Of a stretch of 32,059 bases of DNA, positions 1 to 32,059 are shown piece by piece; position 1 is the stretch's first letter, and every line of letters begins with the position of its first letter. Position numbers and translations under genes: made by a program. Source of the DNA: a virus; IMG/VR virus record IMGVR_UViG_3300044707_000020, positions 1 through 32,059 of that record; one strand, written 5' to 3'. The notes under the pieces are model-generated. The model saw nothing but the letters and a program-made list of their open reading frames with translations. It was not told the origin of the DNA and did not search any database.

Positions 1-539
1 TGGCAATCACTACCTTTGACGGTCCAGTCCGTTCCCTGGGCGGTATTTATCAACAAGGTCCGTCCACGATCGTTGAGATCACTTCCAGTACCACATTAAA
101 TCCCGTGGCCCATGCAGGCCGGATTATTTCTGTTGGCGGCACGCTTGCAGCTAACGTGGTTCTGACACTTCCAGCAATCAATACCTCGGCTAACGTATCC
201 TCGTCTGGCCCTGGCAATGACCCCAATACGGCCAACAACGAAGGCGTTGTTTATACGATCTGGGTTCCAACCACGATTGCTACATCTTCACTGAAGATTG
301 GTACGGATGGCACTGACAAGTTTGTCGGTACGATCCTTGGTGTTGATACTGACTCTTCCAATGCGCTTGTGGCTTACACGGCCGGTGCAAGCGATGACTT
401 CATTAACTTTAATGGCACAACGACCGGTGGCGTTGCTGGATCATGGGTCCAGATCGTTGCGATCGCAGCCAACAAGTACATGGTCAACGGTATTGCCCTT
501 GGCTCAGGAACTGTCGCTACACCATTCGCAACGTCCTAA
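1..539 (+). CDS. Virion-associated protein downstream of capsid region, 5' end cut by one base
   Basis: The reading frame is open from the first base. The window begins with 'tggca', so the start ATG most likely lies one base before it, giving a 179-aa protein beginning MAITTFDGPVRSLGG. The chain is rich in Thr, Val, Ala and Gly, has no charged helical stretches, no signal peptide and no membrane segment, and looks like an all-beta virion protein. Proteins of this type, as I recall them, follow the major capsid gene in uncultured podovirus-like phages and may be head decoration or fibre proteins. The stop is followed after 12 bases by the next start, with AGGAG between them. The structural class is inferred from composition and context; no specific function is visible. 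Confidence 0.75.
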   Translation, partial: AITTFDGPVRSLGGIYQQGPSTIVEITSSTTLNPVAHAGRIISVGGTLAANVVLTLPAINTSANVSSSGPGNDPNTANNEGVVYTIWVPTTIATSSLKIGTDGTDKFVGTILGVDTDSSNALVAYTAGASDDFINFNGTTTGGVAGSWVQIVAIAANKYMVNGIALGSGTVATPFATS

Positions 540-551
540 TAGGAGTGCATC

Positions 552-1070
552 ATGGGGATGCAAACCGATGTTAAGCAGGCCCATTTAAACGGTAGCGGTT
601 TTTTTGTAAAAGGCCGCAACCGTGTAAAAGGCATTTCAATGGTTGGGGCGGGTTCTGCGGACGGGACGTTAGTTTTATTTGACGCAGCCGCAGCACCAGT
701 TACTGCAAGTGTTACTTATGCTCGGTCAGGCACAACCGTGACGGTGTCAAAAACAGCCCACGGTCTTACCAGTGGGTCTGTCATAGGCATTCACTTTGCC
801 TCTGGAACTGGTGGTACTGCAACAGATGGGACTTATACCGTGACTCGGATAGATGCCGATAGCTTCTCGGTGACGGACATCAATAGCGGGACGATCACCG
901 GAACCCCGGCGGCGGTGTATGCAGTAGGCCGTTGGCTTATGACCTATGAAGTAGATGCCACAGATGTGTTTCAGAATGCGCCATTTATTCCGGGTGAAGG
1001 TGTATTAGCCGACACAGCGGTATATGGCTATATGTCTAACATCGCTGCGGCACAGATCTATTATGGCTAA
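552..1070 (+). CDS. Small virion protein with an inserted beta-domain
   Basis: This is a 172-aa protein with a clear AGGAG ribosome site 8 bases before the ATG. The N-terminal part (about 1-52) and C-terminal part (about 122-172, with the motif FIPGEGVLADTAVYGY) resemble, from memory, a roughly 100-aa phage protein in which these two parts are continuous. Between them, at about residues 53-121, sits a Thr/Gly-rich segment with the pattern AHGLTSG...GTYTV...FSV. A related pattern occurs in the nozzle protein at 18259-20394. I therefore read it as a virion protein carrying an inserted surface domain. Its last 8 bases overlap the next gene. A role in head decoration or completion is only an inference. 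Confidence 0.75.
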   Translation: MGMQTDVKQAHLNGSGFFVKGRNRVKGISMVGAGSADGTLVLFDAAAAPVTASVTYARSGTTVTVSKTAHGLTSGSVIGIHFASGTGGTATDGTYTVTRIDADSFSVTDINSGTITGTPAAVYAVGRWLMTYEVDATDVFQNAPFIPGEGVLADTAVYGYMSNIAAAQIYYG

Positions 1071-1317
1071 GACTCCTGCATGGCAACGTGCCGAGGGCAA
1101 AAACCCAAAGGGTGGTTTAAACGCTAAGGGTAGAGCTTCTTACAATGCAGCCAATCCCGGCAAGCCGGGATTAAAACCTCCACAACCAGAAGGCGGCGCA
1201 AGGAAGAAATCTTTCTGTGCGCGGATGGAGGGCATGAAGAAGAAGCTTACTTCGTCTAAAACCGCAAACGATCCAAACAGCCGTATCAACAAATCATTAA
1301 GGGCATGGAAGTGCTAA
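1063..1317 (+). CDS. Small basic phage protein, DUF6321-like
   Basis: This is an 84-aa, strongly basic protein. I place the start at the ATG at 1063 (MAKTPAWQRAEGKNP), which overlaps the previous stop by 8 bases. An upstream in-frame ATG at 1024 would add 13 residues that look like out-of-frame coding sequence. The conserved-looking core runs from KNPKGGLNAKGRASYN through PGKPGLK and PEGGARKKSFCARM to NDPNSRINKSLRAWKC at the C-terminus. This matches what I remember as DUF6321, a family found in phages and environmental viruses with no assigned function. The charge suggests nucleic-acid contact or packaging with DNA, but that is a guess. Confidence 0.78.
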   Translation: MAKTPAWQRAEGKNPKGGLNAKGRASYNAANPGKPGLKPPQPEGGARKKSFCARMEGMKKKLTSSKTANDPNSRINKSLRAWKC

Positions 1318-1569
1318 ATGGATACCGGAGTCATTGTTTGGAATTTAGTAACGTCGTTTTTCGTTGCCTTGGTCATGTTTATGATTAAGATGAATCACGA
1401 CGAGCAGAAGCGCATTCAAATTCTGCTCAACAGAACTCGGGAGGAAATTGCCCGTGATCACATCACTCGCGCAGAAGTTCGTGCAGACCTTGAAAGAATC
1501 ATGGAAAGGTTTGACGCAGGTATTGGCAGGTTGGAAGCAAAAATTGATGCCCTCGCTGAAAGGAAATGA
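1318..1569 (+). CDS. Small single-pass membrane protein with coiled coil
   Basis: This is an 83-aa protein that starts directly after the preceding TAA, with GGAAG a few bases upstream. Residues about 5-25 (VIVWNLVTSFFVALVMFMIK) form one hydrophobic segment. The rest is highly charged and helical, with heptad-like spacing from about residue 30 to the end (LERIMERFDAGIGRLEAKIDAL). A short N-terminal anchor plus coiled coil is common among small phage membrane proteins and would suit a spanin-like, holin-accessory or envelope-remodelling role. It lies about 15 kb from the lysis cassette, so a lysis function is uncertain. The 3' end overlaps the next gene, or nearly so. Confidence 0.7.
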   Translation: MDTGVIVWNLVTSFFVALVMFMIKMNHDEQKRIQILLNRTREEIARDHITRAEVRADLERIMERFDAGIGRLEAKIDALAERK

Positions 1570-1571
1570 CG

Positions 1572-1817
1572 ATGGAAAATGATCCCCGTAAAGGCCGTGG
1601 GCGCCATGGCGACACGAACTACAACCCTAACTATGATCTTGTACCCACCCAGAAAGAACGTGGTGCGATGCAACAAGAAGTAGAGGATGCCAAGCTACGC
1701 AAGATGGATCAGCGCCCTAACCTTGGCAAGATGTTCAAAGCCGGTGGTTACGTGAAAGCTGCCGATGGATGCGCCAAGCGTGGCAAGACTAAAGGCACGA
1801 TGGTCGTGATGAAGTAA
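1572..1817 (+). CDS. Small basic protein carrying the C-terminal DGxAxxGKTKG tag
   Basis: This is an 81-aa protein (MENDPRKGRGRHGD...). Two starts are possible. ATG 1566 overlaps the previous stop by 4 bases, but its AGGA is only 1 base away; ATG 1572 has the same AGGA at 7 bases, so I chose it. The middle is charged and probably helical. The C-terminus reads GGYVKAADGCAKRGKTKG followed by TMVVMK, and closely similar endings occur in the next two genes. I recall such tails on small proteins of uncultured aquatic phages but know no function for them. The downstream gap holds the 22-bp palindrome. A virion or DNA-binding accessory role is inferred. Confidence 0.7.
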   Translation: MENDPRKGRGRHGDTNYNPNYDLVPTQKERGAMQQEVEDAKLRKMDQRPNLGKMFKAGGYVKAADGCAKRGKTKGTMVVMK

Positions 1818-1837
1818 TTCCGTCCATGGACGGAATT
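1816..1837. repeat. Perfect 22-bp palindrome, copy 1 (intergenic)
   Basis: The half-site AATTCCGTCCA is followed immediately by its exact inverted complement, giving 22 bp of perfect dyad symmetry centred on CCATGG. It overlaps the last two bases of the upstream stop codon (TAA, 1815-1817) and lies in the only plus-strand gap longer than 12 bases (1818-1859). An identical copy sits at 25569-25590. As RNA it could fold into a 9-bp stem with a CATG loop, but the stem is followed by only three T residues, so it is a poor intrinsic terminator. A protein-binding operator, processing site or mobile palindromic repeat are all possible. Confidence 0.9.
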
Positions 1838-1859
1838 TGCTACTAAAGTAGGGGGTAGT

Positions 1860-2456
1860 ATGAAGAAGCGCAGGCGTTTCCAAGAAGGTGGCGACATTCC
1901 TGATATAGACCGGGAGCCACTAAGGGATAGCAGCGGCGAGATTGTTAGGGATAGTAGCGGTGAGGCCATCATGTCTGGCAGCACACCAAGGAAGCCCTTG
2001 CGCCAAGTTATGTCTGAAATGGACGACCAGCAGGGCATAGATCTTAGCAACATACGTAAAGCCGAGTCTGCGCCGGTACGAACCCCTCGTATTGAATCAG
2101 TAGGTGATACAGACCTTGCCGAGCCTAGTACCGCTGGTTTTTCTCGCACACCTTTGAAAACCACGGCCCCGAAGGTTGTAGCAAAGCCAAAGTTGGTTAC
2201 CAAGGGAAGCGATTTGGTTAAGCGTCGAGAATCCATGGCGCAATTAGAATCGCCTCGCCGGCGTTTGCCTTTTGAGAAGGATATGGGTAAGGCCAGGCTT
2301 GAGACTCAAGCCAATAAGCGCAGGCAGCTCGGTGGAACTAGTCGTAGTGAAGATGTGATTGAGATGGGCATGAAGCGCGGCGGCAAAGTAGGATCAGCAT
2401 CTAGCCGTGGTGACGGTATTGCAAAGCGTGGTAAAACCCGCGGAAGGTATATCTGA
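1860..2456 (+). CDS. Basic, probably disordered protein with C-terminal DGIAKRGKTRG tag
   Basis: This is a 198-aa protein with GGGGG five to nine bases before its ATG, following the palindrome-bearing gap. It is low in hydrophobic residues and rich in Arg, Lys, Ser and Glu, so it is probably mostly disordered. Residues 9-12 give EGGD. Residues 22-36 contain a tandem RDSSGE repeat. Residues 173-177 give RGGKV, and residues 185-195 give the DGIAKRGKTRG tag shared with the genes on both sides. The last base of its stop codon is the first base of the next start. I do not recognise a family for the body of the protein. An internal head component or scaffold-like partner would fit the charge and context, but nothing shows it directly. 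Confidence 0.7.
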   Translation: MKKRRRFQEGGDIPDIDREPLRDSSGEIVRDSSGEAIMSGSTPRKPLRQVMSEMDDQQGIDLSNIRKAESAPVRTPRIESVGDTDLAEPSTAGFSRTPLKTTAPKVVAKPKLVTKGSDLVKRRESMAQLESPRRRLPFEKDMGKARLETQANKRRQLGGTSRSEDVIEMGMKRGGKVGSASSRGDGIAKRGKTRGRYI

Positions 2457-2752
2457 TGGATAAAATTGGACGTGTCATGAAAGAGTTCAAGGAGGGCAAA
2501 CTCAAGTCTTCCTCGGGCCAGAAAGTTACTAACCCCAAGCAAGCCATAGCAATTGGCATATCGGAGCAAAAAGCGATGGAAAAGAAACCTGCAAAGAAGA
2601 TGGCCTCTGGCGGATACATGCACGGTGGCAAGGTGCACGCTTCCAAGATGGGCTCAGTAAAGACTGCCGCTCCTAGTAAAGATGGCGTGGCAACGAAGGG
2701 CAAGACCAAAGGAACCATGGTTAAGATGGCCAAGGGCGGACGCTCTTGCTAA
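2456..2752 (+). CDS. DUF6496-like small basic protein with tag
   Basis: This is a 98-aa protein whose start overlaps the previous stop by 1 base. Residues 1-42 (KIGRVMKEFKEGKLKS, then NPKQAIAIGISEQ) match what I recall as DUF6496, a short helical domain found in bacteria and phages, often near DNA-related proteins. Residues 50-60 contain two GG motifs (SGGYM and HGGKV). Residues 76-86 give DGVATKGKTKG, the third consecutive copy of the tag, followed by TMVKMAKGGRSC. The protein is very rich in Lys. Function is unknown; binding to DNA or to an acidic virion partner is plausible. It is the last small gene before the 1272-aa protein. Confidence 0.75.
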   Translation: MDKIGRVMKEFKEGKLKSSSGQKVTNPKQAIAIGISEQKAMEKKPAKKMASGGYMHGGKVHASKMGSVKTAAPSKDGVATKGKTKGTMVKMAKGGRSC

Positions 2753-2760
2753 GGTGATTT

Positions 2761-5700
2761 GTGGCACTTCCTGTATTTGATAGTGAATGGTTTGGTCTAG
2801 GCGCGGCTGACAAAATTGCGCGGTTTACCGATGCGGGTACAACGCTTGATGAATTAAGAAGCATTGCCGACGAAGGAACTATTCAATGGATGATCAAAGA
2901 GGGCGGGTGGAAACCTCCTCAAGAAACCGTCCAAGAAGTACAGGCACCACCTTCTGATCCCATAGCAGACCTAGCTTCCGAGTTAGGTTTGCCAAAGTTT
3001 CTTGTTGCTAATTTAGTAAATGCTGGTTACTCGGCAGGCGAGATTCGTAATATTTACGCTCCTCCCCCGCCAGAGCCTCCTGCGCCAGAACCCGCCCCTC
3101 CCTCGCCGCCTCCACCTCCCTCACAACCTCCGCCATCAGGACCAACGCCACAGCAGATAGCTGATTCGCAAAGGTCAAAGTTTGGGATGACCGCGGATGA
3201 GTTTAAGACTCGTCTGACGCAAGGAAATCCAAGTGATTTGCTGATGGATCAGCGATTGCTTGAGATAACGCTAGAGAAGTCATGGTCCCCGCAGTTAGCC
3301 GTGGACATGGTGAATACGGCTTTTGGTACAAGCAAAACGGTTAATGATTACACCACGGCAATGTCCAAGGTGTTGCAAGATCCAATTACCAAACTTGTAC
3401 AGAATGGCGCCTCGGCAGAGGAGGTAAGGCAGATAGCTAAAACTATTGGCATCGATGAAACGACCGCCAATGCAGCTATTAGCACTGCGATAAAAACCAA
3501 GGAAGCAAGTGCTATCCAAGCAGACGTTGCCAAGTTCCTAGATAAGGACGGTAATGTCAGCATGACCAAGATTGTTGAATACGCAGATGGCAATAAGCTT
3601 GCGTATGCAGACGTTCAAGATGCGCTGAAAGAAAAGTTCCCCAAGCTCACGACAGACATGCTGGTCTATGAAAAGGACCGGCAACAGATTGCTTCAGTAG
3701 CAGATGCAGCAGGGGCGGTAGGATTGCCCAAGGCTTTGGCACTGGCTATTGATAAGGGTATTGAGATAGACAATCTGGCCAAGTTCTTTAACAAGACGCC
3801 AGATGAATTCAAGACGCTTGTATCAGATAACCTGGGTACGATTGCCACGGCTATTCGAGACTCTGGCACTAATGCCCCGGTAGGATTGGCTGACTTGCTT
3901 GGTATAGACCAGGCTGCAACTAATTCGGCCATGAAGAGCCAAGACTTTGTTGTTGGCCTAAACAAGCTAGCCGATACAAAGGGCAATATCCCATTTGATA
4001 AAGCGCTTGATTACGCATCAAAGAATAATGTCGGTCCGTATGCGCTTGCAGGTTATTTGAAGGTAGCGCCAGAGCAGATATTTAAATACCAGAAAGATCA
4101 GGCTATAGCTTCTGATCTGAATAAGCTTGCGGATGATAAAGGCCAGATTGCTTTTGACAAGGCTCTTCAGTACGCATCGACAAATAACATGTCGATCGAG
4201 GACTTGGCGGGTTATATTGGCGTTAAGCCTGATCAGCTTACACAGTATCAAACAGATACCAAGATTAAATCTGGCTTGGATCTTGCGGCCGGTGAAGATA
4301 AGCAACTAAGTTATGACGAGATCATCAAGTTTGCTTCAGACAACAAGATGAATCTTGCTGATGTTGTGAATTACATCGGTACCCCAGAAAGCCGCAAGGA
4401 CTTATTAACCGGTATTCAAGACTATGTAACCGCCAAAGAAGCAGATGCAAAGCTTACTGGCCAAGAGCGTCTAACCAATCAGCTTAATGAAATCACCAAG
4501 GGTGGAACTACCGCGGGCGTATGGGATAAGAACCAAGGGTGGGACCATCACTCTAAGAAGATGGTTGATTACCTAACCCAATACGGTATTACGGATCTGA
4601 ATCAGATTGGCACGCGCGTGGAAACCAGATCTATGCCTACAACTGAACGAGTTGGAGAGGGAGATGATTTCCGCATGATAGAGGGCGAGCAAGCCACTAA
4701 TTACGTTGTTTACTTTGATAAGAAAACCGGCAAAGAGTTGCAAGCCGTACCTCAGTCCGATAACGGAGGTATGTGGCGCTTTGGATCCGAGGGCGAAGGC
4801 AAGGGAAGTACAGGATACTTCCTTGGACAAACGTCTGGTGGTGGCGCAGGTATAGCCAGCAATTGGGAAGAAAAGTATGGCGCCAGAGAGTATGCCCTTC
4901 CTCTTGCTGTAGCTGCGGCCTTTGCTGCACCTTACTTACTGCCTGAGCTTATTGGTGCCGCAGGCGCAGCAGTAGATGTTGGTGCAGTGGCGGCAGGAAC
5001 CGCCGCATCAACAACTGCGGTGGCATCTGGTGCAACGGGATTAACTGGAATGCTTATGGCGGCTGGTATGCCTGCTACGATAGCGCTGCCTACGGCTACA
5101 GCAATAGCGCGAGGAACATATCAAGGTTTGGTAAACGAGGCTGCTGGCGGCGACTTTAATAAAGGATTTGTTGCTGGCGTGGCCCCTGTTATCGGTACCA
5201 TGGCTGCTCAAGAAGCCTACAAAATGCTATCGAATCTTGAAAATGCGGAAAAAACGGCATTCCTTCTTAATGATCAGCAAGCCACGATTGCAGCAAGAGC
5301 CGTCGGTAGTTCATTGAGCCAGTTGATAGTCGATGGAAAGATTGACTTAACCAAAACACTTACATCAGCTGTGACGCCCTTGGTAACCGAGGCGATTGTG
5401 GATGCCAGCGGCAAAACGATAACGCCCGCACAAGCAAAGTTTATTACGCAAACCGTTCTCTCTGGTGCTCAGAACATAACAGCCATGGCTCAAAACCCGA
5501 TGGCTGTCATGAACTTCATTACCAACAATTCCAAGCTAATTGATGAGATCGCTTCTGGCGCTTCTAATGCGCTGACATCAAACAAAATTACACTCAATGG
5601 CTTAACTGATGACCAACAAAAAGCTTTGGCTGGGGTTAGTGAGCCTGGTAGCGATATAGATCAGCTCGCATCTAACGCTGTGACAGTAACGGGTGCTGCT

Positions 5701-6579
5701 GATACAGCCATGGGATCCTATGGTGAGGATGTAATAACATCCGCTCCAAAAGTTGAGGTCACTGGGCAGAAGGTTACATCCCCTATAGGCCAACAATTAA
5801 CTATAGAAGGTGTCACACCGAGTGCTGGACTTGGGTCAACAAATGTAATGACAAGTACGCCAACCGTTACAGTGACCGGTCAAAAGCCCGCTGAGGCCGT
5901 AGATTTCACTGACATCAACACAATCATCCCTGGCGCCGGCGAAATACAAAAAGCCGGCACTGTGAATGTGGCAGCAAAATCAGAAGATCCAAATGCGGCT
6001 AAGTTAACTGTTGAGTCTAATGTTCCAAAGGCTGAAGATGCCGTAGTAAGCGAAACCCCATCAGTAGTGGTAAATGCAAAATCAATAGTGGATGAACCAC
6101 AGCTCGGCATTAATACTTTGATACCGGATGTCAACGTCGATAAAGGCGGCATCTTTGTTGGTGGCACACCAACGGTAGAGGTTAAGTCAACAAAAGAGTT
6201 GCCTACAGATGATCCTTTGGATATTGGCGGTACAACTACTACGACCACAACAACAGGTGGAACGACTACGACACCCGTAACGCCTACGCCGCCAATAACT
6301 ATTCCACCAATAACGCTAGAACCTGGCATAACAGTTAACAAGCCCGTTGGCCCCGGAACCGGTACTGATAACACGATGGACTTCCAGCAACCCACTGTTT
6401 TAGGTCCAGAACTTTCAACTTATTACGGTATGCCGTATCCTAATTACCTACGTCCCTTGGAGCCTTATTTGCCCATGGGATTAGCCGCACTGATGGAGGC
6501 GATGAATGCTCAAAAGTCGGGGTATGGGGATTATCAATCCCTCCAAAATGCCGCGCCCAAAATTACGATCCCGACGTGA
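2761..6579 (+). CDS. 1272-aa multidomain repeat protein, putative virion/ejection component
   Basis: It starts at a GTG with AAGGTG upstream. An N-terminal helical region is followed by a Pro-rich linker at about residues 101-127. Helical repeats of about 53 residues begin near 401, 454 and 505 (pattern LNKLADxKGxIxFDKALxYAS), with a diverged copy near 256 that contains DKDGN. Residues about 710-785 form a hydrophobic Ala/Gly-rich stretch that could be membrane-active. The C-terminal third has four short repeats of the form TPxVxVxGxK near 990, 1030, 1096 and 1133, a poly-Thr/Pro segment near 1156-1190 and a Tyr/Pro-rich end. I recognise no named family. The size, Ala/Gly-rich hydrophobic block and late-operon position suggest a virion protein, perhaps ejected or tail-associated. 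This is inference. Confidence 0.7.
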   Translation: MALPVFDSEWFGLGAADKIARFTDAGTTLDELRSIADEGTIQWMIKEGGWKPPQETVQEVQAPPSDPIADLASELGLPKFLVANLVNAGYSAGEIRNIYAPPPPEPPAPEPAPPSPPPPPSQPPPSGPTPQQIADSQRSKFGMTADEFKTRLTQGNPSDLLMDQRLLEITLEKSWSPQLAVDMVNTAFGTSKTVNDYTTAMSKVLQDPITKLVQNGASAEEVRQIAKTIGIDETTANAAISTAIKTKEASAIQADVAKFLDKDGNVSMTKIVEYADGNKLAYADVQDALKEKFPKLTTDMLVYEKDRQQIASVADAAGAVGLPKALALAIDKGIEIDNLAKFFNKTPDEFKTLVSDNLGTIATAIRDSGTNAPVGLADLLGIDQAATNSAMKSQDFVVGLNKLADTKGNIPFDKALDYASKNNVGPYALAGYLKVAPEQIFKYQKDQAIASDLNKLADDKGQIAFDKALQYASTNNMSIEDLAGYIGVKPDQLTQYQTDTKIKSGLDLAAGEDKQLSYDEIIKFASDNKMNLADVVNYIGTPESRKDLLTGIQDYVTAKEADAKLTGQERLTNQLNEITKGGTTAGVWDKNQGWDHHSKKMVDYLTQYGITDLNQIGTRVETRSMPTTERVGEGDDFRMIEGEQATNYVVYFDKKTGKELQAVPQSDNGGMWRFGSEGEGKGSTGYFLGQTSGGGAGIASNWEEKYGAREYALPLAVAAAFAAPYLLPELIGAAGAAVDVGAVAAGTAASTTAVASGATGLTGMLMAAGMPATIALPTATAIARGTYQGLVNEAAGGDFNKGFVAGVAPVIGTMAAQEAYKMLSNLENAEKTAFLLNDQQATIAARAVGSSLSQLIVDGKIDLTKTLTSAVTPLVTEAIVDASGKTITPAQAKFITQTVLSGAQNITAMAQNPMAVMNFITNNSKLIDEIASGASNALTSNKITLNGLTDDQQKALAGVSEPGSDIDQLASNAVTVTGAADTAMGSYGEDVITSAPKVEVTGQKVTSPIGQQLTIEGVTPSAGLGSTNVMTSTPTVTVTGQKPAEAVDFTDINTIIPGAGEIQKAGTVNVAAKSEDPNAAKLTVESNVPKAEDAVVSETPSVVVNAKSIVDEPQLGINTLIPDVNVDKGGIFVGGTPTVEVKSTKELPTDDPLDIGGTTTTTTTTGGTTTTPVTPTPPITIPPITLEPGITVNKPVGPGTGTDNTMDFQQPTVLGPELSTYYGMPYPNYLRPLEPYLPMGLAALMEAMNAQKSGYGDYQSLQNAAPKITIPT

Positions 6580-6787
6580 CGATACTGATTTCATTCAGTA
6601 CGCAGAAGGCGGGAAAGTATCAAAGGTCAATGAAGCTGGTAATTACACTAAGCCTGGAATGAGAAAGCGTTTGTTTAATTCAATCAAAGCTGCCGCGGTT
6701 CAGGGGACTGGTGCAGGCCAGTGGAGTGCCCGCAAAGCACAGCTACTTGCTAAGCGATATAAAGCTGCTGGAGGCGGGTACAAGTGA
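6506..6787 (+). CDS. Small basic protein, N-terminal half of a DUF5872-like pair
   Basis: GGAGG lies 6 bases before ATG 6506, supporting a 93-aa product that overlaps the previous gene by 74 bases. An internal ATG at 6548 (MPRPKLRSRRDDTDF) would give 79 aa and looks more like a native N-terminus, but it lacks a ribosome site. The core reads EGGKVSKVNEAGNYTKPGMR, then GQWSARKAQLLAKRYKAAGG at the end. I recall this sequence type from viral and phage proteins grouped as DUF5872, in which it is usually continuous with the kind of sequence found in the next gene. It is strongly basic with no catalytic motif. It may bind nucleic acid; the function is unknown. Confidence 0.75.
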   Translation: MLKSRGMGIINPSKMPRPKLRSRRDDTDFIQYAEGGKVSKVNEAGNYTKPGMRKRLFNSIKAAAVQGTGAGQWSARKAQLLAKRYKAAGGGYK

Positions 6788-7029
6788 AGGCTCCGCAGCA
6801 ATCCTTGAAAGCTTGGGGGGACCAGAAATGGACTACCAAGAGTGGTAAACGATCGTCTGATACGGGGGAGCGTTATCTTCCAGAGTCAGCAATCAAATCG
6901 TTATCTCCACAGGAGTATGCTGCGACCACTAGGGCAAAGCGTGCAGGTAAGGCTAAGGGTAAGCAGTTTGTAGCGCAGCCAAAGACTATTGCCAAAAAGG
7001 TTGCACCGTTTAGGAAGGTGGGCAAATGA
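6784..7029 (+). CDS. Small basic protein, C-terminal half of a DUF5872-like pair
   Basis: This is an 81-aa protein starting at a GTG whose bases overlap the previous stop (GTGA, 4 bases). Visible motifs are SLKAWGDQKWTTKSGKRSSD, then TGERYLPESAIKSLS, EYAATTRAKR and GKQFVAQPKTIAKKV. These follow the order I remember from the C-terminal part of DUF5872-type viral proteins, whose N-terminal part corresponds to the gene just upstream. The two genes may therefore be a split version of a single protein whose products still act together. It is highly basic and has no membrane segment or signal peptide. The stop overlaps the start of the connector gene at 7026. Function is unknown. Confidence 0.75.
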   Translation: MKAPQQSLKAWGDQKWTTKSGKRSSDTGERYLPESAIKSLSPQEYAATTRAKRAGKAKGKQFVAQPKTIAKKVAPFRKVGK

Positions 7030-8000
7030 CAACCACGGGAACGACAACATTTAATCCAAACCTGAACGAATACGTTGAGGAAGCTTATGAGCGTTGTGGA
7101 CGAGAGCTACGGTCTGGTTATGACTTGCGTACAGCTCGGAGATCTCTCAACCTTTTGCTCTCAGAGTGGGCGAATCAGGGGATAAACCTGTGGACCATGG
7201 AGCAGGGGGCAATCCAGCTTTATGCCAATCAGATTACCTACCCTATTCCAATTAACACAGTAGATCTTGTTGAAACGGTTATCCGCACAGGGGAAAGTCA
7301 AAACCAGACGGACATCAATATCAGCCGGATCTCGGTAAGCACTTACTCAACCATTCCTAATAAGCTAGCCACAGGGCGGCCTATTCAGATCTACATTGAC
7401 AGGCAAGGCGGTCAAACATATGTCTTTACTGGGACGCTTGCGGCTAACATCACATCCTCTGCTACAACAATACCGATGTCTAGCCTCGCAGGGGTACCAT
7501 ATGCAGGATATGCAAACATTGGTTCGGAGACGGTTTATTACTACGGTACTTCAACCCAAGCCGAGAATGTGGCAACAGGTGCTTCGGCTTATGCAACGCT
7601 AGACAATGTTGTCCGTGGGCAGAACAACACAACGGCTGCAAGTCATTCATCTGGCGCAGAGGTAAGTAATACCAAGTTTCCTAATGTCACGGTATGGCCG
7701 GCCCCGGACCAGGGTTCTATCAGCAGTCCTTATTACACGTTGGTTTACTGGCGCATGAGAAGGCTGCAAGACGCTGGTAATGGTGTGAACGTTGAAGACA
7801 TACCATTCAGATTCCAAGAGGCTCTGATTGCTGGATTGGCATATAAACTTTCATTGAAGGTAGATGGGGCTTTGGAGAGGATGCCAATCCTTAAAGCACA
7901 GTATGACCAGGCTTGGGAGTTGGCGTCCACGGAGGATCGTGAAAAGGCGCCAATTAGGTTTGTGCCAAGGCAGTCATTCTTAGGAACGGGCGGGTTCTAA
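7026..8000 (+). CDS. Head-to-tail connector/tail accessory protein (P22 gp4 / T7 gp11 type)
   Basis: This is a 324-aa protein with a 4-base ATGA overlap with the upstream gene. The N-terminal helical pattern (VEEAYERCGRELRSGYDLRT, then LNLLLSEWANQGINLW) and the later VYWRMRRLQDA...FRFQEALIAGLAYKLSLK are typical of ring-forming connector proteins of short-tailed phages, which dock beneath the portal. About residues 128-217 hold an inserted beta-rich segment (TTIPMSSLAG, IGSETVYYYG, TAASHSSGAEV) of a sort I recall in many phage structural proteins. The assignment rests on overall pattern and context rather than a diagnostic motif. It could instead be a second tail-tube or hub protein. Confidence 0.7.
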   Translation: MTTTGTTTFNPNLNEYVEEAYERCGRELRSGYDLRTARRSLNLLLSEWANQGINLWTMEQGAIQLYANQITYPIPINTVDLVETVIRTGESQNQTDINISRISVSTYSTIPNKLATGRPIQIYIDRQGGQTYVFTGTLAANITSSATTIPMSSLAGVPYAGYANIGSETVYYYGTSTQAENVATGASAYATLDNVVRGQNNTTAASHSSGAEVSNTKFPNVTVWPAPDQGSISSPYYTLVYWRMRRLQDAGNGVNVEDIPFRFQEALIAGLAYKLSLKVDGALERMPILKAQYDQAWELASTEDREKAPIRFVPRQSFLGTGGF

Positions 8001-8426
8001 ATGCCCAATCAGTTTGCCAGTGGTAAGTGGGCCATATCGCAGTGTGATCGCTGCGGGTTCCGCTATAAGCTTAAACAGCTAAAGCCGCTGACAATCAAGA
8101 CAAAAAATGTCAATATACTGGTATGTCCGACTTGCTGGGAGCCTGACCAGCCGCAATTGCAGCTAGGCATGTTTCCCGTGAATGACCCGCAGGCCGTACG
8201 GAATCCTCGTCCCGATTCCAATTCGTATTACCAGTCAGGTTACAACGGGATGCAGACGAACAACACGGTAGGAACAAGCCCGCTTTACACGGGGGTTCCA
8301 TCTGAAGGAAGCCGAGTTATTGAATGGGGCTTCAACCCTGTTGGCGGTGCAAGATCATACGATTCCGGCATGACCCCTAATCACCTTGTGGGTCAAGCAT
8401 TGTTGAACAGTGTCACAGCATCATAG
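8001..8426 (+). CDS. Zinc-ribbon phage protein
   Basis: This is a 141-aa protein starting immediately after the previous TAA, with GGGCGGG upstream. The N-terminal third holds two CxxC pairs (C15/C18 in CDRCGF and C42/C45 in CPTCWEPDQP), which should bind one structural zinc. The rest is polar, rich in Pro, Asn, Gly and Ser, and probably extended. I recall near-identical N-termini (FASGKWAISQCDRCGFRYKL) in many uncultured aquatic phages next to connector genes, without an assigned role. A zinc-stabilised virion or assembly protein is the simplest reading. The next gene begins after 8 bases, with AGGAG just after the stop. Confidence 0.8.
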   Translation: MPNQFASGKWAISQCDRCGFRYKLKQLKPLTIKTKNVNILVCPTCWEPDQPQLQLGMFPVNDPQAVRNPRPDSNSYYQSGYNGMQTNNTVGTSPLYTGVPSEGSRVIEWGFNPVGGARSYDSGMTPNHLVGQALLNSVTAS

Positions 8427-8434
8427 GAGCTGAC

Positions 8435-8605
8435 ATGAAGGACGACATCAAGCAGGACAAAAAGACGGCAGCGGCTGCTGTGCATAAGCATGAGAAGGCC
8501 ATGCACCCAGGCAAGCCCCTAACCAAAATGCGTAAGGGTGGACCTACATCAGAGATGATGAAGAAGATGGGTCGCAACCTTGCACGCGCACGCAACCAGG
8601 GGTAA
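8435..8605 (+). CDS. Small basic phage protein (56 aa)
   Basis: This short gene encodes MKDDIKQDKKTAAAAVHKHE and continues to KAMHPGKPLTKMRKGGPTSE, ending LARARNQG. AGGAG precedes the ATG by 5 bases, and the gene fits exactly between its neighbours (8-base gap before, 3-base gap after). The segment VHKHEKAMHPGKPLTKMRKG is familiar to me from small proteins of aquatic phages, always near connector or tail genes. It is very rich in Lys, Arg, His and Met and probably helical. It also carries a GG pair (KGG) like those in other proteins of this cluster. Function is unknown. Confidence 0.75.
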   Translation: MKDDIKQDKKTAAAAVHKHEKAMHPGKPLTKMRKGGPTSEMMKKMGRNLARARNQG

Positions 8606-8608
8606 GTT

Positions 8609-8869
8609 ATGGCCAAGTACTCTATGAAGCAGGGCGGCAAGGAAGTCGGTCCGGCATCTGTTTACGCAGAGCCGCATACGATGACTGGCGCCAAGGTTGT
8701 TGCATCGCCTAATCCAGGCAAGCAAATGCCATACAACATGGATAAGGATTGGCAGCCCACACATGGGGTGGCCATCAATCCTAATAGCCAAGTCAAGACG
8801 ACTGGTATTAAAATGCGTGGCGCAGGGGCAGCAACCAAGGGTGTTATGTGCCGGGGGCCAATGGCGTGA
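8609..8869 (+). CDS. Small phage protein with conserved GAATKG...RGPMA tail
   Basis: This is an 86-aa protein with AGGGG 8 bases before the ATG. It starts MAKYSMKQGGKEVGPASVYA and ends TTGIKMRGAGAATKGVMCRG followed by PMA. The C-terminal stretch resembles, loosely, the DGxAxxGKTKG tag of the 1.5-2.8 kb genes: a small residue cluster, a Lys-Gly pair and a basic/Gly ending. I recall small phage proteins with this same ending in similar gene neighbourhoods. There is no membrane segment or catalytic motif. The TGA stop overlaps the GTG start of the adaptor gene (GTGA), indicating coupled translation. Function is unknown; a virion assembly partner of the adaptor is a reasonable guess. Confidence 0.72.
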   Translation: MAKYSMKQGGKEVGPASVYAEPHTMTGAKVVASPNPGKQMPYNMDKDWQPTHGVAINPNSQVKTTGIKMRGAGAATKGVMCRGPMA

Positions 8870-9531
8870 ACTGGGGTGAGCTGAAGACAGCTATTCAGGA
8901 TTATCTTGAGACGACGTTTGAGACGTCCACGCTCCAGACATTTGCTCAGCAAACTGAACAGCGCATCTTCAATACCATTCAATTCCCATCGCTTCGCAAG
9001 AACGTGACCGGGAGTTTGACCAGCGGCAATAAGTATCTTCAGTGCCCGTCAGACTTCTTGGCCGTCTATTCCATGGCGGTGATTGATACGGATGGATCGT
9101 ATAAGTATCTCCTGAATAAGGATGTGAACTTTATACGCGAGTCATTTCCTACGCCCACGGATACAGGCTTCCCATACTGTTACGCACTATTTGGTCCAGA
9201 CTATCCGACATTTCCGAAAGAGCTGACGTTCATTATTGGGCCAACACCCAATTCGGGTTACTCGGTAGAGCTTCATTACTTCTACTACCCATCTTCCATT
9301 GGTGCAGGTAATGTGGATGCAACGACCACATGGCTGAGCGATAACTTTGACTCGGTGCTTTTATACGGCTGCTTGGTTGAAGCAAGTACATTCTTGAAGC
9401 TTGAGCCTGACTTGATGTCCAATATCAATGGCAAGTACAAAGAGGCATTAATACTAGCCAAACGACTTGGTGATGGACTGGAGCGCCAGGATGCGTACAG
9501 GACTGGCCAAGTTCGGGATAAGGTGGTGTAA
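8866..9531 (+). CDS. Tail adaptor protein (tail tubular protein A-like)
   Basis: I choose the GTG at 8866, which overlaps the previous stop by 4 bases and gives 221 aa (MNWGELKTAIQDYLE); a GTG at 8848 would add six residues. The pattern is typical of adaptor/gatekeeper proteins of short-tailed phages: an N-terminal helix (LKTAIQDYLETTF), an FxxxTEQRI motif, a beta-rich middle with LQCPSDFLAVYSM, then YYPSS...TTWLSDNFDSVLLYGC and helices to the end. Such proteins form the ring between the portal and the tail nozzle, as gp11 does in T7. The nozzle gene itself lies 9 kb downstream, separated by the fibre and lysis genes. Confidence 0.75.
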   Translation: MNWGELKTAIQDYLETTFETSTLQTFAQQTEQRIFNTIQFPSLRKNVTGSLTSGNKYLQCPSDFLAVYSMAVIDTDGSYKYLLNKDVNFIRESFPTPTDTGFPYCYALFGPDYPTFPKELTFIIGPTPNSGYSVELHYFYYPSSIGAGNVDATTTWLSDNFDSVLLYGCLVEASTFLKLEPDLMSNINGKYKEALILAKRLGDGLERQDAYRTGQVRDKVV

Positions 9532-9959
9532 TGGCAATCATTCAAACCCTGACGACGAGCTTCAAGGTTGAAGTGGCGCAGGGTCTTCATAACTTCACCA
9601 CGGGAACGGGCGATGTCTTTAAGCTGGCCCTATACACCGCCAACGCGGATCTCGGTGCCTCAACGACTGCTTACACGACGGCAGGTGAAGTCAGTGGAAC
9701 CAATTATTCCGCTGGAGGAATTATCCTCACAAACATCACGCCAAGCTTTCAAGGAACTACTTCTTATTGGTCTTTCCAAAATGCGACATTCACAAACGTC
9801 ACGTTAACGACCAATGGGGCGCTTATTTACAACTCAACTAATGGAAATCGTTCCGTTGCAGTATTAAACTTCGGGGTTAATATCACTAAAACCGCACAGG
9901 ACTTGGTGATTACATTCCCGGTTAATGATGCTACCAACGCCGTTTTAAGGATTGCATGA
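9531..9959 (+). CDS. Virion structural protein, beta-rich (fibre module)
   Basis: This is a 142-aa protein with a 1-base TAATG overlap with the upstream gene. It begins LTTSFKVEVAQGLHNFTTGT and contains LALYTANADLGASTTAYTTA, GEVSGTNYSAGG and GALIYNSTNGNRSVAVLNFG. I recall this order of motifs from many phage tail-associated proteins of about this length. It is almost all beta-strand and turn, rich in Thr, Asn and Gly, with no charged helices. It is probably a tail or fibre-base protein, but no biochemical role is known to me. The stop overlaps the start of the next gene (ATGA). Confidence 0.75.
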   Translation: MAIIQTLTTSFKVEVAQGLHNFTTGTGDVFKLALYTANADLGASTTAYTTAGEVSGTNYSAGGIILTNITPSFQGTTSYWSFQNATFTNVTLTTNGALIYNSTNGNRSVAVLNFGVNITKTAQDLVITFPVNDATNAVLRIA

Positions 9960-10537
9960 TGGAAAAAGCAAAAGCGGGTGATCAAGTTTCTAGCGGGTTA
10001 GCCGCTAAAACATCGTGGGGTGAATCGGCTGTGGCCTGCGGTAGGTACTATGCAGAGTGCCATGACAAGGATGGCAACCTCAAGTGGACTGCTGATGGTG
10101 ACAACTTGGTGGTTAACGTCGGTCTTCAGTACATGGCTGGCACAGCACTGGCAAACTCGGCAGCACAGATCACAACGTGGTATGTGGGCTTATACGGTGC
10201 TGCTGCAAGTAACACACCGGCTGCTTCAGATACGATGTCTTCCCACTCTGGTTGGACAGAGATTGATTGCTACAGCAATGCAACCAGACCAGCGGCAACT
10301 TTTGCCGCATCAACAAACGCCAATCCTTCGGTAGTAACGAACACGTCTAATAAGGCTGTGTTTAATATTGACGCAACCGCAACGGTGGGTGGTGCTTTCC
10401 TAACAAGTAATAGTACGATCTTAGGAACGACGGGTACGTTATTCAGTGCCGCAGACTTCCAGTCACCCGGAGATCGTTCGGTGGTATCCGGGGATGTGAT
10501 CTCAGTTACTTATGAGTTCCGACTCACGGCAACATGA
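9956..10537 (+). CDS. Virion/tail structural protein
   Basis: This is a 193-aa protein starting at an ATG that overlaps the previous stop by 4 bases, with AAGGA upstream. A second ATG follows directly, so the product may be one residue shorter. The N-terminus is charged (KAKAGDQVSSGL, then GRYYAECHDKDGNLKWTADG). The remainder is beta-rich with WYVGLYGAAAS, SSHSGWTEI and GDVISVTYEFRL. I recall the ITTWYVGLYG pattern from phage proteins encoded between adaptor and fibre genes. It forms a pair with the preceding gene: both are small, beta-rich and translationally coupled. It is probably part of the distal tail or fibre attachment site. Confidence 0.72.
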   Translation: MMEKAKAGDQVSSGLAAKTSWGESAVACGRYYAECHDKDGNLKWTADGDNLVVNVGLQYMAGTALANSAAQITTWYVGLYGAAASNTPAASDTMSSHSGWTEIDCYSNATRPAATFAASTNANPSVVTNTSNKAVFNIDATATVGGAFLTSNSTILGTTGTLFSAADFQSPGDRSVVSGDVISVTYEFRLTAT

Positions 10538-11010
10538 GTGAAGGCGGCTGGGGATCAGGTGCATGGGGATTTGGGCCTTGGGGCAGGTCAGCTTATGATC
10601 GTTCTGTTCTTGAACTGGCTTCAGGAAACGACACAGTTGCTGTGCCGGGGGTTGAGTATCCAGCATCTATTCTTGAAGCCGCATCGGGCAATGACCTCAT
10701 GGCAGGCAACCCATACTTTGCCACCGATATTATTGAAGCAGCCAGTGGTGCAGATACAATTGCAGGGGCTGCTAATTTTGGTGGAACGATTATTGAAACA
10801 TCTGCTGGTGCAGACAGTATTTCAGGTTCAGCAAGCTTTATTAGTTCTGTGCTTGAGAATGCGGCGGGTAATGACCTTGTTTCAATCAACGTGGAAATGC
10901 AGCTATCTGTACTTGAAAACGCATCTGGTGCTGATAGCATCTCTGCTGTATTGTTCTGGGAGCAGATCAATACTTCTCAAACCGCTAATTGGACTGAGAT
11001 AACGACATGA
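10534..11010 (+). CDS. Tail protein with Trp-Gly head and six ~21-aa repeats
   Basis: This is a 158-aa protein coupled by ATGA overlaps at both ends. Residues 4-17 form a Trp-Gly motif (GGWGSGAWGFGPWG) that also appears in the nozzle protein. From about residue 24 there are six imperfect repeats of about 20-21 residues. Each starts with [VI][LI]E, followed by three residues and then G[NA]D, as in VLELASGNDT, ILEAASGNDL, IIEAASGADT, IIETSAGADS, VLENAAGNDL and VLENASGADS. Such regular short repeats suggest a stacked solenoid or a trimeric fibre shaft. It directly precedes the main fibre gene, so a connector between the tail and the fibre is a fair inference. Confidence 0.72.
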   Translation: MSEGGWGSGAWGFGPWGRSAYDRSVLELASGNDTVAVPGVEYPASILEAASGNDLMAGNPYFATDIIEAASGADTIAGAANFGGTIIETSAGADSISGSASFISSVLENAAGNDLVSINVEMQLSVLENASGADSISAVLFWEQINTSQTANWTEITT

Positions 11011-13388
11011 CAGTCAATTACACATCCCTTTTGGCCCTCGGTCAGCCTGTCACGGGCACCGAGTCTGGAACTTGGGGCGACGATGTCAACAACGCCGTTA
11101 CCTCATACCTTGATATTGCAATTGCGGGTACACAGACATTAAGCACTGACGGTGATGTCACGCTGACCCTGACGCAAGGTACAAGTTCAGCAACGAATAT
11201 TGGGACGACATCAGCCCAGTACATGATCCTGAACTGTACGGGATCAAGAACAGCACTCAGGTATATCAACGTACCCAATAGCAGTAAAGCCTACATTGTG
11301 ATGAACAACACCTCTGGTGGGTTCAATGTCACGATCAGGGGAAGCACTGGGCCTACGACAGGTATTTCAGTTGCTCCGGGTAAACAGACTTGGGTAGCTT
11401 GGGATACAAACGCTGGTGATTTCAAAGAGATTGCTTCGGGTGATGTAGATGGGCCTGCGTCTTCTACTGATAATGCAGTTGCTCGGTTTGATGGTACGAC
11501 CGGCAAGATCATTCAAAACTCAGCCGTTACGATTGCTGATACGACAGGTGACATCACAGCCGGGGCTTACAACAAAGTCACGATCACTGCTCCGGCATCC
11601 AGCGCAACACTGACCATTGCTGATGGCAAGACACTAACGGCCAGTAATAGCCTGACGCTAGCAGGTACTGATAGCACCACGATGACCTTTCCGGCGACCA
11701 GTGCAACGATTGCACGGACGGATGCGGCTCAGACATTTACGGGCATACAGACCTTTAGTTCGGCACCGATCTTATCTTCGGCCACGGCAAGTAAAGCAGT
11801 CTTTACGGATGGATCTAAGGCACTTACCTCTACAGGTACGCTAACCACGGATCAGGGTGGTACAGGTCAGTCTAGTTACACCGCTGGTGATTTGGTTTAC
11901 TACGCCACGGGTACAGCGTTTACCAAGCTTGCGATTGGTTCAAGCACAACCATCCTGACCTCATCGGGTTCAGCACCTCAGTGGACTGCGGCTTCAGGGG
12001 TGACGATTGGTACGGCGACTAACCTTGCGGGTGGTGCAGCCGGATCGGTGCCTTATCAGACGGGTTCAGGGGCTACGAGCTTCTTATCCATTGGTACAGC
12101 TAATTTTGTTTTGACCTCTACAGGATCTGCGCCAACTTGGACCGCCAATACGGGTACGGGAAGCGTGGTTCGGGCTACATCACCGACACTGACAACCCCT
12201 GTGCTTGGTGCAGCTACAGCAACGAGTATTAACGGCTTAACGGTTTCAACGACCACGGGTACGTTAACGCTGGCTAATGGTTCAACCCTAGCCACATCCG
12301 GTGCTAACAGCATCACATTAACGTCAACAGGCGCAACGAACGTCACGCTTCCCACATCGGGAACACTTGCAACAACCGCAGGTACTGTCGGTACGATTTC
12401 GTTTGGAACCACGGGGCTAACACCAAGCACGGCAACATCGGGTGCGGTGACGGTTGCAGGTACGTTGAGTCCTGCTAATGGTGGTACTGGGGTTGCGAAT
12501 AACGCGTTAAATACGCTTACCTTCACGGGTAACTACAGTCTTGGGCTGACCTTAAACGGCAATACCTCAGTCACGCTACCCACGACAGGAACGTTGGCGA
12601 CGCTGGCAGGTGCAGAAACCCTGACCAATAAGACAATTAACGGTGCTAATAACACCATCAGTAACATCAACCTAGCATCCCAAGTCACGGGTACGCTTCC
12701 GATTGGTAACGGTGGTACGGGTAACACGGCAACGCCCACGAACGGTCAATTGCTGATTGGTAACGGATCGGGTTTCTCGATTGCCACACTGACCGCAGGT
12801 TCGGGGATCACGGTTACCAATAGTTCGGGTGGTATCACGATTGCTGCTTCGGGCGGTGGTGGTAGTGGAGATGTGACCGGCCCTGCGTCTTCAACGGATA
12901 ATGCAGTCGTTAGGTTTGATGGTACGACGGGTAAGTTAATTCAAAACTCGGCAGTGACCATTGCTGATAGTACGGGTGATATTACTGGCGGCAAGTACAA
13001 CGGGTTAACGGTATCCACAAGCACGGGTACTTTGACGGTTGCAAACGGTTCGTCGCTTATTACGTCTGGTGCAAATAGCATTACGCTGACATCTACTGGC
13101 GCAACAAACATCACGCTGCCTACGACGGGTACGTTGGCTGTATTAGGAACGGCACAAACCTTTACCGCAGCGCAGACATTCCGTGCAGCTAGTGCGATTC
13201 GTTCTGAGGCTGCTTCAACGCAGGATGCTGTGGTTTTGGCAGGACGGGCTGGTGGTACTTCGAGTTATGCAGTAACGCTTACCCCAACAACGCTTACAGC
13301 GAGTCAGACCTTAACGCTTCCTAATGCAACAGGAACCCTTTCTACAACTGGATTTGCTATTGCTATGGCATTAGTCTTCGGAGGTTAA
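11007..13388 (+). CDS. Large tail fibre protein (793 aa)
   Basis: The start overlaps the previous stop (ATGA). The N-terminal ~145 residues (VNYTSLLALGQPVTGTESGT and onward) form a domain I recall at the start of phage tail fibres, probably the virion-attachment part. The rest is a long, low-charge, Thr/Ser/Gly-rich beta repeat region with phrases such as TLANGSTLATSG, GTLPIGNGGTGNT and AETLTNKTINGA, typical of trimeric fibre shafts. Two blocks are duplicated internally: residues about 145-186 recur at 621-663, and 409-454 recur at 666-711. No C-terminal intramolecular chaperone is visible. The protein ends FAIAMALVFGG and is followed after one base by the next gene, which may supply a tip or accessory. 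Confidence 0.85.
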   Translation: MTVNYTSLLALGQPVTGTESGTWGDDVNNAVTSYLDIAIAGTQTLSTDGDVTLTLTQGTSSATNIGTTSAQYMILNCTGSRTALRYINVPNSSKAYIVMNNTSGGFNVTIRGSTGPTTGISVAPGKQTWVAWDTNAGDFKEIASGDVDGPASSTDNAVARFDGTTGKIIQNSAVTIADTTGDITAGAYNKVTITAPASSATLTIADGKTLTASNSLTLAGTDSTTMTFPATSATIARTDAAQTFTGIQTFSSAPILSSATASKAVFTDGSKALTSTGTLTTDQGGTGQSSYTAGDLVYYATGTAFTKLAIGSSTTILTSSGSAPQWTAASGVTIGTATNLAGGAAGSVPYQTGSGATSFLSIGTANFVLTSTGSAPTWTANTGTGSVVRATSPTLTTPVLGAATATSINGLTVSTTTGTLTLANGSTLATSGANSITLTSTGATNVTLPTSGTLATTAGTVGTISFGTTGLTPSTATSGAVTVAGTLSPANGGTGVANNALNTLTFTGNYSLGLTLNGNTSVTLPTTGTLATLAGAETLTNKTINGANNTISNINLASQVTGTLPIGNGGTGNTATPTNGQLLIGNGSGFSIATLTAGSGITVTNSSGGITIAASGGGGSGDVTGPASSTDNAVVRFDGTTGKLIQNSAVTIADSTGDITGGKYNGLTVSTSTGTLTVANGSSLITSGANSITLTSTGATNITLPTTGTLAVLGTAQTFTAAQTFRAASAIRSEAASTQDAVVLAGRAGGTSSYAVTLTPTTLTASQTLTLPNATGTLSTTGFAIAMALVFGG
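11439..11566 (+). repeat. Diverged internal repeat in tail fibre gene, copy 1
   Basis: This stretch encodes GDVDGPASSTDNAVARFDGT and the following TGKIIQNSAVTIADTTGDI. It is repeated with limited divergence at 12867-12994. Most differences are at third codon positions, so the copies have been diverging under protein-level constraint. It lies at the join between the fibre's N-terminal domain and its shaft. Confidence 0.8.
12867..12994 (+). repeat. Diverged internal repeat in tail fibre gene, copy 2
   Basis: This is the second copy of the block at 11439-11566, encoding GDVTGPASSTDNAVVRFDGT and the following TGKLIQNSAVTIADSTGDI. It follows a short Gly/Ser run (ASGGGGSGD) that looks like a flexible joint between two fibre shaft segments. 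Immediately after it, the block encoding GLTVSTSTGTLTVANGS also repeats an earlier segment (12232-12369). Confidence 0.8.
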
Positions 13389-13389
13389 C

Positions 13390-13773
13390 ATGGCGGCCCC
13401 AAATATAGTTTCTGTAACGAGTATCGTGCCACACACGGTATCTATCACCCCTGCTGATACCTCACGAAATGCTCTAGTGACAGCACCAGCAACTGGGGCA
13501 ACGCATAAGATCAACTCGATCTTAATGACGAATATTGATGGTGGCTCATCGTATAACGCAACGGTTGAGTTAAGGCTTGCTGATGGTTCAACCTACAGAG
13601 CCTTGTGTTATTTGCTGACCGTTCCAGCAGGTGGCACGGTGGAGTTGATGACTACAGGGACATCACTTTATTTGCTAGACACAAGCGTGTCGGGTGAGGC
13701 GTCAACACTGTGGGCGACGAGTTCCACGGCATCCAAAATAACTTATACCTGCTCTTACACGACGATTTCTTAA
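13390..13773 (+). CDS. Small beta-rich fibre-associated protein
   Basis: This is a 127-aa protein starting one base after the fibre gene's stop, with GGAGG upstream. It is composed of beta-strands and turns (HKINSILMTNIDGGSSYNAT, VELRLADGSTYRALCYLLTV, PAGGTVELM), with no helix, signal peptide or membrane segment. The layout suggests a single jelly-roll-like domain, perhaps a fibre tip, a fibre chaperone or a decoration protein. I recall similar small proteins beside fibre genes in aquatic phages. Position between the fibre and the glycine-rich adhesin supports membership of the host-recognition module. No specific function can be shown from sequence. Confidence 0.7.
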   Translation: MAAPNIVSVTSIVPHTVSITPADTSRNALVTAPATGATHKINSILMTNIDGGSSYNATVELRLADGSTYRALCYLLTVPAGGTVELMTTGTSLYLLDTSVSGEASTLWATSSTASKITYTCSYTTIS

Positions 13774-13783
13774 GGTGTAGATC

Positions 13784-15466
13784 ATGCCTACATTTCCTTC
13801 TGGTTCTGATGCAAACGGCATTTGGCGGCTAAACGCTATTCGTAATGCCATCATGGGCCAAAACTGGCCTAACAGTAATTATGTTGTAGAGGTATTTACT
13901 TCCTCTGGTTCGTGGACCTGCCCCGCTGGTGTTGCCTCTATTGAGTATTTGGTTATTGCTGGTGGTGGTGCTGGTGGCGGACACGCAGCAAATGACAAAG
14001 GTGGTGGTGGCGGTGGTGCGGGAGGATTTAGAACTGGGACAGGTTTAGCAGTAACAGCAGGAACTTCATACACCATTACTGTTGGCGCTGGCGGAGCAGG
14101 CGTTTCAAATGATCGTGGCGGATCAGGAACCGATTCATCAATAGCTGGATCGCCTATTACAGAAAACCCATCTGGGGCAGGGACGAATACTTTTAAGGCT
14201 TATGGCGGTGGAGGCGGCGGGGCGGGGAATAATACTGCTCCAGGCAATCAAGGCGCAAATGGCGGATCAGGCGGCGGTAACGGAGGTAGAAGCTTAGCTG
14301 CAACATCTGGAAATACGCCATCCACAACGCCTAGTCAAGGTAATGGTGGTGGTAGTACTGGCGCTAGTTCAGATTCAGGGAGTGGCGGCGGTGGCGCATC
14401 TGCCGCTGGGGGAAGCGTAACAACAAACCCAGGCGGAGCAGGGGGCGCGGGTACCGCTTCTTCAATTATTGGAACAAGTACAACCTACGCTGGCGGAGGT
14501 GGCGGCGGCTCTTATTCTGGAAACGGAGGGGCTGGTGGCGCTGGTGGAGGAGGTGCTGGCGGCAATGCAAGTGGCACATCGTCCACGGCAGGCACTACAA
14601 ACACAGGTGGTGGTGGCGGTGGTGCGCCGGGGCTTACCGCCTCAAATTATGCAGGTGCAGCAGGCGGCTCCGGTATCGTCATCATCAAATACCGTTCAAC
14701 AGCCACTTCTAGTCTTTTAGCTTTCCGTACATCAACCACTTGGACTGTACCCACTGGCGCGACTAGCATTGATTATTTGGTGGTTGCAGGCGGCGGAGGT
14801 GGAGGTAGCAATTTAGCTGGTGGTGGAGGTGGAGGTGGGTTTAGATATGGAACGGGGTTAACAGTTACTGCTGGCGATTCTTATACACTTACTATTGGCG
14901 GCGGAGGTTCGATAGGATCTCAGGGGTCGTCTTCTTCAATAGCTGGACCAGCACCGTTCTCAACGGTTACCTCAGCAGGAGGTGGTTCTGGGGGTGCTGC
15001 CAATGCGGCAGGTAACAATGGTGGTTCTGGAGGCGGAGGCGGCGGTTCTACTGTTGCCGTTGTAAGAGCAGGAGGATTAGGCAACACGCCTTCTACAAGT
15101 CCATCACAAGGAAATGACGGTGGAAGCACACCTTCTTCTCCATCACAGCAAAACGGCTCAGGTGGGGGAGGTGCTGGAGGCATAGGAGGTTCAGGTTCAA
15201 CTACCACAGCCGGAAATGGTGGTCCGGGGCAGTCATTTAATGGTGTTACGTTTGCAGGTGGTGGAGGTGGTGGAGCAAGCCTTCCGTATGCAGGTGGTAC
15301 TGGCGGATCTGGTGGGGGTGGTGCTGGCGGAACTTCAGGTGGCGGAGCCGGACCAGGAACAGCAGGAACGGCTGGCACTGGCGGTGGTGGTGGGGGCGGA
15401 GCAGGATTTTCTCAACCCGGCGGCGCAGGCGGCTCCGGTATCGTAATCATCAAAGTTAACTACTAA
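13784..15466 (+). CDS. Glycine-rich tandem-domain adhesin / receptor-binding tail protein
   Basis: This 560-aa protein has a short non-repetitive N-terminus (1-36) followed by two copies of one glycine-rich domain, at about 37-304 and 314-560. Each copy opens with an aromatic beta segment (FTSSGSWTCPAGVASIEYLV and FRTSTTWTVPTGATSIDYLV), continues through long Gly-rich tracts with scattered Ser, Asn, Ala and Thr, and closes with GGSGIVIIK. The pattern matches glycine-rich domains of phage tail-tip adhesins, in which polyglycine helices pack into a sandwich and the loops contact the receptor. No enzymatic motif is present. It is probably the host-recognition tip of the fibre system encoded just upstream. 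Confidence 0.8.
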   Translation: MPTFPSGSDANGIWRLNAIRNAIMGQNWPNSNYVVEVFTSSGSWTCPAGVASIEYLVIAGGGAGGGHAANDKGGGGGGAGGFRTGTGLAVTAGTSYTITVGAGGAGVSNDRGGSGTDSSIAGSPITENPSGAGTNTFKAYGGGGGGAGNNTAPGNQGANGGSGGGNGGRSLAATSGNTPSTTPSQGNGGGSTGASSDSGSGGGGASAAGGSVTTNPGGAGGAGTASSIIGTSTTYAGGGGGGSYSGNGGAGGAGGGGAGGNASGTSSTAGTTNTGGGGGGAPGLTASNYAGAAGGSGIVIIKYRSTATSSLLAFRTSTTWTVPTGATSIDYLVVAGGGGGGSNLAGGGGGGGFRYGTGLTVTAGDSYTLTIGGGGSIGSQGSSSSIAGPAPFSTVTSAGGGSGGAANAAGNNGGSGGGGGGSTVAVVRAGGLGNTPSTSPSQGNDGGSTPSSPSQQNGSGGGGAGGIGGSGSTTTAGNGGPGQSFNGVTFAGGGGGGASLPYAGGTGGSGGGGAGGTSGGGAGPGTAGTAGTGGGGGGGAGFSQPGGAGGSGIVIIKVNY

Positions 15467-15475
15467 GAGGTAAAT

Positions 15476-15721
15476 ATGTATCGTTACTACGGCATTGACG
15501 TAGCCATGCAAATGCTTCGCCCAGGGGCTAAATGGGAGTGGACATCCGGTGTTGGGTTTACACGCTGGGACGATCCAAGACCATGCCCGTCATGGGAAGA
15601 AGTTGAATTTGTGATGAAGAAGATCAAAGAGTTAGAAGACGCCGTGCCGACGATGTACTTGCCTGAGCAGCAAGCCAAGATTGATGAAGAACGGGCTATG
15701 TTTGAAAAGGCGGCTGCATGA
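15476..15721 (+). CDS. Small conserved phage protein, tail-fibre neighbour
   Basis: This is an 81-aa protein with AGAGG 6 bases before its ATG. The N-terminal half contains IDVAMQMLRPGAKWEWTSG, then FTRWDDPRPCPSWEEVEFVM. The C-terminal half is a charged helix (KKIKELEDAVPTMYLPEQQA and on). I recall this N-terminal half as a repeatedly found small protein beside tail-fibre genes, where it may act as a fibre assembly factor. Its single Cys and conserved Trp residues suggest a compact fold. It overlaps the oxygenase gene by 4 bases (ATGA), so the two are translationally coupled. Confidence 0.75.
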   Translation: MYRYYGIDVAMQMLRPGAKWEWTSGVGFTRWDDPRPCPSWEEVEFVMKKIKELEDAVPTMYLPEQQAKIDEERAMFEKAAA

Positions 15722-16320
15722 ACCTGCACGGACTCTTTGCACAACCCGTTGGGTTCTTTGACCTTGGCAGATCTCTAACCGAGGAAGAGAAGTTTTTCCT
15801 CATGGAACTTGAGCAACGTGCTAATCAGGGAAACCGGACAAGTACCAATAACTTCGTCCTCAAAAGCCCTGTGATGACAAGTCTTAGGTCATGGATGGAA
15901 GATTCGGTGGCTGAGTATTTCAAAGCCACAACCAACCCTAAGCATGATGTCACGCTAAGGCTCACGCAAAGCTGGGTCAACTACAGCGAACCGGGGCAGT
16001 ATCACCACAAACACGCACATCCCAACTCTTTTGTATCAGGCGTGTTCTACATTCAGACCAACCCTAATGACAAGATCTATTTTTATCGGGATGGTTGGCA
16101 GCAGATTAAATTGCCCCCGGCAGAGTGGAACGCATGGAACAGCGAGTCTTGGTGGTTTGAAGCCATTACAGGGCGATTGATTCTTTTCCCATCAAGCCTG
16201 ACGCACATGGTGCCGACTGTAGAGGGTGAGGATGTACGGGTTAGCTTGAGTTTTAACACCTTCCCGCTAGGTACAGTTGGCGAGGAAATGGATTTAACTG
16301 GACTGAAACTGGAGGCTTAG
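15718..16320 (+). CDS. Putative 2-oxoglutarate/Fe(II)-dependent oxygenase
   Basis: This is a 200-aa protein of the 2OG-Fe(II) oxygenase type often found in marine and freshwater phages (TIGR02466-like, by recall). The double-stranded beta-helix core is recognisable from SWVNYSEPGQYHHKHAHPNS, then FVSGVFYIQTNP, GRLILFPSSLTHMV and EDVRVSLSFNTF. The likely iron ligands are in the H99-x-H101 pair and H163, with R174 as the 2-oxoglutarate carboxylate contact. The usual second ligand is D or H, so HxH is acceptable. The substrate is unknown; phage members have been proposed to hydroxylate proteins or modify nucleic acids. Its place in the late operon between adhesin and lysis genes hints at a virion- or envelope-related target. 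Confidence 0.8.
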   Translation: MNLHGLFAQPVGFFDLGRSLTEEEKFFLMELEQRANQGNRTSTNNFVLKSPVMTSLRSWMEDSVAEYFKATTNPKHDVTLRLTQSWVNYSEPGQYHHKHAHPNSFVSGVFYIQTNPNDKIYFYRDGWQQIKLPPAEWNAWNSESWWFEAITGRLILFPSSLTHMVPTVEGEDVRVSLSFNTFPLGTVGEEMDLTGLKLEA

Positions 16321-16689
16321 ATGGCTCACTTCGCGGAAATTGATGCAAACAACGTGGTGCTTCGTGTTGTCGTGGTTGACAACAAGGACACATCTGACGC
16401 TAGCGGTGTGGAGAAAGAACACATTGGCGCAGCTCATTTGGAAAAAATCCTTGGCGGCACATGGAAGCAAACGTCCTACAACGGCAACATCAGAAAGAAT
16501 TATGCCGGGATTGGTTACACATACCGTGCTGACATTGATGCGTTCGTAGCACCGAAACCCTTTGCGTCATGGATTCTGAACGCCGATGCACAGTGGGAAG
16601 CACCTGTTGCGATGCCGACCGACGGACAGATGTACACATGGGATGAAGCTACCACTTCGTGGAAAGTCAATGAACCCGCTCAAGCTTGA
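16321..16689 (+). CDS. Conserved phage virion-associated protein (122 aa)
   Basis: This starts directly after the oxygenase stop, with GGAGG 6 bases upstream. The sequence MAHFAEIDANNVVLRVVVVD, then GVEKEHIGAAHLEKILGGTW, KQTSYNGNIRKNYAGIGYTY and PKPFASWILNADAQWEAP is one I recall in cyanophages and other aquatic phages as a short conserved protein near tail-fibre genes. It has mixed alpha/beta character with several Trp and Tyr in its second half and no membrane segment. No enzymatic motif is visible. The last 20 bases overlap the next gene in another frame. Function is unknown; a fibre or tail component is likely from context. Confidence 0.78.
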   Translation: MAHFAEIDANNVVLRVVVVDNKDTSDASGVEKEHIGAAHLEKILGGTWKQTSYNGNIRKNYAGIGYTYRADIDAFVAPKPFASWILNADAQWEAPVAMPTDGQMYTWDEATTSWKVNEPAQA

Positions 16690-16840
16690 TCTCACACTTG
16701 ATGAAGTCAACACGGTATTAGATGCGCTAGGGAATCTGCCCTATAAGCAAATAGCACCGTTGTTTGAGAAGATCAAATCCCAGGCTGTAGCACAGTTGCA
16801 GCCAGAGGAACCCAAGGCTGATCCGCAGCATGGACGATAA
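16670..16840 (+). CDS. Small helical phage protein (56 aa)
   Basis: I start this at ATG 16670 (MNPLKLDLTLDEVNTVLDAL). The frame is open further upstream to an ATG at 16586, but those residues are the shadow of the preceding gene. The product has two predicted helices: LTLDEVNTVLDALGNLPYKQ, then APLFEKIKSQAVAQLQ. Short proteins with the pattern LTxDEVNxxLxALGxxPYxx are very common in phage genomes near lysis or tail genes, by recall, and have no assigned role. It overlaps the upstream gene by 20 bases and the downstream membrane-protein gene by 11, so translation of all three is probably coupled. Confidence 0.72.
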   Translation: MNPLKLDLTLDEVNTVLDALGNLPYKQIAPLFEKIKSQAVAQLQPEEPKADPQHGR

Positions 16841-17246
16841 AACCCACGAACTAGCGGTTCTCAAAGCGCAAGCTAAGATCAAGCTAGAGGAACTAAAGGC
16901 CCAAGACTCTGCCAAGGAAGTTGCTGGTAAAGCGATTGGCGAGGACGGGCTTCTTTATATCTTCCTCATCGTACTCGTGGGTGTCGGTGCCTCCCTTTTC
17001 TTAGAGGGCGAGAAGATCGCTGCGGTCATGGGGCTTCTTGGCGCTTCCCTAACTGCGCTTATACAGATGCTCAATGGCATTGCAGGCACCGCTGCCAAAC
17101 AGGAAAAGCCAGAGTTTGAAGTTATCAAGGATCTTATCCATCGTCTTGACAAACTAGACCGTGCCGAGCAGCCCATGCAGGTTGATGTGGAAGGCACCAA
17201 GGTAACAGTTAAGAAGGGCCAAGATGTTGTAACCGCTAAGGGGTAG
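16830..17246 (+). CDS. Two-TM membrane protein, holin-like
   Basis: This is a 138-aa protein. A charged helix (1-35) is followed by two hydrophobic segments at about 40-58 (GLLYIFLIVLVGVGASLFL) and 62-86 (KIAAVMGLLGASLTALIQML, then NGIAG), separated by a short turn, and then a charged C-terminal tail. The two-helix hairpin with polar ends suits a class II holin or an antiholin. It is encoded two genes before the lysozyme, directly ahead of a second membrane protein with holin character. Which of the two makes the membrane lesion cannot be told from sequence. Confidence 0.65.
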   Translation: MDDKTHELAVLKAQAKIKLEELKAQDSAKEVAGKAIGEDGLLYIFLIVLVGVGASLFLEGEKIAAVMGLLGASLTALIQMLNGIAGTAAKQEKPEFEVIKDLIHRLDKLDRAEQPMQVDVEGTKVTVKKGQDVVTAKG

Positions 17247-17248
17247 TC

Positions 17249-17752
17249 ATGCTTTCACTGTTATCAACGCTTGGCGGTTTGCTGATCTCAGGCCTCCCAA
17301 AACTCCTTGATTATTTCCAGAATAAAGCTGATCAAGCCCATGAGCTTGAGTTAGCAAGGATGCAATCGGAGCGCGAACTAGCCTTAGCCAAGGAAGGTTT
17401 TATAGCCCAACAGCGGGTGGAAGAGATCCGCACTGATCAGATTGCCATGCAGACTGACGCGCAAATGACCGTGGCAGCTCTGGATCATGACAAACAAATC
17501 ATTGAGAAGTCCAGTAAGTGGGTGGTTAACTACATTGGCACGGTACGTCCTAATGTTACTTACTTGCTAATCCTGGAACTCATTGCCGTTAATGCGGTGC
17601 TAGCGTATTACGTTTGGCAGCATCCCCATCTTGTGCAATCCATGGACGACCTAATCAAGGTTGCTGAGATTATTTTCTCGGACGATGAGATGGCTATGCT
17701 TGGCGGCATTATTGGATTTTGGTTCGGCTCTAGAAGTTGGAACAAGAAGTGA
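17249..17752 (+). CDS. Holin-family membrane protein (3TM-holin-like)
   Basis: This is a 167-aa protein 2 bases after the preceding gene. It has a hydrophobic N-terminus (MLSLLSTLGGLLISGLPKLL), a long charged coiled-coil-like helix (about 30-85), a strong membrane segment at about 101-122 (RPNVTYLLILELIAVNAVLA, then YYVW), and a C-terminal hydrophobic patch ending GGIIGFWFGSRSWNKK. The VRPxxTYLL and IIGFWFGSR elements are those I associate with the three-TM holin family first described in gene transfer agents. With the lysozyme start overlapping its stop (GTGA), it is the best holin candidate. It would release the signal-less lysozyme to the periplasm. Confidence 0.7.
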   Translation: MLSLLSTLGGLLISGLPKLLDYFQNKADQAHELELARMQSERELALAKEGFIAQQRVEEIRTDQIAMQTDAQMTVAALDHDKQIIEKSSKWVVNYIGTVRPNVTYLLILELIAVNAVLAYYVWQHPHLVQSMDDLIKVAEIIFSDDEMAMLGGIIGFWFGSRSWNKK

Positions 17753-18255
17753 AAACAGGGCAGGCAGGCATTGATTTGATGCACCGCTTTGAGGGCAAAA
17801 GCCTCAAGCCTTACTTATGTCCTGCTCATATTTGGACGATTGGCTACGGCCATGTGCTGTACCAAGATCAGATCAAGCTACCCGTATTGAGGAAAGATGG
17901 CTATACCGGCATCCTTCGCAAGGACTACCCACTCGCAGCCCAAGATAATCGTGCTTGGTCGCAGGAGGAGATTGATCGCCTTTTTGAGGATGATCTCGTC
18001 CGTTTTGAACGCAGTGTACTTAGAATGTCTCCTAATCTTGCTGGCCGTCAGTCAAGCTTCGACGCTGTGGTCAGTTTTGCTTTCAACGCTGGACCTGGGC
18101 GGTACCAGAGTTCTACGATAAGGATGAAAAACAATCGCGGCGACTATGAAGGTGCGGCAGAAGCGTTTATGATGTGGACTATGGGTGGCGGCAAAGTGTT
18201 ACCGGGATTGGTGCGCCGCCGCAAAGCTGAAAAAGCTCTGTATCTCGCGGGGTAA
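17749..18255 (+). CDS. Endolysin, T4-type lysozyme (glycoside hydrolase family 24)
   Basis: It cleaves the glycan strands of peptidoglycan at the end of infection. I choose GTG 17749, overlapping the holin stop by 4 bases with GGA upstream; a TTG at 17737 has no good ribosome site. The 168-aa product carries the family's catalytic pattern E-x8-(D/C)-x5-T as E15, C24 and T30 in FEGKSLKPYLCPAHIWTIGY, followed by GH. The later conserved FDAVVSFAFNAGPGRYQSST and GGGKVLPGLVRRRKAE segments complete the lysozyme fold. Cys in the second position is a known natural variant. There is no signal peptide or signal-anchor helix, so export depends on a holin. Confidence 0.92.
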   Translation: MKTGQAGIDLMHRFEGKSLKPYLCPAHIWTIGYGHVLYQDQIKLPVLRKDGYTGILRKDYPLAAQDNRAWSQEEIDRLFEDDLVRFERSVLRMSPNLAGRQSSFDAVVSFAFNAGPGRYQSSTIRMKNNRGDYEGAAEAFMMWTMGGGKVLPGLVRRRKAEKALYLAG

Positions 18256-18258
18256 ATC

Positions 18259-20394
18259 GTGCCACTGTCCAAAATACTATACCGCCCTGGTGTAAATAAA
18301 GAGAACACTCGTTATACTTCTGAGAACGGTTGGTATGTCTCTGACAAGGTTCGTTTCCGCCAAGGCACGCCTGAAAAAATAGGCGGCTGGTTACGCATCT
18401 CACAGGCCACATTTCTTGGTGTCTGCCGATCCTTGTGGAACTGGGTAACGCTTTCCAATTCTAACCTGCTTGGCGTAGGAACCAACCTCAAGTATTACAT
18501 TGAGCAGGGTGGTGCTTATTCCGACATCACTCCCATACGTTTAACCCAATCAGTCACTTTTGCTGCGGTTACTGCCTCCCCCTTCTCATCGACCATCACG
18601 GTTACATCGGCAAGCCATGGGGCCATTACCGGGGATTTTGTCACCTTCTCAGGGGCGGTGAGTCTTGGCGGAAACATCACGGCAGCGGTACTTAATCAGC
18701 AGTATCAAATAGATTCTGTACCTACATTAAATACCTTTACCTTTACTGCCAAGAACCCAAGCACGGGTGCAACTGTCACCTCCAATGCTTCGGATGTTGG
18801 TAATGGTGGTGGGTCTTCGGTTGGCGCTTTTCAGGTCAATACCGGTCCTGGTATTGCTCAGGTTCCTCTGATTGGCTGGGGCGCAGGTGCTTGGGGCAGT
18901 GGCTCATGGGGCGTTACGCCACAGGTTACAGACCCGCTTAGGATATGGAACGCAGGTAACTGGGGCGAAGACCTTGTGTTTGGACCGAGGGCGGCTGGTA
19001 TTTATTACTGGGATGCAACCAACGGTATATCGAGCAGGGGCGTAGCACTTAGCAGTCTTGGCGGCACGGTAACGATTACGATTGCATCGCCGGCTGTTGT
19101 CACGTTTGGTGTGATTCTTGCAGAGGGCACTTCTGTATCGTTTACAACGACTGGGGCGCTTCCAACGGGCCTATCTGTAGGCACAACGTACTACTTGCGT
19201 AATGTATCTGGGCTGTCGGCAAACCTTTCTTCCACGCCAACGGGTTCGGTGATCACGACAACCGGTACTCAGTCAGGTACGCATTCCATGGTTCTTGAGG
19301 ATGTACCAAAGTACCAGTACTCACTAATCATCTCTGATGCCTTACGGTATCTCATGGTCTTTGGATGCAATGACATCGGAAGTACCGTGGCTGATCCTAT
19401 GCTTATTCGCTGGTGTGACCAGGAATCCTTGGTGGATTGGCTTCCGTCATCGACCAATACCGCAGGATCAATCAGGCTATCCCATGGTTCGCAGATCATC
19501 ACGGTTCAGCAGACCCGCCAAGAGATCCTTGCATGGACGGATTCAGCCCTCTTTTCCATTCAATATCTTGGGCCGCCACTGGTCTTTGGCTCTCAAATCC
19601 TTGCGGATAACACGTCCATCATTGGCCCTAACGCAACGGCTAATGCTTCTGGTGTGACTTACTGGATGGGCGTGGACAAGTTCTATCTGTACAACGGGCG
19701 TGTACAGACGCTTAACTGTGACCTACGAAGATATATCTTTAATGATATAAATCGTTACCAGAACTTCCAGGTATTTGCCGGGACCAATGAAGGTTTCAAC
19801 GAGGTCTGGTGGTTCTACTGCTCGGCTAATTCCACGACCATTGATCGCTATGTCGTGTTTAACTACGCAGAGAATGTCTGGTACTACGGAACCATGGCAC
19901 GTACAGCGTGGAGTGATTCGGGTCTGAGACAGTACCCACAGGCTGCGACTTACAACTACAACATCGTGGACCATGAGCGCGGTCTGGATGACAATGAGAC
20001 TGGTACGGCGCTGCCAATCAATGCTTACATAGAGTCAGCTGAGTTTGATATTCAGGATGGCCATAGCTTGGGCTATGTGTACAGGATATTGCCTGACATC
20101 ACGTTTGATGGATCGTCTGCTGATTCACCTGCTGTTACCATGACGCTGATTCCCATGATGAACTCAGGATCTGGGTACAACAATCCCCAGTCTAATAGTG
20201 GCTCATCTTCAGCATCGGTTGTACGCACATCAACCACGCAGATTGAACAATTCACGGGCCAGGTTTATGTCCGTGTGCGTGGGCGACAGATGATCTTTAA
20301 GGTTGAATCCAATCAGCTTGGATGTGCATGGCAGCTAGGTTCTCCGAGAATCGACATCAGAGCGGACGGTAGGGCTACCGGAAGAGGCGCATGA
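18259..20394 (+). CDS. Tail nozzle protein (tail tubular protein B / P22 gp10-like)
   Basis: This is a 711-aa protein starting at GTG, 3 bases after the lysozyme. The opening LYRPGVNKENTRYTSENGWY, then DKVRFRQGTPEKIGGWLRIS is one I recall in nozzle-type proteins of podovirus-like aquatic phages. Later segments (RYLMVFGCND, RWCDQESLVDWLPS, IQYLGPPLVFG, YWMGVDKFYLYNGRVQTLNC, EVWWFYC) suit a beta-propeller, as in T7 gp12. Two extra beta-domains seem inserted: about 98-186 (SASHGAITGDFVTFSGA) and about 268-346 (TTGALPTGLSVGTTYYL). A Trp-Gly motif (GWGAGAWGSGSWG, 206-218) resembles that of the protein at 10534-11010. It should form the distal tail tube through which DNA exits. Confidence 0.8.
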   Translation: MPLSKILYRPGVNKENTRYTSENGWYVSDKVRFRQGTPEKIGGWLRISQATFLGVCRSLWNWVTLSNSNLLGVGTNLKYYIEQGGAYSDITPIRLTQSVTFAAVTASPFSSTITVTSASHGAITGDFVTFSGAVSLGGNITAAVLNQQYQIDSVPTLNTFTFTAKNPSTGATVTSNASDVGNGGGSSVGAFQVNTGPGIAQVPLIGWGAGAWGSGSWGVTPQVTDPLRIWNAGNWGEDLVFGPRAAGIYYWDATNGISSRGVALSSLGGTVTITIASPAVVTFGVILAEGTSVSFTTTGALPTGLSVGTTYYLRNVSGLSANLSSTPTGSVITTTGTQSGTHSMVLEDVPKYQYSLIISDALRYLMVFGCNDIGSTVADPMLIRWCDQESLVDWLPSSTNTAGSIRLSHGSQIITVQQTRQEILAWTDSALFSIQYLGPPLVFGSQILADNTSIIGPNATANASGVTYWMGVDKFYLYNGRVQTLNCDLRRYIFNDINRYQNFQVFAGTNEGFNEVWWFYCSANSTTIDRYVVFNYAENVWYYGTMARTAWSDSGLRQYPQAATYNYNIVDHERGLDDNETGTALPINAYIESAEFDIQDGHSLGYVYRILPDITFDGSSADSPAVTMTLIPMMNSGSGYNNPQSNSGSSSASVVRTSTTQIEQFTGQVYVRVRGRQMIFKVESNQLGCAWQLGSPRIDIRADGRATGRGA

Positions 20395-21026
20395 AGCTAG
20401 ATAGCCCAGCATCCCCGAACCTGCCATTAGCGCCGCAGGAGTATTCAGCGTTTTACGTTGATCAGCTTAATAACGTCTTGCGGTTATATTTCAACCGGCT
20501 GGAAAACATTACCCGTAATCTGCTTGGGCCTGATGGCGGCCGGTTTGTAAGCAATCCTTTTGGTGCTTGGTCAAGTGATTCAGATCAAACGGCGATCAGC
20601 ACAACTGCTGCATATGCAATTACTTACGATGTGACTGACATATCGGATAGCGTTTATTTAAGCAATAATTCAAGGCTTAACATTACCTATCCTGGTGTCT
20701 ACAACTTACAATTCAGTATTCAGTTTTCAAACACCGATACGCAGATTCATGATGTTGATGTTTGGGCGGCTATAAATGGCACAAATGTTTCAAACAGCAA
20801 CTCAAGGTTTTCCGTTCCTAACAGCCATGGCGGCGTAGACGGACATTTGATTGCATCGCTTAATTTGTTTCTATCATTGGAGACGGGTGATTATGTAGAG
20901 CTATATTGGCGAACCAATGATTTAGGAGTAAGGATAGAGCACATTCCTGCTGCCGCTTCGCCAACCAGGCCTGCAACACCATCCGTAATCACAACCATGT
21001 CTTTTGTTTCATCTACACCGGGGTAG
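20391..21026 (+). CDS. Virion protein with jelly-roll-like C-terminal domain
   Basis: This is a 211-aa protein overlapping the nozzle stop by 4 bases (ATGA). The N-terminal ~50 residues include a helix (FYVDQLNNVLRLYFNRLENI) that could trimerise or attach to the tail. Residues about 60-205 are beta-rich: YPGVYNLQFSIQFSNTDTQI, then DVDVWAAINGTNV, GHLIASLNLFLSLETGDYVE, LYWRTNDLG. This order resembles the C1q/TNF-like jelly-roll seen at the tips of some phage fibres. It may be a short tail spike or a decoration protein on the nozzle. The family is not certain. Confidence 0.72.
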   Translation: MKLDSPASPNLPLAPQEYSAFYVDQLNNVLRLYFNRLENITRNLLGPDGGRFVSNPFGAWSSDSDQTAISTTAAYAITYDVTDISDSVYLSNNSRLNITYPGVYNLQFSIQFSNTDTQIHDVDVWAAINGTNVSNSNSRFSVPNSHGGVDGHLIASLNLFLSLETGDYVELYWRTNDLGVRIEHIPAAASPTRPATPSVITTMSFVSSTPG

Positions 21027-21029
21027 GCT

Positions 21030-21908
21030 ATGTCTACAAGTGACACAGTAGGTCAGTACAACTATGACTTTGGATACGGTTCTGATTCCACGCAGGGTCA
21101 GGGCGAAGTCTCATCCGGCAATCTAACAGCAGGATTTGACACAACCAGCTTATTTAGCAATAACAACTTCCTTAATCAATTAGGAAGAGCGCTTCTTGGT
21201 ACACAAGGCGCAAGCGGAACGGGTGCCGGCCTTGCTCTCGGACTTGGTGCACTAGCAGCCGCACTTACCCGTCAGCAGGCACCTGCTGTCAAGCAGCCAG
21301 AATACAAGGCTGCCCCTGTTTATAACCGTGCGCTTACTGCGCCCATGTTCCCACCTCAGCCGGCGCCACAAAAGTCCGCGTCTGGCCAGAACATTTACAC
21401 GCCCATGAAGGGCATGCCCCTGTTCTTCAACCCGAATCCATTTCAGTTTGATGCCACAGAAGCAGCCAAGCGTTATGGTCCTACGCAAGAACAGATTGCC
21501 CAAGGACAAGCAGGATACGAAGCAGGATTGGCGTCGCTCTATAAGCCTATGACGGTAGCGCCTATAGTTACCAAGGCGGAGGGCGGTGAGATCGACGACA
21601 TCATGGTCGGTTATAACGAAGGTGGTGATGTCTATGCAGCAGCCGGCAGATACCTAGAAGGTCCAGGTGATGGTATGTCAGACAGCATCACAGCACAGAT
21701 TGATCATGGCGGTGGCAAGACTCAGCCTGCCAGGTTAGCCCGTGGTGAGTTTGTTGTACCTGCTGATGTGGTATCCGATCTTGGTAATGGCTCCTCGAAT
21801 GCTGGGGCGCAGAAGCTCTACGACATGATGAAGAAGATCCGCAAGGCAAGGCATGGTACGAGCAAGCAGCCTCCAGCGGTGAAGACAGATAAGGCAATGC
21901 CTGCATGA
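21030..21908 (+). CDS. Putative internal/tail protein with GRYLxGPGDGMSD C-terminal domain
   Basis: This is a 292-aa protein with GGGG about 7 bases upstream of its ATG. The N-terminal half is Gly/Asn/Ala-rich with a hydrophobic Ala-Leu-Gly stretch at about 60-80 (GTGAGLALGLGALAAAL). The middle is Pro-rich. The C-terminal third carries AEGGEIDDI, EGGDVYAAAGRYLEGPGDGM, QPARLARGEFVVPADVVSDL and GSSNAGAQKLYDMMKKIRKA. I recall this last set, in the same order, at the end of several different virion proteins of uncultured aquatic phages, which suggests a transferable module. The function of the module is unknown. It precedes the putative ejection genes, so an internal head role is possible. Confidence 0.72.
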   Translation: MSTSDTVGQYNYDFGYGSDSTQGQGEVSSGNLTAGFDTTSLFSNNNFLNQLGRALLGTQGASGTGAGLALGLGALAAALTRQQAPAVKQPEYKAAPVYNRALTAPMFPPQPAPQKSASGQNIYTPMKGMPLFFNPNPFQFDATEAAKRYGPTQEQIAQGQAGYEAGLASLYKPMTVAPIVTKAEGGEIDDIMVGYNEGGDVYAAAGRYLEGPGDGMSDSITAQIDHGGGKTQPARLARGEFVVPADVVSDLGNGSSNAGAQKLYDMMKKIRKARHGTSKQPPAVKTDKAMPA

Positions 21909-22258
21909 ACGAATGGGAGCGTTGCAGCGCATGGATCCAAGCGGCCTTGGACCAAGCCGGCAATTTGTTTTCCCTAGAGGATGTGTTAGAAGCAATACAG
22001 CAAGGGCAGGCGCAGTTTTGGCCCGGTAAGGAATGTGCGCTAGTAACAGAGATTAAGCAGTACCCACGCAAAAGGCTTTGTAATGTGTGGCTTGCAGGGG
22101 GCAATTTAGATGAGATTCAGCATATCGTGACGTACATACGATTGTTCGCCAAGCAAGCAGACTGTGATGCCATCATGTTGCAAGGGCGTCCGGGCTGGCA
22201 GAAGATATACCCGCAACGATTGAAAACAGTAACTTTGATGGAAGAGGTGTCCAAATGA
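21905..22258 (+). CDS. Conserved phage protein (117 aa), possibly acetyltransferase-fold
   Basis: This overlaps both neighbours by 4 bases. Key stretches are FSLEDVLEAIQQGQAQFWPG, CALVTEIKQYPRKRLCNVWL, AGGNLDEIQHIVTYIRLFAK and GCDAIMLQGRPGWQKIYP (the C precedes D in this protein as ADCDAIM). The pattern VTEIxxYPRKR...LAGGxLxEI...GRPGW is one I recall in very many phage proteins of about this length that sit next to internal-virion genes. The strand-helix layout hints at a GNAT-like fold, but the usual acetyl-CoA loop is not clear, so I do not claim activity. A non-enzymatic virion role is equally possible. Confidence 0.75.
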   Translation: MNEWERCSAWIQAALDQAGNLFSLEDVLEAIQQGQAQFWPGKECALVTEIKQYPRKRLCNVWLAGGNLDEIQHIVTYIRLFAKQADCDAIMLQGRPGWQKIYPQRLKTVTLMEEVSK

Positions 22259-22998
22259 GTATGGGCGGCCCGTCGCAAACAGTCACACAAATGCCCCCGG
22301 AGTTCCAACTCCCGTACATATCTGATGTGTTCCGCATGGGGCAGCAGATTGCGTATACCCCCTATACGCCTTACTCTCAGCAGCGATATGCTGAGACGTC
22401 GCCTTTGTACCAGCAAGGCGTTGAAGCTGCTCAGCAAGCTGCTGCTTCTCCCGGTCTGCTTGGTCAGATTGACGTGGGCGGCCAGAAGATGGGCGTCATG
22501 CAGGCTTACATGAATCCGTACCAGCAAGGTGTTACGGATGTGGCCAAAGCTGCCGCGGTGCGTGATTACACACAGGGATTGCAAAGCCTGAAAGCACAAG
22601 CCGGTCAGCGCGGTGCGTTCGGTGGTTCGCGTCAGGCGATTGTTGAATCAGATCTCATGCGTAATCTTGGATCTCAGCTATCCAATATCCAGATGCAGGG
22701 ATCGGCTGCGGCTTATGACAAGGCTGGCCAGCTGTATCAGCAAGACTTAGCCAATCAAATGCAGAAGGCTCAGACCTTGCAGCAGCTTGGGCTTACGGAT
22801 GAAGCACGCCGTCAGCGCGATTTGGATGCCATGTATCAAGAGTTCCAGCAGCAGCGGGATTATCCGGCGCAGCAGGCAGAGCGTTACAGGAACATCATCT
22901 TTGGCTTACCAGGTTATGCCACACAGTCTGCTTATCAGTCTTCTGGTAATCCACTAACCCAAGGGTTAGGATTAGCACGTCTCTTGTACGGGGGCTAA
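22255..22998 (+). CDS. Putative internal virion protein (small ejection protein, gp14-like position)
   Basis: This is a 247-aa protein coupled to the upstream gene by ATGA. The N-terminus is Pro/Gln/Tyr-rich (QMPPEFQLPYISDVFRMGQQ, then YTPYTPYSQQRYAE). The middle is the recognisable core: YMNPYQQGVTDVAKAAAVRD, LKAQAGQRGAFGGSRQAIVE, LMRNLGSQLSNIQMQGSAAA, then a long Gln-rich helix to about residue 210. I recall this core in many uncultured podovirus-like phages directly before very large internal proteins. With the next two genes (492 and 2095 aa) it gives the small-medium-giant order of T7 gp14-gp15-gp16. The match is by position and composition, not by sequence homology I can demonstrate. 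Confidence 0.75.
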   Translation: MSMGGPSQTVTQMPPEFQLPYISDVFRMGQQIAYTPYTPYSQQRYAETSPLYQQGVEAAQQAAASPGLLGQIDVGGQKMGVMQAYMNPYQQGVTDVAKAAAVRDYTQGLQSLKAQAGQRGAFGGSRQAIVESDLMRNLGSQLSNIQMQGSAAAYDKAGQLYQQDLANQMQKAQTLQQLGLTDEARRQRDLDAMYQEFQQQRDYPAQQAERYRNIIFGLPGYATQSAYQSSGNPLTQGLGLARLLYGG

Positions 22999-23001
22999 GC
23001 A

Positions 23002-24480
23002 ATGCAAGCACAAGCAAATACCGGCCTTGGCGGGGATGTCAATATCCTTGAGGCCATGGAGATGTTTAAGGCAGTGCCCGATCAGGTGCTGCCTAAGTAC
23101 GCACAAGATCCTAAGCTAGCGATCTTTGCTGCGGCGGAAATGGCTCGCCGGGAGGATATGCGTAAGCGTTACAGCCAGAGGGCGCAGAAGCCTAACAAGC
23201 CTGTTATTGCTCAGTTGTCTGAGTCCATGGCGCCGAGTATGCCCATGATGCCGCCTGGTATGAATGCTCCACAAGAGCAGCAGCCTATGCAGATGGCTCC
23301 GTCGCAACAAGAAATGCCACAAGCCGGTCTTGCTGGGCTGATGCCTGAGCAGCGCATGGCCGGTGGCGGCCCTGTTGCATTTCAGTTTGGTGGTGGTGTC
23401 GGTGCAGAGTTTGGTGGCGACCCAGTAGTCGAAGAAGAGAAAGAGGTCCGCGTACCTGCCATTATCAATGGTCAGCGTGTCATGGCTACAGCAGCGCAAT
23501 TGCGTGCGGCTGGCTATCCTGAGTCCACGATTCAGCAACGTGTTAAAGAGGCTGCACCTAAGCCTGCACAACCAGCTGCACAACCAGCTCAGCCCCAACA
23601 AAGACAGCAGGTTATTGCACCGCAACAAGTTATTGCACCGCAACAAGCCCCTGCCGCTCAAGCTCCTATGGGTATTGAGCAGATCATCGCTATGGGCAAG
23701 AAGGCTTTGTCCGGTGTTCCACAGATCCAGCCAGAACTTGCGGCTGAAACCGCTGCTCGTGCCGGGACGCTTTATGACGAACGACAGAAGCGCTTCCCAG
23801 ACCAGATGTCTCCAATCATGGAGCAGCTAAAGAAGTTCTACGGCCAGCAGCCTACGCAAGAAGACATCCAGAAAGCTGCTAATCGTCAGATCGCTCTATC
23901 CATGTTGGGCAGTAAAGATCGTAACTTCCTCGCTGGTTTGGCTGGTGGGTTGCAGGCCGGCGAAGATGTTAAGAAGTCTATGGGCGCAGAGAATCGTGCG
24001 ATGCAACAAGCTTCATTGCAGGCACAGTTGGCTCATGCCAAGTACCAAGATGCTGTACGTCGCGGGGATTATGATGCGGCTGATAGGGCGGCAAGAGAAG
24101 AGCGTACATACAGACTTCAAACGCAGAAGCTAGCGCAAGAGCAAGCAATGCAGCCACTTGAAGTTGGTCTTGGTTTGGCCAAGGCTATGCAGCCAAAGGG
24201 TGGTGGCGCGGAACCTGGGCTAAAGCCAAAAGATGCTGCTGAGATTCAAATGAAGGTTATGGCGGTTGCTAAGCCAGAGCTTGATGCGCTTGAAGCGGAA
24301 TATAAAAAACGTGCAAGCAATTTGTTTTTTGATCGCGGCCCTAAGAATTACCAAGAAGATCCTGAGTATCAGAGACGCAGGCAGGCTATTATTCAACGTG
24401 TTATGTCAGAGCAAGCACCGCAACTTATGGGGGTAGCTCAAGTGACACCAGCAGGAATGAGACAACTTGTGGGGCGCTAA
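23002..24480 (+). CDS. Putative internal virion protein (medium ejection protein)
   Basis: This is a 492-aa protein, 3 bases after the previous gene. The N-terminus (ILEAMEMFKAVPDQVLPKYA, then QDPKLAIFAAAEMARREDMR) is helical. A Met/Pro/Gln-rich linker (~75-110) contains GGGPVAFQFGGG at about 125-136. A second Ala/Pro/Gln linker holds tandem short repeats near 190-215. The C-terminal half is strongly helical and charged, with KKFYGQQPTQEDIQKAANRQ, LSMLGSKDRNFLAGLAGGLQ and AHAKYQDAVRRGDYDAADRA. No enzymatic motif is visible. Its position between the small and giant internal proteins suggests the middle ejection protein. Its stop abuts the next start directly. Confidence 0.72.
   Translation: MQAQANTGLGGDVNILEAMEMFKAVPDQVLPKYAQDPKLAIFAAAEMARREDMRKRYSQRAQKPNKPVIAQLSESMAPSMPMMPPGMNAPQEQQPMQMAPSQQEMPQAGLAGLMPEQRMAGGGPVAFQFGGGVGAEFGGDPVVEEEKEVRVPAIINGQRVMATAAQLRAAGYPESTIQQRVKEAAPKPAQPAAQPAQPQQRQQVIAPQQVIAPQQAPAAQAPMGIEQIIAMGKKALSGVPQIQPELAAETAARAGTLYDERQKRFPDQMSPIMEQLKKFYGQQPTQEDIQKAANRQIALSMLGSKDRNFLAGLAGGLQAGEDVKKSMGAENRAMQQASLQAQLAHAKYQDAVRRGDYDAADRAAREERTYRLQTQKLAQEQAMQPLEVGLGLAKAMQPKGGGAEPGLKPKDAAEIQMKVMAVAKPELDALEAEYKKRASNLFFDRGPKNYQEDPEYQRRRQAIIQRVMSEQAPQLMGVAQVTPAGMRQLVGR
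23566..23646 (+). repeat. Two adjacent short tandem repeats in ejection-protein linker
   Basis: The 12-bp unit GCACAACCAGCT occurs twice at 23566-23589. The 18-bp unit GTTATTGCACCGCAACAA occurs twice without interruption at 23611-23646. Both are in frame and encode AQPA-type and VIAPQQ repeats of a flexible linker. Exact identity of the copies points to recent slippage. Confidence 0.9.
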
Positions 24481-27400
24481 ATGCCTATCTTCAATGTACC
24501 GGGCCGCGGCCGTGTTCAATTACCTGATGGCTATACACAAGAAGAGTATGCGTTAGCCATAAGTAAACTCAGCGGGGCTGACCAGTATCAGCCTGAGTTT
24601 TCCTTGGGGCAAAAGGCTTTTGCTCCGATCGCTAGGACGTTGCAAAACATAGGCACGTCTTTGACGACTGAATTACCGGCCATGGGTCTTGCGGCTATTG
24701 GCAAAGATGAAGCCGCTCGTCAGTTACTTGGTGAAGCAAAGCAACGTTATGCAGAGACAGAACGCATGGCGCCAAGGATGTACCAGTCTTATGAGGATGT
24801 GACAGGTCCGCTATCTGCTCTGGGTTTTGCCTATGAGCGTGCTGGGGAGGCCTTACCTTATGGACTTGCTATGTTACTACCTGGGGGCGCCGCTGCTGCT
24901 GGTGCTAGAGGTATTGCAGCAAGGGCTGGAACCGCTGCTACAGAAGCTGCCCTTGCCAGAGGTTTGCCTGCTGCGGCTGCTGAATCTCTTGGCGCAGCTC
25001 GTGCAACACAAGTTATGCAACGTGCAGGATTGGGAGGCGCTGGTGTTGGAGGCTATGCGCTAAACGCTCCTGAAACCTTTGCCAAGGTTGCTGAAGAGAC
25101 AGGTGAACTGCGCCCCGGTGTTGCTGCCACGGCCGCCATTGGTCAGACGCTCCTAGACCTAGTAGCCCCATCAGCCTTCCTCAGTAAGCTTGGTATGTTT
25201 GGCAAGCTTAAGGCTAGCGAAGAAGTTGCCAAGCGTGCTGGCTTTACCGAAGCCGCCAAGGATCTTGCGATAGCAGCTGCTAAGACTGCACCCAAGGAAG
25301 GACTTACCGAGGCCGCTCAAGAAGTCATTGGTAACGCAGCCGTAGACTTTGTGCGTGGCAGCGGTGATCTATTCTCGCCAGAGCGTATCAAACAGTATAT
25401 CGAAGCAGGTCTATCCGGTGCTGTTGGTGGTGGTGCTCTTGGCGCTGCTGGTCGTGGCATTCAGCGTATTGGTATGCCTGTTGAGCAACCCGCCCAACCT
25501 CAGCAAGCCGCCGTTGCCGAGCCACAAGTCACACAGCCTGCCGCTGAAGACACCCTACTAAAGTATCAAATTCCGTCCATGGACGGAATTACACCTGAGA
25601 CTGTTACAGATCAAGCACTTACGCCACAGCCTTCAAGTGTTGGCTATCAAGTACCGCCCGAAATCTTCACAGAAACACCGGTTGACCAGAAATATTTCGA
25701 GCAATTTGTTGCGGATATTATGGCTGGCGTACCTCGTCAGGCGCCAGAGGATCAGCAGTTTTATGCCAATAATGCGCCGGCGATTGAGCAGCGTTTGCGT
25801 GAGGCTCAGGCCGCACCTGCGTTACCTGCGCCGACGCCACAAGAAACGGGCGAGTTAAATATCCCTGTACCTCAAGCAGAGGTGCTTCAGTTAGCTGCGC
25901 CTGATCAGGTTGCCGCTGAGCAAGTTGTTGAAGAAGGTCCACCTGAGTTTGTTGAGCCTCCTCCCATGGAAGGTCCGGCCCCGCTAAGCGAAGAAGACCA
26001 AAGGATTACAGACGAAATAGCTGATCTAGAGAAACAAGCGGCTGAACTAGCTACGCAAAAAGAGGCCGTTGAAGCTAGGGAGCGCAAGCGTAAGACGCAA
26101 GGGGATACGTTCCTTAACGCGCTGAAGAAGGCTGGTGTCAGTGCCAAGGATGTTGCAGATATACGCAGGACCCAATCTGACAAGAACCTTGATAAGGCCG
26201 TTGTTAGTGGCCTCTTGGATCCATGGCTTGGAGAGTTTTCATCTGTTGCGGTTGACCGGGCGGATGTGTTTGACCAGAAGATGAAGCAAAACGAGGCAGT
26301 CGAGTATCTCAAAGACCGCATCTTGAATTATGACTATGTAAGCGACACGACGAAGGCTGAGCTTGCTGATTTAGATCTCAAGCTAGACGAAGTGTTAACC
26401 ATGATTAGGGAGTTTCGCAGTGAACTTGAAGCCAATCTTAAAGCCGCGGAAGCTGCCGATGAGCAAAGAGTTGTTTATGAGCAAGTGGAACAAACTATCC
26501 CCGAAGGCGAAGAGCGAGTTGCTGAACCTGGCGAAGCTGCCAGACCTGAACGTGAAGCTGCCAGAGCTGAAGTAGCCTTCACGCCTCAGTCTTATGCTGA
26601 GCAGATGATGGATGGTACGTTGCCTGATACAGATGAAGCTTATGCGTACTTCCAAGAGAATCAGCAAGAGATCGAGCAGGCACTGTCTGACCTAGAGGAT
26701 CGCCGTGCTCAGCCGATGATGAAGGCTACGGCGGGGCAGTCTAAAACATCACAGAGCCATGCGAATGATCTGGGTGGGGTTGTGGTCTGGCAGGACGGTG
26801 ATCTTGCGCTCATTCGGGCTCATTCCGACAGAACCGGCGATCCTGTTTATGTGGTAGCTAACGGGGTTTTCCGTTCGAGCAAAGATGTAGAGAACTACAC
26901 AGGCAATCTGATCAATGCAACACAAAAGGCGCGGTTAGTTGCGGCCAAGGAATCACTTGAGAAGAAGGATAAGGCTCTGCATGACAAATCACCATTCATC
27001 AAGTTTGATGCCGATGGTGTTGCAGTGTCGCAAAGCGTTTCCCCGCAATTGGCCGGTGTGATTGCAGGGTGGAAGAAGCTTCTCAAGATTCCACAGAATG
27101 TGTATGTCACAACGATTGAAGATGTGGTGGCTAACCGTGGAAAGTTCACAGGACCACACCGGACGATCGGATCTGCGGCGCTTGGTGGTGAGCTTGGTTC
27201 CATGCGAAAGATGGCGGATGGTAACTACTACATAGCATTTACCAAGGACGCATCAGTTACACGGATGCTAGAGACGCTGGCTCATGAATTTGGCCACATC
27301 CATGAGCGTGAGTCATTTAGGAGCGCCGATCTTGCAACGCAGCGTTCCATACGTGACGAGTTTGATAAGTTCCTAAAATCCTCCAAAGGCAAATCGGCCA

Positions 27401-30400
27401 AGGATTACATCCAGTCCATGAGGGCACGAGGCGTTGGTAAAGTTACTAAAGCCGGAGAGAAGACTAAGTTTGAGGATCTAACGCCTTACTGGAAGAGCTT
27501 TGAAGAATGGTACGCAGACCAAGTATCACGCTGGGCAACGACATCAGAAAAGCCGCTGACAGTTGTAGAGAGGTTCTTCAAGCGTCTTGCAGATGCGCTC
27601 AAGTCCTTTTACGCAAAGCTACGCAATCAGAAGTACCTGCCCAACGAAACCTTTAAGCAGTACATGGATAAGGTCACGGCCAATGTCAAAGACATAGCCC
27701 CTGTCCGCGTGGAAGCTAAGCCACTTGGTGTGAAGGACCAGATGGCTTTGTTTATGAAAGATCAGCTAGAGCCAAGTGACACTGAGATCCAATACATGCG
27801 CCGGAGCGTTGAAGGATTAACTGACGCCGGCAAGGATCTATCGCCACAAGAGCAGCAAGATCTGTTTAACGCCGTGGACAAGATTGATGACACGCCCGCT
27901 GAAGGTATGAAGTCCATGGATACGATGATCAAAGACACACCGTCTTTTGAGGGCGCTAAAGCAAAGCTTGGTCAGTATGTCAAAGACGCAACGTCAGATA
28001 ACGCCCAAACCTTGTTGCAGTTTTTGAACCTTAGACAGATTGCTGAGTTGGCCAAGAAAGATCTGCCGCAGGTACGTCAGTACTACGATGTGCTCAATAA
28101 AATGCTAGTCGAGCGCGACAAAAAACTAACTACCGCAAGCAAGCTTCGTGAGAAGTGGGACCAGTGGGCCGACAAGAATCCTAAGCTTGGTGAGGCACTG
28201 GACAAAGTAATCCTTGATGCCCGCATGTCTGGTATTGATCCAACGATCCCTGAGAAAGAAGCAAAAATTAAGAGTGAATCTTTCCGCAAGAACTGGGAAA
28301 TGATCAAGGGTACGGAAGGCGAGGAGATCTTTAAGGAGCTTCGTGATTACTACAAAGAACAGCTTAAAGACAAGAGGGCCATCCTTAAAAGGCTTATTAC
28401 TACCAAGATCACGGATGTTAATGAGCGTGCCAAGAGCTTGCGTGAACTGGACTTTGAGTTCCAGAAGTTTGAGAGTGAAGGCCCGTACTTCCCTCTTAGC
28501 AGGTTTGGCCAGTACTTTATTGCTTATGACATCAAGCTACCTAGCGGCGATACGAAGCCTTACCATGAGATGTTTGAGTCCATGGCCGATCTTCGCAAGC
28601 ATGAGGAAGGCATCGCTAAGGATGTGGCTAGCGGCAAGATCATTAACTTAAAAAGTGGTGTTGATACCAAGGAGCTGTACACCGAAGGCGTCATCAAGTC
28701 TGCGTTCATCAACAAAATCTTTGCAGCTATTGATAAGACGGACCAGCCAACGCTGTCAGACTCTAACGGTCGGGCGATGGACGTGAAGAATAGGCTTAAG
28801 GACGATGTGTACCAGGTTTACCTGTCCATGCTTCCTGAGTTGTCTGTTCAAAAGAACTTCATTCATGCCAAGAAAGTTGCTGGTGCATCGCTTGATATGC
28901 GACGTGCTTTTGCTGAGTCAGCATTCCATAGTGCGTATAACTTGGCGCGTATGGAGTACGGCCCCACGCTAGATGCAATTATTAGTGAGGCGCAGCGGTA
29001 CTCTGATTCACAAAAAGGCACAAGGAATATTGCTCGGGATCGTTACCTTCAAGAATTGAAGGCGCAGCATTATGACTTTAGCAATCCAAAGGATAATCAT
29101 CCGGTTTGGTCAAAGATTACAAGCTTTGCATTCTTGTACTACCTGACCGCGCCAGCATCAGCGATTGGCAACTTAATCCAAACGCCTGTTATTGGCATAC
29201 CAACACTGGCAGGCGAGTTTGATGTTTCGTATGCCAAGGCAAGTAAGGAGATATTTAAGGCTTTTAGTGACTTCAGATCTGCGAGGAAAAAAGGTACAGC
29301 CCAGTATGACCTGGTTGGTATGCTGGAGAAACAAGCCGAAGAAAGAAACTCTGCAATCCTGAAGGAAGAAGCAGAGATCATGTCTGATCTTGAAGGCGTT
29401 ACCAACAGGACTCAAACGCTTTCCTTGGCCGGGCTGGCTGAACGTCCTAGCGGTTTGTACGCTACAGGCGTCAAGAGCATTATTCGTTCTAAGTCTCTTG
29501 GTGTTCTTGATAAGGCCTCATTAATACTTGGTTATGGATTTAACCTAGCAGAGATTGCCAACCGCCAGGTCACAGCGCTTGCTGCGATTAGGCTTGCCAA
29601 ATCGAAGGGCATGAACAGGGCCCAGACTATTCAACTCGCAAGGGATTTAATTGACAAGATTCACTTTGAGTATGCGTCTGAAACCAAGCCAAGGTTCATG
29701 CGTCATCCTATTGCTCAGGTAACGCTACAGTTTAAGAACTACGCTCAACAGATGACCGCCTTCATAGCCCAAGCTATCAAGGAGTCTTTGCCAAATACGC
29801 GTGAATTGAATGCGTTGCTTTTGAGGTCACAGGATAAAGGCTTATCAGAGGATGAGCGTTACGCCGCCAAGCGCGAGTACGATGAGCTAACAAGGATCAA
29901 GAAAGCTGCAAGGACGCGTCTCACTGGTGTCATGGGTATGACCGCTCTCTTTGCCGGGTATGAAGGCTTGCCTTTGTACTGGGTCATCGAAGGCGTCATG
30001 AACCTTATCTTTGATGATGAAGACGAACCTTATGATTTCAGCCTAGAACTAAAGGTTGCCATGGCAAATGCGTTTGGTGACAACGTGTCGCGGGCGCTAA
30101 GCAAGGGGCCAATGTCAGAGATCCTTCAGGTAGACGTTAGCAGGTTTGCTAACCTCAACGACCTCTGGTTCCGTGATGATGCGATGGCTAAAGATGAGGA
30201 AGAGTGGGCCAAGAATATGTTGATTGACATGCTTGGACCAGCGGCAGGTATTGTTCTGAACGTAGCCGGCGGCATCAAGAAGATTAACGAAGGCAACTAC
30301 GCAAGGGGCATGGAAGAAATCTCACCGCCTGTGGTGAAAGACTTCTTCAAAGCTTGGAGGTTCTACCATGAGGGTGCAACAACCCTGCGCGGAGATCCGA

Positions 30401-30768
30401 TTGTTCCTGACGTAGGTCTATGGGGAATTTTTGCGCAGTCGCTTGGCTTCACGCCGCAGGATCTTCAGCGTGGTTACGAAGCCATGGGAGAGATCAAGAG
30501 CCTGGATAGGCAACTGGCTCAACGCGAGCAAAGGCTTTTATCAAAACTGTTCTTGGCTTACAAGAGTGGTGACTATGAAGAGATGGATGATATTGGTGAG
30601 CAGATCATCCGGTACAACAGCAAGAACCCTGGCAACGAAATTGATGACAAGAAGATCAAGCGATCGTTTGCTCAGCGTGAGCGTATGTCTGAGCGTGCCG
30701 AGAAGGGGATTATTGTGAGCGCCAAGCGTCCAGAGTTGCTTGAGAAGACCGTTTACTTGGAGGACTGA
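24481..30768 (+). CDS. Giant ejection/polyvalent virion protein with metallopeptidase domain (2095 aa)
   Basis: The N-terminus (FNVPGRGRVQLPDGYTQEEY) is followed at about 110-345 by Ala/Gly-rich hydrophobic segments that could cross membranes. A Pro/Gln/Glu-rich linker runs from about 335 to 510, then coiled coils (about 510-550 and 620-690). At 935-939 lies HEFGH, a zincin motif (H935, E936, H939), with FEEWYADQVSRW near 1007 supplying a likely third ligand (E1008 or E1009). The helical C-terminal half includes FLYYLTAPASAIGNLIQTPV near 1548, which resembles a large-polyvalent-protein-associated domain (LPD38 by recall). The last ~110 residues (GFTPQDLQRGYEAM to the end) are also typical of giant phage internal proteins. 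It probably enters the host with the DNA; the peptidase may cut envelope or host proteins. Confidence 0.82.
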   Translation: MPIFNVPGRGRVQLPDGYTQEEYALAISKLSGADQYQPEFSLGQKAFAPIARTLQNIGTSLTTELPAMGLAAIGKDEAARQLLGEAKQRYAETERMAPRMYQSYEDVTGPLSALGFAYERAGEALPYGLAMLLPGGAAAAGARGIAARAGTAATEAALARGLPAAAAESLGAARATQVMQRAGLGGAGVGGYALNAPETFAKVAEETGELRPGVAATAAIGQTLLDLVAPSAFLSKLGMFGKLKASEEVAKRAGFTEAAKDLAIAAAKTAPKEGLTEAAQEVIGNAAVDFVRGSGDLFSPERIKQYIEAGLSGAVGGGALGAAGRGIQRIGMPVEQPAQPQQAAVAEPQVTQPAAEDTLLKYQIPSMDGITPETVTDQALTPQPSSVGYQVPPEIFTETPVDQKYFEQFVADIMAGVPRQAPEDQQFYANNAPAIEQRLREAQAAPALPAPTPQETGELNIPVPQAEVLQLAAPDQVAAEQVVEEGPPEFVEPPPMEGPAPLSEEDQRITDEIADLEKQAAELATQKEAVEARERKRKTQGDTFLNALKKAGVSAKDVADIRRTQSDKNLDKAVVSGLLDPWLGEFSSVAVDRADVFDQKMKQNEAVEYLKDRILNYDYVSDTTKAELADLDLKLDEVLTMIREFRSELEANLKAAEAADEQRVVYEQVEQTIPEGEERVAEPGEAARPEREAARAEVAFTPQSYAEQMMDGTLPDTDEAYAYFQENQQEIEQALSDLEDRRAQPMMKATAGQSKTSQSHANDLGGVVVWQDGDLALIRAHSDRTGDPVYVVANGVFRSSKDVENYTGNLINATQKARLVAAKESLEKKDKALHDKSPFIKFDADGVAVSQSVSPQLAGVIAGWKKLLKIPQNVYVTTIEDVVANRGKFTGPHRTIGSAALGGELGSMRKMADGNYYIAFTKDASVTRMLETLAHEFGHIHERESFRSADLATQRSIRDEFDKFLKSSKGKSAKDYIQSMRARGVGKVTKAGEKTKFEDLTPYWKSFEEWYADQVSRWATTSEKPLTVVERFFKRLADALKSFYAKLRNQKYLPNETFKQYMDKVTANVKDIAPVRVEAKPLGVKDQMALFMKDQLEPSDTEIQYMRRSVEGLTDAGKDLSPQEQQDLFNAVDKIDDTPAEGMKSMDTMIKDTPSFEGAKAKLGQYVKDATSDNAQTLLQFLNLRQIAELAKKDLPQVRQYYDVLNKMLVERDKKLTTASKLREKWDQWADKNPKLGEALDKVILDARMSGIDPTIPEKEAKIKSESFRKNWEMIKGTEGEEIFKELRDYYKEQLKDKRAILKRLITTKITDVNERAKSLRELDFEFQKFESEGPYFPLSRFGQYFIAYDIKLPSGDTKPYHEMFESMADLRKHEEGIAKDVASGKIINLKSGVDTKELYTEGVIKSAFINKIFAAIDKTDQPTLSDSNGRAMDVKNRLKDDVYQVYLSMLPELSVQKNFIHAKKVAGASLDMRRAFAESAFHSAYNLARMEYGPTLDAIISEAQRYSDSQKGTRNIARDRYLQELKAQHYDFSNPKDNHPVWSKITSFAFLYYLTAPASAIGNLIQTPVIGIPTLAGEFDVSYAKASKEIFKAFSDFRSARKKGTAQYDLVGMLEKQAEERNSAILKEEAEIMSDLEGVTNRTQTLSLAGLAERPSGLYATGVKSIIRSKSLGVLDKASLILGYGFNLAEIANRQVTALAAIRLAKSKGMNRAQTIQLARDLIDKIHFEYASETKPRFMRHPIAQVTLQFKNYAQQMTAFIAQAIKESLPNTRELNALLLRSQDKGLSEDERYAAKREYDELTRIKKAARTRLTGVMGMTALFAGYEGLPLYWVIEGVMNLIFDDEDEPYDFSLELKVAMANAFGDNVSRALSKGPMSEILQVDVSRFANLNDLWFRDDAMAKDEEEWAKNMLIDMLGPAAGIVLNVAGGIKKINEGNYARGMEEISPPVVKDFFKAWRFYHEGATTLRGDPIVPDVGLWGIFAQSLGFTPQDLQRGYEAMGEIKSLDRQLAQREQRLLSKLFLAYKSGDYEEMDDIGEQIIRYNSKNPGNEIDDKKIKRSFAQRERMSERAEKGIIVSAKRPELLEKTVYLED
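25569..25590. repeat. Perfect 22-bp palindrome, copy 2 (inside coding sequence)
   Basis: This is identical over all 22 bp to the palindrome at 1816-1837 (half-site AATTCCGTCCA plus its inverted complement). Here it is in frame and encodes IPSMDGI at residues 364-370 of the 2095-aa protein, inside the low-complexity Pro/Gln/Glu linker. Flanking bases differ from copy 1, so only the palindrome itself is shared. Being inside a gene, it cannot simply be a terminator. Confidence 0.9.
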
Positions 30769-31043
30769 AGCGCTTCTAGGGTCATGGCAAGAAGGTCTAA
30801 CTCGCTAAGCTTATAGCGGGTATAGAACCCTCTCTCGCCAAGGCCATGGACGCCTGAGTTTCCTTGATGGTGCTCAGGGCACAAAGGCACTACCAGGAAG
30901 TTGCTCGCTCTCTGGCTCATACCTTGGCCCTCTCTGATGTGGTGGATCTGAGCCGGGGTTGCCCCAAGGTCTAAGTGTTTGCACAGGATGCACCCCATAC
31001 TGGCGACGCGATCCATGTGCGCTTTATCTGCTTTCCTGGTCAT
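30753..31043 (-). CDS. Ref/HNH-like nuclease (RecA-dependent nuclease family)
   Basis: This is a 96-aa protein on the minus strand with metal-binding and catalytic residues in the order C18, C21 (CILC), H34-H35 (IHHIREGQG), C55, H58-H59 (LCPEHHQG) and H66. This is the arrangement of the Ref family of phage P1, a compact HNH-type nuclease, as seen in short phage homologues. The end FYTRYKLSELDLLAMTLEAL also fits. Phage members are thought to act in recombination or DNA processing. RecA dependence of this short version is not demonstrable from sequence. The start overlaps the upstream stop (ATGA). The 3' end overlaps the giant virion gene on the opposite strand by 16 bases. Confidence 0.8.
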   Translation of the reverse strand: MTRKADKAHMDRVASMGCILCKHLDLGATPAQIHHIREGQGMSQRASNFLVVPLCPEHHQGNSGVHGLGERGFYTRYKLSELDLLAMTLEALQSSK

Positions 31044-31288
31044 GCCTGATCAGTATCCCAAAGCTTCCACTCTTCGCCGTCTTTGACAACCTTCTTGGCG
31101 TCCTCCATGCCAGCGTCATAACCTGCACGGTAAGCCTTGCCATGGCTAGATCGAGAGAAGATAAATCTGCTCGGTTGAATACCTTGTTTGGGAAACCATT
31201 TCTCCCAGTGTTCGTAGGCAGGATGAGTTTCCGCAGGACATGCACGTCCTTGGTTACATTCGCCATGGCATGGCGGGCAGGTTTTCAT
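31040..31288 (-). CDS. Small cysteine-rich phage protein (CNQGR motif)
   Basis: I place the start at ATG 31288, which overlaps the previous stop by 4 bases and has GGGAG 7 bases upstream; a longer frame to 31384 only shadows the neighbouring gene. The 82-aa product begins with a Cys cluster (C4, C7, C11, C17 in KTCPPCHGECNQGRACPAET), which probably binds zinc. It continues through WFPKQGIQPSRFIFSRSSHG to KAYRAGYDAGMEDAKKVVKD. The CNQGRxCP element is common in small early phage proteins, by recall. The YRAGYDAG motif is similar to one in the protein encoded at 31424-31756. Function is unknown; a nucleic-acid-related accessory role is possible. Confidence 0.72.
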   Translation of the reverse strand: MKTCPPCHGECNQGRACPAETHPAYEHWEKWFPKQGIQPSRFIFSRSSHGKAYRAGYDAGMEDAKKVVKDGEEWKLWDTDQA

Positions 31289-31479
31289 TTGTTCTCCCAT
31301 ATGCCAATCATTTGGTCCTTGTGTTCGCTGAGATGGTTCAATACGTTGTAGGCCATTTTGATTTCTGTAATAGCTTCGAGGCATAGACCCATGGCGGTCA
31401 TGTAATCATTGCTTTGGCAAAGGTCATACACGCGATTCATCAGTTGGTCTGCTTTGATCAAGTGGCCCGAATAATCCAT
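31285..31479 (-). CDS. Small helical phage protein (64 aa)
   Basis: I choose ATG 31479 because AGGA lies 8 bases upstream on the minus strand; ATG 31500 and the start at 31545 lack a ribosome site. The product (MDYSGHLIKADQLMNRVYDL, then CQSNDYMTAMGLCLEAITEI and KMAYNVLNHLSEHKDQMIGI) is almost entirely helical, possibly a small helical bundle, with two Cys and no membrane segment. Similar small helical proteins occur in early operons of other phages, by recall. It overlaps the 3' end of the upstream gene by 56 bases in a different frame and the downstream gene by 4 bases. Function is unknown. Confidence 0.65.
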   Translation of the reverse strand: MDYSGHLIKADQLMNRVYDLCQSNDYMTAMGLCLEAITEIKMAYNVLNHLSEHKDQMIGIWENK

Positions 31480-31756
31480 CAATATGTTCCTGTAGTTCAT
31501 CACACATAAGATCACTAAGGGTCTTGCCAAATACGGTGATGGCATTTCCCTTGGTGGATTTGGTAATAACCGTCTGAGCCTTTACGAAACCCTGACGGTA
31601 GCCCTCATGATAATCAAGAGGGGCTTCACCGATCGTATCAATCGCCTGCCTTACAAGTTCTGAAGCCATGCCAGGTTTCTCGCGCAGCTTCTCAACCTGA
31701 TCGGGCCGCAGGTAGACTTGGTAAGGGATTAGCTTTCGTTTGTACTTCGCTTCCAT
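31424..31756 (-). CDS. Ribbon-helix-helix-like DNA-binding protein
   Basis: This is a 110-aa protein with AAGGAG 8 bases before its ATG on the minus strand. Residues about 12-43 (YQVYLRPDQVEKLREKPGMA, then SELVRQAIDTIG) have the strand-helix-helix pattern of MetJ/Arc-type DNA-binding domains: a short hydrophobic strand, a helix with LRPDQVEKL, then a second helix starting at SELVRQAID. The C-terminal part includes YHEGYRQGFVKAQTVI and a helical end. It could be a small regulator of the early operon or an accessory DNA-binding protein. It overlaps the genes on either side by 28 and 56 bases, both in other frames. Confidence 0.68.
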   Translation of the reverse strand: MEAKYKRKLIPYQVYLRPDQVEKLREKPGMASELVRQAIDTIGEAPLDYHEGYRQGFVKAQTVITKSTKGNAITVFGKTLSDLMCDELQEHIDGLFGPLDQSRPTDESRV

Positions 31757-32059
31757 TCTTCAAACTCCTTACGCAAATCAATCAATGCGCCTTGTGCCTC
31801 TGTATTGGAAGCAAGTTCCGATCGAGACTCGATGTTCAGTGCCTCACATATGGCCCGTGCTGCGTCATCTTCTGAGTGAGAAAAGCACCAACCTGTATCC
31901 ACGCACCAGCGCTGGAACTCTGGATCTTTGGCCAGTATTCCTGCTGTCTGCACAAAGCTGCTGACCTTGGGTCTGACATAGGGCTGTTCATCCTCACCAA
32001 TCCGAACCATGGCCACGGCGTAACGTGAGCCTACAAAGTCACGCACAAGGTCTTGGTTC
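31729..32059 (-). CDS. Early-region phage protein, 5' end cut by window edge
   Basis: The frame is open to the window edge. A GTG at 32046 could start a 105-aa product (VRDFVGSRYAVAMVRIGEDE), but the reading continues upstream (NQDL) without a stop, so the true start probably lies outside. The first part (RDFVGSRYAVAMVRIGEDEQ, then PYVRPKVSSFVQTAGILAKD) resembles single-domain phage proteins that I recall from replication or recombination neighbourhoods. The middle has PEFQRWCVDTGWCFSHSEDD and AARAICEALNIESRSELASN. The end is a charged helix. The function is not known to me. It overlaps the next gene by 28 bases. Confidence 0.68.
   Translation of the reverse strand, partial: NQDLVRDFVGSRYAVAMVRIGEDEQPYVRPKVSSFVQTAGILAKDPEFQRWCVDTGWCFSHSEDDAARAICEALNIESRSELASNTEAQGALIDLRKEFEEWKRSTNES

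Follow-up and report, generated by a model that had tools for sequence, protein, structure and literature searches.

A predicted zincin metallopeptidase directly before the LPD39 and PLxRFG tail of a modular phage polyvalent protein

In this study, we analysed a stretch of viral DNA of 32,059 nucleotides (the window) and show that one of its genes encodes a phage polyvalent protein of 2095 residues, in the middle of which a real HExxH motif marks what is almost certainly a zinc-protease (zincin) domain. We propose that it is a polyvalent internal protein with an active gluzincin-like peptidase, whose most likely targets are its own chain or fellow internal proteins and whose cuts would free cargo from the tail, a reading to which we assign a probability of about 0.5. 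The features on which the argument is based are the following, with residue numbers referring to the 2095-residue protein.

22255..22998, plus strand: 247-aa protein matching PHROG 4287 'DNA ejection protein' (E 1.2e-7)
23002..24480, plus strand: 492-aa protein encoded between the ejection-like and polyvalent genes, listed by position only
24481..30768, plus strand: polyvalent/ejection-type protein P0001, 2095 aa (open reading frame; LPD39; NF032893; PHROG 10089, DarB-like)
24481..26640, plus strand: N-terminal block, residues 1-720, which exchanges independently, with further exchange at about residues 1-90 (block identities)
Near residues 400-454: cassette slot A, with FtsK_gamma in relatives L002, L012 and L019
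Near residues 686-698: cassette slot B, with an insert of about 117 aa in relatives L006 and L013
26698..27762, plus strand: zincin metallopeptidase module, residues 740-1094 (alignment, AlphaFold, VIA-align, block replacement in relatives)
27148..27162, plus strand: TGPHR, residues 890-894, invariant in 20/20 sequences
27283..27297, plus strand: HEFGH, residues 935-939, with two predicted zinc-binding His and the general-base Glu
27499..27522, plus strand: FEEWYADQ, residues 1007-1014, with the predicted third zinc ligand E1009 and with D1013, these two residues being invariant in 20/20 sequences
27757..27810, plus strand: cassette slot C, residues 1093-1110, at the junction of ..MKD and QLEPSDTEIQYMRRS, empty in the window
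27961..28491, plus strand: LPD39 (PF18858), residues 1161-1337 (Pfam, E 1.3e-17)
28480..30765, plus strand: PLxRFG/DarB-like tail, mostly helical (NF032893; PHROG 10089)

The reading frame is open throughout, and the combination of disparate domains and LPDs in one phage polypeptide that marks polyvalent proteins is found here as the zincin, LPD39 and the PLxRFG tail. The tail matched NF032893 with an E value of 7.5e-141 (470.8 bits against a curated cut-off of 100) and the DarB-like PHROG 10089 with 4.8e-95, and together with the LPD39 match this agrees with the C-terminal polyvalent-type region of the original prediction; the AlphaFold model of the tail (pLDDT 54) is too poor for use, and a comparison of the tail profile with the PDB gave no match. 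An internal or ejection context, which had also been proposed, is probable given the PHROG 4287 match in a nearby upstream gene. The 492-aa protein encoded next to it is without a PHROG match and, based on its position, is a probable second internal protein. The 2095-residue protein itself is probably injected into bacteria along with the phage DNA. N-terminal membrane-prone segments had likewise been described; this did not hold, as the sole segment listed by a crude hydropathy scan (19-residue window, cut-off 1.3) is C-terminal (residues 1914-1932, 1.60). The N terminus is rich in Ala and Gly.

It had been suggested that HEFGH, with FEEWYADQ about 70 residues further on, forms a complete zincin arrangement, and the conservation among relatives bears this out. 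HEFGH is the single HExxH in the protein, with 0.010 expected by composition alone across its whole length, and FEEWYADQ starts 72 residues past H935. The motif is present in all 26 related proteins, from the window and 25 distinct viral contigs; 14 of these contigs were retrieved via the zincin region itself and 11 via the C terminus only, and it is retained in every one of the latter. The complete catalytic site is kept in 20 of the 20 aligned sequences, at identities down to 45%, with H893, H935, E936, H939, E1009 and D1013 invariant throughout, and no ligand has been lost in close relatives. Because E1008 varies, the alignment points to E1009 rather than its neighbour as the third ligand, and H893 may be a residue of the active-site pocket. 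That this is a chance HExxH within a non-enzymatic domain is already disfavoured by the invariance, and we consider it very improbable in view also of the position and predicted fold of the module, even though over the zincin region no Pfam family reaches its cut-off (the best is Peptidase_M78, E 0.04) and the zincin profile has no match among the sequences of solved structures in the PDB.

The AlphaFold model of the module (pLDDT 79.9, pTM 0.78) places a helix (855-868) before three strands (874-878, 906-910 and 916-920), followed by the HExxH helix (926-946) and the Glu helix (1007-1020). This predicted topology is zincin-like, as had been expected from the motif. When the model was compared with known structures using VIA-align, the top rows were mostly zincins or zincin-like domains and matched the N-terminal domains of anthrax factors (Z 5-8.0, rmsd about 4, 150-165 aligned residues), although at such Z scores the likeness possibly reflects just a common arrangement. 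No family besides zincins was prominent in that list, an absence which is not itself evidence. Structure matches of the module in BFVD included polyvalent proteins, and Foldseek against the PDB returned nothing at E <= 0.001. Single-sequence Pfam and PDB sequence searches with the zincin gave weak matches only, and a scan of genome contigs with it yielded 95 stretches and no relative.

We further found that the place of the zincin is kept in phages that share the tail. In 10 of 12 named phages an HE(x2-3)H motif lies within 420 residues upstream of the tail (0.28 by shuffling), while it occurs inside the tail itself in none of the 12, and permuted or substituted control motifs were found upstream in none. 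In the other two, PBC5 and Atu_ph08, the upstream region that is visible contains no HE(x2-3)H, so the tail can work without such a motif. The zincins found before the tail are mutually dissimilar. For six relatives with HE(V/I)IH, a profile comparison with the window zincin detected no relation (probability 0.7%; with an Neff of about 2, remote homology is possible), and they are therefore taken as a different zincin in the same place. Proteins of the PLxRFG/DarB-like kind from Lastavirus, Pavtokvirus, Skulduggeryvirus and others have an LPD39 and tail homologous to those of the window (23-31% identity across 31-45% of the query among the 28 best listed records), and most of those examined carry a zincin motif just upstream, in what appear by eye to be other sequence groups. 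As judged from these sequences, the position directly before LPD39 and the PLxRFG tail is a fixed one. It could be argued that the zincin fold mainly aids encapsidation or channel assembly and that proteolysis is dispensable, since in the N4 virion RNA polymerase the region of the HExxH domain is needed for encapsidation and the protein is packaged unprocessed, which also counts against a processing protease (Iyer et al., 2017; PMC5512222). We regard such a mainly structural role as unlikely, because both the strict retention of the full catalytic site down to 45% identity and the recurrence of HE(x2-3)H at the same place in dissimilar zincins are hard to explain without chemistry.

Comparison of block identities indicates that the gene is modular and that the zincin domain, along with the blocks beside it, is swapped between related phages in the manner of cassettes. 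Among near-identical phages there is a second zincin allele (57% identity), with all catalytic residues kept, which has recombined with the tail; L016, L022, L024 and L026 have the whole zincin block exchanged, and one tail allele is found with two zincin alleles. In slot C, between zincin and tail, relatives have an ART-PolyVal or ParB-like insert and the window has none. No enzyme domain other than the zincin is recognised in the window protein, and close relatives add ART-PolyVal and FtsK_gamma. The claim of recombination is based on the block identities and not on AU tests of tree conflict, which gave weak results (tail tree, p 0.032; zincin tree, p 0.101), in part since rows with identical sequences had to stay unconstrained; L007, L008 and L010 (short or without anchor) were left out of the tail tree. 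A sequence of the form ..PSxxEIQYM.. flanks slot C in the zincin group of the window and might have marked cuts or junctions universally, but it is absent from L016, L022, L024, L026, L015 and L027-L032, and the idea was rejected. A likeness of the helical stretches at about residues 403-452 and 697-748, seen by eye, gave no BLAST hit and was likewise dropped.

These exchanges bear on a serious rival to processing, which we judge possible rather than probable, namely that the zincin is injected as an effector and cleaves a host protein, such as a defence factor, immediately upon entry, with allele swaps tracking host variation. The block swap for a diverged allele with its catalytic residues kept would fit this, as would the effector-type ADP-ribosyltransferase cassettes of the adjoining slot, and host-directed peptidases are allowed for by Iyer et al. 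(2017; PMC5512222). However, diverged alleles are also found in the N-terminal and tail blocks, so that the zincin is not alone in being exchanged, and a constant place before the tail is not required of a host-directed effector.

According to the processing model that we favour, the block at about residues 740-1094 would be catalytically competent and gluzincin-like, with H935, H939 and E1009 binding zinc and E936 acting as the general base. It is probably the tail that takes the protein into the head and then out via the portal, and the peptidase would most likely cut its own chain or fellow internal proteins near a module boundary, either during packaging or after entry. In this way N-terminal and slot cargo, which in relatives includes FtsK-gamma, ADP-ribosyltransferase and ParB-like domains, may be freed from the tail. 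Iyer et al. (2017; PMC5512222) proposed autoprocessing for these domains, taking as their analogue P1 DdrB, a protein processed prior to packaging; the stages they considered were before packaging, within the head and after entry, and an attack on host proteins was their other option. As two zincin alleles occur with one tail allele, any cut site would need to be either of a generic kind or internal to the module.

The original prediction drew a comparison with T7 gp16, likewise a large protein of the internal kind that contains an enzymatic unit. This comparison is a loose one, as a Pfam scan at E values up to 1 found no SLT or lysozyme family that would correspond to the N-terminal transglycosylase of gp16. 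A nearer analogue is the N4 virion RNA polymerase (gp50), in which, according to the available part of the source (PMC12633501), an HExxH domain is followed by a large and mostly helical C-terminal region (C1-C2) in an ejected giant protein, as here. However, no RNA polymerase domain was found by Pfam in the window protein, and hhalign against N4 residues 2125-3500 detected no relation (probability 0.1% for the tail and 1.7% for the zincin). MuF polymorphic toxins are likewise phage-delivered with exchangeable effector domains, but in the part of that work available their variable portion is C-terminal and tied to MuF, whereas the group of the window has internal cassettes between zincin and tail (PMC5576092). 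The two full-length PLxRFG/DarB-like proteins that were scanned, those of Klebsiella phage ZX1 (for example helicase, methyltransferase and transglycosylase domains) and Vibrio phage douglas 12A4 (for example a pyrophosphatase domain), carry more cargo than that of the window.

It has been reported that no domain of polyvalent proteins is more widespread than zincin-like peptidases, which can be N-terminal, C-terminal or in the middle (Iyer et al., 2017; PMC5512222). The mid-chain protease put forward as the catalytic unit is predicted with a complete site, but it is of a kind already known. The window zincin shares with those peptidases the HExxH helix, the Glu helix and a three-stranded core, as well as its place in mid-chain of a large phage protein with LPDs, and its relatives carry ART, FtsK-gamma and ParB-like domains as do other polyvalent proteins. 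On the other hand, Pfam has no family that reaches its cut-off over the window zincin, which could be placed in none of the 12 clades described, and where the phage clade has an Asp three residues after HExxH, the group of the window has E, M or Q.

What goes beyond the known kind is the modularity of the gene and the fixed position of the zincin directly before the tail. It is conceivable, if somewhat unlikely, that in LPD39/PLxRFG-tailed ejection proteins in general the slot before the tail is conserved by position and not by sequence, is filled by several dissimilar zincin types (including HExxxH) and, with zincin and effector cassettes recombining within the group of phages to which the window belongs, serves as 'cargo-release scissors' that free effectors from the tail on entry. 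This phage group offers natural experiments, namely one tail with two zincin alleles and one zincin that occurs either next to an ADP-ribosyltransferase cassette or without it, and these pairs make the processing hypothesis directly testable. The cassette slot is in addition a place to seek new anti-defence enzymes.

The protein considered here is encoded by a single long reading frame:

24481-30768, + strand: open reading frame in the 32,059-base virus record, encoding the 2095-aa polyvalent protein

LPD39 lies at residues 1161-1337 (Pfam, E 1.3e-17) and is followed by a C-terminal region, referred to here as the tail, with the PLxRFG 'tail-700' domain (NCBIfam, 470.8 bits, cut-off 100); among PHROGs, residues 1319-2083 match best a family annotated 'DarB-like antirestriction' (E 4.8e-95). 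These matches bear out the original prediction of a polyvalent-type C-terminal region; of the membrane-prone N-terminal segments also proposed, a simple hydropathy scan of the protein found none. For the second gene upstream, the PHROG match is to 'DNA ejection protein' (E 1.2e-7), and for further genes nearby it is to virion structural families. An HNH-like RecA-dependent nuclease (PF16786, E 2.2e-7) is encoded at 30753-31043 (- strand), its end overlapping the 3' end of the polyvalent gene.

The sole HExxH of the protein is HEFGH at residues 935-939, with FEEWYADQ downstream from residue 1007, as had been predicted; the number expected from composition is 0.010 for the whole protein. We gathered relatives from 25 distinct viral contigs, and HExxH is present in 26/26 proteins, the window's included. 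Searching with the zincin region retrieved 14 of the 25 contigs, a set biased towards conservation by that choice of query. The other 11 (L016, L019, L022, L024, L026 and L027-L032) were retrieved through the C-terminal region only, and the motif is found in all 11 of these. Across 20 sequences aligned to the window's zincin, with identity down to 45%, H893 (in TGPHR), H935, E936, H939, E1009 and D1013 are invariant. Since E1009 is invariant and E1008 variable in this alignment, we assign E1009 as the third zinc ligand, in the ExxxD arrangement typical of gluzincins. Loss of the HExxH or of the Glu ligand in relatives, named beforehand as evidence against a protease, was thus not seen.

The structure prediction also agrees with the expected fold. 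AlphaFold models residues 740-1094 (pLDDT 79.9, pTM 0.78) as a helix, three strands, the HExxH helix and the Glu helix, the same core as that given for zincins in the available part of Iyer et al. (2017; PMC5512222). The top VIA-align rows are mostly zincins or zincin-like proteins, including anthrax factor N-domains, Certhrax, PPEP-1/2/3, IrrE and ERAP aminopeptidases, at Z 5-8 and rmsd ~4, values of Z that may reflect a common arrangement only. Foldseek gave no significant match to the model in the PDB; in BFVD the highest-ranking hit, at 40% identity (E 8.5e-18), is annotated 'large polyvalent protein associated domain-containing protein'. The window's zincin is best described as a member of the polyvalent-protein zincins, a class (MPTases) placed by Iyer et al. 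(2017) in ~36% of polyvalent proteins, at N-terminal, C-terminal or middle positions.

Six relatives (L027-L032) carry a different zincin in the same place, HHE[VI]IHA[LM]R ... EEG[VI]ARAFE, with no detectable relation to that of the window (hhalign probability 0.7%). The comparison also took in 14 named phages that have this tail; Itty13 was excluded as its gene is cut by the record start. Of the remaining 13, 11 carry HE(x2-3)H ahead of the tail, the exceptions being PBC5 and Atu_ph08. Leaving out RHph_TM29, whose match start is not comparable, the motif occurs within 420 aa upstream of the tail in 10 of 12 phages and inside the tail in none; these 12 are partly non-independent, as PEp14/Pavtok and ZX1/SopranoGao are close pairs. 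Shuffles gave a mean of 0.28 of 12 and a maximum of 3/12, and five control motifs occurred upstream of the tail in 0/12, one of them, HQ(x2-3)H, being found in the tail in 3/12. Two Vibrio phages have the form HExxxH, a variant also given in Iyer et al. (2017; PMC5512222, in part). Judged by eye from the sequences, and not by profile comparison, the zincins of the named phages fall into different groups. Taken at the level of sequence, we regard as established a complete and strictly conserved predicted catalytic site, in a zincin-like domain with a fixed place before the tail.

Block comparison shows exchange of modules of the polyvalent gene between close relatives. Compared with the window at the DNA level, the contig L016 shows 95% identity over residues 54-721 and 99.5% from residue 1115 onwards and across the downstream genes, but identity drops to 68% over residues 862-1064. 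At third codon positions, the zincin block (windows 721 to 1021) is 23-47% identical, and all tail windows from 1157 onwards reach 92-100%. The pair L016/L026 is the reverse, with 98-100% identity in protein and third positions over residues 637 to 1117, and 42-80% protein and 23-58% third-position identity from residue 1177 on. Formal AU tests were weak. Each of two zincin alleles, M1 and M2, occurs with each of two tail alleles, C1 and C2, so that all four pairings are represented:

M1C1: window
M1C2: L014
M2C1: L016
M2C2: L022

Another contig joins a zincin 48% identical to that of the window to a different tail, LPD38:

L015:3-4118: zincin and LPD38 fusion

This fusion is evidence that the zincin module moves between tail types. 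We found no description of zincin allele exchange in the parts covered of the literature on polyvalent proteins, P1 Dar (PMC12810830), MuF toxins (PMC5576092) and Klebsiella phage ZX1 (PMC9505181).

Cassettes occupy three further sites. Slot C, directly after the zincin, is filled in 9/26 proteins, by ART-PolyVal in seven (L006, L013, L014, L028, L029, L030, L032) and, by eye, by a ParB-like insert in two (L004, L005), for which a Pfam scan of the L005 copy gave nothing above cut-off. No cassette is visible in 15/26, including the window; L012, which ends before the slot, and L015, with a different downstream region, fall outside this tally. Slots A and B lie further upstream; slot A holds FtsK_gamma in L002, L012 and L019, and slot B holds an insert of ~117 aa, without a Pfam match for the L006 copy.

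L004:8856-9368 and L005:8859-9362: ParB/Srx-type-like insert (by eye) with 'SEGNHRIMVAAEKG', slot C
L006:7311-7709 and L013:7320-7712: insert of slot B

Elsewhere in the window (all + strand), three small proteins encoded in succession (1566-1817, 1860-2456, 2456-2752; DUF6496 in the third) carry almost the same basic tag at their C-terminal ends, namely DGCAKRGKTKGTMVVM, DGIAKRGKTRGRYI and DGVATKGKTKGTMVKM, at positions 1779, 2427 and 2696. A 1272-aa protein (2761-6579) combines a Pro-rich linker with repeated 'NKLADxKGxIxFDKALxYAS' units and has no PHROG match and no Pfam match above cut-off. A 2OG-Fe(II) oxygenase (PF13759, E 1.8e-21) is encoded at 15718-16320, amid structural and tail-fibre genes.

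Among known systems, the protein is unlike T7 gp16 in domain content (Pfam), and neither its tail nor its zincin is detectably related to the C-terminal part of the N4 vRNAP by hhalign. A likeness seen by eye between 'INYDRLPGRFRGYMESMGLMWFYNFKIRSIKVAM' of the N4 vRNAP (L050, residues 2125-3500) and 'FEYASETKPRFMRHPIAQVTLQFKNYAQQM' of the window was likewise unsupported by hhalign. Searches with partial coverage found no papers on polyvalent proteins with phage ejection, or on large polyvalent proteins with phage metalloprotease; PMC13299392, as far as its available text goes, cites Iyer et al. (2017) and has no more on the matter.

In N4, the C-terminal region is needed for encapsidation (Iyer et al., 2017; PMC5512222, in part), and by analogy the tail is probably the packaging or ejection part of the polyvalent protein. 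The zincin would most likely cut its own chain or its partners and so free the cargo. The main rival explanation is that the zincin is a host-directed protease. If the zincin instead acts on its own chain or partners, cutting after entry seems at least as likely as cutting before packaging, because the two precedents in the available part of Iyer et al. (2017; PMC5512222) differ: processing of P1 DdrB, ascribed there to its own MPTase, precedes packaging, whereas the N4 vRNAP is packaged whole despite its HExxH domain. In a recent structure of the N4 vRNAP, the HExxH lies in domain C1, which is followed by C2, large and helical (PMC12633501, in part).
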